Program-made: the position numbers and the translations under genes | In this document: positions 1-64,000 of the stretch, in pieces | How the letters are laid out: each line of letters begins with the position of its first letter | Numbering within the stretch: position 1 is the stretch's first letter | Source: Butyrivibrio sp. | GTDB lineage: Bacteria > Bacillota > Clostridia > Lachnospirales > Lachnospiraceae | Length of the DNA stretch: 64,000 nucleotides | Assembly (NCBI GenBank): GCA_015056565.1 | Contig: SVGB01000002.1 | Location: forward strand, 186,001 to 250,000 | Direction: 5' to 3' | Notes under the pieces: generated by a model | Seen by the model: the letters and a program-made list of their open reading frames with translations, nothing else | Told to the model about the DNA's origin: nothing | The model's database searches: none

Positions 1-11
1 TTCATAAATGC

Positions 12-44
12 AAAATAAAAAAGTCCTCGTAAATTCGAGGACTT
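12..44 (-). terminator. Intrinsic terminator of tRNA-Leu
   Basis: A 9-bp perfect stem (21-29 with 36-44, loop TAAATT) follows the tRNA on the minus strand. Reading minus, it is followed by TTTTATTTT (20 down to 12). This is a textbook Rho-independent terminator just after the tRNA 3' end. Confidence 0.85.
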
Positions 45-50
45 AGTTAG

Positions 51-133
51 TGCCGGCAGTGGGACTTGAACCCACACGTGGTTACCCACAACAGATTTTG
101 AGTCTGCATCGTCTGCCATTCCGACATGCCGGC
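51..133 (-). tRNA. tRNA-Leu (anticodon CAA)
   Basis: The minus strand folds into a class II tRNA. The acceptor stem pairs 133-127 with 58-52, with discriminator A at 51. The anticodon loop is CTCAAAA, flanked by GCAGA and TCTGT, which gives anticodon CAA and reads UUG. There is a long variable arm (GTGGGTAACCACG region) and a T arm GTGGG-TTCAAGT-CCCAC. CCA is not encoded. The long variable arm and CAA anticodon together identify leucine. Confidence 0.95.
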
Positions 134-141
134 ACATATGT

Positions 142-167
142 AAGCTGTGGTCACCCACAGCTTTTTT
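142..167 (+). terminator. Plus-strand hairpin with T-run upstream of tRNA-Leu
   Basis: Stem AAGCTGTGG (142-150) pairs with CCACAGCTT (155-163) around loop TCAC, followed on the plus strand by six T. On the minus strand the same hairpin has no T-run. It would therefore stop plus-strand transcription running antisense through the tRNA, or form a processing hairpin between the upstream gene and the tRNA. Confidence 0.5.
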
Positions 168-216
168 AGTTTAGCACAGTAGTTACCCTTATTCAAGAAG
201 TAAAATCAGTCTTTGC

Positions 217-513
217 TCAGACATAGCAATGTTCCTCAGTAAGTCTCAGCCTCTTGTCGTTCACAACAGCTCCTGTGATCTCAAGTCTTGGCCCTTTTGC
301 CCCAAGGCTCTTTCTGCCTTCCAGGATCAAATGGATCTTCTTGTCCTCTGTCATATACTCTTCAAATACCTCATCCGAAGTATCAGCCCCATCAAGTACC
401 TTTTTAAAATCTCCAATAAAAGCTGGAATAATGATGGCTCCAATGCTCTGGCCCTGCAAAGGTCCGTAGATTGAAACCACCTCATGAAGTAAAAGCTTTC
501 TCAGTTCGTCCAT
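217..513 (-). CDS. Small conserved-looking hypothetical protein (98 aa)
   Basis: I do not recognise the family. The product is soluble, mixed alpha/beta in composition, and has no signal peptide or membrane segment. An in-frame ATG at 522 touches the GGGGG ribosome site directly, so the second ATG (513, nine bases from GGGGG) is the better start. It lies about 30 bp downstream of the pyrophosphatase gene on the same strand and may be cotranscribed with it. The Shine-Dalgarno region reads TTGGGGGA, which can pair with the C-rich sRNAs proposed at 59.8-60.4 kb. Confidence 0.6.
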   Translation of the reverse strand: MDELRKLLLHEVVSIYGPLQGQSIGAIIIPAFIGDFKKVLDGADTSDEVFEEYMTEDKKIHLILEGRKSLGAKGPRLEITGAVVNDKRLRLTEEHCYV

Positions 514-546
514 ACTTAGCATCCCCCAATACTTAGTATAATATTT

Positions 547-2199
547 TTACTGCTGCATTGCCTCAACAATTGCAGGCAGAAGCTGTTTTTTTCTTGAGAC
601 AACACCTGGAAGTATCACGCTGTTCCCCTCAGCTGAAAGACCAAATGCACTGTTAATAGTGTGAAGGGCCTTATTACCAGAAAAAATGATCTCTGATGAT
701 TCGTCGATGATATTGGTGAGCATAAAGAATATCATATCAAGACCGTCATCACCTGTAACACTCTTAAGCTCTGGCTCGATCCTGTTCTTTATCTCAATAA
801 GTTCTTCAGAACTCATGGAATTGATCTGTCCTATTCCAATTGTCATATCATCTACTGTGAATTTCTTGAAGTCCTGATGAAGGATCTCAGTAGCACTCTT
901 ACCACTTAAGTTTGATCCTGCATGGAACATTTCTTTTGCAAATTCCTCGTAATCTATTGAAGCTATCTTAGACAGCTCCTCTCCTGCATTTCTGTCCACC
1001 TGGGTGCATGTGGGTGATCTGAACATCAGCGTATCTGAAAGGATGGCTGCAAGAAGAAGTCCTGCAGTTGTAGGATCTATCTCTACTCCATACTCTTTGT
1101 ACATCAGATAGATGATGGTGCAGGTTGATCCAAGAGGCTGATTTCTGAAGAACACAGGGCCTGATGTCTCAATTGTACGAAGTCTGTGGTGATCTATTAT
1201 CTCCAGAATTTCAGCAGAATCCGCTCCGTTGACAGCCTGGTTCTTTTCGTTGTGGTCCACAAGGATAAGCTGCTTTTTGTGAGCGCCAAGGAAATTCCTT
1301 CGGCTGATCATTCCAATGTAGTTATCATTCTTATCAAGGACCGGGAAATACCTGTGTCTCATGGAAGCCATCACTTCCTGGATATCCTCGATAAAGTCGT
1401 CCATATAGAAGGTAGCCAGATTATCTTTTTTCATGATGTAATCTATTGGCATACTCTGATTTATAAGTCTTGCAACAACGAAGGTGTCATGAGGTGTTGT
1501 GATTATCTTGGTTCCATGCTCATTTGCCTGACTCTTGATAGTCCTTGTAACCTCAGCTCCTTCACAGACAATGATGCAGGAAGCTTCAAGCTCAATAGCA
1601 CACAGCTGTGTCTCATATCTGTTACCAAGTATTACAACATCGCCCTTTTCAATGACATTTTCCATCATCTCAGGACTGGCAGCAGCTATTACTACTTTGC
1701 CGTTTTCAAGGCTGTCATCAATGTTTCCAACAATGAGCTCTCCATCAAGGGTCTCAACGATATTTCTATAAGAAGTTCTTGCCTGTGACAGAATGTGAGG
1801 ATCGATCACATCCATATAGGTCTCAACAATGTCATTGGTTGTAACGATACCGGCAAGCTTATCTCCTTCAGTTGCACAAAGCGTAACAACGTCAGCATCT
1901 CTCATCTTGGTCCAGGCATTTTTCAAGGATAGGTCGCTGGAAACGCCGTCGAGTCTTCTGATCTCCATATCCCTTACCTGAGTCCTGACATCTTTGATAT
2001 ATGCAGGAACATCCACTCCAAAGTGAGATAAAACAAACTGGGTCTCCTCATTAAGATGACCTGCCCTGCATGCTATATAATTGCCCCCAAAGGCCTTGTT
2101 TTTGAGATTGGCATAAGTTATCGCAGCACAGATAGAGTCTGTATCCGGATTCTTATGACCAGTCACAAAAATTGGTCTGTTATCTTCAATATTGTTCAT
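547..2199 (-). CDS. ppaC: Manganese-dependent inorganic pyrophosphatase with CBS and DRTGG regulatory domains
   Basis: Predicted to hydrolyse pyrophosphate to two phosphates in the cytoplasm. DHH-family motifs are visible: GHKNPDTDS at residues 14-22, VDHN around 314-317 and IDHHR around 335-339. The catalytic halves are separated by an insert at roughly 75-305. That insert reads as CBS (75-130), DRTGG (150-245) and CBS (255-305), which is the arrangement of CBS-PPases of about 550 residues; in that family adenine nucleotides and diadenosine polyphosphates regulate activity. The length of 550 fits exactly. The ATG has a strong GGAGG ribosome site. The regulatory behaviour is family knowledge, not seen here. 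Confidence 0.93.
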   Translation of the reverse strand: MNNIEDNRPIFVTGHKNPDTDSICAAITYANLKNKAFGGNYIACRAGHLNEETQFVLSHFGVDVPAYIKDVRTQVRDMEIRRLDGVSSDLSLKNAWTKMRDADVVTLCATEGDKLAGIVTTNDIVETYMDVIDPHILSQARTSYRNIVETLDGELIVGNIDDSLENGKVVIAAASPEMMENVIEKGDVVILGNRYETQLCAIELEASCIIVCEGAEVTRTIKSQANEHGTKIITTPHDTFVVARLINQSMPIDYIMKKDNLATFYMDDFIEDIQEVMASMRHRYFPVLDKNDNYIGMISRRNFLGAHKKQLILVDHNEKNQAVNGADSAEILEIIDHHRLRTIETSGPVFFRNQPLGSTCTIIYLMYKEYGVEIDPTTAGLLLAAILSDTLMFRSPTCTQVDRNAGEELSKIASIDYEEFAKEMFHAGSNLSGKSATEILHQDFKKFTVDDMTIGIGQINSMSSEELIEIKNRIEPELKSVTGDDGLDMIFFMLTNIIDESSEIIFSGNKALHTINSAFGLSAEGNSVILPGVVSRKKQLLPAIVEAMQQ

Positions 2200-2260
2200 T
2201 TATTGTCCTCCAAACGTACAAGAAGTGTACCACTCCTTATGTCGAGTATCAAGAAATTTT

Positions 2261-3991
2261 TCAAGCAAACTGAGAGTTATATAGTTCACTATAAAAGCCC
2301 TTTTTGTCAAGAAGTTCCATATGGCTTCCCTGTTCAATGATATGGCCATCCTTCATCACAAGGATAATGTCAGCTTCCCTGATAGTTGAAAGTCGGTGCG
2401 CAACAATAAAGCTGGTCCTTCCCTGCATCATCTTATTGAAAGCCTTCTGGATGCGGATCTCAGTTCTTGTATCGATCGAGGATGTAGCCTCATCAAGTAT
2501 CAGCATAGGTGGTACATTTAACATTACCCTTGTAATGCAAAGAAGCTGTTTCTGTCCCTGGGATAAGCTTCCTCCATTTTCAGATATGACAGTGTCATAC
2601 CCATCCGGAAGTCTTTTAATAAAACTGTGGGCATGGGATGCCTTGGCAGACTCTATTATCTCTTCATCAGAAAACCCCTCTCTTCCAAGAGTAATATTCT
2701 CCCTGATGGTTCCTGCCCTTAGCCAGGTCTCCTGAAGGACCATACCAAAATTCATTCTAAGGTCTCTTCTCTTAAGAAGCCTTATGTCATGTCCGTCGAT
2801 ATTTATTGAGCCGCCATCCACATCGTAAAAACGCATCAAAAGATTGATGAGCGTAGTCTTTCCAGAGCCAGTAGGTCCAACAATGGCTACTCTCTCACCT
2901 TTTTTGATGTTAAGATCAAGGTCCTCAATAAGGCTATTTTTCTTGTAATAGGAAAAAGAAACATCACTTATCTTTACATTTCCATTAAGCGCATCACAAA
3001 GATCATCTGCACTCTCATCAGAAGCCTCTTTTTCTTCGCTGATAAGCTCAAATACTCTTTCAGCACATGCAAGGGCATTTTGAAGCTCTGTTATGACACC
3101 TGAAATCTCATTGAATGGCTTGGTGTACTGATTGGCATAGCTAAGGAAGATAGTAAGTCCTCCAACTGTCATCATGCCTCCAAGGCACACAAATGACCCA
3201 AAGAGGGCTACAGCAGCATAAACGATATTGTTTATAAACCTCGTTCCAGGATTAGTAAGGGATGAAATAAATGTCGCCTTTACGCTTGTTTCTTCAAGCC
3301 TGTCATTGATCTTATCAAAGACATCTAAATTTTCATCCTCATGAGCAAATGCCTTAACAACAGACAGATTTCCCACCATCTCATCAACAAAGGATGTCTG
3401 GTCTGCCCTTGCAGCGCTCTGGTCTTTAAAAAGCGAAAAGCTCTTAGTTGCAATAAATTTTGCAAGGAAAAGAGACAGTGGAGTCAAAACTACAACAATA
3501 ATAGCTATAGTCCAGTTCAAATAAAACATGAACGCCAATGTTCCTGCTATTGTCACAACTCCTGTAAACAGTTGTGTAAAGCCCATAAGCAGTCCGTCAG
3601 CAAAAAGGTCCACATCAGATATTATCCTTGATACGATCTCACCGGTTGGCTTTTTATCAAGGAACGAAAGCGGCAGCACCTGAAGCCTTTCAAAGGCATC
3701 TTTCCTGACATCGCTGACCACATTAAAGGTGATCCTGTTGTTGATCCTGTTCATATACCACTGGGCAAAAGAAATAAACACAACGCAGACTGCTACTTTG
3801 ATAAGTATCCTGGTAACCTGTTTAAAATCCACAGCCCCTTCACCTACAAGAAGGTCAATGGCATTTCCAACAAGTATAGGTACGTACAGTGACAATAGAG
3901 CTGTCAGAGCAGCCAGCAGCATGGATATTGCAATAAGGAAATGATACTTCGAAACATATCGGAAGACCTTTTTTAAGGTATTTTTCTTCAT
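2261..3991 (-). CDS. ABC exporter half-transporter, catalytically competent subunit
   Basis: A 576-residue type IV ABC exporter half, with an N-terminal six-helix membrane domain (about 1-310) and a C-terminal ATPase domain. Walker A is GPTGSGKTT and Walker B ends LILDEATSSID, so the catalytic Glu is present. Its signature is LSQGQ rather than LSGGQ. It is the second gene of a pair: its ATG overlaps the stop of the upstream subunit (ATGA) and has a GGAGG site. With its partner it should form a heterodimeric exporter in the cytoplasmic membrane. The substrate cannot be told from sequence; multidrug or lipid-like export is the usual guess. Confidence 0.9.
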   Translation of the reverse strand: MKKNTLKKVFRYVSKYHFLIAISMLLAALTALLSLYVPILVGNAIDLLVGEGAVDFKQVTRILIKVAVCVVFISFAQWYMNRINNRITFNVVSDVRKDAFERLQVLPLSFLDKKPTGEIVSRIISDVDLFADGLLMGFTQLFTGVVTIAGTLAFMFYLNWTIAIIVVVLTPLSLFLAKFIATKSFSLFKDQSAARADQTSFVDEMVGNLSVVKAFAHEDENLDVFDKINDRLEETSVKATFISSLTNPGTRFINNIVYAAVALFGSFVCLGGMMTVGGLTIFLSYANQYTKPFNEISGVITELQNALACAERVFELISEEKEASDESADDLCDALNGNVKISDVSFSYYKKNSLIEDLDLNIKKGERVAIVGPTGSGKTTLINLLMRFYDVDGGSINIDGHDIRLLKRRDLRMNFGMVLQETWLRAGTIRENITLGREGFSDEEIIESAKASHAHSFIKRLPDGYDTVISENGGSLSQGQKQLLCITRVMLNVPPMLILDEATSSIDTRTEIRIQKAFNKMMQGRTSFIVAHRLSTIREADIILVMKDGHIIEQGSHMELLDKKGFYSELYNSQFA

Positions 3992-5712
3992 ACCGCGCCC
4001 TCCTTCTTATACTGAGAATCATAGATTTCCCTGTATGTATCACATTTGATCAAAAGCTCATCGCTAGTGCCAATGCCAGCAACCTTACCATCATCCAGGA
4101 CAATTATGCGGTCGCATGAAAGAACTGATGACGCTCTCTGGGATACAATAAAAGTTGTTGGCGGATTGTCCATGGCTGCAATGGCCTCACGAAGCTTTTT
4201 ATCCGTAAGAAAATCCAATGCCGATGCGCTGTCGTCTAATATAAGTATTTCAGGCTTCCTTACCAGCGCCCTTGCAATAGTGAGCCTCTGTTTCTGTCCT
4301 CCAGAAAAATTCTTACCACCCTGAGCAACCTCTTCATCAAGGCCCTTTTCCTTACCATCCACAATTTCTTTCGCCTGAGCAATAGAAAGCGCCTCATTAA
4401 TCTCTTCATCAGTTGCATCATTCTTACCCCAGCGCAGATTATCTCTTATGGTTCCCTGAAAAAGAACTGCCTTCTGAGGCACAATACCAATTCTCTCCCT
4501 CAGGGCATCCAATTTATACTCTTTTACATTTCTACCATCAATTAAGACAGCACCTTTTCTTACATCATAAAATCTTGGGATGAGATTTATAAGGGTTGTC
4601 TTGCCACTGCCAGTTCCGCCAATAACGCCAATCCTCTCGCCTCTTTTTATCCTGATATTAAGGTCTTCAAGAGAATCTTCCACATCATTTTCATATCTCA
4701 TGGAAACATCATCAAATTCAATATGGTAGTCTGATGAAGAAAACTCTAAAACTGTCCCATCCTTCATGGAAGACTTAAGTTCAAGCATCTCCTCTACTCT
4801 GTTTCCAGAGGCGATTGCCCTTGTGACAGTAAGGATCAGATTGGCAAACTTTATAAGCTCAACCAATATCTGCGCCATATAATTATAAAGAGCTACAACC
4901 TGACCCTGGGTTAAGTCTCCCAAGTCAACCAGAAAAGCTGCCCTGTATATAAGGAAAGCGACTGCCAGATTAAGGATTGCATAAGTTAGCGGGTTCATCA
5001 GAGCTGTGATACTTCCCACAAATATCTGAAGCTGCTTTAGGGCATTATTTTTCACACTGAACTTTTCTTTTTCATCATTCTCTAAAGAAAATGCTCTGAT
5101 CACTCTTACGCCTGTATGATTTTCTCTCGTAAGTGACAAAAGCCCATCAAGCCCTGTCTGGATCTGACCATAGCGAGGAATGCTCCATCTCATGATAAGT
5201 CCCACAACCAAAAACAAAAGGATTATGGTCACAAGAAAAATAAGAGCCTGCCTTGAATTTATGGTAAAAGCCATGACCATAGCTCCAAAGACCACAAAAG
5301 GCGAGCGAAGAAGAAGCCTTATTGTAAGGTTTACTCCCTGCTGTACCTGATTGATATCGCTGGTCATCCTGGTTATCATTGCCGATGTTCCAACACGGTC
5401 AATATCTGCATATGAAAGCTTTTGTATATTGTCAAAAAGAGCTCTTTTTACCTTCTTGGCAAAGCCAGCTGCAGCTCTCGCAGCAAAAAACTGTGCTGTC
5501 ACTGCGCAGCCAAAGCCAATAAAACAAAGTAGTATGAGAACAAGGCACATATTAATGATATGCTGCCTGTCTCCGCCGCCAATACCCCTGTCTATCATTG
5601 ATGCAATGACAAGGGGAACAAAGAGTTCAAATGATGCTTCAAGGAGCTTAAAGAGCGGTCCAAGAATAGTCTCTTTTTTATATTCCTTTAAATATACAAG
5701 TAGCTTTTTCAT
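3988..5712 (-). CDS. ABC exporter half-transporter, subunit with degenerate ATP site
   Basis: A 574-residue ABC exporter half with six predicted helices and a C-terminal ATPase domain. Walker A is GGTGSGKTT and the signature is canonical FSGGQKQRL. Walker B ends LILDDSASALD, so the catalytic Glu is replaced by Asp. In heterodimeric exporters of the TM287/288 type this marks the subunit carrying the non-hydrolysing site. An upstream in-frame TTG (5724) overlaps the methyltransferase stop, but the ATG at 5712 has GAGG six bases before it and is preferred. It precedes its partner gene in the same operon. Confidence 0.9.
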   Translation of the reverse strand: MKKLLVYLKEYKKETILGPLFKLLEASFELFVPLVIASMIDRGIGGGDRQHIINMCLVLILLCFIGFGCAVTAQFFAARAAAGFAKKVKRALFDNIQKLSYADIDRVGTSAMITRMTSDINQVQQGVNLTIRLLLRSPFVVFGAMVMAFTINSRQALIFLVTIILLFLVVGLIMRWSIPRYGQIQTGLDGLLSLTRENHTGVRVIRAFSLENDEKEKFSVKNNALKQLQIFVGSITALMNPLTYAILNLAVAFLIYRAAFLVDLGDLTQGQVVALYNYMAQILVELIKFANLILTVTRAIASGNRVEEMLELKSSMKDGTVLEFSSSDYHIEFDDVSMRYENDVEDSLEDLNIRIKRGERIGVIGGTGSGKTTLINLIPRFYDVRKGAVLIDGRNVKEYKLDALRERIGIVPQKAVLFQGTIRDNLRWGKNDATDEEINEALSIAQAKEIVDGKEKGLDEEVAQGGKNFSGGQKQRLTIARALVRKPEILILDDSASALDFLTDKKLREAIAAMDNPPTTFIVSQRASSVLSCDRIIVLDDGKVAGIGTSDELLIKCDTYREIYDSQYKKEGAV

Positions 5713-5720
5713 CAGATTCC

Positions 5721-7238
5721 TCAATAATTTATTCTAAGACCCTTAGGATAGTGATTTTTAAGCATTCCACCAGCAAGTTTTGCCCATCCGATGCTGTAAC
5801 CATCACATGTTACAAGGCACCAGCCTTTTTTCTTATATAGATCATCACCTGACCTTAGTCTTAAAGTCTGTCCATTTAAGTACTGCCTTATATCCTGGCT
5901 ATCAGATAGTATATCAAAAGTCAGGTTGCAGGAAGAATCATTTAGCGCCAGTGCCAGTGCATGGGATGGTTCAAATCTTCCCTTCTTAACTTCACCAAGA
6001 TGCAGTCCCGGCCTTAACACCTTAAGCCCAACTGGTGATGGCATGTCAGAAGGAGCAAGATATAGCTGATCGCCAAAAGAGAGAAATCCTCCAGCTAATG
6101 AATCTCCATCAGAAAGAGAAATAACTGTATCGCCGTTCTTTACATCTATCTTGCCATCTGAAAGCTTAAGTGTTTCAGCAGCAAATTCTATAAATGGTTT
6201 TATCTGTTCTGCCTTAGCTCTTACAAATCGTCCACCTGGGACATAGCTTTTTACGGAATCGCTCCTGTATTCTCCATCTCTTTCAAGAACACATAAGAAG
6301 TGGCCTTCACCACGAACCTTATGGGGCCACAGGCGGACAGATCTTCCTGTTTCGAAAAGAGCTCTTTCATCAGCAGGCGCATCAGCGTTGACCCACAAAG
6401 TCCTTCCATTTTCCATGCCTCCAATAAGCTCTACTTCTTTTACATGGAAATCCTTATGTTTTAACAGGAATTCATAGATATTCTGTTCATTTTCCTCAGG
6501 AGAAAAGGTACAGGTAGAATAGACGATCCTTCCTCCAGGAAGCAGCATTTTTGCTGCATTGTCCAGGATTTCTTTTTGACGCTGCGCACATAGTTTTACA
6601 TTGTTTAAGGACCACTCTGAAAGAGCGATCTCATTCTTCCTGAACATTCCTTCACCTGAACATGGGGCATCCACAAGGATCTTATTGAAATAGCCTTCAA
6701 ATTTCTCGGACAGGCAAAAAGAATCTTCTGAAACCACCATGGCGTTCCTTATGCCCATTCTCTCTATGTTAAGGGACAGTATCTTTGCTCTGTCTCTATT
6801 TATCTCGTTTGTAACTAATATTCCCTGGCCTTTTAGTGCGCCAGCTATCTGGGTTGACTTACCCCCTGGTGCAGCACACAGGTCCAGAACATGGTCTTTT
6901 GGCCTTGGATCGAGGAAATGTACAGGGGCCATGGCACTAGGCTCCTGAATATAGTAAAGCCCCGCCTCATGATAGGGATGCTTTCCTGGCGCCACATTCT
7001 CATCATAGTAAAAGCCAGTCTCCTCCCAGGGGACCTTTGAAAACACATTGTTTTTTGCTGCCTCTTTACCGTTTAATGCATCGAAAAGTTCTTCTTTACT
7101 GCAGCATTTGCTTTTATTTATGCGAAAAGCATGAAACCTTTCATCCTCAGTATCAAAGGCATCAATAAATTCTGTATATTCTTTATCTGAAAAGAGGTTT
7201 TCCATCCTCTCTAAAAATTCTTTTGGTAACGTACTCAT
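5721..7238 (-). CDS. NOL1/NOP2/Sun-family RNA m5C methyltransferase (RsmF/RsmB-like)
   Basis: Likely methylates a cytosine of rRNA (or tRNA) at C5 using SAM. Visible motifs are SAM motif I LDLCAAPGGKS (residues 118-128), motif IV DAPCSGEGMFRKN (190-202) with one conserved Cys, and motif VI STCTFSPEEN (241-250) with the second. The C-terminal 200 residues fit the RsmF-type C-terminal plus PUA-like region seen in Gram-positive members. The open frame runs back to 7397 through the preceding terminator, but the product should start at the ATG at 7238 (MSTLPKEF), giving 505 residues. The target nucleotide is not determinable here. Confidence 0.9.
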   Translation of the reverse strand: MSTLPKEFLERMENLFSDKEYTEFIDAFDTEDERFHAFRINKSKCCSKEELFDALNGKEAAKNNVFSKVPWEETGFYYDENVAPGKHPYHEAGLYYIQEPSAMAPVHFLDPRPKDHVLDLCAAPGGKSTQIAGALKGQGILVTNEINRDRAKILSLNIERMGIRNAMVVSEDSFCLSEKFEGYFNKILVDAPCSGEGMFRKNEIALSEWSLNNVKLCAQRQKEILDNAAKMLLPGGRIVYSTCTFSPEENEQNIYEFLLKHKDFHVKEVELIGGMENGRTLWVNADAPADERALFETGRSVRLWPHKVRGEGHFLCVLERDGEYRSDSVKSYVPGGRFVRAKAEQIKPFIEFAAETLKLSDGKIDVKNGDTVISLSDGDSLAGGFLSFGDQLYLAPSDMPSPVGLKVLRPGLHLGEVKKGRFEPSHALALALNDSSCNLTFDILSDSQDIRQYLNGQTLRLRSGDDLYKKKGWCLVTCDGYSIGWAKLAGGMLKNHYPKGLRINY

Positions 7239-7253
7239 CTTAAAATCCTTACA

Positions 7254-7283
7254 AAAAAGGCTGGCCGTTAGGCCAGCCTTTTT
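7254..7283 (-). terminator. Terminator of rny (bidirectional)
   Basis: Perfect hairpin AAAAAGGCTGGCC-GTTA-GGCCAGCCTTTTT between the rny stop and the methyltransferase start. It has T-runs in both directions, so it ends rny transcription on the minus strand. Confidence 0.85.
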
Positions 7284-7305
7284 GAATGCTTTGAAAAAGT
7301 GATAA

Positions 7306-8853
7306 TTACTTGGCGTAATCTGTTGCTCTGCTCTCTCTGATGATATTAACCTTGATCTGTCCGGGATATTCCATCTCGTCCTCAATCTTCTTGGCAATAT
7401 CGCGAGCCATAATTACCATATCTTCATCTGTAACCTGCTCAGGAACAACCATTACTCTGACTTCTCTACCAGCCTGAATAGCAAATGAGTGATCAACACC
7501 CTTAAAGCTATTAGTGATGTCCTCGAGTTCTTTTAATCTGGATGTGTAAGTTTCAAGAGTCTCTCTTCTAGCACCAGGTCTAGCTGATGAAATTGTATCA
7601 GCAGCCTGTACAAGAACTGCTATAAGTGACTGTGGCTCTACGTCTCCGTGATGAGCCTCAACTGCGTTGATAACAACCTGTGATTCCTTGTACTTCCTAC
7701 AGATATCTACACCAAGCTGAATATGTGAGCCCTCAAGCTCGTGGTCAACAGCTTTACCGATATCATGTAAAAGACCAGCTCTCTTAGCTACTCTAACATC
7801 AAGTCCAAGCTCTGATGCCATAAGTCCACACAGCTGTGCAACTTCTACAGAATGCTTAAGTACATTCTGACCATAACTTGTTCTAAACATCATACGACCA
7901 AGGATCTTGATAACTTCAGGATGAAGACCATGAACACCTGCCTCAATAGCAGCGTTCTCACCTTCCTCCTTGATCTTGGCAGCTACTTCTTTCTGAGCCT
8001 TTTCAACCATCTCCTCAATTCTAGCTGGGTGAATACGTCCGTCAACAATAAGCTTCTCAAGTGCTATACGGGCAACCTCTCTACGAATTGGATCGAATCC
8101 GGAAATAACTACAGCCTCAGGTGTATCATCAATGATAAGATCAACACCTGTCATAGTCTCAAGGGTCCTAATGTTTCGACCTTCTCTACCAATGATACGA
8201 CCCTTCATCTCATCATTGGGGAGCTGAACAACAGATATTGTAGTCTCAGAAACGTGATCTGCTGCGCAGCGCTGAATGGCACCTACAACAATTTCCTTGG
8301 CTCTCTTATCTGCTTCTTCCTTTGCTTCAGCTTCCATGTTCTTGATCATGATAGCTGACTCATGCTTCACATCATCTTCTACGATCTTTAAAAGATACTC
8401 TTTAGCCTGCTCGGAGGTTAAGCCAGAGATTTTTTCCAGTTCCTGTAGCCTCTGTTCATTTAACTTAGCAACCTCTTCAGTCTTCTTGTTTAAGTTTTCC
8501 TCGCGGGCACTTAAACTCTGCTCTCTTCTCTCGATCGCTTCGGATCTCTTCTCGACGTTCTCCTCTTTCTGCTGGATACGTCTCTCTGCACGCTGCATCT
8601 CATTTCTGCGATCCTTGACTTCTTTTTCAAGATCATTACGTGTTTTTAGTGACTCTTCTTTAACTTCCAAAAGTTTCTCACGCTTTGTATCTTCTGCAGT
8701 CTTGAGTGCCTCGTCAATAATCTTTCTTGCCCTCTCCTCAGCACTACCGATCTTACCATCTGCCACCTTCTTGTGGTAGTTTGATGCTAAAATCCAGGTA
8801 ATGAGAGCTGTGATGACAAGAGTTGCTACTACTGCAATAATAACAGTGGTCAT
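7306..8853 (-). CDS. rny: Ribonuclease Y
   Basis: A membrane-anchored endoribonuclease that initiates mRNA turnover. The N-terminus has one membrane helix (residues about 3-25), followed by a long Glu/Lys/Arg coiled coil to about 200. Next come a KH domain ([16 protein letters not shown] region) and an HD hydrolase domain with [11 protein letters not shown]. The length of 515 residues is the standard size. The ATG at 8853 follows a strong AGGAGG site, which itself lies in a small hairpin. It is flanked by its own promoter and terminator, so it is probably monocistronic. Confidence 0.96.
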
Positions 8854-8856
8854 TAC

Positions 8857-8869
8857 AGGAGCACCTCCT
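8857..8869 (-). promoter_or_regulatory. Hairpin containing the rny Shine-Dalgarno sequence
   Basis: On the minus strand AGGAG-GTG-CTCCT is self-complementary with a three-base loop. It contains the AGGAGG ribosome-binding site, four bases before the rny ATG. Pairing would hide the site, so translation could be tuned by this fold. The stem is only 5 bp and the effect is an inference. Confidence 0.4.
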
Positions 8870-8947
8870 TATTCAATTTTCATTGTACAATATTTTGTAT
8901 AGTTAGCTTGAAATAAGCGCACTAATATACAAGATTACAACATATAA

Positions 8948-8976
8948 ATTTTACCTTTTATAATAAATTGTGTCAA
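8948..8976 (-). promoter_or_regulatory. Sigma-A promoter for rny
   Basis: Minus strand: TTGACA (8976-8971), 17-bp spacer, TAAAAT (8953-8948). The -35 is perfect and the -10 matches 5 of 6. It lies about 95 bp before the rny start codon. Confidence 0.8.
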
Positions 8977-9010
8977 TGGCAATTGCACTCGTAACAGGCA
9001 CATTTATTGG

Positions 9011-9637
9011 TCAATCATCTTCGCACCAATTCATTGCCTTTCTGATAGTGGATATCTGAAATCCCCTCCGCATAAGAAAAGCCATTATCTTCTGTTTTTC
9101 TTTATAATCAATACTCCCCGGATCATAGTGTTTCTTTTCAAGCAATACCTTTATCTGGTCAAACTCTATATCACCATTCTCCTCTGCATATAATTCTTCA
9201 ATAATTGGCAATAGCAACTCCTTACTGAGTCCCTTACCTGTCAGATCCTGCATGATCCGGTTTTTAGATCTTGTTGTCATGTGATATGAAATGTAATCCC
9301 TGGCGTATCTCTCATCATCCAGGTACTTATATGACCTCACATACTCTATAGCTTCATCAACCAGTTCTTTGGGATATAACCCTTCATCCAGCTTATCCCG
9401 TAGCTGCTTTGTAGTATAGTCTTTCTTTTGAAGCAGATTCATAGCTCTGAGCTTACATCTTTTGGAAAGCACTACGCAAATAATTTCCTCATATGCAGTC
9501 TCACTAATCTCCAATCCAATCTTAATACCATATTCCTTAAGTTCGCCCTTATATAGCACAAAAGCAAGCTCCCCGTCCAGGTATACCTTACATCTCTTCT
9601 TATCCAGTTCAATTATATCAGTACAATGCATACTCAT
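9011..9637 (-). CDS. recX: Regulatory protein RecX
   Basis: A 208-residue all-helical protein with the three-helix repeats typical of RecX, for example LLQKKDYTTKQLRDKLDEG and a C-terminal MAFLMRRGFQISTIRKAM. RecX binds RecA filaments and modulates them during SOS and recombination. It lies 63 bp downstream of recA on the same strand, the classical arrangement, with a hairpin between them that may reduce recX expression. The start could be the ATG at 9637 or the next ATG at 9631; both lie close behind GAGGGG. Confidence 0.9.
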   Translation of the reverse strand: MSMHCTDIIELDKKRCKVYLDGELAFVLYKGELKEYGIKIGLEISETAYEEIICVVLSKRCKLRAMNLLQKKDYTTKQLRDKLDEGLYPKELVDEAIEYVRSYKYLDDERYARDYISYHMTTRSKNRIMQDLTGKGLSKELLLPIIEELYAEENGDIEFDQIKVLLEKKHYDPGSIDYKEKQKIMAFLMRRGFQISTIRKAMNWCEDD

Positions 9638-9656
9638 CTTTCCCCTCTAATAAAAC

Positions 9657-9683
9657 TCCCCGGAAAGCAAAGCCCTCCGGGGA
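9657..9683 (-). terminator. Hairpin between recA and recX (attenuator or terminator)
   Basis: TTCCCCGGA pairs with TCCGGGGA around an 11-base loop, followed on the minus strand by GTTTTATT. A partial terminator between recA and recX fits the low RecX:RecA ratio known in other bacteria. The T-run is short, so read-through is likely. Confidence 0.6.
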
Positions 9684-9700
9684 AGTTGCCGAGTACTGAA

Positions 9701-10771
9701 TTATTCTGCCTTAGAAGTCTTAGACTTCTTGGCTGTTTCCTTGGGATCTTCTGATACAGGAGCTAAAGCGCCATCAGTCTGAAGTCCAAAGTGAGCTCTT
9801 ACCTTATTGTTGATCTCAGCAAAGACCTCAGGATTGTTCTCAAGATAAAGCTTGGCATTCTCACGTCCCTGACCAATCTTGTCACCTTCATACTGATACC
9901 ATGCTCCACTCTTGTTGACAATATCAACACTTGCAGCAAGGTCAAGCACGTCTCCGGTCATGGAGATACCCTTACCAAACATGATATCAAACTCAGCCTC
10001 CTTGAAAGGAGGTGCAATCTTGTTCTTAACTACCTTAACTCTTGTTCTGTTACCAATGTTCTCACCGTTCTGCTTGATAGCCTCGATACGACGAACATCC
10101 ATACGAACAGATGAGTAGAACTTAAGAGCACGTCCACCTGTTGTAGTCTCAGGATTACCGAACATAACACCAACCTTCTCACGGAGCTGGTTGATAAACA
10201 CTACAGTACAGTTAGACTTGCTGATAACTGCTGTAAGCTTACGAAGAGCCTGTGACATAAGTCTTGCCTGAAGACCTACATGGGAATCACCCATATCTCC
10301 GTCGATCTCTGCCTTGGGAACAAGAGCTGCTACAGAGTCTACAACTACAATATCAATGGCTCCGGAACGAACCATGGTCTCTGTGATCTCAAGAGCCTGC
10401 TCTCCTGAATCAGGCTGTGATATATAGAGGTTATCGATATCAACGCCAATATTCTTGGCATAAACAGGGTCAAGAGCATGCTCTGCGTCGATGAATCCTG
10501 CAATACCGCCTCTCTTCTGAACTTCTGCGATCATGTGAAGTGTAACTGTTGTCTTACCACTGGACTCAGGTCCATAGATTTCAACGATCCTTCCCTTAGG
10601 GATACCTCCAAGTCCAAGAGCAATATCAAGGCTCAGGGAACCAGTTGGGATTGTCTCGATGTTCATAGTATCAGATGAATCTCCAAGCTTCATAACAGCA
10701 CCCTTACCGAACTGCTTCTCAATCTGACCAAGTGCTGCTTCTAATGCCTTCTGTTTATCTTCTCTTTCCAT
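9701..10771 (-). CDS. recA: Recombinase RecA
   Basis: The DNA strand-exchange ATPase and LexA co-protease. The 356 residues include Walker [10 protein letters not shown] (67-75), Walker B region [10 protein letters not shown], the loop [22 protein letters not shown], and an acidic/basic C-terminal tail. The start ATG has AAAGGAG upstream. A strong promoter with a LexA box in its spacer and a second perfect LexA box downstream show SOS control. recX follows. Confidence 0.98.
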
Positions 10772-10788
10772 ACATTTTCTCCTTTTTA

Positions 10789-10800
10789 GAACATCCGTTC
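10789..10800 (-). promoter_or_regulatory. LexA (SOS) box in the recA leader
   Basis: GAACATCCGTTC is a perfect GAAC-N4-GTTC match to the Gram-positive LexA/DinR operator. It lies 18 bp before the recA start codon, and its centre is 30 bp from the box in the promoter. Two boxes about three helical turns apart suggest cooperative repression. Confidence 0.8.
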
Positions 10801-10812
10801 GTTGATAATATT

Positions 10813-10841
10813 AATATAAAACAGATGTTCGATTGTGTCAA
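10813..10841 (-). promoter_or_regulatory. recA promoter with embedded LexA box
   Basis: Minus strand: TTGACA (10841-10836), 17-bp spacer, TATATT (10818-10813). The spacer segment touching the -10 is GAACATCTGTTT (10830-10819), a LexA box with one mismatch. LexA bound there would block RNA polymerase. Confidence 0.85.
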
Positions 10842-10915
10842 CTTATTATTTTAAAAATTATTTGTGAAATTCCGGCAGAAGCGCCAGATGCATGTATTCC
10901 CCTATAAACACACAC

Positions 10916-10944
10916 AAGTCACCACTTAGACTAAGTGGCGACTT
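10916..10944 (-). terminator. Hairpin without T-run downstream of the J-domain gene
   Basis: A 12-bp hairpin, AAGTCACCACTTA paired with TAAGTGGCGACTT (one mismatch), lies between the J-domain gene and recA. Neither side has a clear T-run, so it is at best a weak terminator. Confidence 0.35.
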
Positions 10945-10981
10945 GGCTATAATAGCATAGTTTATTTTTCATGTCAAAGCT

Positions 10982-11518
10982 TCAGGCCTTCATTCCGACA
11001 TCATACTGCCTGCACAGGGAGCTGTACTCCTGATTGATCAGTTGCACCATGTAAGCATCTCCACTGACATTGTCAGGATGGAACATCTTCATGAGGTCCT
11101 TGTATCTCTTTTTAAGAGTGAGCGCACTGTTTACTCCTCTAAAGAGCATATCAAGAGCATCATACTCATCCTCTCTCTGGTAGGATTTTTCTCTTTCGAG
11201 TCTGATAAATTCAGTCTCAAGCTGCTTCTTGTCAGCATTGAGCTGCTCAAAGCCGTTGTTGAGGATCTTAAGCCTCTGATCAAAGAGTGCCTTGTCATTG
11301 TTGAGTTTCTTGACAGCATTCTCAATCTTTTTGTCATAGGCGTCCGACTTCTCCTTGAAGGCTATTTCATCTCTCTCAAGGCGCGCATACCGCTCTGACA
11401 AAGCGCTCTCCTGATTTTCTAAGCGAACGCTCTCCTTAAACAGCCATATTCTAAGTTCATTGAGATCATCCTCAGTGCCATTTAAGATTATTTCTTCTAA
11501 ATTTCTTTTTTCTTCCAT
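10982..11518 (-). CDS. Coiled-coil protein with C-terminal J-like domain
   Basis: A 178-residue cytoplasmic protein. Residues about 15-120 are a long charged coiled coil. The last 45 residues hold a J-domain core, KKRYKDLMKMFHPDNVSG, with the HPD tripeptide that stimulates Hsp70 (DnaK) ATPase. The domain is at the C-terminus, unlike DnaJ, and lacks Gly/Phe and zinc regions, so it is a specialised co-chaperone or a J-like scaffold. The ATG follows AAGGGGACCCTT. The client is unknown. Confidence 0.7.
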   Translation of the reverse strand: MEEKRNLEEIILNGTEDDLNELRIWLFKESVRLENQESALSERYARLERDEIAFKEKSDAYDKKIENAVKKLNNDKALFDQRLKILNNGFEQLNADKKQLETEFIRLEREKSYQREDEYDALDMLFRGVNSALTLKKRYKDLMKMFHPDNVSGDAYMVQLINQEYSSLCRQYDVGMKA

Positions 11519-11548
11519 AAGGGTCCCCTCTGCCTTCTGGACGAGATC

Positions 11549-11947
11549 TTACTTTTCCTCACTTCCTTCTGGAAAAGCAATATCAACTGCTGCATCATCA
11601 TCCATCATGTCTTCTTTTTTACTAGAGAAACGATTCATGATGTCGGGAACCAAATCAAGTACCTTAGTTACTGCATCCTGATTTTTGATGTTTACAAGCT
11701 TAGTTGAACCGTTTTTAATTACAAGGACTGCACTTGGAGACATTTTTGCTCCAAATCCACCAGCCCCTCCATTCTTTTTATCGGCAAGAGTTGATCCTGC
11801 CCCAACCCCAAATGAAACATCCACAAGGGGAAGAATGATCGTGTCACCTATCTTAGTTGGCGCGCCAACTACAGTTTTTGCGGACATAACTGAATTCATT
11901 CCGCTAAGAAGTGATTCTACAACCCCGTTAAAATTATTTTCTGCCAT
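11549..11947 (-). CDS. gerW: GerW family (YtfJ) sporulation protein
   Basis: A 132-residue protein with the YtfJ core: GAPTKIGDTIILPLVDVSFG, a glycine-rich GAGGFGAKMSPSAVLVI, and a C-terminal VLDLVPDIMNRF. In Bacillus the family member is needed for germination responses of spores. It lies just downstream of a DUF2953 gene, the conserved ytfI-ytfJ order. Finding it does not prove that this organism sporulates, since many Lachnospiraceae keep spore-related genes. GGGAGG precedes the ATG. Confidence 0.9.
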   Translation of the reverse strand: MAENNFNGVVESLLSGMNSVMSAKTVVGAPTKIGDTIILPLVDVSFGVGAGSTLADKKNGGAGGFGAKMSPSAVLVIKNGSTKLVNIKNQDAVTKVLDLVPDIMNRFSSKKEDMMDDDAAVDIAFPEGSEEK

Positions 11948-11971
11948 AACTCCCTCCCATATATAGAAAAA

Positions 11972-12940
11972 TCAAGAATTGATTATCTTTTTAAACCTGC
12001 GGATGGTCTTCTTGACATCCTTGTTGAAGTAGCAGGTAACAGCTATATAAAGAGCTGTAAATAAAGTGATATGCCCCTTCATATGTGTATCTGTATAAAC
12101 CATCTTCCTGTCAAAGTCAGGGCTTATCTGAATCCTGAGTTTCTTAGGCAGGAAAGCACTGACAGCTGCGTAAGCCCCATAAACCTCTGCTGTAAGCGCC
12201 GGATCTCCAAGACCAAACATGGCATCTATCCTGCACTTATCCGGAAGGATCATCTTAATCAGCCGGATCAGCTTTCGTTTAACCAGCGCAAACGCCCTCT
12301 GAAAAATCTCATTTTCCAGGGTCGATTTGATCATATCTATCTTATCACAAACTCTAGATATTGTATATGCGATTTTTTCAAACACATTTAGTGGTATTTT
12401 CAGAATATTTGAAACCGTTTCTATGATGTCCCACAAAACATCGATAAAATCTTTTTCTTCTTTGCAGTTTCCTTCGATTCCTTCTTCTGTCTCTGATCCT
12501 CTTTTATCAGCACCATTAGAATCTGCCTGCGCAGTTGTATCTTCTTCTGGCTTTTTCAAAACTTCATCCTGTGCTTTTTCTGCAGTTTCTTTATTTTCGA
12601 CATCTGGATTATCAGCCTTATTTGAATCAGTTTTATCTTCTTTTGCAGGCTTTTCCTTTTTGGGGAGCACCTTTAGCCCAAATACTCTTACAGTAAACTC
12701 TTTCTGACTGGGAAAAGAAATTCCACCTCTTATCACGAATAACAGCCAGGAAAACTTAACTGCCGCGCTGACTTTTTCAACATCAAAACCTTCATCAAGA
12801 TCTGTCTCAGGTACATGAGCATCGATCCTGTAAAAAATAGGCACAAATAACACAAGTAGAATAAGTATCAGTAATACTGCCAGTATTATGAGAAGCGTAA
12901 TCCCTATTATTTTAAGTACAGTCAAAACTCCTGCAAGCAT
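11972..12940 (-). CDS. DUF2953 family membrane protein (YtfI-like)
   Basis: A 322-residue protein. The N-terminus is one strongly hydrophobic helix (LAGVLTVLKIIGITLLIILAVLLILILLV region). Then come the DUF2953 N-terminal part, an acidic low-complexity linker (about residues 95-165, rich in E, K and D), and the DUF2953 C-terminal part (CRIDAMFGLGDPALTAEVYG). Family members sit next to ytfJ/gerW. The biochemical role is unknown. The gene ends 24 bp before gerW starts, so the two are probably one operon. Confidence 0.8.
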   Translation of the reverse strand: MLAGVLTVLKIIGITLLIILAVLLILILLVLFVPIFYRIDAHVPETDLDEGFDVEKVSAAVKFSWLLFVIRGGISFPSQKEFTVRVFGLKVLPKKEKPAKEDKTDSNKADNPDVENKETAEKAQDEVLKKPEEDTTAQADSNGADKRGSETEEGIEGNCKEEKDFIDVLWDIIETVSNILKIPLNVFEKIAYTISRVCDKIDMIKSTLENEIFQRAFALVKRKLIRLIKMILPDKCRIDAMFGLGDPALTAEVYGAYAAVSAFLPKKLRIQISPDFDRKMVYTDTHMKGHITLFTALYIAVTCYFNKDVKKTIRRFKKIINS

Positions 12941-12967
12941 AAATATTCTCCAGTAACAGTTAATATT

Positions 12968-13297
12968 CTATAGATCAGAATCCAGGTAATCTACTATCCG
13001 TCCCTCGAAACCGGCATCATTAGCCTTAGTGGTCATATCTACCACCATATCAAGGGCTTCATTATAGCTCCCTGCAATTCCGTATATATATGCAGGATTT
13101 TTCATGTAATATGGTTGTTTTAAAAACGCACAATGGATAATATCAAGCTGGTCTTCAGAACTTTGTGCCTTCATGATACAGAAAATCGAAAGCTGTCCCC
13201 TTCCATGATTCAAGCGCCATTTGACCAGTTGACGATTTTTAACCGAATCACCAAATAAAAGATCTTTATAAAAATGGCAAAAGCCTTTTTTTCTCAT
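12968..13297 (-). CDS. Hypothetical protein (109 aa)
   Basis: No family recognised. The protein is soluble, with Cys residues and a compact alpha/beta look, ending in GRIVDYLDSDL. The open frame extends upstream to a GTG at 13360, but the ATG at 13297 has GGGGG eight bases before it and is the likely start. It lies 27 bp upstream of the DUF2953 gene on the same strand, so it may head that operon. The divergent HD-GYP gene promoter overlaps its upstream region. Confidence 0.55.
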   Translation of the reverse strand: MRKKGFCHFYKDLLFGDSVKNRQLVKWRLNHGRGQLSIFCIMKAQSSEDQLDIIHCAFLKQPYYMKNPAYIYGIAGSYNEALDMVVDMTTKANDAGFEGRIVDYLDSDL

Positions 13298-13339
13298 ACC
13301 AAAGCCCCCAAAATATCGACAAAACTGCATAAAAACAAA

Positions 13340-13368
13340 TTGAATGTCGAGGTGTAACACGTTATACT
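13340..13368 (+). promoter_or_regulatory. Sigma-A promoter for the HD-GYP gene
   Basis: Plus strand: TTGAAT (13340-13345), 17-bp spacer, TATACT (13363-13368). It lies about 70 bp before the ATG of the HD-GYP gene. Confidence 0.7.
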
Positions 13369-13436
13369 AATATTATCATATTGGCATGTATTTTTAAATC
13401 TACTGCACACCATACCCTGGGAGGAAGTAAACACAC

Positions 13437-14498
13437 ATGAAATCCGTAGCCCGTATGGAGCTCAAGCCTGGAATGATCACAGCTGAGGATGTTCTCAACT
13501 ACAAAAACGAGATCATTGTAACAGCCAACACCAGGATCAACGACACCATCATAGAGAAGCTGGCAAGACAGTCCATCTTGGTAGTTCCGATCAAGGAAGA
13601 GATCGATTTTGCCACAACTCATTTTGAAAAGGTCAGACTTTCAGAAGGTTTCAAGAATTTTGAGAGCACCTACAAGATCTATTTTCCAGTTTTCAAGCAC
13701 GTTGTTATGAACGCTGTCAATAACAGAGTACCTATCAACATGGAACAGCTCATGGATGTTTATCGCAACATCATTGTCTGCGCCAAGAGCGGAGAACTTC
13801 TTTTGGATTACCTCTACAACATGCTTCCTGGTGAGGATGACATGACTCATGCTCACTGCCTTAACTCAGCTCTGATAGCTGGTGTATTTGGAACATGGCT
13901 TGGACTATCCAATGAAGATATCACTCTCTTTATCCAGTCAGCTTTTTTGTATGACATTGGTAAGCTGTCAATTCCTTATCAGATTCTCTGGAAACCAGAA
14001 AGACTCACTTCTGAAGAGTACAGACTTGTAATGAGACACACCACCATTGGCTATGACTTTTTAAAGAGTTATGGTGATTACAACGAACATATCCTGAATG
14101 CAACACTTCAGCATCACGAGAGGTGCGATGGCTCAGGTTATCCCAAGGCTCTTTCTGATACTGAGATAGACAGATTTGCCAAGTACATCGCAATAGTTGA
14201 CACCTATGAAGCCATGACATCTCCAAGAAGTTACCGTCAGAAGCTCAATCCATTCCAGATAATTGCCAACTATGAAAATGAAGGATTCGTCAAGTATGAC
14301 TACGCAGCCATCAAGTCAATCCTCTCTCACATTGCCAATGCACAGCTTGGATTTAATGTTCAGCTAAACAGCGGTCAGATCGGAGAAGTTATCCTTATAA
14401 ACGAAAAGGCCCTTTCAAGGCCTCTCGTAAAAATGCAGGATAATTCACTTCTTGATATGTCCACTAACAAACAACTCTCTATCGTAGCTGTATTTTGA
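13437..14498 (+). CDS. HD-GYP domain protein with a Tyr in place of the HD histidine
   Basis: A 353-residue protein. Residues 1-100 are an unassigned N-terminal region. The HD-GYP domain spans about 125-300, with HHERCDGSGYP at 226-236. HD-GYP proteins are normally c-di-GMP phosphodiesterases with a bi- or tri-metal site. Here the HD motif reads LYDIGK: residue 172 is Tyr (codon TAT at 13950) where metal-binding His is expected. The Asp and the later His residues remain. The protein may be inactive, altered, or a c-di-GMP sensor. GGGAGGAAG precedes the ATG. It is monocistronic and converges with the penicillin-binding protein gene, leaving a 2-bp gap. Confidence 0.85.
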   Translation: MKSVARMELKPGMITAEDVLNYKNEIIVTANTRINDTIIEKLARQSILVVPIKEEIDFATTHFEKVRLSEGFKNFESTYKIYFPVFKHVVMNAVNNRVPINMEQLMDVYRNIIVCAKSGELLLDYLYNMLPGEDDMTHAHCLNSALIAGVFGTWLGLSNEDITLFIQSAFLYDIGKLSIPYQILWKPERLTSEEYRLVMRHTTIGYDFLKSYGDYNEHILNATLQHHERCDGSGYPKALSDTEIDRFAKYIAIVDTYEAMTSPRSYRQKLNPFQIIANYENEGFVKYDYAAIKSILSHIANAQLGFNVQLNSGQIGEVILINEKALSRPLVKMQDNSLLDMSTNKQLSIVAVF

Positions 14499-14500
14499 TA

Positions 14501-15943
14501 TTATTCTACTCCGAAATATGCATCGAAGATTCTTTTTGCTATTGGTACAGCGAAGCTTCCGCCGCTGCCAGCATTTTCAACGATGATGGTAACACAGATC
14601 TCCGGATCATCAGCTGGAGCAAAACCTGTAAACCAGGCATGTGAATCAGATGTAGAATTGGTAAATTCTGCAGAACCGGTCTTTCCTGCCGCAGTGTAGG
14701 AAAGGCCTTTTAATTTGCTGGCAGTTCCAGACTCAACAACTTCCTTCATCATAGCCTTTAAAACGTCGGCTTCATAAGCAGTCATCAGTCGTTTATAGTT
14801 CTCAGGAGAATAGATCTTAACATTTTTGCCATCTTCGCTCTTTATACCACTGATGATATAAGGCTTCATAAGTTGTCCTTCATCTGCTATGGCACATGTT
14901 ATCATGTTAAGGTGCATGGGAGAAACTGCTGTTGCTCCCTGTCCTATTGACAGCTGCATAACATCTCCTGTACTGGTGGCATCATCAATGGATGCTGAGC
15001 TTTTTGAATACAGAAGATCTATTGGCAATTCCTGATTGAACATAAGCTGCTCAAGAGTGTCCGAAAAGACATCTCGTGATATAGACAGTCCTATGTTTGC
15101 ATAGGATGAGTTACATGACTGCGCAAAGGATTTGATAAAGTCCACACTTCCATGGTTTTCACCGTGATAACAGGAAATACTCTCCCCATCATAGCTAAAT
15201 CTGCCAGAGCAGGTAAATCTATAGTTGTTGTAATCCTGTGGATGTTCCTTGATATATGCAAGAGATGTAACTATCTTGAATGTAGAGCCAGGTGGATAAA
15301 GGCCCTGGGTAACCCTGTTCAGAAGCTTTGCGTCAGGAGATTTATCTGCGATAAGGCTATCCCACTCTTCCTGTATTGTCCCGGGATCAAAGTCAGGCTT
15401 TGACACCATTGCAAGAATCTCTCCAGTTTTTGGATTTGATACCACGATAGCGCCATTTCTTGCTGACAGTGCGTTGTAAGCAACCTCCTGCAGCTTGGTA
15501 TCAAGTGTGGTTATACACATATCTCCTGGATATTTGCTGCCTTTGGTATCAAGAGCAACTTTTTCAGAAAGATCAATGCTTGTATTAATTAGATAATAGT
15601 TAGCAAGAGCTTCTATTCCAGCCTTACCATTCGTTGAATATCCAACTGCATGAGCAAATTCTTTTCCGTAGGGATATACTCTTTTCTCCTTGCCATCGGC
15701 TCCTGCTTCAGAATAGGCCAGGACATCACCATCCCTGGACAGGATACGGCCTCTTGAGTTCTGGTTTAATAATATCTGCTGTCTGGTATTGTAGCTGTTA
15801 TCCATAAGGACCTGCCTGTTGTTATAGGAGTAGGCACTTATATAGATAAGCATCACAGCGAATATACCTGCATAAAAAACACTAAGGACCAGTATGGGAT
15901 ATGATCTGATCTTCTTTTTCTTTTTAGTCTTCTCTTGTGCCAT
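14501..15943 (-). CDS. Penicillin-binding transpeptidase (FtsI/PbpA type)
   Basis: A peptidoglycan cross-linking enzyme anchored by one N-terminal helix (after a Lys-rich KTKKKKKIRS). Active-site motifs are STFK (residues about 220-223), SCN (the SxN motif) and KTGSAEF. The length of 480 is short for a division PBP3, close to the PbpA/PBPH type. The upstream neighbour is an FtsW/RodA glycosyltransferase and the two overlap by 20 bp, the usual SEDS-bPBP pair. An ATG at 15961 lacks a ribosome site; the ATG at 15943 follows GAGAGAAATT and is preferred. Confidence 0.92.
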   Translation of the reverse strand: MAQEKTKKKKKIRSYPILVLSVFYAGIFAVMLIYISAYSYNNRQVLMDNSYNTRQQILLNQNSRGRILSRDGDVLAYSEAGADGKEKRVYPYGKEFAHAVGYSTNGKAGIEALANYYLINTSIDLSEKVALDTKGSKYPGDMCITTLDTKLQEVAYNALSARNGAIVVSNPKTGEILAMVSKPDFDPGTIQEEWDSLIADKSPDAKLLNRVTQGLYPPGSTFKIVTSLAYIKEHPQDYNNYRFTCSGRFSYDGESISCYHGENHGSVDFIKSFAQSCNSSYANIGLSISRDVFSDTLEQLMFNQELPIDLLYSKSSASIDDATSTGDVMQLSIGQGATAVSPMHLNMITCAIADEGQLMKPYIISGIKSEDGKNVKIYSPENYKRLMTAYEADVLKAMMKEVVESGTASKLKGLSYTAAGKTGSAEFTNSTSDSHAWFTGFAPADDPEICVTIIVENAGSGGSFAVPIAKRIFDAYFGVE

Positions 15944-17339
15944 AATTTCTCTCGTAGCCATCGTTTCTATATCTTAAGCTTCTGCTTTCGGCTTTTTCCT
16001 TCTCCTTTTGGGCTTTTCTTCTCTGCATTGCCTCGAACCTTTCATCAGTTCTGATAAGGCAAACTCCTTCAACTATCATGATCATCACAATTGTCACAAG
16101 AACTGAAGTACCACCGTAGCTGACAAGGGGGAGCGTGACACCAGTAAGAGGAATGAACTTAGAGCCGCCTCCAATGGTAAGAAAGCTCTGGAAAATATAA
16201 GCCACTCCAATACCGCAAACAACAAGCCTGTAGTATCTGTCTCTGATAAAGTATCCCTCATACATGATCATAAAAAATGAGCTCACGATTATAAGGGCCA
16301 TAGTAACCGCAAAGATAACTCCCAGTTCCTCTGCGATCGCAGAAAATATGAAGTCCTGCTCAACGTATGGGATAGATGTTGGAGAACCGCCATACAGTCC
16401 CAGTCCAAACCAGCCTCCGCTTGATATTCCAAACAGCGACTGAGACAGCTGGTAACCTGAGGAAGCTATATCTCCAAAGGGATCAAGCCATGCGTGAACT
16501 CTGACTCGTATATGGGAAAAGAGCTTGTAGGCAATTATACTTGCAAAGCCTCCCATGATAAGTCCAAGAACCAGATAGCCGACATTATCTGTGGAAATAT
16601 AAATAAGAGCAAGATAGATCACAAAGAAAATAAGTGCACTTCCAAGATCTCTTGATAAAACCAGTATCATCACGTGAGCTGCAGCTACAAGAGATGCTAA
16701 AAACAGCTGCCATATCTCTTTTGCTTCAACAAGTGCCCCCGCCATAAAGAACAGGAACAAAACCTTAACCGCCTCTGAGGGCTGGAAAGTAATACCAGCC
16801 AGGGTGAAAGTTATCTTGGATCCATTGGTGGCAGCGCCATATACCAAAACAGCCCCAATAGCCACAACTCCCAGAGCCGCATAAAGCCAGGTAAATTTCT
16901 TAAGAAAGTCAAATCTGAAAATGATCTCAGGAATAAAGAAGCCTATTATAAAGGATGCAGTTATGATAAAGAACTGCTTAACTGCCTTGTCATAGGAAAT
17001 CCTTGTGATAATGATAAGTCCGATCATCAAAAGAAGGCATGCATTGTTGATGATGAGCCTGTTACCTTCCGGATAGATGACGTAAAAAAGCATAAGCACC
17101 GAGGCAAAGATCACTATCTGAAATGCAAAGAAAAACAGATAAACAGGCTTCCCTGTCCGGGCTATTATCTGGATAAAGCACGAGATCTGCACAACAAACA
17201 TGCAAATGATCTGCCTGATATAAATACCCTTCCTCTTTTTCTCTGTCTTGAAGCGAAATGTCATAAAGGCTTCAAGACAATAGATCAGCATGAAGGTATC
17301 TATCACATATTTAGATATCTCAGTAACATATAATTCCAT
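15924..17339 (-). CDS. FtsW/RodA/SpoVE family (SEDS) peptidoglycan glycosyltransferase
   Basis: A 471-residue polytopic membrane protein. SEDS features include QPSEAVKVLFLFFMAG, LSRDLGSALIFF, GYQLSQSLFGISSGGWFGLGLY, YVEQDFIFSAIAEELG and PLVSYGGTS near the C-terminus. It polymerises lipid II with its partner transpeptidase, encoded immediately downstream. An extra N-terminal stretch adds helices before the core, making it longer than RodA (about 400). Pairing with a PbpA-type protein suggests a role in elongation or septal growth that sequence alone cannot separate. Confidence 0.92.
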   Translation of the reverse strand: MELYVTEISKYVIDTFMLIYCLEAFMTFRFKTEKKRKGIYIRQIICMFVVQISCFIQIIARTGKPVYLFFFAFQIVIFASVLMLFYVIYPEGNRLIINNACLLLMIGLIIITRISYDKAVKQFFIITASFIIGFFIPEIIFRFDFLKKFTWLYAALGVVAIGAVLVYGAATNGSKITFTLAGITFQPSEAVKVLFLFFMAGALVEAKEIWQLFLASLVAAAHVMILVLSRDLGSALIFFVIYLALIYISTDNVGYLVLGLIMGGFASIIAYKLFSHIRVRVHAWLDPFGDIASSGYQLSQSLFGISSGGWFGLGLYGGSPTSIPYVEQDFIFSAIAEELGVIFAVTMALIIVSSFFMIMYEGYFIRDRYYRLVVCGIGVAYIFQSFLTIGGGSKFIPLTGVTLPLVSYGGTSVLVTIVMIMIVEGVCLIRTDERFEAMQRRKAQKEKEKAESRSLRYRNDGYERNYGTRED

Positions 17340-17346
17340 TTATGTA

Positions 17347-19635
17347 TCACTCAACTCCGCGTTTAAAATGTCCTGTGGTGAAGCTGCCGCTCTCAAAAAT
17401 ATCAGTGCAGCTGCCACCACTTATCCTGCCTGTATAATAGTCAAGGATCTTGCGGCTTCTTTTGCCGTCTTCAATTGTCAGATCAATACGAAGATCATCA
17501 AAAAGTTCTCTTCCAATGATCTTATCAAGACTTCCATGAAGTGATGTTGGAAATGCATTCCAGATCACATTGTAACAGTGTCTGCAATTGCAGGTAACTG
17601 TCATCTTGTTCTTCATTCTGTCCACGATATTTACGTTCTCGCTGTAAAGCTCATGTATCCTGCCGCTGCAGGAATCCGTAGTCTTTTTAATGCAGCCTGC
17701 ACTTATCATCATGGGTATGTGGCCGTAGATATTGTAGGCTACAGGAACAGATACTTTTTCTTTTATTGCGTAGGCAAGTCTGGTAGCCTCTTTAAGATCA
17801 AGCTCATAAGGCACCGAAATCTCATCAACAAAAATGTCCTCATCTCCTGCCATGGCAATATCAAGAAGTTCAAGCACTGCTTCCCTGTTCCAGTTGTAAA
17901 CTCCATAGTCAAAAGAAATATTGCCCTTAAAGCCACTTTCCTTTAAAATGCCAAGCTGCTCAAGGTTGCGAACAAGAATGCCATCAAACATGCACTTATT
18001 AAGCTCATCCGCCACTTTCCTAACTTCAAGGCTTCCATCCCAGGCTTCCGTCCTTGTTATGTATGGAAGAACTGCATAAAACTTAAGACCTGGGTCGCTG
18101 TTTTTTAGAGCTTTGATCTTGTCTTTTTCTGTATCATCAATTGCCAAAAAGAGATTACTATCTACATAAACCCTGCTAATGATGCCAGAAGAAAGGTCGT
18201 AGTCAAGAACTGTCTCAAGCTGATCCCTGGTTGATATCAGAACCTGTAATCTTCCCTTATTTTCACAACTGCAAATTTGCTCGTACCTCTCATAGCCTGG
18301 AAGCGAAGGAGCTTTAGGCGTTTCAAAGTTGTTTTCAGGGATAAGTGCCTCATCCATCTTTGAAACCAGGTCTCTTCTAAGCTCATTCAGTGCACTGACC
18401 GCAATAAATATGCCACTGCCAGAACCACCGTCATCTATAGTGATATCGATGTTTTTAGCTTCATAACCAGTTCCGCCAAGCTTACCAAGCTGTTTTCTGA
18501 TGGACTCCTCATCCATGGGGCGCTTACTTGCGCACTGAACCTCCGCTCCATAAGCTTCCTGATAAAAGAAATCATCTCCCCTTTGCAAGGACATTGTAAG
18601 GCGGGCTTTCTGTCCTGCGATCAGCTCGCAGTACAGATCACAGCTGTACTTAAGAGTAGATGTAAGGTACTTGTCATGGACTTTTGACAGGATATCCTCA
18701 GATGTTGCGTTATATGCCGGAGATACCACAGTAACCATGGACTTGTCATTATGCCTGTGATAATAGCCTTCGCTTATTCCAGTCCTCTGGTACAGATTCT
18801 TTAGCGTTTCCAGATCTTCTTTTGAAACAATATGATCTCCCTTTGGATCATCATAGTATTTATCGATATATTTTCTGTAAAGAGCTGTAACACCTGCGCT
18901 GTACTCAGGTTTTTTCATCCTTCCCTCTATCTTGAAGGAGTCAATGCCTGCATTTATAAGCTCTGGGATAATTGATATGGTGCTCATATCCTTAAGGCTT
19001 AAAGGATACTGCTCACCATTATTTCCATTTACACTGTAAGGGAGCCTGCAGGGCTGGGCGCATCTTCCTCTGTTTCCACTTCTTCCGCCTACTACGCTGC
19101 TAAACAGGCATGCTCCAGAGTAGCAATAACACATCGCTCCATGGATAAATGCCTCAACTTCAATATCAGCCTCATCCCTTATGGCCTTCATCTCAGACAG
19201 GCTAAGCTCTCTTGCGGGAACAACTCTTGTGTAGCCTCTTTGTTTAAGGAGCCTTGCGCCATGAACTCCAGTTATGGTCTGCTGGGTACTGGCATGAAGC
19301 TCAATTCCAGGAAATTCCTGCCTTAAGAGCCTTGCTACTCCCAGGTCCTGAACTATAACGCCATCCAGATTCTTTTCTGCATAGGGAACCATAAAGTCGT
19401 AAACTTCAGAAAACTCACCCTCCTTAACCAGGGTGTTGACAGTCATATATATCTTTTTACCATGGAGATGAGCGTAGACGATAGCATCAAGGACCTGATC
19501 CCTGTCGAAGTTATCAGCATAGGCCCTTGCACCAAACTTAGATCCCCCAAGATAAACTGCGTCAGCGCCAGCATTAAAAGCACCAACCATTGTTTCATAG
19601 CCACCAGCAGGTGACAAAAGTTCTACTTTCTTCAT
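17347..19635 (-). CDS. U32 family protein with DUF3656 (RlhA/PrtC-like)
   Basis: A 762-residue protein beginning KKVELLSPAGGYETM. It carries the U32 signature EAFIHGAMCYCYSGACL, followed by the RSGNRGRCAQPCRLPY cluster and a DUF3656 region after about residue 380. Relatives RlhA and TrhP hydroxylate cytidine of 23S rRNA or uridine-34 of tRNA, so RNA modification is more likely than the older label of collagenase. Conserved Cys residues could hold a metal cluster. It lies 7 bp upstream of the SEDS gene, so the three genes 19635-14501 may be one transcript. Confidence 0.9.
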   Translation of the reverse strand: MKKVELLSPAGGYETMVGAFNAGADAVYLGGSKFGARAYADNFDRDQVLDAIVYAHLHGKKIYMTVNTLVKEGEFSEVYDFMVPYAEKNLDGVIVQDLGVARLLRQEFPGIELHASTQQTITGVHGARLLKQRGYTRVVPARELSLSEMKAIRDEADIEVEAFIHGAMCYCYSGACLFSSVVGGRSGNRGRCAQPCRLPYSVNGNNGEQYPLSLKDMSTISIIPELINAGIDSFKIEGRMKKPEYSAGVTALYRKYIDKYYDDPKGDHIVSKEDLETLKNLYQRTGISEGYYHRHNDKSMVTVVSPAYNATSEDILSKVHDKYLTSTLKYSCDLYCELIAGQKARLTMSLQRGDDFFYQEAYGAEVQCASKRPMDEESIRKQLGKLGGTGYEAKNIDITIDDGGSGSGIFIAVSALNELRRDLVSKMDEALIPENNFETPKAPSLPGYERYEQICSCENKGRLQVLISTRDQLETVLDYDLSSGIISRVYVDSNLFLAIDDTEKDKIKALKNSDPGLKFYAVLPYITRTEAWDGSLEVRKVADELNKCMFDGILVRNLEQLGILKESGFKGNISFDYGVYNWNREAVLELLDIAMAGDEDIFVDEISVPYELDLKEATRLAYAIKEKVSVPVAYNIYGHIPMMISAGCIKKTTDSCSGRIHELYSENVNIVDRMKNKMTVTCNCRHCYNVIWNAFPTSLHGSLDKIIGRELFDDLRIDLTIEDGKRSRKILDYYTGRISGGSCTDIFESGSFTTGHFKRGVE

Positions 19636-19671
19636 ATCATTCCCAATAAGTCCCCAAAAGGACTCTTAACA

Positions 19672-19697
19672 AATAAAAAGGCTGTCAAAAGACAGCC
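19672..19697 (-). terminator. Terminator of zapA
   Basis: Stem GGCTGTC-TTTT-GACAGCC followed on the minus strand by TTTTTATT, just after the zapA stop. Confidence 0.85.
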
Positions 19698-19705
19698 CTA
19701 AATTA

Positions 19706-20110
19706 TCACTTCTTGTTCTTGACCTGGGTCTCAAGCTGAATTATCTTCTTGGATGACTCATCGAGCTTAGTCTGAAGGCCCTTGCTGTTTTTCTCTGTGT
19801 TTTCAAGCTTGATCTGAGTAGCTATCAGCTCATGCTTAAGATCATAGAGTTCCTTCTCCTTCTCAGAGAGCTGCTCCTCCATCATCTCAATCTGTTTCTT
19901 ACTCTTGAAGTAATCATCAGCAATATTGAGCTGCAGCAGAACATTCTGCGTATCAATGGGCTGTCTCTTGAAGCCATCGATCTTGTTGTACTCAGAAATC
20001 TTATTGTTGATATATGAAGCAACCTTCTGAAGGTACTCTTCACTTTCATATCCGCTCAAGGTAAACACCTTGCCGCCAATTATAACCTCGGTATCTGTCT
20101 TGGATGCCAT
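19706..20110 (-). CDS. zapA: Cell division protein ZapA
   Basis: A 134-residue protein with the ZapA N-terminal fold (TEVIIGGKVFTLSGYESEEYLQKVASYI) and a C-terminal coiled coil from about residue 60. It binds FtsZ filaments and bundles them at midcell. The frame opens at a TTG (20128), but GTGGGGAG lies six bases before the ATG at 20110, which is the start. That Shine-Dalgarno region (AGTGGGGAG) is complementary over nine bases to CTCCCCACT of the proposed sRNA at 59.8 kb. It lies 34 bp downstream of ruvB. Confidence 0.92.
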   Translation of the reverse strand: MASKTDTEVIIGGKVFTLSGYESEEYLQKVASYINNKISEYNKIDGFKRQPIDTQNVLLQLNIADDYFKSKKQIEMMEEQLSEKEKELYDLKHELIATQIKLENTEKNSKGLQTKLDESSKKIIQLETQVKNKK

Positions 20111-20144
20111 GATAGTCTCCCCACTCAATCGTTATATAAAAAGA

Positions 20145-21176
20145 TTATATACCGCTATCAGTGGGCATTTCAAGCCCTAAATGGTGATATGCAGCATCAG
20201 TAACTACGCGGCCTCTTGGGGTTCTGTTTATGAATCCGTTCTTGATAAGATAAGGCTCATAAACATCCTCTATGGTACCTGCATCTTCTCCTATGGCAGC
20301 AGCCAGTGTATCAAGTCCCACAGGTCCTCCGGAAAACTTGCCTATCATGGTCATAAGAAGGTTTCTGTCTGTGTGATCAAGGCCCATTTTGTCAACATCC
20401 ATAAGGTCAAGGGCCGTTACAGCCACATCTTCAGTGATCCTGCCATCAAATCGCACCTGAGCAAAGTCCCTTACCCTCTTCAGTATCCTGTTGGCAAGAC
20501 GAGGTGTTCCACGGCTCCTTCTTGCCATTTCTATAGCGCCTTTTTTATCAACTTCTACATTCAACACCTTAGCCGACTGCATTATGATGCTGCACAGCTC
20601 GTCAATCTCATAAAACTCCATTCTATGGATCATTCCAAATCTGTCACGAAGAGGTGCGGATAACATTCCTGCCCTTGTGGTAGCGCCAATAAGGGTAAAT
20701 CTAGGAAGATCAAGCCTTATAGACCTTGCTGTAGGGCCCTTACCTATCATGATATCAATGGCAAAGTCCTCCATTGCTGGATATAAAACCTCTTCAACCT
20801 GGCGGTTTAGTCTGTGGATCTCGTCAACAAACAGTACATCACCCTCCTTGAGATTGTTAAGGATTGCAGCCATATCACCAGGTTTCTCAATAGCTGGCCC
20901 CGAGGTGATCTTGATGTTGACTCCCATCTCGGAAGCTATGATCGAAGCAAGAGTTGTCTTACCAAGTCCGGGAGGCCCGTAAAAAAGAAGGTGATCAAGG
21001 CTCTCTCCCCTCTTCTTGGCAGCCTCTATATAAATCTCAAGACTCTCCTTGATCTTTTTCTGGCCTATATAATTATTGAGGGTCTTGGGGCGAAGTGACC
21101 CTTCAATCTTGACGTCTTCTGCGCCGTACTCCGCGTCCAATCCCCTTACAGTAGTCTTAATTGTCCTCTTTTCCAT
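20145..21176 (-). CDS. ruvB: Holliday junction DNA helicase RuvB
   Basis: The AAA+ motor of branch migration. The 343 residues include Walker [10 protein letters not shown], Walker [11 protein letters not shown], sensor [18 protein letters not shown] and a C-terminal winged helix ([17 protein letters not shown]). The ATG overlaps the ruvA stop by one base (TAATG), giving tight coupling, and AAGGAG precedes it. It is under the SOS promoter upstream of ruvA. Confidence 0.97.
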
Positions 21177-21796
21177 TAGTACATCTCCTTAAGCGCAAGT
21201 TTAAGAAGTACTTCTGTATCAGATGCTGCACCTTCATCTGCCTTAAGAACCTTCCTGACAGCCTTCATGGCATCTGTTGAATTGTAGCCAAGTGCAACAA
21301 GAGCAGCCACAGCCTCATCTCTGGCTGAAGAAGCATCGCCAGTAAGATCATCCATAGTTACCCTAGCGCTGTTTCCAAGCATATCATCTTCAGATACCTT
21401 TATCTTGTCTCGAAGCTCAAGGGTGATCCTCTCAGCGGTCTTTTTACCAATCCCGGGAGCCGCAGAAATAGACTTGGAATCACCAGCCATGATGGCAAAT
21501 CTAAGGTCATCCGGAGTCATAACAGACAGGATTGAGAGGCCCCCTTTGGGACCAATTCCATTTACAGTAATGAGCATCTTGAAAAGAGAAAGCTCATCCC
21601 TTGAAAGAAATCCATAGAGTGTGAAGGAATCCTCCTTGACACTGGTATATGTATAGAGCTTGACCGCTTCACCTATACCAGGCATCCTGTCCATGGTTGA
21701 TCCGGAAACAAAAACATTCATGCCTATTCCTCCAACATCAACCACGCACAGACCTTCTTCAATATACTCAATAATTCCATTTACATAGGCTATCAA
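21176..21796 (-). CDS. ruvA: Holliday junction DNA helicase subunit RuvA
   Basis: The tetrameric junction-binding partner of RuvB: an OB fold at the N-terminus, two helix-hairpin-helix motifs ([32 protein letters not shown]), and a C-terminal domain III that binds RuvB. The frame opens at a TTG (21811) inside the ribosome site. The second TTG at 21796 follows GGGGGAT by six bases and gives the family-typical N-terminus (M)[11 protein letters not shown], so a TTG start giving 206 residues is preferred. Confidence 0.95.
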
Positions 21797-21830
21797 ATTA
21801 CTATCCCCCAATGAAAAGATCGTTTTTTAT

Positions 21831-21859
21831 ATTGTAGAACATTTGTTTGCATATGTCTA
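21831..21859 (-). promoter_or_regulatory. ruvAB promoter with LexA box
   Basis: Minus strand: TAGACA (21859-21854), 17-bp spacer, TACAAT (21836-21831). The spacer bases touching the -10 are AAACAAATGTTC (21848-21837), a LexA box with one mismatch from GAAC-N4-GTTC. Placement is identical to that in the recA promoter. Confidence 0.75.
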
Positions 21860-21883
21860 TCAATCTTATTCTTTTGTCTTATT

Positions 21884-23218
21884 TTATTTTTTATCATCGG
21901 GGCCCACAACATAAGCCGTCGCATAATCTCTCATATCAAAAGTGTATGAGCCTCGCATCTCTTCCATATTATCATTAAAAGCATCTGCGTCTTTCTTTGC
22001 CTCTTCATATGTGTCATAAGAGCCAATGAGCTGTCCATAGCCATAGGAATATGACTCAGATCTGTATACTTTATATGGTTTTTCCTTAGGTTTTTCCGGT
22101 TCTTTAAAAAGATCCGGTAAAAGCTTCTTTACCTCTTCCCTTATCGTTTTAGGTAGGTCATCTAAATATTCTCTGTAAAACTCATCTCTCATATCATGCC
22201 TTAACTTCTCAAGCTTTACATCGAAGTTAAGCCGCATTTCATCAATAATACCTTGTTTTAGATCATCCAGCGAAAATTCATCATTCATCTGCTTGACAGT
22301 ATTATTTACAAGATGCTCATCCTTTATAAAACTGTCCATTTCAAAGCGAATAGCATACTTTTCTTCATCATTTACACACCTTGATGACAGCATATTCTTA
22401 TATATCTTAAGGGTAGTATCATATCTTTTCTTCTGAGCTGCTTCAGTATCAGAGTACCCCACAAGGCTTGCAACACGCTTTAGCCTGTCCGACATAAATT
22501 CATGAGCAAAAAGGGCGTCATAATATGTGGAAGAATTACTCTCATTTTCATCCTCAGAAACCCCCACCTCTATTGTTCTTGAATAAAATGGTATGATCCT
22601 ATTCGCAGTCACAACCTTAAACTCATCTGTTCCAGGCTGTGGAGGATCAAAATCCTCATTTTTTAGAATTCTGGTAAATTCATCGTTCTCCCAGGGCCTA
22701 TGAATCTGATCTTCAATCTTATGATCCGTTTCATCTATAGTATTCACACAATGTGTGAACTGGTTGAAGAAATAATCGCCATTCTCATTAGCTCTTTCAC
22801 AAAGAAACTGTACCAGCTCAGTAACATCCAAAAAGGCGTTCCAGCCATTCCCATTATCATTCAAATCCGTTTGGAGCATGGTCTTTTGGTTTCTAATATA
22901 AAAATCAGATTCCGGCTCTCCTGTTATTTTGGGAAGAAGGTCATATCTCTTTTCTCTTATAACCTTTTCAATATCCATCTTGATACCAAAGGGTGGTTTT
23001 TTGCATGCTAAAAAGAATGCACAAAGCTTTCTTAACTGTTTTTCTACTTCCTTTGCATCTTCCGGAAACTCTATATTTATCCTTCCGGTTGAATAACGGG
23101 AAAGATGTGCAAATCCATATAGCCAGGTATAAATATTTCTAGGCATTCTAAAACGTGTTATGGCTATCTCTGATGCTCTCTCTGCAATCTTATATACAAC
23201 GCTTAATTCTGTTTCCAT
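21884..23218 (-). CDS. Unrecognised 444-residue cytoplasmic protein
   Basis: No family recognised. There is no signal peptide or membrane segment. The middle is helical and charged. A Pro/Lys linker (FKEPEKPKEKPYKVYR) joins a short C-terminal module (about 385-444: SYSYGYGQLIGSYDTYEEAKKDADAF and YATAYVVGPD). That module has the layout of a small beta-alpha-beta repeat similar to SPOR-like or cell-wall-associated modules; this likeness is weak. A strong GGAGG precedes the ATG. It lies upstream of ruvAB but the SOS promoter separates them. Confidence 0.6.
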   Translation of the reverse strand: METELSVVYKIAERASEIAITRFRMPRNIYTWLYGFAHLSRYSTGRINIEFPEDAKEVEKQLRKLCAFFLACKKPPFGIKMDIEKVIREKRYDLLPKITGEPESDFYIRNQKTMLQTDLNDNGNGWNAFLDVTELVQFLCERANENGDYFFNQFTHCVNTIDETDHKIEDQIHRPWENDEFTRILKNEDFDPPQPGTDEFKVVTANRIIPFYSRTIEVGVSEDENESNSSTYYDALFAHEFMSDRLKRVASLVGYSDTEAAQKKRYDTTLKIYKNMLSSRCVNDEEKYAIRFEMDSFIKDEHLVNNTVKQMNDEFSLDDLKQGIIDEMRLNFDVKLEKLRHDMRDEFYREYLDDLPKTIREEVKKLLPDLFKEPEKPKEKPYKVYRSESYSYGYGQLIGSYDTYEEAKKDADAFNDNMEEMRGSYTFDMRDYATAYVVGPDDKK

Positions 23219-23330
23219 TTATGTCCTCCAAAACATTCATATTAGTAATACAGAAAGTATCTGTCTTTGATAAAATTATAGAGTTTTAACCCGTGAACGT
23301 ACACTGAACTCATGGTTTAGCATGGACAGT

Positions 23331-24218
23331 TTAGTGTAAAAGAGTTTCGTGTAAAAAATCAACGATCATAAAAAATGGAATTGTCAGTATCATTCCCATG
23401 AAAACACTGAAAACGTTGGCAACAATACCATAACCAAAACACTTAGGCCCAGGCTTTCCTTTGTCTGTAACCAGGGCAAAGCTGTAGACAATGGCCTCGA
23501 AGATCATTATTATGATTTCCAGAAATCCTGCCACAAAAAGTCCCGGCCAGCCAGCGCGGCTTAAGAAGTACACCTTAAATATGTTGTATGGAATATTGGT
23601 GATTGCATTGACAACAAGAAAGCTGATGATATTTCTTTTGTTCCTTGGAAGCTTAAAGAACAGGAAAACTATCCATTCAAATACCAACGTCAAAAGATAA
23701 TAACCTAGCACCTGAATTATTCTAGACAGTAACTTTCCCACATAGTGCTCAGTTATGGTATTTGCAGCATAGTCATATGTAATAGAGGCATTAAACTCCC
23801 TTTTGTCAAAGACTTCGCTTACCTTTACGGGTCCAGCCTCATCTATAACAAGTATCCTGAAGGGATCCGGAACGTCATAATCAAAAGTAACTGCGTTTTT
23901 TTCATTGGGCTTATAGTAATTATTCTCCCAGAAAGATGTAAAGTAGGTCCATCTCTCATAAGAGAAGTTTTCAAGATACTCATCTATAGTTTCATTTTCA
24001 GGATCAAAATCCCTTAATTCTGTATTATATGGCGCATCTTTATTATTCCAGTCATCAAGCAGTGCCACATAACAATTCTCCGGAGCATTGACAAGTTCTA
24101 TGTAAATCGAAGGCTTCGCACCAATATCAGCTGAAGCCTTTACTGGAAATATGTACATGGAAAAAAGAAGCAGGAACATGCTTCCAAGAATTTTAAAAAA
24201 TGTACTTTTCTTTTTCAC
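23331..24218 (-). CDS. Secreted/membrane protein with N-terminal signal and four C-terminal helices
   Basis: Family not recognised. The start is a GTG at 24218, because GGGGA lies seven bases upstream; the frame opens further up, inside the thioesterase gene. Residues 1-30 form a signal peptide (KKKSTFFKILGSMFLLLFS, cleavage near ASA). Residues about 30-165 are extracytoplasmic. Then four hydrophobic helices follow at about 170-290. An extracellular sensor domain plus membrane part fits a transducer or transporter accessory role, but nothing decides it. It follows the thioesterase gene by 22 bp. Confidence 0.6.
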   Translation of the reverse strand: MKKKSTFFKILGSMFLLLFSMYIFPVKASADIGAKPSIYIELVNAPENCYVALLDDWNNKDAPYNTELRDFDPENETIDEYLENFSYERWTYFTSFWENNYYKPNEKNAVTFDYDVPDPFRILVIDEAGPVKVSEVFDKREFNASITYDYAANTITEHYVGKLLSRIIQVLGYYLLTLVFEWIVFLFFKLPRNKRNIISFLVVNAITNIPYNIFKVYFLSRAGWPGLFVAGFLEIIIMIFEAIVYSFALVTDKGKPGPKCFGYGIVANVFSVFMGMILTIPFFMIVDFLHETLLH

Positions 24219-24240
24219 TAAAAAATCCCCAACATATGTT

Positions 24241-24651
24241 TTATCTTTTAAACTTGTCGATATGAACCCCTGTAAAAGATACAGTAGCAATATCTACTCC
24301 CAGGTCATCATAGACTTTTATCTGGTAAAAGCAGTTTTGCCTGCCATCCTTGATAAGCTCAGACTCCCCATACAAAACAGATCCTCTGGACATGGAAAGA
24401 AATGTAGCCTGGCCTACAAGACTTGCTGTCAGCTTTTCTTTTTCAAAGTTGGATGCCACAGCAAAAGTAAAGTCCGCCAGAGTATATATAGCTCCACCCA
24501 TTACGCCCCCAAAGGCATTTCTATGGATGTCAGTAAGCTTCATGCTACACTTTGCGTATCCATCCCTTACCTCTTCGATCACGATACCGCTAGCCTCAGT
24601 GGCATACTTATCTGCAGCAAAGATACTCCGAGCTTCTTCAAGTTTCCCCAT
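24241..24651 (-). CDS. Hotdog-fold thioesterase (PaaI family)
   Basis: A 136-residue single hotdog domain. The central helix motif is HRNAFGGVMGGAIYTLADFTFAVASN, with Asn, Gly-Gly and Asp placed as in PaaI/YdiI acyl-CoA thioesterases. It probably hydrolyses an acyl- or aryl-CoA. GGAGG precedes the ATG. It lies 22 bp downstream of the HAD phosphatase gene, likely in one operon. The substrate is unknown. Confidence 0.85.
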   Translation of the reverse strand: MGKLEEARSIFAADKYATEASGIVIEEVRDGYAKCSMKLTDIHRNAFGGVMGGAIYTLADFTFAVASNFEKEKLTASLVGQATFLSMSRGSVLYGESELIKDGRQNCFYQIKVYDDLGVDIATVSFTGVHIDKFKR

Positions 24652-24673
24652 TATCTAAATCCTCCCGTAATTT

Positions 24674-25531
24674 TCAGAGCATTTCTCCCATCTCTTTTAT
24701 TGAGTCAAATATCACATCAGGCTGAACATCAGAATCCGGCACCTCTGAAAGAAGCGTCTCTCCTGTAAGAACCAGTACTCCCATTGCTCCATTGTTAACA
24801 CCTGTAGCTACATCAGTATAAATGCGGTCCCCAACGAATGCAATCTTGTCCTTGTCCACTCCTGTAGCATCAACCACCATATCCACAGTCTCTTTAAAAG
24901 GCTTACCAACATACTTGGGCTTTACCTTGGTAGACAGTTCAATTGCTGCGCACATTGCGCCGCAGTCCGGGATAAAACCTCCGGGAACCGGGCAGTTGAT
25001 ATCAAGATGTGTTGCAAGGAACTGTGCCCCCTTCATGATATAGACACAGGCATTTGAAAGAGTTGTATAGTCAAGAGACTTATCAAAGCCAACAACCACC
25101 AGGTCAGGAACAGATTCGCAGCTCGCGTTACTCCTGGCTGCCTGAACATCTCTTTCTGATTCAAAAAGAGTTATCCCTGCTTCATCAAAGCTCTTTCTAA
25201 GCTCAGGAGTTCCCAAAAGATACACACTCTTTTCCGGATACTGTGACTTTAGGTATCTGATCATAACATCCCCGCTGGTCATGATCATATCCCTGGTTAT
25301 GTGACAGTTCATTTTCCTTAGCTTTTCTATATAATTCTCAGATGATACGGATGAATTATTGGTAAAAAAGATATACCTCTTGCCAGCTCTTTTAACCGCC
25401 TCTAAGAAATCCAAGGCCCCGTCTAATATCTGATCCCCAAGATAAAAAGTTCCATCCATATCAAGGACAAAAAGATCTGTATTATCAAGTATTTGCTTCT
25501 TTAATTGTTTACTCTGTAAAAACACACACAT
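24674..25531 (-). CDS. HAD-IIA family sugar/nucleotide phosphatase (NagD-like)
   Basis: A 285-residue HAD hydrolase. Motif I is LFVLDMDGTFYLG, motif II is FFTNNSSVS, a C2-type cap domain sits in the middle, and motif III/IV is KPFKETVD...FVGDRIYTDVATG. Members dephosphorylate nucleotides or sugar phosphates such as 4-nitrophenyl phosphate, GMP or glycerol phosphate. The ATG at 25531 has only a distant AAAGGAT, so initiation may be weak. No other start fits, because TAA blocks the frame upstream. Confidence 0.88.
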   Translation of the reverse strand: MCVFLQSKQLKKQILDNTDLFVLDMDGTFYLGDQILDGALDFLEAVKRAGKRYIFFTNNSSVSSENYIEKLRKMNCHITRDMIMTSGDVMIRYLKSQYPEKSVYLLGTPELRKSFDEAGITLFESERDVQAARSNASCESVPDLVVVGFDKSLDYTTLSNACVYIMKGAQFLATHLDINCPVPGGFIPDCGAMCAAIELSTKVKPKYVGKPFKETVDMVVDATGVDKDKIAFVGDRIYTDVATGVNNGAMGVLVLTGETLLSEVPDSDVQPDVIFDSIKEMGEML

Positions 25532-25613
25532 AACTTTATATGTACAAAAATCCTTTCAAAAAATCTACCATAACATCATATCACATATGAACTTGATCTT
25601 TTTTATCTACATA

Positions 25614-25648
25614 AAATCTTAAGAAATTTCGATGGTAAATCTTAAGAA
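25614..25648. repeat. Direct repeat of an AAATCTTAAGAA motif in a divergent intergenic region
   Basis: AAATCTTAAGAA occurs at 25614-25625 and 25637-25648, start-to-start distance 23 bp, about two helical turns. Each copy contains the palindrome CTTAAG. The pair lies between the divergent HAD and Rpn-like genes, where a regulator could bind. The function is an inference. Confidence 0.5.
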
Positions 25649-25736
25649 TTATATATTACTCTTATATTTGTGCTTATCTGAAGCACGTTCATAGTTATAT
25701 TCTAATAGACTATCAGGCACATCTGCCAAAAATTCC

Positions 25737-26615
25737 ATGATAGTAACAAAACCAATAGAAATGAGGAAACCAAATTTGCCAAAAAAATATCATTACCTGA
25801 ATGCAACAGGAGCGTTGCATTACAACATGACCAACGACTATATGTTCCGTATGGTACTCCAACGTGATAAAAAAACTCTAATCAAACTGATCAGTTCAAT
25901 TCTTGACATTTCGCTCAGCGAGATCAAAGACGTCAAAATAGAAAATCCAATTGAAGTAGGCAAAACAATCAGTGATAAAGAATATCAGCTTGATATCCTT
26001 GTACTGCTCAACGACGACACCTACATCAACATTGAAATGCAGGTTGAAAACTATAACAACTGGCCAATGCGATCATTATCGTACCTGTGCAGGCGTTTTG
26101 ATAATGCAACTCGGGGACAGGATTACAACTTGATAAAGCCTGTCTATCATATTGGTTTTATAGATTTTACTTTATTTGAGGATCATCCTGAGTTCTTTGC
26201 TAAATATCAAGTAAGAAATGCCAAAGATTCCTATTTGTATACTAACAATTTCAACCTCTACGTGATAGAATTGAATCATACAAGCATGGCTACTACAGAA
26301 GATAAAACCAATCATGTTGATACTTGGGCAAAGCTTTTTAAAGCAACTACATGGGAGGAAATCAAGATGATAACAAAAGATAATCCATCAATGAATTCCG
26401 CTGCTGAATCTATATATATGTCTAATGCAGACATCAGCATTCTTGAGCAATGTCGTGCCAGAGAAGATGCCATTGCTCATGAAAAATATCAAAAAGAGCT
26501 TATCGATAGCCTTAATGAAACCATCGCTAATGACAAAGCCATCATTGCAGATAAAGACGCAATAATTGCAGAGTTAAATGAAAAAATTAAAACATACGAA
26601 AGCAAAAGGAAATAA
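25737..26615 (+). CDS. Rpn-like PD-(D/E)XK nuclease family protein
   Basis: A 292-residue protein matching the PDDEXK_2/Rpn pattern: MTNDYMFRMVLQ near the N-terminus, LDILVLLNDDTYINIEMQ (Asp, then Glu-x-Gln of the nuclease core) at about 83-100, and YLCRRFDNATRGQDYN. The C-terminus is a short Ile/Ala/Lys coiled coil with repeats of IADKDAII. Relatives are recombination-promoting nucleases or transposase-like defence proteins, often multicopy in Lachnospiraceae. The gene is alone on the plus strand with no clear ribosome site. The start could also be the ATG eight codons in. Confidence 0.85.
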   Translation: MIVTKPIEMRKPNLPKKYHYLNATGALHYNMTNDYMFRMVLQRDKKTLIKLISSILDISLSEIKDVKIENPIEVGKTISDKEYQLDILVLLNDDTYINIEMQVENYNNWPMRSLSYLCRRFDNATRGQDYNLIKPVYHIGFIDFTLFEDHPEFFAKYQVRNAKDSYLYTNNFNLYVIELNHTSMATTEDKTNHVDTWAKLFKATTWEEIKMITKDNPSMNSAAESIYMSNADISILEQCRAREDAIAHEKYQKELIDSLNETIANDKAIIADKDAIIAELNEKIKTYESKRK

Positions 26616-26640
26616 ACAATTCCACTTGGTAAAATAAAAA

Positions 26641-26675
26641 GAGATTGATGAAATCAGTTGTCATCAATCTCTTTT
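26641..26675. terminator. Bidirectional terminator between convergent genes
   Basis: Stem GAGATTGATGA (26641-26651) pairs with TCATCAATCTC (26661-26671), with T-rich tails both ways. It serves the Rpn-like gene (plus) and the potassium channel gene (minus). Confidence 0.85.
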
Positions 26676-26690
26676 ATACTTAATAAGTAT

Positions 26691-27914
26691 TTAGATATTT
26701 TCATTCTTAAGGTGTTTCTCATAGAGCAGCACCACATCTCCAGCTTGAATGATAAGATTTCCTCTTGGAATGATAGCCTTTCCTCTTCTGCGTATCATAA
26801 AGATAAAGCTCTGCCTTGATATATCAAGGTGCTTAATGGCTACTCCATTCCAGGAATGTCCCTCTCCAATTGTGATCTCTTTTATCTCTATTGGCTGAAC
26901 ATCCTTGACCTTTTCAGCGCACATCACAAGAATGTCACCCTTTTGAAGAACCGCATCACCTCTTGGAATGATGGTCTCTTTATTTCTCTGCACAGCAACA
27001 ATAATAACATCCTTAGGAATTCCAAGATCAGAAATTTTGTGACCACACCAGCTGTCTTTTTCAGAGAGTTTAACCCTTATAAAATGGATGTTTTCCTCTT
27101 CAGCGTAGCTTCCGATGGTCTTAAGACGCTGATACTGTTCAACAAATCCGGCACTGATGATACCAGTTGGAATAGCTACCATTCCTACTCCTAGAAAGCT
27201 TATGATAATTCCAAGTATTTTACCCGTTATTGTTATAGGGTAGATGTCACCATACCCAACGGTCAAAAGAGTAGATACAGACCACCAGATACCTGAGAAG
27301 GCATTCTGGAAAACTTCAGGCTGGGCTTCGTGCTCAACACTGTACATACACAGACTGCTGGCCATCATCAGAATCAAAATGATAAATACAGAAGCCATCA
27401 GCTGCTGTTTCTTGGAAGTAATGACCTCAGTTATGACATTGAGCTGATCATAATAGGAATTGATCCTAAAGAGCCTTAAGATCCTCGCAACCCTGAAGAG
27501 CCTGAACACCGCTCCTCCTGCAGGGAAAAAGAATGGCAGATAATAGGGAAGGAAGGACAAAAGATCAATGATTCCCGTAAAGGAAAAGATATATTTTGCA
27601 GCTGCCTGCCCCTCAGGAAGCTTTGGATAAAGTTCATTGGATGAAAAAAGACGCAATGCATAGTCCACTGCGAAGAAAAATGTGGTAATTGCTTCAATAG
27701 TAAGGAGGAGCCCTTTGTAGTGCTCCTCCATGTAATCAAATGTTATTGCAAAAGCCGCAAAAAGATTGAGCACCAATGCTATGATGCTGATGATGTCATA
27801 AAACCTGTTAATGGGCTCGTCAATTACGCCCACGCTGACCATGTTAAAGATCTTGGCTCTTAAGCGATGAAAATCTCTAATATGTCTTCTTACAGGTTTT
27901 TCGTCCCCCATCAT
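26691..27914 (-). CDS. Voltage-sensor type potassium channel with two C-terminal TrkA-C domains
   Basis: A 407-residue membrane protein. Helices S1-S3 are followed by an S4 with Arg at every third position (R138, R141, R144, R147, R150). The pore filter is TVGYGD (218-223), between S5 and S6. The cytoplasmic tail has two TrkA-C-like halves (about 275-345 and 350-407, each with a RGDAVLQKGDILV or RGNLIIQAGDVVL strand pair), which usually bind nucleotides or ions. Kv-type architecture is complete. The ATG overlaps the helicase stop (ATGATG), so the two genes are coupled. Confidence 0.92.
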   Translation of the reverse strand: MMGDEKPVRRHIRDFHRLRAKIFNMVSVGVIDEPINRFYDIISIIALVLNLFAAFAITFDYMEEHYKGLLLTIEAITTFFFAVDYALRLFSSNELYPKLPEGQAAAKYIFSFTGIIDLLSFLPYYLPFFFPAGGAVFRLFRVARILRLFRINSYYDQLNVITEVITSKKQQLMASVFIILILMMASSLCMYSVEHEAQPEVFQNAFSGIWWSVSTLLTVGYGDIYPITITGKILGIIISFLGVGMVAIPTGIISAGFVEQYQRLKTIGSYAEEENIHFIRVKLSEKDSWCGHKISDLGIPKDVIIVAVQRNKETIIPRGDAVLQKGDILVMCAEKVKDVQPIEIKEITIGEGHSWNGVAIKHLDISRQSFIFMIRRRGKAIIPRGNLIIQAGDVVLLYEKHLKNENI

Positions 27915-29875
27915 TTTTTCTCCCTGTTTTTGCGCTTGCCAAAGCTCTCCATCACAAGATCGCTCATATCCTGGAGATAATCAAGGCTTCTTTTCTTGTT
28001 CTGAGCTTTGACATTCTTTTTCTCTTTTTTAGTAAGATTCATGGTATCGATGTCTTTATCCTGACCAACATACCATGCTTTTGTAGAGCCTTCGCCCTTT
28101 ATGTTGATACGTCCAACATTCTCAAAGGAATCTGAAGACTTCTTTTTATAAGGCCTCTCTGCTTTTTTAGAAGGAACCTTGTCTGCTGACTTCTTGTAAA
28201 GAGCCTTGAGCTCATCAAGATCACCGATATCAGATTTCCTGTTATCTGTCTTCTTTACATCAGCCTTTCTGGAATCTGCTATTCTTCTATCAGCTCTTCT
28301 ATTATCAGATCTTACTGCATCAGGCTTTTTTCTTTCTGATCTTCTGCCATCAGACTTCTTACCATCTGCTCTTCCACTGGACTTTCTGTCATCCTCGCGT
28401 TTTCTTCGAGGCTTTCTGTCGTCATCACGACTTCTGCCCTCATCGCGTCTTCTGCGCTCAAGCCTCTCTCCAGTTCTTCTGTATCTGTCACGCTTTGATT
28501 CTTTCTTTTCGAAAAGAACCAGATCCTCTATATCAGATCCCATCTTGAGTTTCATGAATCCGGCAGCAAGCTGCTCTGCAGTATACTCACCCTCTTCAAC
28601 CTTCTGGTTTATGTACTCAAGAACTGAAGAAATGTCACCATTTTCGATAATATCAACAACTTCAGCAAATACCTTGGAAGACTTAACTCTCGTAATCTCC
28701 TTGGCATTTGGAACGCGTCTTTCCTCAATCTTGGTGTGGCAGATCTTCTCGATCTCCCGAAGCTTGTACATCTCTCTTCCACCAACAAGAGTAAAGGATT
28801 TGCCGCTCTTACCAGCACGTCCGGTTCGTCCAATCCTGTGAACGTAGTACTCGATGTCCTCTGGTATATCGTAGTTAAATACTGCCTCTACGCCGCTTAC
28901 ATCAATACCTCTTGCAGCAACGTCAGTAGCAATAAGTATGTTGATCCTGCCACTTCTAAAGAGGTTCATGACAGTGTCTCGCTGATTCTGAGACAGGTCT
29001 CCGTGAAGACCATCACAGAGATACCCTTTTCCCTTTAAGGACTCAGCAAGCTGGTCCACCATTCTCTTGGTGTTACAAAAGATAAGGCTCCTTGCTGGAT
29101 TGTAATAATCCATAAGGCGGGTAAGAACCTCTTCCTTCATCTTCTGCGGAACTCTGTAATATGCCTGTTCGATGGCAGCCACAGTGATCTCTCTTGGTGT
29201 CATCTTGATAAACTCGGCATCATTTTGGTACTTCTTGGTAATATCCAAGATGGGCTTTGGCATAGTTGCGGAGAAAAGAGCTGTCTGCCTCTCTTCTGGC
29301 ATTCCCTGCAGGATAGTCTCAATATCCTCCCTAAAGCCCATGTCCAGCATCTCATCTGCTTCATCAAGGACCAGAACCTTCACACTTTTAAGCTTCATTG
29401 TGTGCCTACGCATGTGGTCCATAACTCTTCCCGGAGTTCCTACAACTATCTGCACTCCATTTGAAAGAGCCTTGATCTGTCTTGAAATATCCTGGCCACC
29501 ATATACAGCAAGGACCTTGATCCCTGACATATACTTGGCAAAATCTCTGATATCGTCAGCTGCCTGCATTGCAAGCTCTCTTGTAGGACAAAGAACTACT
29601 GCCTGGAGATGCTTGTTGTCTGGATCCACCTTCTGAAGAAGTGGGATTCCAAAGGCTGCTGTTTTGCCCGTTCCGGTCTGGGCCTGACCAATGATGTCTT
29701 TTCCCTCCATCATTACAGGGATGGCAGCCTCCTGAATTGGGGACATGTTTTCAAATCCCATTTCAGTGACAGCTCTGATGATCCTTTCATCAAGACCGGA
29801 GTCCTCATATCTTACCTTAGACTCTTTTTCGCCCTTAACGTCAGCATCAATTAAATCTAATTCTTTACTACTCAT
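27911..29875 (-). CDS. DEAD-box RNA helicase with basic low-complexity tail
   Basis: A 654-residue protein. The RecA-like core runs to about residue 390: AQTGTGKT (Walker A), VLDEADEMLD (DEAD), FSATM (SAT), HRIGRTGRAG (motif VI). The tail from about 460 to the end is dominated by Arg, Asp, Lys and Ser, repeating RKADVKKTDNRK-like segments. Such tails bind RNA non-specifically, as in CshA/DeaD proteins that remodel rRNA and mRNA, often in the cold. Its stop overlaps the start of the potassium channel gene downstream. Confidence 0.93.
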   Translation of the reverse strand: MSSKELDLIDADVKGEKESKVRYEDSGLDERIIRAVTEMGFENMSPIQEAAIPVMMEGKDIIGQAQTGTGKTAAFGIPLLQKVDPDNKHLQAVVLCPTRELAMQAADDIRDFAKYMSGIKVLAVYGGQDISRQIKALSNGVQIVVGTPGRVMDHMRRHTMKLKSVKVLVLDEADEMLDMGFREDIETILQGMPEERQTALFSATMPKPILDITKKYQNDAEFIKMTPREITVAAIEQAYYRVPQKMKEEVLTRLMDYYNPARSLIFCNTKRMVDQLAESLKGKGYLCDGLHGDLSQNQRDTVMNLFRSGRINILIATDVAARGIDVSGVEAVFNYDIPEDIEYYVHRIGRTGRAGKSGKSFTLVGGREMYKLREIEKICHTKIEERRVPNAKEITRVKSSKVFAEVVDIIENGDISSVLEYINQKVEEGEYTAEQLAAGFMKLKMGSDIEDLVLFEKKESKRDRYRRTGERLERRRRDEGRSRDDDRKPRRKREDDRKSSGRADGKKSDGRRSERKKPDAVRSDNRRADRRIADSRKADVKKTDNRKSDIGDLDELKALYKKSADKVPSKKAERPYKKKSSDSFENVGRINIKGEGSTKAWYVGQDKDIDTMNLTKKEKKNVKAQNKKRSLDYLQDMSDLVMESFGKRKNREKK

Positions 29876-29913
29876 AAAACCATAATCTTTCTAAATAAAA
29901 ACAAAAACGCCAA

Positions 29914-30465
29914 TTACATTGATGCGCCGGCCATTACATCCTTGTTCTTAATGAGATAATCAATAAGAGAAATAATTGTAAGCGCCAGTGCTATCCACAT
30001 GATCACCTGTGTGACAATATCGATCCATGGAAGGATATCTCCAAGGTTGGCAATCATAAGGATTACCATGATCATCTGGAATGTTGTCTTAAACTTGCCC
30101 CAGTAGCTGGCTGCAATGACCTTACCATTGTCAGCAGCAATAAGTCTGAAGCCGCTGATGGTAAACTCTCTTGCAATGATGATCACTACGATCCATGATG
30201 GGATCCTTTGAAGCTCGATAAGGCAGATCATTGCACTGCAGACAAGAAGTTTATCAGCAAGAGGATCCATAAACTTACCAAAGTCAGTGATGAGGTTGTA
30301 CTTTCTTGCTATCTTGCCATCAAGCATATCTGTCAGGCTGGCAACAACAAAGATCACCAGAGCTGTCCACTTAAATGCCTCATTGCCCGGACTCAAAAGA
30401 AGAAATGCTACAAAAAAAGGAATCAGAATAACTCTTAGTACTGTAAGTTTGTTAGGTAAATTCAT
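29914..30465 (-). CDS. pgsA: CDP-diacylglycerol-glycerol-3-phosphate 3-phosphatidyltransferase
   Basis: Makes phosphatidylglycerophosphate, the committed step to phosphatidylglycerol. The 183-residue membrane protein has the CDP-alcohol phosphotransferase motif DMLDGKIARKYNLITDFGKFMDPLAD. The N-terminal MNLPNKLTVLRVILIP is typical of PgsA. Its start ATG overlaps the rimO stop (ATGA), with GGGGAGGAAAT upstream. Confidence 0.96.
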   Translation of the reverse strand: MNLPNKLTVLRVILIPFFVAFLLLSPGNEAFKWTALVIFVVASLTDMLDGKIARKYNLITDFGKFMDPLADKLLVCSAMICLIELQRIPSWIVVIIIAREFTISGFRLIAADNGKVIAASYWGKFKTTFQMIMVILMIANLGDILPWIDIVTQVIMWIALALTIISLIDYLIKNKDVMAGASM

Positions 30466-31817
30466 GATATTTCCTCCCCTATAAGATCATATTCATTTGA
30501 ACCTGTTATAAGAACCTTGACGTAATCACCAGTCATAAGCTCTCTCTTAACTCTAGTGACAAACAGATACCCGTCAATATCCGGTGCATCCTTATATGTC
30601 CTTGCTACATAAGTAAGGCCGTCATCATCATCTGCGTCTGTGACTCTGCCTTCTATCACAGCATCCACAGTCTTTCCGATCATATCTTTTGCTGCATCAA
30701 AGGCTATTTCCTGCTGAAGTTTCATCAGCTGGTTCCGGCGCATTGTCTTGGTCCTTTCGGAAACCTGACCTTCCATTGTAGCAGCCGGTGTATCCTCTTC
30801 CTGGGAATAAGTAAACACCCCAAGTCTGTCAAACCGAAGATCTCTTACAAGCTCCATTGTCTGTTTGTGGTCTGCTGCTGTTTCTCCCGGGAATCCGCTT
30901 ATGAGCGTAGTCCTAAGGCAGATATCAGGAATCTCTTCCCTTAGGTGCTTAACAAGCTGACGTATCTCAGCGTTGTTAGTCCTTCTTCCCATTCTCTTAA
31001 GTACATCATCAGATCCAGACTGTATAGGCAAATCCAGGTAATTACATATCTTGGACTCTGACTTCATGCACTCAATTAGCTCATCATTTATTTCTTCCGG
31101 ATAACAGTACAGCACTCTTATCCATTTAAAGCCTTCAATCTCGCACAGTTTATGAAGCAAATCTGGAAGAGACTTTTTCCCATAAAGATCTGTTCCGTAA
31201 AGTGTAGTCTCCTGGGCCACCACAAGAAGCTCTGACACTCCGTTATCAGCAAGAGCCCTGGCTTCTTTTAGAAGCTCCTCCATAGGAACACTTCTGTACT
31301 TGCCTCTTACCTTGGGAATGATGCAGTAAGTGCAGTGCTTGTCACACCCTTCCGCTATCTTTAAGTAATTGAAAAGACCTCCTGTGGTCATGACCCTCTT
31401 TTGGCCACCATGAACATCTTTGTCCACATCATCGAAGTAATTCTTATGATGAAAAGAGCTATTACCTGCCGCAGTCTCCTCGATTGCCTCCACGATCTTG
31501 TCTGTGGAAGTAACTCCAAGGATCTGATCAACCTCTGGAATTTCTTTTTCGACCTGTTCCTGATAGCGCTGGCCAAGGCATCCTGTGATAATAAGAGCCT
31601 TGAGCTGTCCTGATGCTCGCCTCTCAGCAAGCTCCAAAATGGTGTTAATACTCTCCTGAGCCGCATCACCAATAAAGCAGCAGGTGTTTACAACTGCTGC
31701 TTCTGCTAATTCCTCATCATCTGTAAAGCTGTGACCGTGCTGGGCAAGGAGCCCAAGCATTACCTCGGTATCAACTCTGTTTTTGTCACATCCAAGTGAC
31801 ACAAATAAAATCTTCAT
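30462..31817 (-). CDS. rimO: Ribosomal protein uS12 methylthiotransferase RimO
   Basis: A radical-SAM enzyme that beta-methylthiolates an Asp of ribosomal protein S12. The N-terminal UPF0004 domain has three Cys ligands of the auxiliary cluster (SLGCDKNRVDTE; NTCCFIGDA; TGCLGQRY). The radical-SAM motif is CDKHCTYCIIPKVRG, and a TRAM domain ends the 451 residues. The short SLGCDKNRVD start and overall length separate RimO from MiaB. It lies 3 bp after rpoZ. Confidence 0.95.
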   Translation of the reverse strand: MKILFVSLGCDKNRVDTEVMLGLLAQHGHSFTDDEELAEAAVVNTCCFIGDAAQESINTILELAERRASGQLKALIITGCLGQRYQEQVEKEIPEVDQILGVTSTDKIVEAIEETAAGNSSFHHKNYFDDVDKDVHGGQKRVMTTGGLFNYLKIAEGCDKHCTYCIIPKVRGKYRSVPMEELLKEARALADNGVSELLVVAQETTLYGTDLYGKKSLPDLLHKLCEIEGFKWIRVLYCYPEEINDELIECMKSESKICNYLDLPIQSGSDDVLKRMGRRTNNAEIRQLVKHLREEIPDICLRTTLISGFPGETAADHKQTMELVRDLRFDRLGVFTYSQEEDTPAATMEGQVSERTKTMRRNQLMKLQQEIAFDAAKDMIGKTVDAVIEGRVTDADDDDGLTYVARTYKDAPDIDGYLFVTRVKRELMTGDYVKVLITGSNEYDLIGEEIS

Positions 31818-31820
31818 ATA

Positions 31821-32126
31821 TTAGTTCTCTTGTGTTTCAGCCTCTGGATTCTCACCATTATCAGCTAAAGCCTGTGCAGCAAGAGCTTCTTTTTCCTCAT
31901 CTGTAAGGATACGGAGCTGACCCTGATTCATCTCGTCAACAGCGATTGAAAGGGGCTTCTGCTTGTCCTTAACTCTTACCATAGGCTCGTCGCCTGCGAT
32001 GAGCTGTCTTGCTCTCTTGGCAGTAGCCATAACTACTGAATATCTGGAGTTGATAACTGGCTGCTCGCCCTCTTCAACTTCCTTGTTTACTACGTTCATA
32101 AGGTCTACATAAGAAGGATGTATCAT
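31821..32126 (-). CDS. rpoZ: RNA polymerase omega subunit
   Basis: A 101-residue protein with the omega core: NSRYSVVMATAKRARQLI, then the KPLSIAVDEM region. It stabilises the beta' subunit during polymerase assembly. The acidic C-terminal extension (AQALADNGENPEAETQEN) is longer than in Bacillus. GAAAGGAA precedes the ATG. The gmk-rpoZ order is conserved in Firmicutes. Confidence 0.93.
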   Translation of the reverse strand: MIHPSYVDLMNVVNKEVEEGEQPVINSRYSVVMATAKRARQLIAGDEPMVRVKDKQKPLSIAVDEMNQGQLRILTDEEKEALAAQALADNGENPEAETQEN

Positions 32127-32175
32127 TTATTAATTCCTTTCCTGCGAATATATCGCAATACAAGCTCAAAAGCGA

Positions 32176-32808
32176 TTATAACTCATTAAGCTCATTTCTT
32201 ATAGTGTTTATAAAATCAAGATTTCTTGAAGGTGCCTGGTGTGCAGCTGATATAATGTCGTGCACCTCTTCTACACACTCATCAAGATCATCATTGACAA
32301 CAATGTAGTCGTAGTTTTCAATACCTACAGACTCTTCCCTGGCTCTTTTCAGCCTCTGGTCTATTACTTCTTCAGTCTCAGTGCCTCTGCCTGTAAGCCT
32401 CTTTTTTAGTTCAACGGCAGATGGCGGCATTATGAAAAGAAGTACTGCGTCAGGATACTGCTCTTTTATCTGAAGAGCTCCCTGTATCTCTATCTCAAGG
32501 ATAACATCCTTGCCAGCATCAAGCTGGTCCTCTACAAATTTCCTGGGAGTTCCGTAGTAATGATCAACATAGCCTGCATGCTCAATAAGACCATTTTCCT
32601 CAATGAGCTTCTCAAACTCCTCATTACTTACAAAGAAGTACTCTCTTCCATTTACCTCGCCAGGTCTGGGGTTTCTGGTTGTTGCTGAAACTGAAAGGGC
32701 ATACTTGTCATACTTGGCCGTCAGAGCCTTCATGACTGTTCCCTTTCCTGAACCGGAAAATCCGGATACTACTATAATAATACCTTTTTGGTTTAACTGT
32801 TTACTCAA
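32176..32808 (-). CDS. gmk: Guanylate kinase
   Basis: Phosphorylates GMP to GDP. The P-loop is SGFSGSGKGTV, followed by SATTRNPRPGEVNGREYFF (GMP site), EIEIQGALQIK and an arginine-rich lid. The 210 residues fit the family. The frame runs up to 32856, but the family-typical N-terminus KQLNQKG fits the TTG at 32808, which lies inside the last codons of yicC (overlap 8 bp). Translation is therefore probably coupled to yicC. Confidence 0.95.
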   Translation of the reverse strand: MSKQLNQKGIIIVVSGFSGSGKGTVMKALTAKYDKYALSVSATTRNPRPGEVNGREYFFVSNEEFEKLIEENGLIEHAGYVDHYYGTPRKFVEDQLDAGKDVILEIEIQGALQIKEQYPDAVLLFIMPPSAVELKKRLTGRGTETEEVIDQRLKRAREESVGIENYDYIVVNDDLDECVEEVHDIISAAHQAPSRNLDFINTIRNELNEL

Positions 32809-33688
32809 TGTTCTGTATCTGCTCCCTAACCTTTTCGATGTCAGTCTTAAGGGCAATTCCTCTGTCAGATATCTTAAGATCTGTGGACTTACTAAGGATC
32901 GTATTGGCCTCTCTGTTCATCTCCTGAGCAAGAAAATCAAGCTTTCTGCCGATGCCATCCTTGTCGTCTCCAACCTTAAGAGCCTCTCTTGTCGCCTCAA
33001 TATGACTGCGAAGTCTTGTAAGCTCCTCATCAACACATACCTTGTCAGCATAGAGAGTAACTTCCATTGCAAGGCGGTTCTCATCTATCTGCTTGTCCTC
33101 TAAAAGATCCTGGATCTTCTCTCTGAGCTTACCCTTGTACTCCTCAATTATCTGTGGAGAACGCTCTGTTATATACTCAACGTTTTCAAGCATACCGGAG
33201 AGTTTCTCTGTAAGGTCCGCAGAAAGGAACTCACCCTCTCTTTTTCTGGACTCTAAAAACTGTTCTCCAGCAAGGTCAAGCGCCTTCTTGATCCCGCTCC
33301 AGACCTCCTCTTCATCCAGTTCTTCCTCTTCCATAGTGAAGACTTCCGGGAATCTGGATAAAACTGATATTCTCACATCATTATCAAGGCCAAAATCATC
33401 AGACATCTCCTTAAGGAAGTTATAATATTCCTGAGCAATTGCCTTATTGTATTTTACCTTGGATTCCGACTCTGAAAAATCCTCGTAGCTGATATAAACA
33501 TCAACCTTGCCACGCTTCATATAGGATTTGAGTTCTGAACGTATGGCAGATTCAAATGCGTTGAACTTCTTGGGCATCTTGATATTGATGTCCAAATACC
33601 TGTTATTAACTGACTTAAGCTCAACTATATACTTGCGCTCACCTTCTGTAATCTCACTTCTGCCGAAACCAGTCATACTGCAGACCAT
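32801..33688 (-). CDS. YicC/YloC family endoribonuclease
   Basis: A 295-residue protein with the YicC start SMTGFGRSEI, a central coiled region, and the C-terminal DUF1732 (DFLAQEMNREANTILSKS). Family members have endoribonuclease activity and affect stationary-phase fitness. The upstream frame extends to 33727, but the ATG at 33688 follows GGGGGATT and is preferred. The gene heads the yicC-gmk-rpoZ-rimO-pgsA block. The remA gene usual between yicC and gmk in Bacillus is absent. Confidence 0.9.
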   Translation of the reverse strand: MVCSMTGFGRSEITEGERKYIVELKSVNNRYLDINIKMPKKFNAFESAIRSELKSYMKRGKVDVYISYEDFSESESKVKYNKAIAQEYYNFLKEMSDDFGLDNDVRISVLSRFPEVFTMEEEELDEEEVWSGIKKALDLAGEQFLESRKREGEFLSADLTEKLSGMLENVEYITERSPQIIEEYKGKLREKIQDLLEDKQIDENRLAMEVTLYADKVCVDEELTRLRSHIEATREALKVGDDKDGIGRKLDFLAQEMNREANTILSKSTDLKISDRGIALKTDIEKVREQIQNIE

Positions 33689-33810
33689 TACATGAATCCC
33701 CCTTGTTTTTGGGCTAAATTTACACAAGTCATTATAATATAACGTCAGGTGACGGTCAATGTCAATAGTGCTCCGGTCATATGCCAGAGCTCTATTGCAA
33801 AATTATAAAT

Positions 33811-36800
33811 TTACTTCTCCTTCAACATTTCCTTATGCTCAGCCGTCATGTCTTTAGTCTTAATATAGTCGCCCAGCGCTGTATCTTTATACTTACTCAA
33901 TGTTGACAGATTCAGAACAAGAGCGGAAAGGTTTGGAGCGAATGTGTCTCTGTAAACCTTATTTCCCCATTTATCAACATCACCTCCAAGTGGATCGTGC
34001 AAAGGTCCTTTCTTGGTCACATGATATTCCTTGGTAAAAATAGCCTCGGCCAGAGCACAAACACTCTGAATAGCATCAAACAAAGCATCAACCTTAGGGT
34101 TCATCTTAAGATAGAGCTTAAAAGAATCTGAATTATTCTTTAAACTATTCAAGGCAAGAGACTTGTTGGACGTATTCATGTAATGTGTATACGTATCATC
34201 TTTTACCAATTTCATAACAAAAGCTTCAATCTTTTTAGAATAGCTGATGAAACCTTTGCTTTGTGTTTTTCCTTCCGTAATGTCATTGGTTTCTTCATCT
34301 GTTGGCATTGGAGGCAGTTCAATATTATCAAAGATTTTAGGCACCTCTTCTGCCAGGAAATCATCTATCTTTTCCTGATCATTATTCTGCCACGCCTTGA
34401 TGTAGTCTAAATTAGCTTTCTGATTCTTCTTGTCTTTTTCAGTGAGAGGCTGAAGATCCTCATCATACTCAACAAATTTAAACGGCAAGCTTAAATCTCT
34501 TTCAAGAGAACCATCGCCTTTAAATTTGATCTTGCTGCCTTTTTCATTTTTCATATCAAGAAACTTCTGAAATTCAGCCCGTGCCAGAGGATCTTTTCCT
34601 TCAGGAATGTTACTTTTTCTTATCATTTTTAATACTTTATAGCTGTCCTTTGTAAACTTAGGGTCAGCTTCATGGTATTTTTTAAACTCCTTGTCCTCAT
34701 TACTCTCCTTATCCAAATAACTGTTTTTCGGATTAGCCTCTATTACTTTATCCAATGCTTCTGAATAACCACCTATTTGAGATTTAAGAAAGATGGTAAA
34801 GTTATCATCATATTTTTTAGTTTCCTTTTCTGATGACTTGCATTCCATGATTATCTTTGGACCTTTTTGTTCAAGATTTACACGGTAATTGATCCTTAAG
34901 TAATTTACAGTCATAACAGACAGAAAGGTAACAGAAGTCTGAATTGCATTAATATCTGCATCTTTAGTTGCAATTTCTTTGGCAAATTTACTTTCTTTGA
35001 TAAGATTTTCAAGAGCTATATGCTTTCTGAAAAAATCTATCCACTTTTCCGGATCCTGCATAAACTCATTTTCAATCCAGTTGCCAAACCATTTATCCCC
35101 TGCATTTTTAGGTGGCATAGGAAGCTTGATCCCGGAATAAATATTGGGGACTTCCTGGGATATGATTTCATTCAGCTTTTCATTATTTCCTTTTTCAAAA
35201 GCAGTTAAAACTTCCTTATTCCACTGGTGGTTCTCATAATCCTCCTGAGATATTGGTTTATTTTTCAGATCGTAATGCACTTTTCTAAGTAGCGCCCCCG
35301 GAACCCTGGATATATCATCCGAAGCATTGTTACCGGTCATTTTTATTCTGCCTTTTTTAACTGCTTTGTTATGGATCTTTAAAAGTTCAGGGTTAAGCAG
35401 TGTGCTGTAAACAGCATTGTAAGCCTTATACACATTAAATGCCGGCTTGGTCAACCTGTCATTCTTTTTGCAAAACTCAGCATATTCCTTCTCAATGTCG
35501 GCTTCCTTTGGCAGCTTAAACTTTACTCCCTTTCGTGGCTCTTTCCTCTCTTTTTCTAATCTTTCCTTGTTCTGCTGTTCGATGAAGGCAAAGAAATCGT
35601 CCTTCTCTTCATCGTTTTCTTTTTCAACACTACCGGTGGACTTGTCGATATACCTGCTGTCCGGAAATTCATTCTTATAATCCTGCAGTGACATGGCATA
35701 TGTAGCAATAGACGGCACAAGCTTGTTCTTCTCCTGGTCTTCCTCATAATTCTTCGGATAAATAAGTTCCTTGGATTTATCATGCACTTCCTTTCCCGTG
35801 AAGCCATATTTCGAAGTAAAGAACAAAGTTATAAGATTGTTCATGGATCCAACAGACATAAGCGCCTTATCCAATTCAGGATGTGCCTTAAAGTATGGAT
35901 TAACTGCGTCCCCATGCTCCTTGGCAAGGTTTGATATGAGAACAATTTTTTTCATCTCAAACAAAAACTCAGTTGCTTTGTCAGAATCCATTATCTTCTC
36001 AAACCAGTTGTTGAATATTTCCTTTGCTTTCAAGGCGGCAGCTTTCTGTTTCTTTGGATTCATAAGGTCTTTTGCGATGTCATCCGGGATATCAGGAATA
36101 CTGATATTTTTTAACATCTTTGGAAGCTCTTCTTTTATCATCTCTTCTCTGAGCTTCACATCATCTTTGGTCCAGGCCTTCACCCATTTTTCATTCCAGG
36201 CATGATTTTCCTTATCTTCCTTAGAAACAGGAACTCCGTTCTTGTCATAATTTACAAAGCGTAAAAGAGCTCCGCAGGCTCTGCTGAAATTTGCGTTACT
36301 AGTACTCTTGAACTTTATTTTATCTTTAGCTTTACTAAAACGGCTTACAAGCTCAGGATTCTCGATACTTTCTGTAACTTTCTGAACTTTTTTGTAGTAG
36401 TCATAGGCTTTTTCCGTGAAATATTCAGGGTTTAATTTCTTAAGCCTTGCATACTCCTTAGCCCTGTCCTCTTTTGTCTCAAGTACGGGGCCTTCGTTTA
36501 TTATATTAATGCTGTTAAGGTTCTCTTCCTCCTCATTTATGATTATTCTGTTGAGGTTCTCTTCCTTCTTTTTCTCCTTTGCTGCTTCTTTATTGATTTT
36601 CTTGTATTTTGTACCTTTGTCTATCGATTCCTCCAGAAAAGCTCCCATCATCACATCATAGTTGACATTTTTAAACACAAGTTCCTTTTCTGGAATAACT
36701 TTACGGTCACCGACCTCATTAAGGTCAATACCGTATTTTTTAGCAATGTAGTTCTTGGCATACTCATGGACGGTGAGTAAAAAATCTTCAAGAGCTTCCC

Positions 36801-39800
36801 TGTCTTTTTCCTCCTCAAAAACCTTTTTAAGCTCCGGGGATCTCGTTATAAGCTGGTTATAGGAAAGCAATTTAAGTGTAGCATCCGCAAAAAACTCTCC
36901 GCCATTTTCAGATATTTTCTTCTCAATCCAGTTTTCAAGTTCTTTTTTATATGCCTCCATGCCTGCTTCATCAAGCTTATCTGCTTTTGGAATAGGCGGA
37001 ATATCTTCTTTCTTCCAGGTGTTTTTGGTTTCCTCATCAATCATGGACTTGATGACAGCCTGATTTTGCTGCTTTATCTTTGCACTATCTTTTTTCTTGT
37101 CATCTACCTTTTCCCAGGCCTTAAGCCACTTAAGGTTCCACTCATGATTTGCCATATTCTGCTTATCATTATATGGCTTATAATTCTCATCAAAACTAAC
37201 AGGGCGCATTATATAAGCCGCTGTTCTGTCCAAAGATTTAGCTGAATCCTTTTTATCAAAAAGAGTGGATTTGTTAAGAAGTTCCACATATTCAGGGCAA
37301 TACTTCATGGCATAAACGGTATTGTAGCCTTTTAAAAACTTAATGGCTTCATTCTTAAGGCCAGGATTTATCTTTTTATATTCGGCAATCTTGGCTTTGT
37401 CTATAATGTGATATGCAGGCTCATTTTTTATGACATTCCTGTTCTCTTTGATGACATTCTTATTTTCGCTAACCTTGGTTACTTTCGTTTTATTTTGAGC
37501 CTTTACCTCCTTCTCAAAGGTATAATCCGTCTTTTTGCTGATTACATCCTTGTTATTCTTGTATATGTCGGTTATTACCCCAATTATGCTTTCATAGACC
37601 GTTTTATTTTTTTCGGTATGCTCAATGCGTGTAGCCTCATCCAATACGCCCATTTCTACAGTGGGCTGCTCAATGGCTATTCCATAAGTATTTTCCAAAT
37701 AATTTACCAGAGCATTTTTTGAAAAATCCACAATATCGCTGATTGCTTTAAACTTCTTGTTTTTTTCAAGGAAATTGCCAACAGAAGGCATTCTCTTCCT
37801 TAAATTGTCTATACTGGCAGCGCAATTGCTCATATGAATAAAGGTCTTGAGCTGATTGCTGTCAATAAGCTTCTCAAAGTATTTCTCCAATTCATCCTGA
37901 AGAACCGCTTCAGATTTATTTGCATATTTCTCAAATATATCCAAAAGCTCTCCCGCCGTGTCATATACATGTGGAAGATATTCTGCAACCATGCTTTCTG
38001 CTGTTTTTTTATCTGTTTTTCCATTTTCCCAACACTTAAACCACTTGAGATTCCATTTATGATTCTCTTCATCCTCCTTAGTCAGCGGCTTGCCCTTTTT
38101 GTCAAATATGACCGGTTTCATTATGCACTGCATGGTCCTCTCCATGGTGGAATTACTAAATCCAACATCTCTTATTTCATTGCCGGTCTTTTCAAAGGCT
38201 TTTTTATACTCCTTATTCAGCTTCATTCCTGTGATCTGCTTATTGATCATGTAGGTATTAAAAACACGCCTGTTTATACGAGGCTGTTTTTTATGGTATT
38301 CGTTGTACTGTTCATCAAACTCATTTGTAAATCTGTAGCTCTTTCCATCCACTTTGTAGTATAAAAAGCCTCTCTCAATCTTCTCTATAAGATCGACCTT
38401 TTCAGGTTTTATAATATTAATTTCATCATCTTTGAATCCGCTCTTACTGAGATTCTCTTCTATGTCGTCAAGGTTTATCTCCAGAATCTTTTTATTCTTT
38501 TTACCCGCCTTCTTATTTTCCTTCTTTTCTTCTTTCTTATCTTCCTTCTTATCTACTATCTTTTCTTCTTTCTTGTCTTCCTTGTTTTTGTTATCAAAAA
38601 GTTCCACAATATTTTTAACTGTGTTCCTTGCCGCTTCTTTTTGCTCCTGGTCTGGCTGATCAAGGTTTAAAATGATGTTTTCAGGCTCATTGATTATATT
38701 GATCTGCTCAATATTAACAGGCTCAGCAATTACAGGTTCATTATGAACCTGCTGGGGCTGAACATTATTATTAACCATCTCCTGAGCATTTGTGGCATTT
38801 ATATAAGTTGCATAAGCATTTCTGAGGGCATCATAATACTGCCCCTTTTGATCTCTACCGTTTTCATCAAAACCAAATTTCCTGCGGCGGGTGACTCTCC
38901 CGCCCTGTTTTGTGTACTTATACTGAGGATCCTGTTCAAACTCAAAGCCATTGTCTCCATAATCTATCTGGAATTTTCTCCTTAAGGTCAGGTTGATGTA
39001 TGTATCTATAGCCTCAATATAGGTGATCCTGGCCCTGAGCCTTACATCCTGTGCAATTTCCTGACTGATCGGATCATTGCCCGGATTATTCATAAGATTT
39101 CTGTAGTAAGGAAGAGCCCTCTTGGTCATATCGTAGTATGTCCTTAAGTTCTCCATTATGTACTTCTTGGTCCTGGCGCTCCCGTTAAGAACTGCAGCAG
39201 AAGGCAGAGGAAACTCCTTAAATCTCTTAAGGGCTTCCCTATCCATGGCGAGCTTTTCCTCTCTACCTGCATTTTCATATTTTTCATTCCATGTCTTGTT
39301 CTCCTGCTCTGCCTTTGAGATCACAGGAGCTGGACTGCCATATCCCGTAAGTACTGACTTTTTAGGCCAGGCATTCATTTTTTGCTGATCCTGAAGGAGC
39401 ATAAGATTTGTCATCAGGACTGCTCCGTCCATGCTGCAGCCGGGATTCATTCGACTATTATCTTTGAAACTTTCATAATTTGCCCTGTACTGAGCCTCAT
39501 TAAGCCCGTTTTCTTCTCTCCACTTATCATGAGACTTAGGCACATTACCAGCTATAAGCTTTGTGGCATTTTTAATCTCTTTTTCAACCTTGGAAAGCTC
39601 TTTTTTCAGACTGCGGACCATATTCCGGTCAACCTGCTGTTTTCTCTCCTCAGCCTCTATGAAATTCTCAAGCTGATCCTTTAAAATAAAGTTACAGGAT
39701 AGCCTTGACCTTCCTATAAGATACTGCTCATGTTTCTTGCTCTGGGCCTTGACATAGGCTGTCTTTTCCATGGCAGCTATACGATCATTCATGATTTCCT

Positions 39801-40239
39801 TGCGGTGTCTGAATTTCGTAAGAGAATCAAGGCCAGAGATATCATCGTTTTTGTACGCATGGATCTTGTCCTGCATATCATGAAACTTTATAGATGCATC
39901 CTCTGCAGCCCATTTGCGCTTCTTGGCACTGTGATGGGTGTATTTTTCCGCATAAGCCTCTGTCTGCCCCCTTGAAGTGCCTATCTGATCAAGCAGCTGA
40001 TAGCGGCGGCTCTTGGCAGTTGCCATATCTTCATCCTGAAAGTAGTACTTGGTCCTCATGGCAAAGGCATCAGCTGAATTGTCGCTTACTCTCTGTTTAA
40101 AGTGCTCAACTATCTGTTCAGGATCATAGTCAAAAGAAGCTTTATCAATATCAAGACCTTTGTTTATCTGAGCATCTATAAAATCATTCCTTTGCTCCTG
40201 GTCTTGTTGTTTTTTTGCATATTCTTCAAATCCTGACAT
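33811..40239 (-). CDS. Giant multi-repeat protein of unknown function (2142 aa)
   Basis: No known domain recognised. There is no signal peptide, no membrane helix, and the composition is very rich in Lys, Glu and Asn, so it is predicted to be cytoplasmic. The N-terminal third includes a helical region (1-240) and a divergent repeat (about 250-430). A K/E low-complexity linker follows at about 551-584. Then come five repeats of roughly 265-325 residues starting near 642, 948, 1259, 1581 and 1849. Each has an RPVxxD-like strand followed by an NHxWN core (726, 1031, 1345, 1670; degenerate NQKAN at 1939) and ends in an aromatic YG-type segment. AAAGGAG precedes the ATG. It lies 29 bp behind the GNAT gene, with no promoter visible between. 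Roles as structural scaffold, effector or phage-related protein are all open. Confidence 0.8.
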   Translation of the reverse strand: MSGFEEYAKKQQDQEQRNDFIDAQINKGLDIDKASFDYDPEQIVEHFKQRVSDNSADAFAMRTKYYFQDEDMATAKSRRYQLLDQIGTSRGQTEAYAEKYTHHSAKKRKWAAEDASIKFHDMQDKIHAYKNDDISGLDSLTKFRHRKEIMNDRIAAMEKTAYVKAQSKKHEQYLIGRSRLSCNFILKDQLENFIEAEERKQQVDRNMVRSLKKELSKVEKEIKNATKLIAGNVPKSHDKWREENGLNEAQYRANYESFKDNSRMNPGCSMDGAVLMTNLMLLQDQQKMNAWPKKSVLTGYGSPAPVISKAEQENKTWNEKYENAGREEKLAMDREALKRFKEFPLPSAAVLNGSARTKKYIMENLRTYYDMTKRALPYYRNLMNNPGNDPISQEIAQDVRLRARITYIEAIDTYINLTLRRKFQIDYGDNGFEFEQDPQYKYTKQGGRVTRRRKFGFDENGRDQKGQYYDALRNAYATYINATNAQEMVNNNVQPQQVHNEPVIAEPVNIEQINIINEPENIILNLDQPDQEQKEAARNTVKNIVELFDNKNKEDKKEEKIVDKKEDKKEEKKENKKAGKKNKKILEINLDDIEENLSKSGFKDDEINIIKPEKVDLIEKIERGFLYYKVDGKSYRFTNEFDEQYNEYHKKQPRINRRVFNTYMINKQITGMKLNKEYKKAFEKTGNEIRDVGFSNSTMERTMQCIMKPVIFDKKGKPLTKEDEENHKWNLKWFKCWENGKTDKKTAESMVAEYLPHVYDTAGELLDIFEKYANKSEAVLQDELEKYFEKLIDSNQLKTFIHMSNCAASIDNLRKRMPSVGNFLEKNKKFKAISDIVDFSKNALVNYLENTYGIAIEQPTVEMGVLDEATRIEHTEKNKTVYESIIGVITDIYKNNKDVISKKTDYTFEKEVKAQNKTKVTKVSENKNVIKENRNVIKNEPAYHIIDKAKIAEYKKINPGLKNEAIKFLKGYNTVYAMKYCPEYVELLNKSTLFDKKDSAKSLDRTAAYIMRPVSFDENYKPYNDKQNMANHEWNLKWLKAWEKVDDKKKDSAKIKQQNQAVIKSMIDEETKNTWKKEDIPPIPKADKLDEAGMEAYKKELENWIEKKISENGGEFFADATLKLLSYNQLITRSPELKKVFEEEKDREALEDFLLTVHEYAKNYIAKKYGIDLNEVGDRKVIPEKELVFKNVNYDVMMGAFLEESIDKGTKYKKINKEAAKEKKKEENLNRIIINEEEENLNSINIINEGPVLETKEDRAKEYARLKKLNPEYFTEKAYDYYKKVQKVTESIENPELVSRFSKAKDKIKFKSTSNANFSRACGALLRFVNYDKNGVPVSKEDKENHAWNEKWVKAWTKDDVKLREEMIKEELPKMLKNISIPDIPDDIAKDLMNPKKQKAAALKAKEIFNNWFEKIMDSDKATEFLFEMKKIVLISNLAKEHGDAVNPYFKAHPELDKALMSVGSMNNLITLFFTSKYGFTGKEVHDKSKELIYPKNYEEDQEKNKLVPSIATYAMSLQDYKNEFPDSRYIDKSTGSVEKENDEEKDDFFAFIEQQNKERLEKERKEPRKGVKFKLPKEADIEKEYAEFCKKNDRLTKPAFNVYKAYNAVYSTLLNPELLKIHNKAVKKGRIKMTGNNASDDISRVPGALLRKVHYDLKNKPISQEDYENHQWNKEVLTAFEKGNNEKLNEIISQEVPNIYSGIKLPMPPKNAGDKWFGNWIENEFMQDPEKWIDFFRKHIALENLIKESKFAKEIATKDADINAIQTSVTFLSVMTVNYLRINYRVNLEQKGPKIIMECKSSEKETKKYDDNFTIFLKSQIGGYSEALDKVIEANPKNSYLDKESNEDKEFKKYHEADPKFTKDSYKVLKMIRKSNIPEGKDPLARAEFQKFLDMKNEKGSKIKFKGDGSLERDLSLPFKFVEYDEDLQPLTEKDKKNQKANLDYIKAWQNNDQEKIDDFLAEEVPKIFDNIELPPMPTDEETNDITEGKTQSKGFISYSKKIEAFVMKLVKDDTYTHYMNTSNKSLALNSLKNNSDSFKLYLKMNPKVDALFDAIQSVCALAEAIFTKEYHVTKKGPLHDPLGGDVDKWGNKVYRDTFAPNLSALVLNLSTLSKYKDTALGDYIKTKDMTAEHKEMLKEK
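33835..39492 (-). repeat. Protein-level repeat array inside the giant gene
   Basis: Six copies by eye. Residues 250-430 are a divergent copy, with ENKTWNEKY at the position of the NHxWNxKW core and INLTLRRKFQIDYG at its end. Five clearer copies follow at 642-905, 948-1215, 1259-1530, 1581-1845 and 1849-2135. Core spacings are 305, 314, 325 and 269 residues. Repetition is visible only in protein, not as DNA identity, so the duplications are old. Confidence 0.7.
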
Positions 40240-40268
40240 AACTTTTCTCCTTTACAGATAAATGATTT

Positions 40269-41093
40269 TTAAAACTCTGCCTCGAAAACCTTCGCTCTTT
40301 TTGCCCTTGGAAACAGGTGCCTGGCCAGCTGGTCAGATTCTTCGTTCATAGCATCAAAGATAAGACTGGCCTTTGGAAAAAGCGTCTCCATCCTGGCTAC
40401 AGTTGTGTTAAGGAGCTCTATAAGTCCCCTTGGGTATTTGCCATAAAGGTACATAAGATCCAGATTGCCGTCAGATAGCTTTCTCATAAATATAAGATCC
40501 ACCAGATTGTTATTTACATAAACACACTGGCACAGCTCCGGAACACATTCCTCTTTCCACTTATCGTAGTCAAGGACTGTGTAAGCCTGAGTCCTTGAGA
40601 GCATATTAAGGATCTTTTTCTGCTCGCTTTCCGGTCTGTCAAAAAAATGTACGATTGAATGCTCGGTTTTAAGAGACTTATGTAGTGAGTCAGAAGATTT
40701 AATATCCCCCGAGCTTACATAGAACCTCTCATGGGAATAGCTGGTGGTCATATGTTTGCAGGATAAAAAGAATGTGTGGAGAAGCTGATCATCTTCCTTG
40801 AACTCAAAGCTGGCTGTCACCGGAAGTATCTCTCCCGACTGAACCACCGCACGGAGTACCTGTTCAACAAGGAAAGTACCTACGCCCTGCCTGCGGACCT
40901 TAGGCTCCACATAGAGCCAGTCGATCACATATTCAAAGCCTACAGACTGATAGGAAACAGCCCCAAGGATGAAATCATTTTCATCAACTGCAGCCACCGC
41001 CACTCTCTTATCAGACAATTCTATGACCTTTGAAAAAACGCTTTCAAAATACCCCCTGTTATCATCCTCGATAAGAACACAACTTAATTCCAT
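40269..41093 (-). CDS. GNAT family N-acetyltransferase
   Basis: A 274-residue protein. The N-terminal half holds a GNAT acetyl-CoA site: EYVIDWLYVEPKVRRQGVGTFLVEQVL, with the Arg/Gln-x-x-Gly-x-Gly/Ala loop. The C-terminal half (from about 140) is a second, degenerate-looking domain ending RHLFPRAKRAKVF. The substrate is unknown. It has its own promoter, and the giant repeat gene follows after 29 bp. Being cotranscribed raises the possibility that it acetylates the very Lys-rich giant protein; this is only inference. Confidence 0.8.
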   Translation of the reverse strand: MELSCVLIEDDNRGYFESVFSKVIELSDKRVAVAAVDENDFILGAVSYQSVGFEYVIDWLYVEPKVRRQGVGTFLVEQVLRAVVQSGEILPVTASFEFKEDDQLLHTFFLSCKHMTTSYSHERFYVSSGDIKSSDSLHKSLKTEHSIVHFFDRPESEQKKILNMLSRTQAYTVLDYDKWKEECVPELCQCVYVNNNLVDLIFMRKLSDGNLDLMYLYGKYPRGLIELLNTTVARMETLFPKASLIFDAMNEESDQLARHLFPRAKRAKVFEAEF

Positions 41094-41116
41094 GATTTTC
41101 CCCTATCTCACTTATT

Positions 41117-41145
41117 TTTATACGAATCAGAAAAGATATTGTCAC
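41117..41145 (-). promoter_or_regulatory. Sigma-A promoter of the GNAT-giant gene operon
   Basis: Minus strand: GTGACA (41145-41140), 17-bp spacer, TATAAA (41122-41117). It lies about 24 bp before the GNAT ATG, giving a very short leader. Confidence 0.7.
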
Positions 41146-41220
41146 AAAGTATAAAGGAACACATATCAATTATCACACGTTTTATCGTAAAGAATAATAA
41201 ATAAATCATAAAAATAATGC

Positions 41221-41250
41221 AAAAACGCTGCCTGCAAACAACAGGCAGCG
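41221..41250 (-). terminator. Terminator of uxaB
   Basis: Stem CGCTGCCTG pairs with CAGGCAGCG (41226-41234 with 41242-41250) followed on the minus strand by TTTTTGCATTATTTTT. It lies 29 bp after the uxaB stop. Confidence 0.85.
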
Positions 41251-41278
41251 CCAAAATGCATATATAACACTCTTTAAA

Positions 41279-42778
41279 TTACAGACAGCTTGCGTAGGCC
41301 TTCTCAGCCCCTTCACTGCGGATCATCTTAAGATCTTCTGTAACCTTGTCCGTAAGACCTTCGATCTTATTAAGATCCTGATCCCACATCTTCTCATTGC
41401 CAAGTACAGCCTTCACAAGGTCTTCCTCGGAATCTCCCTTGTGGTCATAGAAGAACTCAAGAGCCCACCTGTCATCACTTACTGTGTAAGTATTTCCCTT
41501 AGGACGCTTACATACAAGTCCTGCATCTGTAAGCTCCTGGATATCATTTGAATAGAAAGCAATGTATGCAGCCAGTGACATTGTAAGACAAACAGGGAGT
41601 TTCCCATTCTTGTCAATGTACTGAAGGAATGATGGCATATTTCTTGCCTTCCACTTACTTGTTGAGTTAAGTGAAATAGACATAAGCTCGTGGTTTACAA
41701 AAGGATTGTTGAAACGGTCCTTAACTGCTGCTGCGAACTGATTAAGATCGTTCTCATCAAGGTGATCAACAAGTGTAGGAATAACCTCCTCGCTCAGCAT
41801 CTTGTTCATGAATCCTGAAATAGTAGCATTCTGCATGCAGTCACGAACGATATCCTGTCCTGAAAGGTAAGCGCCAAGAACAAATCCTGTGTGAGCGCCG
41901 TTAAGGATACGAACCTTGCGGTGCTTGTATGGCATAACGTCAGGAACAACGTGAACGTTAACTCCAGCTTTCTTGAATGGAAGTCTGTCCTCAAGCCCCT
42001 CAGGTCCCTCGATGATCCATACACCAAAGATCTCGCCTACATCTATAAGCTCGTCGTGATAGCCGTTCTCAGCCTCAAGCTTCTCTACTTCCTTAGGATC
42101 ACGGATTCTTCCTGGAACAATCCTGTCAACAAGTGTTGAGCAGAAAATGTTGTCATTATTTACCCAGTTCTTAAAGCCGTCCTCAAGCTTCCACTGGTCA
42201 ATGTACTGATTGACGCACTTAAGGAGCTCTTTTCCGTTGTTATCAATAAGCTCGCAGGAAAGAACTACGATGCCCTTCTTGCCAGCCTTGTATCTTCTGT
42301 AAAGAACCTGTGTGAGCTTGCCTGGGAAGCTGGCTGCTGGCTGATCATCAAAATTGCAGGATGGATCATAAGCGATACCTGCCTCAGTTGTGTTAGATGC
42401 GATAATATCAAGATCATCACTCTCAGCGATCTCCATGATCTTGTCATATCCAGCCTTGTCATATGGATTAAGGCAGCAGTCACAGGCTGAGATAACACGC
42501 TTTGCATCAACCTTCTGTCCGTTCTCGCTTCCTCTTAAGTACAGTGTGTAAAGACCTTCCTGCTTGTTAACAAGGTCTGTAAGTCCCATTGCGATTGGCT
42601 GAACAAGAGCAACCTTGCCGTTAAAACCAGCCTTCTCATTGGCAATATCAAAGAAGTAATCTACAAAGGCACGCATGAAGTTTCCTTCACCAAACTGAAG
42701 GACTTTTATAGGTGCATCCTTAAGTACATATCCCTTGTAACCTGACTTCTCAAGAACATCATAGTTTAATAATTCCAT
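41279..42778 (-). CDS. uxaB: Tagaturonate reductase (altronate oxidoreductase)
   Basis: A NAD-dependent polyol dehydrogenase of galacturonate breakdown, interconverting D-tagaturonate and D-altronate. The Rossmann start is IKVLQFGEGNFMRAFVDYFFD (20 residues of it visible as a block at about 24-43). A mannitol-dehydrogenase-like C-terminal domain contains KHRKVRILNGAHTGFVLGAYL. The length of 499 fits UxaB. GGAGGG precedes the ATG. It stands alone, with no uxaA/uxaC nearby, and its promoter carries two LacI/cre-type operators, fitting sugar-acid or catabolite control. Confidence 0.93.
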   Translation of the reverse strand: MELLNYDVLEKSGYKGYVLKDAPIKVLQFGEGNFMRAFVDYFFDIANEKAGFNGKVALVQPIAMGLTDLVNKQEGLYTLYLRGSENGQKVDAKRVISACDCCLNPYDKAGYDKIMEIAESDDLDIIASNTTEAGIAYDPSCNFDDQPAASFPGKLTQVLYRRYKAGKKGIVVLSCELIDNNGKELLKCVNQYIDQWKLEDGFKNWVNNDNIFCSTLVDRIVPGRIRDPKEVEKLEAENGYHDELIDVGEIFGVWIIEGPEGLEDRLPFKKAGVNVHVVPDVMPYKHRKVRILNGAHTGFVLGAYLSGQDIVRDCMQNATISGFMNKMLSEEVIPTLVDHLDENDLNQFAAAVKDRFNNPFVNHELMSISLNSTSKWKARNMPSFLQYIDKNGKLPVCLTMSLAAYIAFYSNDIQELTDAGLVCKRPKGNTYTVSDDRWALEFFYDHKGDSEEDLVKAVLGNEKMWDQDLNKIEGLTDKVTEDLKMIRSEGAEKAYASCL

Positions 42779-42821
42779 CTGTGATCACCCTCCAAATATC
42801 TCTTCTCTTATGGAAGCAAAA

Positions 42822-42835
42822 TGTAACCGCTTACA
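42822..42835. promoter_or_regulatory. cre/LacI-type operator in the uxaB leader
   Basis: TGTAACCGCTTACA matches the cre consensus TGWAANCGNTNWCA fully and is a near-palindrome around the central CG. It lies between the promoter and the uxaB ATG, where a bound repressor would block elongation. Confidence 0.75.
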
Positions 42836-42867
42836 TTTCATCTTCCTGACATGTTTTCCTAATATTT

Positions 42868-42896
42868 GTTATACCAAATTATGTAAGCGTTTACAA
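42868..42896 (-). promoter_or_regulatory. uxaB promoter overlapping a second cre/LacI-type operator
   Basis: Minus strand: TTGTAA (42896-42891), 17-bp spacer, TATAAC (42873-42868). The operator TGTAAGCGTTTACA (42882-42895) overlaps the -35. Its centre is 60 bp from the other operator. A LacI-family regulator, either CcpA or a local galacturonate regulator, is expected. Confidence 0.75.
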
Positions 42897-42922
42897 GTGG
42901 ATTTTTTAAACATTTTTCAGGA

Positions 42923-42960
42923 TAAAAAAAGACGCCCGAAACCATCAGATTTCAAGCGTC
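42923..42960 (-). terminator. Terminator of trpS
   Basis: Imperfect hairpin with GACGC/GCGTC base and inner TGAAA/TTTCG pairs, followed on the minus strand by seven T. It lies 27 bp after the trpS stop. Confidence 0.8.
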
Positions 42961-42986
42961 CTATAGCTCTTTTTATTAAAAACATA

Positions 42987-43988
42987 TCAAAGCTGATAAA
43001 AACCAACCTTCTTGTAAACCTTGCGAAGGGTCTTGTTTGCAATGTAAGAAGCCTTCTCAGCACCCTCTTTGTAGACATTTTCGAGGTAAGCCTTGTCGCC
43101 GATAAGGCGCTTAGCCTCTTCTCTGATAGGAGTAAGTGCCTCAACAACTGCCTCTCCTACTGCTGGCTTGAATACGCCATAGCCCTGTCCAGCGAACTCT
43201 TTTTCAATCTCCTCAAAACTCTTTCCTGTTATGGTTGAATAGATGTTCATAAGGTTTGCTACGCCTGGCTTGTTCTCCTTGTCATAGCGTACGCAGTTCT
43301 CCATGTCTGAATCTGTAACTGCCCTCTTGAACTTCTTACGGATAACATCAGGCTCATCCATAAGGAATACACATCCATTAGGATCTGACTTACTCATCTT
43401 GTCACCAGGAGTTGTAAGGCCATAGATCCTTGCGCCGGTCTTGGCGATATATGGTTCAGGGATGCGGAACACATCGCCGTAGATATTGTTGAAACGCTCT
43501 GCGATATTTCTTGTGAGCTCAACGTGCTGCTTCTGATCCTCTCCTACTGGTACGTAGTGTGGCTGATACAGAAGTATATCTGCAGCCATAAGAGATGGAT
43601 ATGTGAAAAGACCTGCATTGATATTGTCCTTGTGCTTCTCAGATTTATCCTTGAACTGAGTCATACGGCTAAGCTCACCAAACATTGTGTAGCAGTCAAG
43701 AACCCATCCCAGCTGAGCATGTGCAGGAATATGAGACTGGAGGAAAAGAGTATTCTTCTCAGGATCAAGTCCGCATGCTATGTAAAGAGCAAGCATCTCA
43801 AGGGAACGTCTTCTAAGTTCCTTGGGGTCCTGACGAACTGTTATTGTGTGAAGGTCAGCCATGAAGTAATAGCACTCGAATTCATTGACACGATCTGCCC
43901 AGTTCTTGATGGCTCCCAGATAATTGCCTAAATGCAAATCTCCACTTGGCTGAATGCCAGAGAGCATTATCTTCTTTTCTGATTCCAT
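42987..43988 (-). CDS. trpS: Tryptophanyl-tRNA synthetase
   Basis: A class I aminoacyl-tRNA synthetase, 333 residues. Signature 1 is SGIQPSGDLHLGNYLGA (HIGH-like) and signature 2 is DKMSKSDPNG (KMSKS). The frame extends to 44087, but the ATG at 43988 with GGAGG ten bases upstream gives the correct N-terminus. It has its own promoter and a leader of only about 35 nt, too short for a T-box riboswitch. Confidence 0.97.
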   Translation of the reverse strand: MESEKKIMLSGIQPSGDLHLGNYLGAIKNWADRVNEFECYYFMADLHTITVRQDPKELRRRSLEMLALYIACGLDPEKNTLFLQSHIPAHAQLGWVLDCYTMFGELSRMTQFKDKSEKHKDNINAGLFTYPSLMAADILLYQPHYVPVGEDQKQHVELTRNIAERFNNIYGDVFRIPEPYIAKTGARIYGLTTPGDKMSKSDPNGCVFLMDEPDVIRKKFKRAVTDSDMENCVRYDKENKPGVANLMNIYSTITGKSFEEIEKEFAGQGYGVFKPAVGEAVVEALTPIREEAKRLIGDKAYLENVYKEGAEKASYIANKTLRKVYKKVGFYQL

Positions 43989-44028
43989 ACCAAAAAACCT
44001 CCGAAAAACCAAATAAATACTAGGTCTA

Positions 44029-44057
44029 ACTATATCAGTAATTGTCGCTTTAATCAA
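44029..44057 (-). promoter_or_regulatory. trpS promoter
   Basis: Minus strand: TTGATT (44057-44052), 17-bp spacer, TATAGT (44034-44029). It lies 41 bp before the trpS ATG. Confidence 0.7.
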
Positions 44058-44065
44058 GTAAATTG

Positions 44066-44074
44066 TGGTATACT
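44066..44074 (+). promoter_or_regulatory. Extended -10 promoter for rqcH
   Basis: Plus strand TGGTATACT: a TG one base before TATACT, an extended -10. No good -35 is seen. It lies 34 bp before the rqcH ATG and divergent to the trpS promoter. Confidence 0.5.
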
Positions 44075-44108
44075 GTATTGAATTCATTTATGTAAAAGAG
44101 GCTTTATT

Positions 44109-45923
44109 ATGGCATTTGATGGAATTACAGTTGCAAATTTAAAAAGAGATTTTGAAAACCTCCTGGTTGGAGGTCGTATATACAAGATTGCCCAGACCGA
44201 AAGCGATGAACTTTTTATCACAGTCAAGCTCTCCTACGAGGCAGCAGAACAATATGGTATCAAGCAGACAAGGCTGGTGCTGTCAGCAGACGCATCCCTC
44301 CCTCTTGTATACCTGACTGAAGAAACCAAGGCTTCTCCTATGACTGCACCAAACTTCTGCATGCTCCTTAGAAAGCATATCCAGAATGGCCGCATCACGT
44401 CTGTATCTCAGCCAGGCGGACTTGAGAGGATAATCCGCTTTGAGATCGAGCATCTGGATGAAATGGGTGACCTTAGGCACAAGGTACTTCTGATCGAGAT
44501 CATGGGCAAATACAGCAATATCATCTTCACTGACGAGCAGGACGTTATCATAGACAGTATCAAGCATATCCCTGCCTCTGTAAGTTCAGTAAGGGAAGTC
44601 CTTCCAGGCCGCACCTACTTTATCCCCAGTCAGGACAAGGCCAATCCCTTAGAAACAACAGCTGATGAGTTTTCATCTCTTGTACTCGGAAAACCCATGC
44701 CTGTGTTTAAGGCAATCTACTCCAGCTATACAGGCCTTTCTCCAATTATCGCACAGGAGATCTGCTACCGGGCTTTAGTTGATGCTGACAAGCCCGCCAA
44801 TGCTCTTTCTACCTCAGAGTCCATATCTGTGTACAGGGCTTTTGATGTGATAATGCAGCATGTAAGAGAAGGCTCTTTTATCCCTGCAATCTACTACGAC
44901 GGCGATGCACCAAAAGAATACTCTTCTATTCCACTTAGCATCTACGGCTTTGACCTGAAAAATGCTGCTGACCCTTCCCTTAAGTCTTCCGTGCCAGGCA
45001 TCAGGGTCATTTCAGATATTTCTGCACTTATATCCCAGTACTACTCTGAAAAGAACGTGGTAACCAGGATCAAGCAAAAATCTGTAGACCTTCGGAAGAT
45101 CGTTCAGACAACCCTTGAAAGGAACGTAAGAAAGTACGACCTTCAAAGAAAGCAAATGGCTGACTGTGAGAAAAAGGACAAGTACAGGGTTTATGGAGAG
45201 CTTCTTAACACCTACGGATACAGCGTGAATGAGGGCGATAAGTCCATAACAGTTAACGATTACAACACTGGAAAAGATATAACAATCCCCTTAGATCCTA
45301 CACTATCCGCCAGAGAAAACGCTAACAGATACTTTGATAAATACACCAAATTAAAGCGCACAGCTCAGGCCCTTGAGGAACAGATGAAGGAAGTATCTGA
45401 GACCATTGAACAGCTTGAATCCATAGCAACTTCCCTTGATATTGCAAAAAAGGAAGCTGACCTTGCCCAGATCAGGCAGGAGCTTTCTGAGAGCGGATAT
45501 ATCAAGTCCCATGTTACCGGTAAAAACGGCCGCAAGGAAAAGATAACCAGCAGGCCCTTCCACTACATGAGCAGCGACGGCTTTGATATTTATGTTGGGA
45601 AAAACAATATCCAGAACGACGAACTCACCTTCAAGACTGCAAACGGCGGCGACTGGTGGTTCCACGCAAAAAAGATCCCCGGCTCCCACGTAGTTCTTTT
45701 GACCGGAGGAAAAGAAGTTCCAGACAGAGCCTTTGAGGAAGCTGCAGCTCTTGCAGCCTACTATTCAAAGGGCAAAGTTCAGGAGAAGGTTGAGATTGAC
45801 TATCTAAAGAGAAAAGACGTCAAAAAGCCAAATGGCGCAAAGCCAGGTTTTGTGGTCTATTACACCAACTATTCCATGGCCATTGCGCCAGATATTTCAT
45901 CTCTTAAGCTTATTAGCGACTAA
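44109..45923 (+). CDS. rqcH: Rqc2 homolog RqcH (NFACT protein)
   Basis: Ribosome-associated quality-control factor that recruits tRNA-Ala to stalled 50S subunits and adds C-terminal alanine tails marking proteins for ClpXP. The 604 residues show the NFACT-N start MAFDGITVANLKRDFENLLVGGRI, a central coiled coil (about 390-460), and the NFACT-R domain GGDWWFHAKKIPGSHVVL near 515. Older annotation calls these fibronectin-binding proteins. It is monocistronic, with its terminator inside the convergent glgX gene. Confidence 0.95.
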   Translation: MAFDGITVANLKRDFENLLVGGRIYKIAQTESDELFITVKLSYEAAEQYGIKQTRLVLSADASLPLVYLTEETKASPMTAPNFCMLLRKHIQNGRITSVSQPGGLERIIRFEIEHLDEMGDLRHKVLLIEIMGKYSNIIFTDEQDVIIDSIKHIPASVSSVREVLPGRTYFIPSQDKANPLETTADEFSSLVLGKPMPVFKAIYSSYTGLSPIIAQEICYRALVDADKPANALSTSESISVYRAFDVIMQHVREGSFIPAIYYDGDAPKEYSSIPLSIYGFDLKNAADPSLKSSVPGIRVISDISALISQYYSEKNVVTRIKQKSVDLRKIVQTTLERNVRKYDLQRKQMADCEKKDKYRVYGELLNTYGYSVNEGDKSITVNDYNTGKDITIPLDPTLSARENANRYFDKYTKLKRTAQALEEQMKEVSETIEQLESIATSLDIAKKEADLAQIRQELSESGYIKSHVTGKNGRKEKITSRPFHYMSSDGFDIYVGKNNIQNDELTFKTANGGDWWFHAKKIPGSHVVLLTGGKEVPDRAFEEAAALAAYYSKGKVQEKVEIDYLKRKDVKKPNGAKPGFVVYYTNYSMAIAPDISSLKLISD

Positions 45924-45926
45924 GAT

Positions 45927-48023
45927 TTATTTTGTAATCAGAATAGCTGTAGTTCTGGGACCAAGGTCAATGTGACTTTGGTCCTTTATTTTATACTCTT
46001 TTCCAACATCTGTGGAAATGTCGTCAGACCTGAAAGCCAGGTACCACTTTTTATCCTTGGGAATAATGGGAAGTTCAAAGGTATGTGCCTCCCAATGAGC
46101 GTTTACAGCCATATAAATGAATGCATCTTTTTTTGTCCCATATTTTTCATGGTCCTCAGCAAACATGTAGGCAAATACCAAATCATGAGCGTTTTCATCA
46201 AACTCCCCGGGCTTTAATGAATGAAAAGAAAGCTCAGGATAGCCTGTGCCATTTTCACCAAAGTTAAACTTGCTGCCCATAAGAACCGGGTGGGAACGCC
46301 TGAAGGCTATAAGTCTTTTTACGTACTCAAAGAGGTCTTTGTTTCTGTCCTTTTCAAGGAGTGACCAGTCAAGGTAAGAAATCTCATTGTCCTGACAATA
46401 GGCGTTATTATTGCCATACTGGGTATTTGCAAACTCATCTCCCGATAGGAGCATTGGAATCCCTCTGCTGGTTAGAAGGATGGTCATCATGTTCTTCATC
46501 TGACGAAATCTCAGATCCAGAATCTCAGGGTCAGAGGTATCTCCCTCCGCTCCGCAGTTCCAGCTGTCATTAGAATCCGTTCCGTCTCTATTGTCCTCTC
46601 CATTGGCCTCGTTGTGCTTGGCATTGTAAGAAACCAGGTCATACATTGTAAAACCGTCGTGACAGGTAACAAAGTTAATGGATGCTGCGGCGCTTCTTGT
46701 TCCATACATGTCATTAGAGCCTTTGATCCTCCAGATAAGTTCAGGCATGTTCTCTGCTGCGCCCTTTATAAAGCGTCTTACGCAGTCCCTGTATTTCCCG
46801 TTCCAGTCAGACCATCTGCCCCAGGAGGGGAATGTTCCCACCTGATATAGTCCCCCTGCGTCCCAGGCCTCTGCAATCAATATGCATTTTCCAAGAACCG
46901 CATCGTGAGCTATAGCATCAAGAAGCGGCGGATCCATCATCGGAGAGCCGTCTCTGTTTCTTGACAGGATAGATGCAAGATCGAACCTGAAGCCGTCCAC
47001 GTGGTACTCAGAAACCCAATACCTCAGGCAATCCAGAACCACATTCCTTACAACAGGATTGTTGCAGTTCATTGTATTCCCACAACCGCTGAAATTGTAG
47101 TAATGGCCCTCTGGAGTAAGAAGGTAATAGGTCCTGTTATCAACGCCCTTATAGGATATATATGGGCCATCTTCATTACCCTCTGCAGTGTGATTAAACA
47201 CCACATCAAGCACAACTTCTATTCCGTTTTTATGGAGCCTTTTAATAAGACCCTTTAGTTCATCAGCTTCCATTCCAAAGGGCGCGGACGCAGCATATCC
47301 AGCCTTTGGAGCAAAAAAGTCTACGGTAGAATATCCCCAGTAGTTGTAGAGTCTTTTTCCATCAACCACTCTGCTGTTTTCAAACTCGTCAAACTCAAAG
47401 ATTGGCATAAGCTCAACACAGTTTACTCCAAGTTCTTTAAGATATGGGAGCTTTTCGACAATTCCCGCGAAGGTTCCATTTCTTTTAACGCCGCTGCTAT
47501 TATGCTGGGTAAAGCTCCTTACATGCATCTCGTAGATCACAAGATCGCACTGCCTCTTTTCCAGGGGCTTATCCCCCTCCCAGAGATAGTCCTGTCTTAT
47601 GATCTGACCTCGATATTTAAACTGCGAATTTGGATTTTGCTTCACGCCCCAGACAGATCTGCCAGATACGGACTTGGCATAGGGGTCCAAAAGAACTTTC
47701 GATTTATCAAACAGCTGCCCTTTTTGAGGGTTATAAGGCCCATCAAAACGATAGCCATACTCTGTGGTCTCAATGTCAATCCCATAGATGAGCATGGTAT
47801 ATACATTTCCAATCCTGAACTCATCAGGAAATGGAATCTCTACAAAGGGCTTCTCCTGCCCGTGTCGATACAAAACAAGTGTGCAGCTGGTAGCCTCTTT
47901 TGAAAAAATACTGAAATTTACGGCGCCATCTTCGCAGAGGCTTGCTCCAAAGGGAAATACTCTGCCGACGCGGTAGGCAAGGCCTTTTACTGTGTTGGTG
48001 GGAAAAGTATCTATTAGCTTCAT
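45927..48023 (-). CDS. glgX: Glycogen debranching enzyme (GlgX/isoamylase type)
   Basis: Hydrolyses alpha-1,6 branches of glycogen. The 698 residues comprise an N-terminal CBM48 (about 15-115), then a GH13 barrel with HVRSFTQHNSSG, VVFNHTAEGN (region I), GFRFDLASIL with catalytic Asp (region II), LIAEAWDAGG with catalytic Glu (region III) and VTCHDGFTMYDLV (region IV). Its ATG overlaps the stop of the HD-GYP response regulator, so the two are translationally coupled. glgA lies 9 kb away on the same strand. Confidence 0.93.
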   Translation of the reverse strand: MKLIDTFPTNTVKGLAYRVGRVFPFGASLCEDGAVNFSIFSKEATSCTLVLYRHGQEKPFVEIPFPDEFRIGNVYTMLIYGIDIETTEYGYRFDGPYNPQKGQLFDKSKVLLDPYAKSVSGRSVWGVKQNPNSQFKYRGQIIRQDYLWEGDKPLEKRQCDLVIYEMHVRSFTQHNSSGVKRNGTFAGIVEKLPYLKELGVNCVELMPIFEFDEFENSRVVDGKRLYNYWGYSTVDFFAPKAGYAASAPFGMEADELKGLIKRLHKNGIEVVLDVVFNHTAEGNEDGPYISYKGVDNRTYYLLTPEGHYYNFSGCGNTMNCNNPVVRNVVLDCLRYWVSEYHVDGFRFDLASILSRNRDGSPMMDPPLLDAIAHDAVLGKCILIAEAWDAGGLYQVGTFPSWGRWSDWNGKYRDCVRRFIKGAAENMPELIWRIKGSNDMYGTRSAAASINFVTCHDGFTMYDLVSYNAKHNEANGEDNRDGTDSNDSWNCGAEGDTSDPEILDLRFRQMKNMMTILLTSRGIPMLLSGDEFANTQYGNNNAYCQDNEISYLDWSLLEKDRNKDLFEYVKRLIAFRRSHPVLMGSKFNFGENGTGYPELSFHSLKPGEFDENAHDLVFAYMFAEDHEKYGTKKDAFIYMAVNAHWEAHTFELPIIPKDKKWYLAFRSDDISTDVGKEYKIKDQSHIDLGPRTTAILITK
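45958..45987 (+). terminator. rqcH terminator encoded inside the glgX 3' end
   Basis: GGACCAAGGTCA (45958-45969) pairs with TGACTTTGGTCC (45973-45984) over 12 bp including one G-T pair, followed on the plus strand by TTTATTTTATA. It lies 35 bp after the rqcH stop and within the coding sequence of the convergent glgX gene. Confidence 0.75.
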
Positions 48024-49039
48024 AAGCCCTTATCCCTCATGTTGTAATTTGTATCCTCATCTATCATCCTCAGCATGATCTCAGCAAATACCGGATCGAA
48101 CTGTGTGCCTTTCCCCTTTTCTATCTCAGCTCTTACAACTTCCTGAGGAAGGCCTTTTCTGTAGCTTCTGTTGCTGGTCATGGCGTCATAAGCATCTGCA
48201 ACGGCAATGATCCTGGCCATCTCAGGAATATCCTCTCCCATAAGTCCCTCGGGATAACCCTTGCCATCAAATCTCTCATGGTGCCATCTGGCGCCAATTG
48301 AAAGCTCTGGCATATCCTGGATATTAGAAAGAATTGCCGCTCCCTTCTCAGGGTGGGTTTTTATAATGGCATATTCCTCATCGTCAAGCTTGCCATTTTT
48401 ATTGATGATGGCATCAGGAATTCCAATCTTTCCAACATCGTGCAAAAGGCCAGTGATATATATCCTCTGAAGAGCTGATACATCATATCCAGCACGCCTT
48501 GCAATCTCAGCAGAATAATCTGCAACTCTCACTGAATGACCGTTGGTATAGGTATCCTTAGCATCTATGGCAGCTGCCAGACTCTTAACGATACCAAGAA
48601 ACAGCTCTTCATTCTGCCTGCCCCTTTTCTCAACTTCGCTGGCAAGGTCTTTTTGCAGCCTGTTAAGTTCTATGCAGTGAGTTACTCTAAGCGCAAGTAT
48701 CTTGGGGGCAAAAGGCTTTCTGATAAAGTCCTTGGCTCCCAGCTCAAGTGCTTTTTCCTCGATATCTCCGTTTTCGTTGCCAGTAAGGAATATTACTGGA
48801 GTTTCCTCTTTTCCAAGCTCTCTTTCAAGATCTCTGAGAGCCTTGTAGGTCTCAATTCCGTCCATATCCGGCATCATGACATCCAAAAGAAGTATATCAG
48901 GAGTCTGAACCCTGATATAGTCAAGCAGAGCCTTTCCGGAAGTAAGAGGCGCAACGCTCATGCCCTCCTTGCCCAGAATACCCCTTACCAGCGTTATAAC
49001 GGACACGTCATCATCCACAATTGCAACTTTATATTGCAT
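48020..49039 (-). CDS. Response regulator with HD-GYP output domain
   Basis: A 339-residue protein. The receiver domain (1-120) has IVDDD, LLLDVMMPDMDG with phospho-acceptor Asp at about 54, and a KPF near 107. The HD-GYP domain (about 145-330) has intact HDVGKIGIPD, WHHERFDGKGYP and DAYDAMTSNRSYRKGL, so an active c-di-GMP phosphodiesterase is expected. The ATG at 49039 follows AAAGGG by six bases and is preferred over the ATG at 49045. No histidine kinase lies beside it. Coupling to glgX suggests c-di-GMP control connected with glycogen use. Confidence 0.93.
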   Translation of the reverse strand: MQYKVAIVDDDVSVITLVRGILGKEGMSVAPLTSGKALLDYIRVQTPDILLLDVMMPDMDGIETYKALRDLERELGKEETPVIFLTGNENGDIEEKALELGAKDFIRKPFAPKILALRVTHCIELNRLQKDLASEVEKRGRQNEELFLGIVKSLAAAIDAKDTYTNGHSVRVADYSAEIARRAGYDVSALQRIYITGLLHDVGKIGIPDAIINKNGKLDDEEYAIIKTHPEKGAAILSNIQDMPELSIGARWHHERFDGKGYPEGLMGEDIPEMARIIAVADAYDAMTSNRSYRKGLPQEVVRAEIEKGKGTQFDPVFAEIMLRMIDEDTNYNMRDKGL

Positions 49040-49088
49040 GATCATCCCTTTATCTTTGAGACAATATCTACGCTAACTTATACAATTA

Positions 49089-49117
49089 ATTTTATCTTGT
49101 ATAATAAAATGTCGCAA
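49089..49117 (-). promoter_or_regulatory. Probable promoter of the response regulator-glgX operon
   Basis: Minus strand: TTGCGA (49117-49112), 17-bp spacer, TAAAAT (49094-49089), 50 bp before the regulator ATG. The -35 is weak. Confidence 0.5.
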
Positions 49118-49122
49118 TACCA

Positions 49123-50253
49123 TTAAAATAATGATATTGCGATTCTAAATCCCACAAGTATAACGAGGAATATTATATTTGCTAAAGTGAACATTCCAAA
49201 GTATTTTCCTAAGCGGTCAGGAAATTCCTTGGTGTATGCCTTAAAAGAAATAAGGCTTGCCATGGAAGCAATAAGGGTACCAAGGCCTCCAACATTAACT
49301 CCCACAAGAAGTGATGTATAGTTAGTGGTAAAGCCAGAAAGCATCAAGGTTGCAGGGACATTACTGATAAACTGGCTAAGGATCACTCCTATTGCAAACT
49401 CCCTGCCTGTCAGTACTGTTCCAAAGAAGTTCCTTATGTAGTCTATCTTGCCCATATTCCCTGTAAATATGAAAAATCCAATAAAAGTAAGCAGCAGGAT
49501 GTAATCAGCTCTTAAGAGGATCTTAAAGTCCATTCCGCCAACGATCACAAGGACTATTATCGCAAATACATACCAGGGTATTATTCTTACAACAGTCAAA
49601 AGAGCTACTACAAAAAGCACTGTGTAGATCATTATCTGCGTTCTGCTTCCAAATCTGCTGGTTATGGAGTTTTCTTTTGTGTTCGAAAGTTTCTCTTTTC
49701 TTCCTGGCAATGTGAACAGGCAGGCAAAGAGCAAAACTGCAGAAATCAGGCTGTAAGGAAGCATTGTCAGTATGAAGGATGAAAGCTTCATTCCTGTAAG
49801 CCCATACAGATACAGGTTTTGTGGATTGCCAATAGGCGTTAGCATACTTCCAAGATTAGCTGCAATGGTCTGGAGCACCACCACTGGGATCATAAGATCT
49901 TCTCTCTTGCAGCTGCTAAGGATCATGATAGCCAGTGGGACAAAGGTTATAAGCGCCACATCGTTGGTGATGAGCATGCTTCCTATAAAACACATGAACA
50001 CTAAGACTACTGCAAGTTCAAACCCATTTTTGACCTTAGATAAAAGAGCTATGGCAATTCTCTCAAACACCGAATTTTCCTTAAGTCCCTGGATTATTAC
50101 CATAAGTCCCCACAAAATTCCAAGGGATCTGAAATCAATATAAGAAATATATGTCCTGTCAGGATGTATGAAAAAAGCAGAAATAATAGCCAGTATCCAT
50201 GCGATACACAGCACTTTATCAAGCCTTTTTATCTTACTTATAATACTATTCAC
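49123..50253 (-). CDS. SLC13/ArsB-type anion permease
   Basis: A 376-residue polytopic membrane protein of the ion-transporter superfamily. Visible are LLITNDVALITFVPLAIMIL, TPIGNPQNLYLYG (the conserved GNPQN/S-type loop) and a C-terminal half repeat SQFISNVPATLMLSGF. Members carry dicarboxylates, sulfate, arsenite or citrate. The start is a GTG with AAAGGAT about ten bases upstream. It lies 29 bp after the inositol-monophosphatase-family gene. The substrate is unknown. Confidence 0.85.
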   Translation of the reverse strand: MNSIISKIKRLDKVLCIAWILAIISAFFIHPDRTYISYIDFRSLGILWGLMVIIQGLKENSVFERIAIALLSKVKNGFELAVVLVFMCFIGSMLITNDVALITFVPLAIMILSSCKREDLMIPVVVLQTIAANLGSMLTPIGNPQNLYLYGLTGMKLSSFILTMLPYSLISAVLLFACLFTLPGRKEKLSNTKENSITSRFGSRTQIMIYTVLFVVALLTVVRIIPWYVFAIIVLVIVGGMDFKILLRADYILLLTFIGFFIFTGNMGKIDYIRNFFGTVLTGREFAIGVILSQFISNVPATLMLSGFTTNYTSLLVGVNVGGLGTLIASMASLISFKAYTKEFPDRLGKYFGMFTLANIIFLVILVGFRIAISLF

Positions 50254-50282
50254 AACAACTACTATCCTTTAAGTCTTTTTCT

Positions 50283-51050
50283 TTATCTGAAACACTCAGG
50301 CATTTCCTTAACGCCTCTTGCCCTGCAAACAGCTGATGTTGCACCTCTAAAGCTGATCGGATCACCATTTATATCTGTTACTGTGCATCCAGCCTCCATT
50401 GCAATAAGGGCCGCTGCAGCATAGTCCCACAGCTGTATCTTGAGCTCAAAGTAAAGCCCAACTCTACCCATGGCAACGCAGCACATATCCCAGGCTGCAG
50501 TCCCGGACCTTCTAAGATCAACGCACAGAGGAAGGAGCTTTTTTCCAATATCAAAGGACCTGTCCCTAAGCTCCTCATAATATGGCGCAGTTCCAAATAC
50601 CGAAAGCTGATCAGATAATGGAGCATCTGATGACATTATCCTTTCGCCATTAAGGTACGCTCCCTGCCCTGCTGTAGCATGGAACATCATATCGTCGTAA
50701 GGATTATAAACAACTGCCATATATGGCTTCCCATCCTTTAAAAGACCTACTGAAATAACTGACGGCCTGTACTCATATATGAAATTGCTGGTACCGTCAA
50801 TTGGGTCAATTACAAAGCAGTATCCGCTTTCCATCTTGGAAGTGAATACGTCCTGGCCATCTTCCTCGCCAAGAAACTCAGCCTCTGGGAGAACATCTTT
50901 TAGTCTCTCCATCAAAAAAGCCTGGATCTTCTCATCCATCTCCGTGCAGAAGTTAGCGTGTCCCGCCTTCTCCATGATCTTAGGACGCTTTGATGTAAGG
51001 AGTATTTCTCCCGCTTCTTTTACAATTTTAATGATCTCTTCTATTTTCAT
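50283..51050 (-). CDS. Inositol monophosphatase family protein
   Basis: A 255-residue Mg2+-dependent phosphatase of the IMPase/FBPase/CysQ superfamily. Metal-site motifs are LGEEDGQ, FVIDPIDGTSNFIY and a C-terminal WDYAAAALIAMEAG. The substrate could be inositol phosphate, fructose bisphosphate or 3'-phosphoadenosine phosphate. The frame extends to 51113 but the ATG at 51050 has CGAGG upstream. It precedes the anion permease gene on the same strand; if the permease carries sulfate, a CysQ role would fit. Confidence 0.88.
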   Translation of the reverse strand: MKIEEIIKIVKEAGEILLTSKRPKIMEKAGHANFCTEMDEKIQAFLMERLKDVLPEAEFLGEEDGQDVFTSKMESGYCFVIDPIDGTSNFIYEYRPSVISVGLLKDGKPYMAVVYNPYDDMMFHATAGQGAYLNGERIMSSDAPLSDQLSVFGTAPYYEELRDRSFDIGKKLLPLCVDLRRSGTAAWDMCCVAMGRVGLYFELKIQLWDYAAAALIAMEAGCTVTDINGDPISFRGATSAVCRARGVKEMPECFR

Positions 51051-51112
51051 CTCAAATTTACCTCGAGAAATAATTATAGTTTTTAGGCTGTTTCTTATCA
51101 AGTTAAAATACA

Positions 51113-51147
51113 AGATAAAGACCTGGCCACAATGTAGTGACCAGGTC
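51113..51147 (-). terminator. Terminator of the surface protein gene
   Basis: Stem GACCTGGCCAC (51120-51130) with GTGACCAGGTC (51137-51147), one mismatch, followed on the minus strand by TTTATCTT. Confidence 0.75.
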
Positions 51148-51158
51148 TATACTAATCT

Positions 51159-54100
51159 TTACTTATCTTCTTTATTTTTTCTCTTCATAAACACCATTGC
51201 AAATGCTATTCCTGCTGCAACAATGATTGTGATGATACTTCCTACGATACTTGTATCACTTGTGCCGGCTCTTCTTGCTCCGAGAACTGCAGGAGCATCA
51301 CCTGTTCCTTCAACAGGTCTTACTGCACCAAGAACCGCAGGTGCTGGAGCTGCTGCAAGTGTTGCTACAGTAGGAGTAGAGTCATCAGATGTTGAACTGT
51401 CATCATTTCTGTTATTATCATCTGATGAAGGTGTTGGTGTAGGAGTAGGTGCTGCAGTAATTTTAAACTCTCCCGGAACAAAAGTTAAAACAAAGTTACC
51501 ATAGATTTCTTTTTCAGTAGTTTTTTCGGAATAACCATGGGCTTTAACAACATATGCCCCTATAGCTTCACCAGATTCACGCTGCGCATCATCAAGACCT
51601 TCTTTAGTCACCAAATCAGCTGCTTCTTTTAGCATCGTCTTTGCCTGTTCTTTGGTTATATTTCCAGAAAACTCAGCAGATACTGTAGACTTAAATTCAG
51701 GATCAGTTCCTCCTACAACCTTGGAAAGGCCAGAAGGTGCCACAACAGATACCGGCTGTGGTGTGATATAAAGCTTTGATACTACATCTCCCTCCTTGAG
51801 GTTGATTGAGTACTCATCAGGGCGTAATTCTTTACCATTGTCTTTAACAACAATAGACTTAACTATTGATCCGTACCCGTCTTCATTTACATTCTTTCCC
51901 TCTCCGGGCTTGACTTCAACTGCAACTTCATACTTATGATCTGTTGTTATATATTCTCCGGTTCTTGTTACAGTACCTTCTTCCGCATTGACAACAAGAG
52001 CATTAAGTCCAAATAAGTGTTTCCAGAACTCCTCCCATATCTTTTCCCAGGTTCCTTCAGAGCTATTTCCCTCGTTATCACTTAATGTTTCGTCATCCGC
52101 TGCTATACTATCAGTATTCTGGGATATTTCAGTATTTCTGCTATCATCAGTATTTACTGCCGTCTCATCAGCAGTAACTATAATCTTAATATTAACTTTA
52201 TCAAACTGAACATCACCATTGTATGGAAGTTTTGTATCTACTCCGCCTTCAGCGGCCCCGATATTGATGTTCAGAACAGGTACTGAAGTCTTTACATACC
52301 TGGCATATATGGTTGTTGGCTCAGTCACTGTTAATTTATCTGCAATTTTTGTTTGGCATTCTGCATCAGAATAAAGACCTTCAAACTTATAGTCGAGCTT
52401 TTCATACTCTTTCATATCAGGATGAACTACTGTTTTATCCTTAAGGTATCCCTGCTGAATAAGTTCTCCTGAAATGTCGTCATTGAGCTGTCCATCAAGG
52501 AAGGATTTCCCAATATATGTCACCAACTCAGTATCAAATCTAAGATCCAGATGATATTCAAAGTTACCGCCATCCGGATTGACAATTGATCCATCAAACT
52601 CTGGTTCATGCCAATCAAACATAGCTGTCTTGTATTTTCCTGCACCATAGCTTGAATCAAACTGAACATATTTAAGATAAGATTTTACTGTGTTCTTATT
52701 ATTGTGCTTAAGGACACTTATTGAAGTGTCAATATCTTCTATAGCAGCTTGCACCTCAGAAAGTTTAGCTTTTGAGATTATATAAGGTGAATTGCCCTCA
52801 AACATAGCTTTTGGAAGCCTAACTACGCCAACAGGATAATAACCATCTTTCTGAACATATTCAAGGCCAAGCAATTTCCTAAGCTGTTCATTTACATGAA
52901 CTTGTCCGTCAGCTCCCTTTGAATTTGTTCCATCCGTAGCATATACAGCAACGGCAACTGTCTCTGACTCATCATCCACCCACTTGGCATATACAGTTGT
53001 ATCATCTAACAATGAGGCCCCAAAATCGAAAGTCTCTGTGTAGTCTTCATCAGTGTACCAGTCAACAAATTTGTAACCTTCATATGTAGGTATTGCCGGT
53101 TTTTCCGGTGTTGAGCCAACGTTAACTGTCTGAGAAGGAACTTCTGATCCTCCTTTAGAATCAAACACAAGCGTGCATTTCTTCCAGACTGCATAAAGTT
53201 TTATATAATCTCCATCCTTAACATTGATAATATTACCAGGAGCATAATCAGGATCAGCTGTTGTTCCATTTTCAACTGTAGTCCAGCCAAGGAATTTATA
53301 ATAATCTCCATCCTTGACCATAGTGGTAGCCTTTTCATCCTTTATAGGGTACTCTACTGTGTTTTTGTTATTAGCAGTCACTTCATCTGCAAAAGATAAG
53401 TTTCTTCCATCATTTGAGAAATAAGTTACATCTCCCCTGATAGAGAAGTCCTCATGGAAGCTGAAAAGATAATCAAATCCAAAAATATTCTGTCTGTAAG
53501 CATGTTTCTGAATGCATCTGTCAGAAGCCTCTTTGTTGATCTCAGTAGAGGATTCTTTCATGTAGACAACTTTTTTCTGGTCTTTGGGCTGATATTCCAC
53601 CACAAAGGTAATATTATCTTCTGCCTTTACTTCATCAAGGCCACAGTAATTTCTCCCATATCTGTCACTATGTTTATAATTTCCCAGCCACAGGCGATAT
53701 TCATATGACTGAATATCAGAATCCAGCCCTTCTGCAGTCATGGCCATTTTCTTGCCATTTACAATAGCATAAACTTTAGCATTTTTTACATAGCTCTCAT
53801 ACTCTTTTTTGTCAGTAAATCCAAGATCAAGGTGATCTCTTGTACTTACAGGTTTTTCCTTGTAAACAAACTTTATAACGGGATCAGCTGAAACAGCGGC
53901 AATAAATTCATCTGACCTGCTTCCAGATTTATATGTCTGTATTTTCCCTTCAACTACATAGAAATAATCAAAGGTTTTGCCATCAATTTCTGAATGGTCA
54001 TAAATATATCCATCTAAATCCGGAGCCAAAGTGTATGAATACTTAAAATAATTTCCAAAATAATCCTTAGAAAGATAAAATGCATCCCTGGAATCATTTC

Positions 54101-55010
54101 CAATTTCCACACCCTTATCATTAACAAGTTCCACAGGAATGCCATAATAATTGTCCTGAGAATAACGGTGATTCTCAATCAGAACAACGGTATAAATAGA
54201 AAAATGCTCTGCATCAAATGAAATCTCATCACTGGTAGTATTCTCAAGCTTAGCCTCTTCTGTAACTTTGGAAAGGTCATCTTCTACATGGAAAACAGCA
54301 AGTCCTGTATCAGAATCAGTAACCGATTCAATCGCCTCGCTGATATTTTCAAATGTAACCTTAACAGTTCCGTCCTTTGGCTGAACCTTACCTTCAGGAT
54401 TCTCCTCAGACTTCATGCTATCAGCATAGATATTGATGTCAAAGTTAATGGCTTCCTTAACTTTGATCTCTTCATTTTCATCAGTACCAGCATTAATAGC
54501 AGTTTCAATCTGCCCCTCAACCTTATCCTGCTCAGAATCAGAAAGACTCACAACCTGAACATCAAGCTTTGCATCATCCGGAAGGACCTCTTTGGCAGCG
54601 TAAAGAGATACCTTAACATCTCCAACAGTCACATTCTGGTTGAACTCAAGTTCATATTCAGACTCAATCTCAGATGTCTCTTTCTCATCTACAGGCTCTG
54701 TTACAGCTTCTTCTACTTTCTCTGTTTCAGACTCTTCTGCGTCTATAGCAGTTTCAGAAGCCTCCTCTTTTTCTTCTTCATCTTCGGTAGTTGTCTCGTC
54801 AGCCGCAGCATCTGTCAGCTCCTTTACTGTTTCCTCAACAACCGGAGTTTCTACCATTTCTTTTTCTACAGTAGCGATCTTGTCCCCGGACTCTACTACT
54901 GCCTCTTCTTCTGTAGCAAAAACATGAGCTGTCGTAAGATCACTTGAGAATGTTGTGATTACAACAACAAATGCCAGAAGAATTGAAAGTATCCTGTTAA
55001 TCTTCTTCAT
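51159..55010 (-). CDS. Large surface-anchored protein with InlB-type repeats
   Basis: A 1283-residue secreted protein. The signal peptide is at 1-32. A Glu/Thr/Val-rich acidic spacer follows at about 33-125. Further on, Listeria-Bacteroides (InlB B-type) repeats include one with LVFDSKGGSEVPSQTVNVG and VYAKWV, and a second with LGWTTVENG and LYAVWKK. An MBG-like strand (VSVVAPSGLSKVVGGTDPEF) comes before a Pro/Thr/Ser stalk. Near the C-terminus APAVLGA occurs twice, then a membrane helix and the basic tail MKRKNKEDK, so it remains anchored in the envelope. No LPxTG is present. It probably acts as an adhesin or matrix component. GGAGGAG precedes the ATG. Confidence 0.85.
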   Translation of the reverse strand: MKKINRILSILLAFVVVITTFSSDLTTAHVFATEEEAVVESGDKIATVEKEMVETPVVEETVKELTDAAADETTTEDEEEKEEASETAIDAEESETEKVEEAVTEPVDEKETSEIESEYELEFNQNVTVGDVKVSLYAAKEVLPDDAKLDVQVVSLSDSEQDKVEGQIETAINAGTDENEEIKVKEAINFDINIYADSMKSEENPEGKVQPKDGTVKVTFENISEAIESVTDSDTGLAVFHVEDDLSKVTEEAKLENTTSDEISFDAEHFSIYTVVLIENHRYSQDNYYGIPVELVNDKGVEIGNDSRDAFYLSKDYFGNYFKYSYTLAPDLDGYIYDHSEIDGKTFDYFYVVEGKIQTYKSGSRSDEFIAAVSADPVIKFVYKEKPVSTRDHLDLGFTDKKEYESYVKNAKVYAIVNGKKMAMTAEGLDSDIQSYEYRLWLGNYKHSDRYGRNYCGLDEVKAEDNITFVVEYQPKDQKKVVYMKESSTEINKEASDRCIQKHAYRQNIFGFDYLFSFHEDFSIRGDVTYFSNDGRNLSFADEVTANNKNTVEYPIKDEKATTMVKDGDYYKFLGWTTVENGTTADPDYAPGNIINVKDGDYIKLYAVWKKCTLVFDSKGGSEVPSQTVNVGSTPEKPAIPTYEGYKFVDWYTDEDYTETFDFGASLLDDTTVYAKWVDDESETVAVAVYATDGTNSKGADGQVHVNEQLRKLLGLEYVQKDGYYPVGVVRLPKAMFEGNSPYIISKAKLSEVQAAIEDIDTSISVLKHNNKNTVKSYLKYVQFDSSYGAGKYKTAMFDWHEPEFDGSIVNPDGGNFEYHLDLRFDTELVTYIGKSFLDGQLNDDISGELIQQGYLKDKTVVHPDMKEYEKLDYKFEGLYSDAECQTKIADKLTVTEPTTIYARYVKTSVPVLNINIGAAEGGVDTKLPYNGDVQFDKVNIKIIVTADETAVNTDDSRNTEISQNTDSIAADDETLSDNEGNSSEGTWEKIWEEFWKHLFGLNALVVNAEEGTVTRTGEYITTDHKYEVAVEVKPGEGKNVNEDGYGSIVKSIVVKDNGKELRPDEYSINLKEGDVVSKLYITPQPVSVVAPSGLSKVVGGTDPEFKSTVSAEFSGNITKEQAKTMLKEAADLVTKEGLDDAQRESGEAIGAYVVKAHGYSEKTTEKEIYGNFVLTFVPGEFKITAAPTPTPTPSSDDNNRNDDSSTSDDSTPTVATLAAAPAPAVLGAVRPVEGTGDAPAVLGARRAGTSDTSIVGSIITIIVAAGIAFAMVFMKRKNKEDK

Positions 55011-55045
55011 GGATTAACTCCTCCTCATATATTAAAAGTGAATTT

Positions 55046-55059
55046 TGTGTGAACACACA
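55046..55059. repeat. Inverted repeat upstream of the surface protein gene
   Basis: TGTGTG-AA-CACACA, 6-bp arms, lies 36 bp before the surface protein ATG, near where its promoter must be. It may be a regulator site. Confidence 0.4.
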
Positions 55060-55124
55060 TTGTCCATGATATCTTATGGGCAATCATATGAACCATCATA
55101 TTTGCCTCAAATTTTGTTAAAAAC

Positions 55125-55184
55125 AAAAAAATGCGGCTTCTTTTTACACAATTTCTTCAAAATCATGTAATAAACAAGCCGCAA
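55125..55184 (-). terminator. Terminator of the flippase gene (large loop)
   Basis: TGCGGCTT pairs with AAGCCGCA across a loop of about 37 bases, followed on the minus strand by a long T-rich run. It lies about 60 bp after the flippase stop. Confidence 0.6.
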
Positions 55185-55242
55185 TTTGTAAATACATATA
55201 TGATGTATGATTCAAGTTGTCAGATTACCAGATATTCGATTT

Positions 55243-56904
55243 TTATAGAAGATGAATTTTCTTTAAAAGAGACACAATTCCAGTTCCTTTGGGAAATCTC
55301 TTAATATCTTCCTCAGAAGCACCTCCTGACTTTATCAAAACAGCGAAGTAAATAAATGCCGCAAAGAATACTGAAACAAGAGTTGAAAACAAATTGATAA
55401 AGTACGGGCTTCCCATAAACAATCCAAATACAAATTCAAAGAGCTTATATATTCCAAAGGCTGCTGCTCCCATCACTATAGAAGCAATTGATGGCAACAG
55501 ATATGTCTTTTTAAAATCATTAATTATAGGTAGATTTCTCTTCATAACTATATTGTTAAGAATACACATCACAAGGGAGTACAGTATTGTAACAATACAA
55601 AGAGCTACATATCCCAGGTCAGTATAGATTAGAAGAAACGAAAGCACCCCACTCTGAAGGATAAGAGCCAGCGCCGCATTAAGCACCGGAGCATTGACCT
55701 TACCAATTCCCTGAAGCACTGCATTTGTCACAGTCGAAAGCGAGTAGAACACAACAGTGATAGCAAGGAGCATCAAAAGAAATGCTGCCTCATCCAGGGA
55801 TCTCTTTTGTGGAAACAGTATCATCATAACGGGTCTTGCCAGTGCAAAGAGTCCAACAGCACAAGGAATCGATATCATAAGGATGACCCTTGTAACTCTT
55901 GATACAGTCACACCAGCCTGATCCACATCTCCTCTTGCGTAGGTAGTTGACACCTCAGGGATCATAGCTGCAGCAGCTGCTGAAGCCATGGCTATCGGGA
56001 GGTTTGTGATGACCATCGCCTTTCTTGCAAAAATTCCGTACTGATAAGCAATAGTGCTCTCATCTATCCCTCTGAAATGAAGTAATATCCTGCTAAAAAG
56101 AGTTGAGTTTAAAAATGTTGACAGGTTGTAAATACAGGTGCTTAGGATAAAAGGCGTCACTATCAGAAAGATCATCCTGATGATCTCTCCATTTGCCATA
56201 TCCTCATGAGTATCTTTTTCAAGGCTCTCTATTACTCTGGGCCTGTTATATCTGTAAACCAGGAACATAAAGATAAGTGCTACCAAAACGCCGGAACCAG
56301 TTCCCACTGCACTACCTATTGCTCCGTAGACAGCTCTTTTCACAGGATCCTCATCTCCTGCAATCCTGGTAAGGATGAGTGCTCCGCCAATACTTACTAT
56401 GGCGTTGAAGATCTGCTCAAGGAGCTGTGAAAGTGAGGTGGGGATCATGGTCCTGTGGGCCTGGAAATACCCCCTCAAAACACCAAGAAATCCAAACAGG
56501 AATATAGTTGGAGCAAAGAATTTAAGGACTGTAGCACTTCTTCCTGTGACAAACACAGGCGCAGCAAAGAAAAGTACAAGACTACCAACGCCGCCCACAA
56601 CTGCTACATATATAAGTGCGCAGCGAAAGATCCTGTGGGCGTTGCGATATTCTTTTACCGCCAGCTTACCTGATATGATCTTGCTCATTGCTGAGGGAAT
56701 ACTATAGGAAGAAACTAATAAGACAATTGTATAGACCGCGTAAGCCGCAGCATAATAGCCATTACCCTCATCTCCGATAATGGCTGCCAGCGGACTACCA
56801 TAAAGAAGGCCGATGATTCTTGATATTATGCCTGCAATAGCAAGAATACCGGCCTGCACAAATAGTCCCTTTTTGGAATTATCTACACTTACGCTACTGT
56901 TCAT
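55243..56904 (-). CDS. MOP-superfamily flippase (SpoVB/MurJ-like)
   Basis: A 553-residue membrane protein with about 14 helices. The N-terminal GILAIAGIISRIIGLLYGSPL and central ATVLKFFAPTIFLFGFLGVLRGYFQA are typical of the SpoVB/YtgP branch of polysaccharide and lipid II flippases. It should move lipid-linked envelope precursors across the membrane. The gene lies 16 bp downstream of glgA. No clear ribosome site precedes the ATG, so it may depend on coupling to glgA. Confidence 0.87.
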   Translation of the reverse strand: MNSSVSVDNSKKGLFVQAGILAIAGIISRIIGLLYGSPLAAIIGDEGNGYYAAAYAVYTIVLLVSSYSIPSAMSKIISGKLAVKEYRNAHRIFRCALIYVAVVGGVGSLVLFFAAPVFVTGRSATVLKFFAPTIFLFGFLGVLRGYFQAHRTMIPTSLSQLLEQIFNAIVSIGGALILTRIAGDEDPVKRAVYGAIGSAVGTGSGVLVALIFMFLVYRYNRPRVIESLEKDTHEDMANGEIIRMIFLIVTPFILSTCIYNLSTFLNSTLFSRILLHFRGIDESTIAYQYGIFARKAMVITNLPIAMASAAAAAMIPEVSTTYARGDVDQAGVTVSRVTRVILMISIPCAVGLFALARPVMMILFPQKRSLDEAAFLLMLLAITVVFYSLSTVTNAVLQGIGKVNAPVLNAALALILQSGVLSFLLIYTDLGYVALCIVTILYSLVMCILNNIVMKRNLPIINDFKKTYLLPSIASIVMGAAAFGIYKLFEFVFGLFMGSPYFINLFSTLVSVFFAAFIYFAVLIKSGGASEEDIKRFPKGTGIVSLLKKIHLL

Positions 56905-56920
56905 TATGGATCAAATAATA

Positions 56921-58366
56921 TTATGGCCTGAGCCAGTCGTACATCTCCTGATATTTTTCAGCAGAAACCTTCCATGAGAAGTCAACTGCCATTGCCCTGT
57001 CGATCATCTTGTTCCACTCGCGTTTCTGATCATAGTAAACATGTTCAGCTTCTCTGATGGTTCCAAGCATCTCGTGAGCATTGTAGTTAAGGAAACCAAA
57101 ACCGGTTCCAGTGCTCTCAAACTTGTTGTAAGGCTCTACTGTGTCGATAAGTCCGCCTGTCTGTCTGACAATCGGTATCGTACCATATCTTAACGCCATC
57201 AGCTGAGAAAGTCCACAGGGTTCGAATAAAGATGGCATCAAAAATACATCTGAAGCCGCATAAATCTTGTGGCTCATAGGCTCTGAGTAGTAGATATTAG
57301 CTGAAACCTTGTCGTTGTACTTCCAGTCAAAGTGTCTGAAAGCATTCTCATACTGTTCTGCACCTGTACCGAGAACAACAAGCTGTATCGCATCCTGGCA
57401 CAGTTCATCCAAAACGTAATTGATAAGATCAAAGCCCTTCTGATCAGTAAGTCTTGAAACAATACCGATCATCATCATCTTGTCATCTTCCTTAAGGCCA
57501 AGCTCTTTCTGCAGAGCTCTCTTGTTCTTGATCTTTTCCTTGCGGAAGTTGATAGCATTGTATTTATAAGGAATATACTGGTCTGTCTCAGGATTGAACT
57601 CGTCGTAGTCAATTCCGTTGACAATACCTCTAAGGTCGCTGGCCCTTGCACGAAGAAGTCCATCCAGCTCCTCTCCGTAGAACTCAGTCTTGATCTCCTC
57701 TGCATATGCCTTACTTACAGTGGTAATGGCATCAGCATACACAATACCGCCCTTAAGGAGATCTGCATCCTTGTATAGGCCAAGCTTGTCAGGTGTGAAG
57801 TAATAATCCGGAAGGCCTGTGATATCCTGAACCTTCTTGATGTCCCACTTACCCTGGAACTTGAGGTTATGGATCGTCATAATGGCCTTGATGCCTCTAT
57901 AGAACTCACTGCCCTGGAATCTCTCCTTGAGATAAACAGGAATAAGTCCTGTCTGCCAGTCGTGGCAGTGAATGATGTCTGGTCTGAAATCAATTACAGG
58001 CAAGATGGAAAGAGCTGCCTTAGAGAAAAATGCAAACTTCTCTATTTCGAAGATAACGTCGTCGCAGTATGGCTTCATGCCATTAAAATAGAACTCATTG
58101 TCGATGAAATAGTACTTGATTCCATCAACCTCAGCCTTAAAGATACCAACGTACTCATTTTTCCAATGAAAATCCATGTAAAAGTTGGAGATGTACTCCA
58201 TCTTGTCCTTCATGGGCTGACTGATGCACTTGTATAGCGGAAGGATAACTCTTACATCGAAGTATCTCTTATCAATGTTCTTGGGAAGAGAACCTACAAC
58301 GTCTGCAAGTCCTCCTGTTTTGATAAATGGTACGCCTTCTGAAGCTACAAACAGGATCTTTTTCAT
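56921..58366 (-). CDS. glgA: Glycogen synthase (ADP-glucose)
   Basis: Elongates alpha-1,4-glucan from ADP-glucose. This is a GT5 GT-B enzyme of 481 residues with the N-terminal loop FIKTGGLADVVGSLPK (KTGGL, ADP-glucose site) and the C-terminal ALRYGTIPIVRQTGGLIDTV region with FEPCGLSQLMAL (catalytic Glu). AAGGAGATG precedes the ATG. glgX is at 46-48 kb, but glgC/glgD/glgB are not in this window. Confidence 0.96.
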   Translation of the reverse strand: MKKILFVASEGVPFIKTGGLADVVGSLPKNIDKRYFDVRVILPLYKCISQPMKDKMEYISNFYMDFHWKNEYVGIFKAEVDGIKYYFIDNEFYFNGMKPYCDDVIFEIEKFAFFSKAALSILPVIDFRPDIIHCHDWQTGLIPVYLKERFQGSEFYRGIKAIMTIHNLKFQGKWDIKKVQDITGLPDYYFTPDKLGLYKDADLLKGGIVYADAITTVSKAYAEEIKTEFYGEELDGLLRARASDLRGIVNGIDYDEFNPETDQYIPYKYNAINFRKEKIKNKRALQKELGLKEDDKMMMIGIVSRLTDQKGFDLINYVLDELCQDAIQLVVLGTGAEQYENAFRHFDWKYNDKVSANIYYSEPMSHKIYAASDVFLMPSLFEPCGLSQLMALRYGTIPIVRQTGGLIDTVEPYNKFESTGTGFGFLNYNAHEMLGTIREAEHVYYDQKREWNKMIDRAMAVDFSWKVSAEKYQEMYDWLRP

Positions 58367-58422
58367 CTATTTTGTCATCTCCTTATTCATGCATTCTCAC
58401 ATACTCATATTAATAGATTACA

Positions 58423-59616
58423 TTATTTGAGTCTGCGTGACAACGCAAATTGTTCCTGTGACACTTTAGCTAAAACATTCTGAGTTTCTGCTGTTTTTCC
58501 GAGGAATCCGAACTGTTTTGAGAAAAGCGCTACTCCGCAGTGGAGTTTACCAGCACAACGTTTTTTCATTGCTCTGTCTATCTCTATCAGTATGCTCTGC
58601 ATTACCTTGTCTTTAAGGCCCCAGCTCTCAAGGTAAGCAAGGATTTCATCGCAGGTGGCACATCCCATGAGGATCTTAACCTGGCTTGAAGTACCTCCAA
58701 TAAGTGCTGTATGGGCGGAAAAGATCTCTCTTCTGCCGTCAGATGCAACTGAATTAGTATTCATTATTCCGGCAGCAAGCTTAACAAGCTTTCCAACATT
58801 TCCTACAAGGAGGATGTTTTCTGCACCCTCTTCCACAGCACAATCTATAGCCTGTCCAGGGAGATTGTAGCAGTTTACTGCTGTTTTAAGATCAACATGA
58901 AGAGCCTCATTTATCTCTTTTGCACAGTATTTGCCAGGACTCATAAGCAGTGACTTAACACCAGTCCTAGTCTGGGCTTTTATCTGTTCATTGATAGATT
59001 CTGAGATTTCTCTCATATGTACTGAAGGTATGGATCCGTAGGCACCTATAATCCTGATGCCGCCTGCAAAGCCGCTCTGAGGCGCTGAATTTCTGGCAGC
59101 GATCATCATTCCTTCAGGACATGATACGGTGATCAGTAGCATCTGTGCCCCATCCGACATCTCACATACATTTGCAACCGCGTCAAATATAAGGGCTCTT
59201 GCTTCCTTTTCAATAAGTGGTTCTCCCTTACCGATGCCAGGCATCTTGGTTGCAGCAACACCAATTCCCTCACCAGCTTTTAAAAAGAGATTTCCATAGC
59301 GAATATCAGTTGCCGAACCCTCTAAAGCTTCTCTCACATCAGCAAGATGTGAAACCTTTACGTGGATGTTGGCTCTCTCTCTTATGTCAGGAGCCATTCC
59401 GCCTTCCATGGTACAGATGTATTCGCATGACTGATCATTGCAGCTCTCATCTACCCTCTGGACCATATATGTTCTGGTAGCACCATTCTTGTGCTGGATT
59501 GTCACATTCTCATAGACAATCTTAAATATAAGCTCTGCAGAAGCTGCTCTTGCTGCTGCAGCTACGCAGTCACCACTTGATATGGGGCTAAGGGTAAGTC
59601 CTGTAAATCTGTCCAT
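58423..59616 (-). CDS. cbiD: Cobalt-precorrin-5B C1-methyltransferase
   Basis: An enzyme of the anaerobic cobalamin pathway that methylates C1 of cobalt-precorrin-5B. The 397-residue CbiD family protein opens MDRFTGLTLSPISSGDCVAAAARAA, has an EGIGVATK-like GEGIGVAATKMPG, and LVGNVGKLVKLAAG in the SAM-binding half. GAAGGAG precedes the ATG. No other cobalamin genes are adjacent and no B12-box (GCCACTG) is seen upstream, so it is isolated from the rest of the pathway. Confidence 0.9.
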   Translation of the reverse strand: MDRFTGLTLSPISSGDCVAAAARAASAELIFKIVYENVTIQHKNGATRTYMVQRVDESCNDQSCEYICTMEGGMAPDIRERANIHVKVSHLADVREALEGSATDIRYGNLFLKAGEGIGVAATKMPGIGKGEPLIEKEARALIFDAVANVCEMSDGAQMLLITVSCPEGMMIAARNSAPQSGFAGGIRIIGAYGSIPSVHMREISESINEQIKAQTRTGVKSLLMSPGKYCAKEINEALHVDLKTAVNCYNLPGQAIDCAVEEGAENILLVGNVGKLVKLAAGIMNTNSVASDGRREIFSAHTALIGGTSSQVKILMGCATCDEILAYLESWGLKDKVMQSILIEIDRAMKKRCAGKLHCGVALFSKQFGFLGKTAETQNVLAKVSQEQFALSRRLK

Positions 59617-59739
59617 AGAAAAGCTCCTTCTTTTGGATAAGACAAGCTTAATATAAAAACTGTTGCGTTAACAATATATCGTAATCAGTTATTTATTATT
59701 TCGAATTACTTTATTTTTTCTTTATAAACCGTCCATATT

Positions 59740-59768
59740 TTGTCCAAATTTTGTCGGTATCATATAAA
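59740..59768 (+). promoter_or_regulatory. Promoter of the first C-rich sRNA
   Basis: Plus strand: TTGTCC (59740-59745), 17-bp spacer, TATAAA (59763-59768). It ends 5 bp before the first sRNA hairpin, so the transcript would start at about 59774. Confidence 0.7.
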
Positions 59769-59773
59769 CATAT

Positions 59774-59888
59774 CAGAAGTAACATACTTCTGACTCCCCC
59801 AACAAAACTTTTTTCATACCGGGTCAATCGGCTCCCCACTGATTGACCCCTCCTCCCAAAACTTAAGCACCTTGAAGGTGCTTTTTTT
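59774..59888 (+). ncRNA. Candidate C-rich small RNA, copy 1 (about 115 nt)
   Basis: Order of elements: hairpin CAGAAGT-AACAT-ACTTCTG (59774-59792); a single-stranded 27-nt block at 59794-59820 starting CTCCCCCAACAAAAC; an 11-bp hairpin (59821-59831 with 59839-59849) with loop CTCCCCA; then CTCCTCCCAAAA (59850-59861); and an intrinsic terminator, AAGCACC-TTGAA-GGTGCTT plus T-run (59865-59888). A good promoter lies just upstream. The second copy 535 bp away keeps all loops and replaces the stems with different but still pairing sequence, which is strong evidence for a structured RNA. C-rich loops of this kind bind Shine-Dalgarno sequences in Listeria LhrC and streptococcal csRNAs. The function here is inferred. 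Confidence 0.8.
59865..59888 (+). terminator. Terminator of sRNA copy 1
   Basis: AAGCACC (59865-59871) pairs with GGTGCTT (59877-59883) and is followed by T. The last bases overlap the stop codon of the minus-strand hypothetical gene. Confidence 0.85.
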
Positions 59889-60189
59889 ATGCCGGGATTG
59901 CGGTATCTTCTATTTCCTTATTTTCAACGCTTTCCTTGGTTTCCTCTGTGAGAGCCTGATCAGTCTTTCTAGGGCCACGAACGCCAAAGCTTCCGTTGTA
60001 TCTAAGCTCCTTTAGTATCTTCTTGACGTTCTTAAGCTCTTTTTCCATATCTGATGCACTGGCGCAGACAACAGTAGGTACACCACTGCCACTAAACTCA
60101 ACCTTAAGGCCTGCATCTTTAAGTGCCTTAAAAGCTTTAAGCTTATCTGTTGTACTGATCTGCTCCAATTCTTTTTCGTTCTTATTCAT
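59887..60189 (-). CDS. Small hypothetical protein between the two sRNAs (100 aa)
   Basis: Family not recognised. The core (residues 12-65) alternates helix and strand (DKLKAFKALKDAGLKVEF, TVVCASASDMEKELKNVKKI), and the C-terminus is acidic and probably disordered. GAAAGG precedes the ATG. It sits on the strand opposite to, and between, the two sRNA genes. Its 3' end meets the sRNA1 terminator, and its 5' leader faces the sRNA2 promoter region. It could be a protein partner or simply a neighbour. Confidence 0.65.
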   Translation of the reverse strand: MNKNEKELEQISTTDKLKAFKALKDAGLKVEFSGSGVPTVVCASASDMEKELKNVKKILKELRYNGSFGVRGPRKTDQALTEETKESVENKEIEDTAIPA

Positions 60190-60277
60190 ATATCTTGTGC
60201 CTTTCTTTATTTATAAACACAATATATCATATTTTGACAAAAATTTCATCAGCCTTAAAAAAATATTCAAAATAAAG

Positions 60278-60307
60278 TTAAGTTTTTACATTAACTACCG
60301 ATATATC
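60278..60307 (+). promoter_or_regulatory. Possible promoter of the second C-rich sRNA
   Basis: Plus strand: TTAAGT (60278-60283), 18-bp spacer, TATATC (60302-60307), ending 3 bp before the first hairpin. It is weaker than the promoter of copy 1. An alternative TTTACA at 60285-60290 has poor spacing. Confidence 0.35.
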
Positions 60308-60308
60308 T

Positions 60309-60451
60309 ATTGAGAATAAAAATTCTCACTCCCCCAACAAAACTTTTTTCATACCTGGGCAGTTTAACTCCCCATTAAACTGCCCTCCTCCCAAAAAATC
60401 TTGTGAAAACACACACTAAAAAAGAAGGTGACCCTAAACACCTTCTTTTTT
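60309..60451 (+). ncRNA. Candidate C-rich small RNA, copy 2 (about 140 nt)
   Basis: Same architecture as copy 1: hairpin TGAGAAT-AAAA-ATTCTCA (60311-60328); the identical 27-nt block (60329-60355); an 11-bp hairpin GGGCAGTTTAA/TTAAACTGCCC (60357-60367 with 60375-60385) with the identical loop CTCCCCA; then TCCTCCCAAAA (60386-60396); and a terminator (60422-60451) after a 25-nt spacer that copy 1 lacks. Both hairpin stems differ in sequence from copy 1 yet remain fully paired, so the shape is conserved rather than the bases. Confidence 0.78.
60422..60451. terminator. Bidirectional terminator of sRNA copy 2 and the C1 peptidase gene
   Basis: AAGAAGGTG (60422-60430) pairs with CACCTTCTT (60439-60447), with T-runs on both strands. 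It ends sRNA2 on plus and the protease gene on minus. Confidence 0.85.
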
Positions 60452-60458
60452 ACTGTCC

Positions 60459-62291
60459 TTATTTATTAACTGTATAGGCCTTTACAAAGAAGTCCTTGTC
60501 ATCCTGTCTTACCATTGAAAGCCCATCATCTGAAATATAATAGCTGTTGCCACTGGCCTCATATTTGTTGCGGATGCTCCCCACAAGATTTCTCCATTCA
60601 TCGTAGTTGGGTTCTCCCATCATGTCCTGTGCCTCTTCAAAAGGAAGCCTTCCCTCTGTAGCTGGCCTTATCAGGATAAAGAACTTATCGCCTTTTTCAA
60701 GTGGTATTTCTTTCTCCAGCTGGAAAGTGTGGTATCCGGCACTTATGGCTGATATTTTTTGGGATAAAGCTGGTGCAAACTGATCATCAAAAGTAATGCC
60801 ATCAGCTGTAACGTCAGGGTTTATATAGATATCAAGTTCATACTGCTGGTACAGGTCAATGCTCATAAGACCTATAGCCCTAAGATCCTGACTTCCTGAT
60901 GACTCATATAGCATTCCGTATGGGTTCCTGGCATTCGAATAGGCCGTCATCATGTTCTCAGAATCTTCAAGACAGCTTACAGTGTTGGTTAAAAATCCTG
61001 CACTCTGGTAGTTGTTGTCATACCAGTTGTCATCTCCAGGTGCTGCCACTTCATAGGCTGCGGCATTACTTATATCTACAGTCTCATCGTAATACGACAG
61101 ATAAAAGCACCCTTCCTTGCCCGAGCTGGTACCCCAGCTGTTCTTGCAGAGCCATGCTCCATCCGCTTCTGGAGTCGTTATAAAGTTCGAAGCGCTGTAC
61201 TCATCGTCCCAGCCAATTATCAGTACCTCGTGATTGGCAGTTTCTGCCTTCTCTCCTCCAAATGAAGAATAGTTGCTTGAGCTATGGTTCTTCCAGTACT
61301 TGGAATCAGCATTGATCCCTATTGTAGCAGAGCCATGCTCCATGACCATCTGCTTCACCAGTGTAATATTGCTTATCTTAGCGGGCATCTGGTCCACCGA
61401 CTGCACATGATACAGGCTTTCATAGGCTCCGGAAGGTACTTCCGCATTATCAGAAAAGATATATTTTGCTCCGTAAGTGCTCTTAAACTCGTCCCTTCCG
61501 CTCTCAGCAACTGGTCCCTTCCAGGCAGTAAGCATACTGATGACGAAGTCTGTTACTCCGCCGCAGTCAATATATCCTGTATCATAGTCAAAAAGCCATG
61601 CTCCAGGCTCTTCGTCTCTGTTTACAAGCTCCCTATAGTCGCCATCTATAGTTCCATTAAGTGACCCTTCGGCCTTATGAAGGTTGTAATATGCAAGGTG
61701 CTTTTCCGAAAGATCTATGTCTTCAGGTTTAAGATCTGCATGGTGCTTCAAAAGATCGCTCTCCACTGCTCCCAGTGCTGCAAAGGTCCAACAAAGCGAG
61801 GTATAACCCTGATCTTCTACGTCTGTGATATAGCACTTTCCGTCCACATTCCTCGAATCATATTTGGTTGGAATTTCTTTTTCTGAAAAAGAATTGATAT
61901 CAACCGGAATCACATCGGTAAAATCCTGGTTGCTATAAAATGAGCCAATATCGCCATCTCCAATCTGGACAGCTTCTGGCAAAAGAACCTTTCTCACCAG
62001 TTCCACATCGCTGGTAAGAGGGTTATTGACTGTCTCAGCAATTACGCTGCTGGTAAAAGAGCCGCCGCCTGAAGAAGCAGTCGTTTCAACATCACTGCTG
62101 ACATTGTCATCAGGAGTTCCTACAAGTCCCTGAAGATCCTCATCTGCATTGTAGCCAGTCGCCGTCTCATCTCTCCTTGATGAATTGGAAGGCATAGTAT
62201 TCCTGTTTTTGATAACAATAAGCGAAACTACTCCTACTATCACTAAAGCGATGGCTATGGCGATGATGGCATTTCTACGACTTTTCTTCAC
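60459..62291 (-). CDS. Membrane-anchored papain-like (C1 family) cysteine protease
   Basis: A 610-residue protein with an N-terminal signal-anchor helix after KKSRRN, an acidic Ser/Thr spacer to about 120, and a C1 protease core. Catalytic residues are Cys167 (DQGYTSLCWTFAALG), His354 (NHEVLIIGWDDE) and Asn384 (KNSWGTS). The C-terminal part after about 425 fits the lectin-like domain seen in many clostridial C1 proteases. It is likely exposed outside the cell, with cell-wall or host/plant protein substrates. A GTG at 62291 with GAGGG nine bases upstream is the best start; the frame opens at a TTG (62306). Confidence 0.9.
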   Translation of the reverse strand: MKKSRRNAIIAIAIALVIVGVVSLIVIKNRNTMPSNSSRRDETATGYNADEDLQGLVGTPDDNVSSDVETTASSGGGSFTSSVIAETVNNPLTSDVELVRKVLLPEAVQIGDGDIGSFYSNQDFTDVIPVDINSFSEKEIPTKYDSRNVDGKCYITDVEDQGYTSLCWTFAALGAVESDLLKHHADLKPEDIDLSEKHLAYYNLHKAEGSLNGTIDGDYRELVNRDEEPGAWLFDYDTGYIDCGGVTDFVISMLTAWKGPVAESGRDEFKSTYGAKYIFSDNAEVPSGAYESLYHVQSVDQMPAKISNITLVKQMVMEHGSATIGINADSKYWKNHSSSNYSSFGGEKAETANHEVLIIGWDDEYSASNFITTPEADGAWLCKNSWGTSSGKEGCFYLSYYDETVDISNAAAYEVAAPGDDNWYDNNYQSAGFLTNTVSCLEDSENMMTAYSNARNPYGMLYESSGSQDLRAIGLMSIDLYQQYELDIYINPDVTADGITFDDQFAPALSQKISAISAGYHTFQLEKEIPLEKGDKFFILIRPATEGRLPFEEAQDMMGEPNYDEWRNLVGSIRNKYEASGNSYYISDDGLSMVRQDDKDFFVKAYTVNK

Positions 62292-62309
62292 TTCTTGCGC
62301 CCTCAAAGA

Positions 62310-62936
62310 TCAGATTACAGTTGTGTTAAAAGAACCAAATATAGACTGGGAAATATCCTTTGCAAAAGACTCATAGTCGATAAAGTGGATACCTTTTTTC
62401 CAGCCATCTATAACTCTAAGCATCGGAAAAAGCTTATCTCCCACCCGCCAGATGCTGTATCCACACACAACTACAGTGTGGTCCTTGTAAAAGCCCCTTG
62501 CTATATTCATTATAACAGGTCTCCCTGCTGATATTTCTTTTACCACATGTTTTTCAAAGCTCCAGACATAGATTCCCCTGCATCTGGCCTTGATGCCATA
62601 TTCCTTGAAGGCTTCTCTGGTTATCCCTGCTATGAAAAAAGGGACTGTTCCTCTCTTATCTGTATATCCGTAAGCCTCTGCTATATCTTCTACCTGCTTG
62701 TATATCTCATGAATGTCAGATGGAATAGCGTCAAGTTTCAATGTCTGCCTGTAGTAGTCCAGCACCCTTGCAACAGCCACTACACTGCAATTTCTGGTGC
62801 GCCGGCCGCTGATCTCTTCCATGGACATCTGGTTCATTAAAAGGGATCTGCCTCTTCTGACAAGGACTCCCTTCTCCCCATACTGTTCCATCAGATATTT
62901 AGAAATATTCTTAATGCCGCCATAGGGTTGTTTCAT
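62310..62936 (-). CDS. C39-like cysteine peptidase family protein
   Basis: A 208-residue papain-fold protein. The probable triad is Cys50 (TRNCSVVAVARVLDYY), His153 (YKDHTVVVCGY) and Asp177 (RVIDGW). No signal peptide or ABC transporter domain is visible, so it is a stand-alone C39-like protease, or a bacteriocin-processing or transglutaminase-like relative. It lies 18 bp upstream of the C1 protease gene on the same strand, giving two cysteine proteases in a row. The ribosome site is weak (AGGGAA, long spacing). Confidence 0.75.
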   Translation of the reverse strand: MKQPYGGIKNISKYLMEQYGEKGVLVRRGRSLLMNQMSMEEISGRRTRNCSVVAVARVLDYYRQTLKLDAIPSDIHEIYKQVEDIAEAYGYTDKRGTVPFFIAGITREAFKEYGIKARCRGIYVWSFEKHVVKEISAGRPVIMNIARGFYKDHTVVVCGYSIWRVGDKLFPMLRVIDGWKKGIHFIDYESFAKDISQSIFGSFNTTVI

Positions 62937-62954
62937 AGAATATTCATTCCCTGA

Positions 62955-64000
62955 TCAATTATATGGATAAACCTTTCCACCAATAATGACGAATTCGTTG
63001 TTATTAGCATCTTCTATACACATAACACTTTCTTCTAAATGTGGATAGCCAAAAGATTTGATCTCCATATCAATATTATGCCACACTACTGTATCTTCGC
63101 TATCATGCACAGAGTACAACTTGCCTTCTTTAATATAATAGCACTTTCCATCCTGTGGATTCCAATGCAAATTAAATGCAGATCCCGAATAACCTTCTGC
63201 AACCTTAACAGGGGCTTGTCCATCTTTGCTGTAGTAGATTCCCTGGTCCTCGTATTTGATGAACCAGATTTCATCGCCCTTATCACTTACAGCCATGTAT
63301 GAAACATATTCATCATCACCAGTTAACTGCTTTTCCACCATTTTGGTTCCGTCATATTCTGACATGTACAGACGTGCTTCCCTCTCGAAGTAGCAAACTG
63401 GCCCGTTATCTTTTATGGCAGCCTTTATCCCATACATATCCTTCTCAGAGGAAGCAATGTTGAACAGGACTGGAACATCACCCTTTAATGTATAGTAATT
63501 GTACGTATCTGATATGAGAAGAACGTCTGCAAAGCAGTCTGTATCAACAATGTAATGTTCATATCCGCTACCGGATCGCTGCTTTTTTACGTTGCAGACT
63601 TTATAGTCCATGTAAGAGCTGTCGAACAATATAAGAGCAGATGTATCTCCAGCTTTATAATACTTTACGTTCCCTGGTTCCTGGAAAAGGATCTGCTTGC
63701 AGTCCCTGTCAAAGAATGCCTTACTGAAGTACTCTTTACTTATCTTTACAGCTATGTCTTTGTCAAAACAGTATATTCCATCATTTTCATCTATGGACTC
63801 AAAAAAAACGGTTTTTCCGTCATTTGAAACCGTCATGGGTGATACCCTGACTCCTGTTTTTATGAGCTTTGGCTCTTGCCCAATTTTGCAGACATATAAC
63901 TGTTTTTCATCCGTATAGTAAAAGTAGGCAATAGTCTGGCCATCAGGAGAAATAGCCACGTTGCTTAAATTGCTCTGTGCAACCTTGGTTGCGGATTCGT
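62955..64000 (-). CDS. Beta-propeller (TolB/WD40-like) protein, 5' end outside window
   Basis: The frame remains open to the window edge, so the N-terminus is missing. At least 348 residues are visible, in short repeats of the form DGQTIAYFYYTDEKQLYVCK and DGKTVFFESIDENDGIYCFD. This pattern of D-G-x-x-I/V-x-F followed by Y/L-Y-V/S-x defines propeller blades such as TolB or dipeptidyl-peptidase N-terminal domains. Tyr and Asp are abundant, as in extracellular propellers. It lies 18 bp upstream of the C39-like gene, so it probably belongs to one operon with the two proteases. A GTG at 63959 is an internal codon. Confidence 0.7.
   Translation of the reverse strand, partial: ESATKVAQSNLSNVAISPDGQTIAYFYYTDEKQLYVCKIGQEPKLIKTGVRVSPMTVSNDGKTVFFESIDENDGIYCFDKDIAVKISKEYFSKAFFDRDCKQILFQEPGNVKYYKAGDTSALILFDSSYMDYKVCNVKKQRSGSGYEHYIVDTDCFADVLLISDTYNYYTLKGDVPVLFNIASSEKDMYGIKAAIKDNGPVCYFEREARLYMSEYDGTKMVEKQLTGDDEYVSYMAVSDKGDEIWFIKYEDQGIYYSKDGQAPVKVAEGYSGSAFNLHWNPQDGKCYYIKEGKLYSVHDSEDTVVWHNIDMEIKSFGYPHLEESVMCIEDANNNEFVIIGGKVYPYN

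Follow-up and report, generated by a model that had tools for sequence, protein, structure and literature searches.

A putative multicopy family of hairpin-jointed, C-rich small RNAs in Lachnospiraceae with predicted anti-initiation arms

The small RNAs (sRNAs) RsaE/RoxS are under two-component control, and direct repeats with an 11-bp period are usual for regulators of the OmpR/PhoB type. In the available sections of PMC3091779 and PMC4507080, the promoters of the streptococcal csRNAs are described as being under two-component control and carrying the 11-bp direct repeat TTTAAG-N5-TTTAAG, and the csRNAs themselves as having unpaired sequence complementary to the Shine-Dalgarno (SD) sequence and the start codon, with CAU present in 53 of 61. 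The 11-bp repeat spacing of CiaR, which drives the csRNAs, is documented in PMC3091779, where sequences "very similar" to the conserved csRNA nonamer are also counted. LhrC of Listeria monocytogenes, according to the available sections of PMC4132741, exists in five copies, blocks SD sequences under the control of the LisRK two-component system, and carries three redundant UCCC motifs, located in a hairpin loop, a single-stranded stretch, and the terminator loop.

Two elements resembling such RNAs were identified on the plus strand of a 64,000-nt stretch of Butyrivibrio sp. DNA (here called the window). Both are intergenic and flanked by genes on the opposite strand, and the downstream genes are convergent with each of them. 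Copy 1 (type A) neighbors the minus-strand gene for CbiD (58423-59616); between the two sRNA genes lies a minus-strand ORF (59887-60189) for a 100-amino-acid protein without a Pfam match, which is convergent with copy 1 and is not part of the RNA. Copy 2 (type B) neighbors a minus-strand C1 peptidase gene (60459-62306). The sequence-only reading had described a shared 27-nt block, a shared loop, and compensatory change in the stems, and all three were borne out. The block, CTCCCCCAACAAAACTTTTTTCATACC, has the same letters at 59794-59820 and 60329-60355; the loop CTCCCCA stands in both copies on an 11-bp stem (59821-59831/59839-59849 in copy 1 and 60357-60367/60375-60385 in copy 2); and the stems differ in sequence between the copies, each being fully paired, with a single G·U in copy 1 and Watson-Crick pairs elsewhere. 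In the RNA, the block contains CUCCCCC and U6-CAU and is unpaired in copy 1, where it possibly forms an anti-start-codon arm. It is preceded by a 5' hairpin, TCAGAAGTAACATACTTCTGA in copy 1 (59773-59793; from sequence, fold, and alignment) and TGAGAATAAAAATTCTCA in copy 2 (60311-60328; from sequence and alignment). The stem-loops (59821-59849 and 60357-60385; from fold and covariation) are followed by putative anti-SD arms, which read CTCCTCCC in copy 1 (CUCCUCCC in the RNA; 59850-59857; from sequence and alignment) and TCCTCCC in copy 2 (UCCUCCC in the RNA; 60386-60392; from sequence).

An intrinsic terminator was predicted for copy 1 at 59865-59888 by folding and by a terminator scan, and the 3' hairpin of copy 2 is formed by a 14-bp inverted repeat flanked by T runs (60417-60452), which would serve as its terminator and possibly as one for the minus strand too. 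The scan found four terminator-like sites in 1 kb of the window region (0.4 expected). Of the earlier claim that each copy ends in an intrinsic terminator, the part concerning copy 1 stands, the site being listed on the plus strand at 59865-59883; the copy 2 hairpin does fold, but the scan reports it on the minus strand only. The 17-bp-spaced promoter proposed for copy 1 was absent from the promoter-scan output, which held one match, on the opposite strand, against 2.7 expected. Terminator-like sites accompany 38 of 43 type A, 13 of 13 type B, 2 of 2 type C, and 31 of 77 type D copies. With their predicted ends, the transcripts would be about 115 to 120 nt (copy 1) and about 140 to 145 nt (copy 2) long. 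At the level of sequence, the terminators, the convergent neighbors, and the conserved upstream repeats of types A, D, and E (see below) are features of independent sRNA genes.

Copy 1 folds at -35.9 kcal/mol (z, -6.4) and copy 2 at -35.6 kcal/mol (z, -9.1), and in each case none of 200 shuffled sequences was equally stable. CAU and CUCCUCCC are unpaired in the fold of copy 1, with the hairpin between them; in the minimum-energy fold of copy 2, the U run pairs with an A run 3' of UCCUCCC, and CAU and UCCUCCC are free. A covariance model was built and genomes were searched, as the sequence-only reading had suggested, and the stems were found to covary in relatives as well. In the genus alignment (31 distinct copies from L001 to L033, with identical copies and the out-of-genus, element-free matches L004 to L009 excluded), 99.7% of the stem cells were paired, 81 cells were double-changed, and double-sided change was seen at 8 of the 11 stem pairs, whereas sliding the partner by 1 to 3 columns left no more than 53% paired. 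The covariation score of this unfitted alignment was 0.682 (0.269 when shuffled). For 40 family-wide sequences, whose alignment was fitted to the structure, compensatory change was found at all 11 pairs, and the score was 0.968, compared with 0.245 after shuffling and no more than 0.133 after sliding. G·U outnumbered A·C by 23 to 0 in 21 distinct genus stems and by 27 to 5 in 68 distinct type D stems (outer ten positions). Because of this excess in distinct stems, the RNA is assigned to the plus strand, to which the terminators also point, in agreement with the earlier proposal; on these comparative grounds, we regard the RNA as plus-strand encoded.

Four members were found in the 3.04-Mb genome of origin at E of ≤0.05, namely, the two window copies, a type C copy on contig C44, and a type D copy on contig C3 adjoining an HPr gene; the first model had scored the fourth member at only E of 0.19. 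The sequence upstream of this type D copy is common to Butyrivibrio loci such as L187. Model R1, built from 24 of the 31 aligned genus copies (the source genomes being among those searched), matched 72 of 79 genus genomes at E of ≤0.01 and 45 of the 47 high-quality ones. In many of the genus genomes listed, type B lies ~535 to 680 bp from type A (1.6 kb in G076). Model R3, rebuilt with distant members, matched 203 of 378 Lachnospiraceae genomes and 179 of 334 genera at E of ≤0.01, a threshold at which about 4 genomes are expected by chance; the family-wide and own-genome matches were inspected in part, and some are glgA starts. The family extends far beyond the pair of sister sRNAs from which it had been proposed. 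A class-wide search with R3 matched 15 of 361 genomes, ten of them within Lachnospiraceae; the five outside were weak (E, 0.0023 to 0.0095), and the one that was inspected (L106) reads as a glgA start. The 48 loci offered for the family-wide alignment yielded the 40 matches used, at E of ≤0.001, and since 10 of the 15 named type D loci offered were unmatched, the model counts miss weak type D copies. A type D sequence pattern was found in at least 119 stretches of named genomes. Among the 80 loci listed, most were titled Lachnospiraceae or genera that we take to belong to it, and a few had broader titles (for example, Clostridia bacterium, Clostridiales bacterium, and Ruminococcus sp.); the type D statistics given here refer to 81 matches in these 80 loci.

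The members read share a U run ending in CAUA and a CUCC(U)CCC-like sequence 3' of the stem, with deviations in a few distant matches, and vary in stem sequence, loop, and 5' region. The family core consists of CUUUUU(U)CAUA followed by a covarying hairpin and then CUCC(U)CCC; in types A, B, and C, the 5' arm also has CCCCC and the loop contains UCCCC. Close pairs of members, like that in the window, also occur in other genera (L339, 1736-1804 and 2118-2189; L166, 7118-7165 and 7323-7369). In G432 (contig C26, 96000-134500; L322 and L323), seven near-alike copies lie on the minus strand within 35 kb, among small plus-strand genes that read as acetyltransferases and nudix-like and nucleotidyltransferase-like proteins, in the manner of a cassette array.

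In the window and the 16 loci tested, no copy was covered by an Rfam family at its gathering score, in line with the earlier statement that no such family had been named. At a low threshold, Rfam gave 14 matches in the 1-kb region, one for a type D copy, and one for a type E copy; none reaches its gathering score, and we rejected them as chance matches. Away from the sRNA, nucleotides 1 to 56 of L045 (minus strand) gave an edge match to the DUF3800-I RNA exactly at the gathering score. In the available portions of the literature on Butyrivibrio and Lachnospiraceae sRNAs and on clostridial C-rich sRNAs, no such family was found, nor any named family of regulatory sRNAs for Lachnospiraceae. Thousands of structured RNAs have been predicted from human microbiomes (PMC8040213, available in part); Lachnospir, Butyrivibrio, Roseburia, and Blautia do not occur in its main text as available, and an unnamed candidate in its tables could be the same family. 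Comparison of sequences establishes the structure, strand, family, distribution, and upstream repeats, and on that basis we consider the sRNA family to be real, spread through Lachnospiraceae, and absent from Rfam. Lachnospiraceae are common bacteria of the human gut and rumen, and a multicopy family of readable design that shares a promoter element and occurs in roughly half of the sampled genera may offer a way into their post-transcriptional control.

Direct repeats of the form GTCCATATTTT-GTCCAAATTTT-GTC, with an 11-bp period, lie 5' of copy 1 (59731-59755, plus strand; from the genus search and lag-11 identity) and are probably a response-regulator operator overlapping the -35 region. The repeat sequence GTCCATATTTTGTCCAAATTT (59731-59751) recurs directly 5' of a type A copy in all 11 genus genomes searched, and 11 of its 14 matches in those genomes are at the sRNA, with 3 elsewhere. 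Lag-11 identity upstream of the sRNA exceeded that of shuffled sequences in type A (0.541 versus 0.362 ± 0.009; 43 copies), type D (0.394 versus 0.315; 77 copies), and type E (0.383 versus 0.290; 14 hand-picked copies); the values for type C, from two copies only, were 0.435 and 0.334 ± 0.039, and no such period was present upstream of type B (0.363 versus 0.341; 13 copies). The type D operator consensus, GTTCATATTTTGTTCATAATTCATTTAA, scores 30.0 bits at the type D gene of the same genome. The type A operator appears as a weaker variant of it (median, 7.8 versus -8.2 shuffled; 39 copies), window copy 1 scoring only 3.2, and the operator-model scan did not find it in type B (13 copies) or type C (4 copies). 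In 1.64 Mb of partly overlapping loci, most of them chosen for carrying the sRNA, the model, trained on 76 type D copies, gave 211 distinct matches, of which 204 were followed by an sRNA-like core as defined by a loose pattern; the reversed-sequence control gave 5. One of the seven matches without such a core after it is an operator-like repeat of 25.3 bits near base 1500 of L283 (G066), between genes that read as a sugar-phosphorylase-like protein and a LacI-type regulator.

The upstream repeats resemble PhoP/PhoB boxes. A Pho box was rejected: in three pstS promoters from other genera, TTTACA-N5-TTTACA lies 11 bp from the -10 element, compared with 15 to 16 bp in the sRNA genes (by eye). Because this distance differs, and because TIGR02136 did not find pstS in the genome of origin, the regulator is left unnamed here. 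Types A, D, and E would probably be switched by an OmpR-type response regulator at the 11-bp direct repeats. This element is lacking in types B and C, so that the sister RNAs would answer different signals. An upstream motif close to GTTCTGACA, with TG(C)ACAA or TGGCAA after it, is present in some type B and C copies (L015, L016, L021, and L077; L003 and L312) and takes variant forms in others of these types; it is not clear at window copy 2. A second regulator may act at this motif.

The CAU and CUCC motifs complement the start codon and the SD sequence, respectively, and their order suits antiparallel pairing to one initiation region. Gene calling in 622 kb of the genome of origin gave 430 genes, for which pairing was calculated, with start regions chosen for an SD sequence and preferably ATG, which biases the calculation in favor of an anti-SD/anti-AUG RNA. 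Mean energies with native and swapped arms were -12.79 and -11.33 (type A), -12.73 and -11.22 (B), -13.09 and -10.37 (C), and -12.15 and -10.20 kcal/mol (D). The gains from the native order, 1.46, 1.51, 2.72, and 1.95 kcal/mol, respectively, were smaller at internal ATGs (0.32, 0.61, 0.99, and 0.01 kcal/mol). For two RNAs of G453, a member of another genus (324 genes), the effect of arm order had the same direction. For each of types A to D, mean pairing became weaker in all 20 trials when the 3' arm was shuffled; with a shuffled 5' arm, it became weaker in all 20 trials for type D and in 19 of 20 for type C. The 5' arms of types A and B were no better than shuffled ones, pairing being weaker in only 12 and 13 of 20 trials, with 8 and 7 shuffles equal to or better than the native arm; because of this, general pairing to start regions leaves the strict identity of the 27-nt block unexplained, and the identity would have to be accounted for in another or an additional way, for example by a protein or a specific target.

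According to these calculations, the anti-SD arm is supported in all types, whereas a two-armed clamp on the initiation region is well supported for type D, fairly supported for type C, and unproven for the window copies (types A and B). The anti-SD arms show both conservation and a suitable sequence, and we infer SD binding. A search for genes combining an SD sequence with ATGAAAAAAG gave 38 matches in ten genomes, whereas the reversed pattern gave 3; the genes were mixed, and no single conserved target appeared among the 30 loci read. By a crude hydrophobicity rule for export, 28 of the top 50 partners of type D encode exported proteins, a count reached by none of 40 shuffled RNAs (mean, 14.2; base frequency, 100 of 430), whereas type A showed no such bias (13 of 50, reached by 35 of 40 shuffled RNAs). 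Type C was mixed (mean difference reached by 0 of 40 and top-50 count by 9 of 40), as were the two G453 RNAs (0 and 4 of 40 for the mean difference and 5 and 10 of 40 for the top 50); type B was run without shuffles.

We consider it likely, with appreciable room for doubt, that the window elements are genes of plus-strand, trans-acting sRNAs belonging to a multicopy Lachnospiraceae family that blocks translation initiation. Transcripts ended by intrinsic terminators would present an unpaired CUUUUU(U)CAUA arm, a hairpin free in sequence and kept in pairing, and an unpaired CUCC(U)CCC arm. The C-rich arm would pair with GGGAGG-like SD sequences and, in some types at least, the CAU/U-run arm with a downstream AUG-AAA-AA. 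The hairpin would then lie at the junction, opposite the SD-to-start spacer, and ribosome binding would be prevented. Expression, the class of regulator, target pairing, and repression are presumed in this scheme. More tentatively, and with the balance of probability somewhat against it, the sister sRNAs may form a family-wide response-regulator regulon of jointed clamps, each with an AUG-AAA-AA arm, an SD arm, and a junction hairpin fitting the spacer, of which at least type D would be biased to mRNAs of exported proteins and solute-binding lipoproteins beginning AUG-AAA-AA. If so, the regulon would retune nutrient uptake or envelope traffic across a dominant gut and rumen family.

The identity of 27 nt between copies whose stems and 5' hairpins differ, together with the poor showing of the type A and B blocks against shuffled arms, would also suit an RNA that binds or titrates a protein, the invariant CUCCCCCAACAAAACUUUUUUCAUACC block being held by an RNA-binding protein and merely presented by the hairpin. 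The same has been proposed for the conserved csRNA nonamer in the available sections of PMC3091779. However, what the types have most strongly in common, CAUA after a U run and CUCC(U)CCC, is complementary to the start codon and the SD sequence, and we regard this explanation as unlikely. That types A to C chiefly regulate a single specific mRNA or a small number of them, such as that of glgA, is a quite improbable alternative suggested by the reverse complement of the core, which resembles the glgA start (SD, ATGAAAAAA, TCAGAAG). Four stem-less model matches elsewhere (L048, L049, L106, and L107) read as opposite-strand glgA-like starts, type A adjoins a glgA-like gene in three loci (L010, L011, and L030), and in the window glgA is 1.4 kb from copy 1. 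Yet none of the ten matches that the model gave at E of ≤10 in the same genome is its glgA gene, other members adjoin quite different genes, and one conserved coding start could account for the repeated out-of-genus matches.

The intergenic position and the terminators would fit a cis-acting leader, attenuator, or terminator structure for a neighboring gene, and members in L324 and L335 do lie ~160 to 190 bp 5' of a phosphofructokinase-like gene on the same strand. The downstream genes in the window are convergent, however, and neighbors change with copy and genus (HPr and phosphofructokinase; by reading, aldolase, glutamine synthetase, UvrA, and GMP synthase), which leaves a cis role with a very slight probability. 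Just as slight is the chance of a mobile or repeated hairpin of the REP or attC kind without RNA function: the near-alike copies of G432 are what it would predict, but most copies in G453, G179, G265, and G166 are mutually different, promoter repeats are common to types A, D, and E, and the G·U pairs are strand specific. The reverse complement can also be read as an SD sequence (GGGAGGAG) followed by a start codon (ATGAAAAAAGTT...), as if the minus strand were the gene for a short peptide. We rejected this reading, which has next to no likelihood: a 29-nt hairpin parts the SD sequence from the ATG, the frame stops after 8 codons in copy 2, loop lengths shift the frame between copies, and both the terminators and the G·U bias belong to the plus strand.

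Among known systems, the mmgR/suhB RNAs (RF00519) and the CCUCCUCCC-type RNAs of alphaproteobacteria are similar in having CCUCCUCCC near a hairpin; RF00519 scored 20.5 bits with copy 1 (E, 0.14), half of its gathering score of 41. CcsR may also be comparable. RsaE/RoxS of the Firmicutes gave no Rfam match in the window or the 16 loci tested and are alike as C-rich, SD-blocking sRNAs, RsaE having a UCCC motif (PMC4132741, available sections). LhrC, like the new family, is multicopy. The window copies carry UCCC in the 5' single strand, the loop, and the 3' single strand; their terminator loops have none, so that the third motif precedes the terminator, whereas in LhrC it is located in the terminator loop. 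No anti-start arm is described for LhrC in the available passages of PMC4132741, and the LhrC Rfam model was not matched by the new family. The csRNA nonamer [A/C]UCCUAAA[A/C], with the core UCCUAAA, was not found in any of the sets of 31, 38, and 40 aligned cores or in either window copy, and by eye the CiaR site TTTAAG-N5-TTTAAG is absent upstream of both window copies, copy 1 having GTCCA-type repeats. The csRNAs of the CiaRH regulon are nonetheless alike in being multicopy sister sRNAs with a terminator (PMC3091779 and PMC4507080, available sections), and in the predicted folds of both window copies the anti-SD and anti-AUG sequences are unpaired, as in csRNAs. By analogy with csRNAs and LhrC, blocking of translation initiation is the likely role of the new family. 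In csRNAs, as far as the available sections describe them, the anti-SD and anti-AUG sequences share one unpaired region, whereas here a covarying hairpin stands between two arms. If this reading is true, a hairpin-jointed anti-initiation design would take its place beside the csRNA and LhrC types, apparently independent of them in origin.
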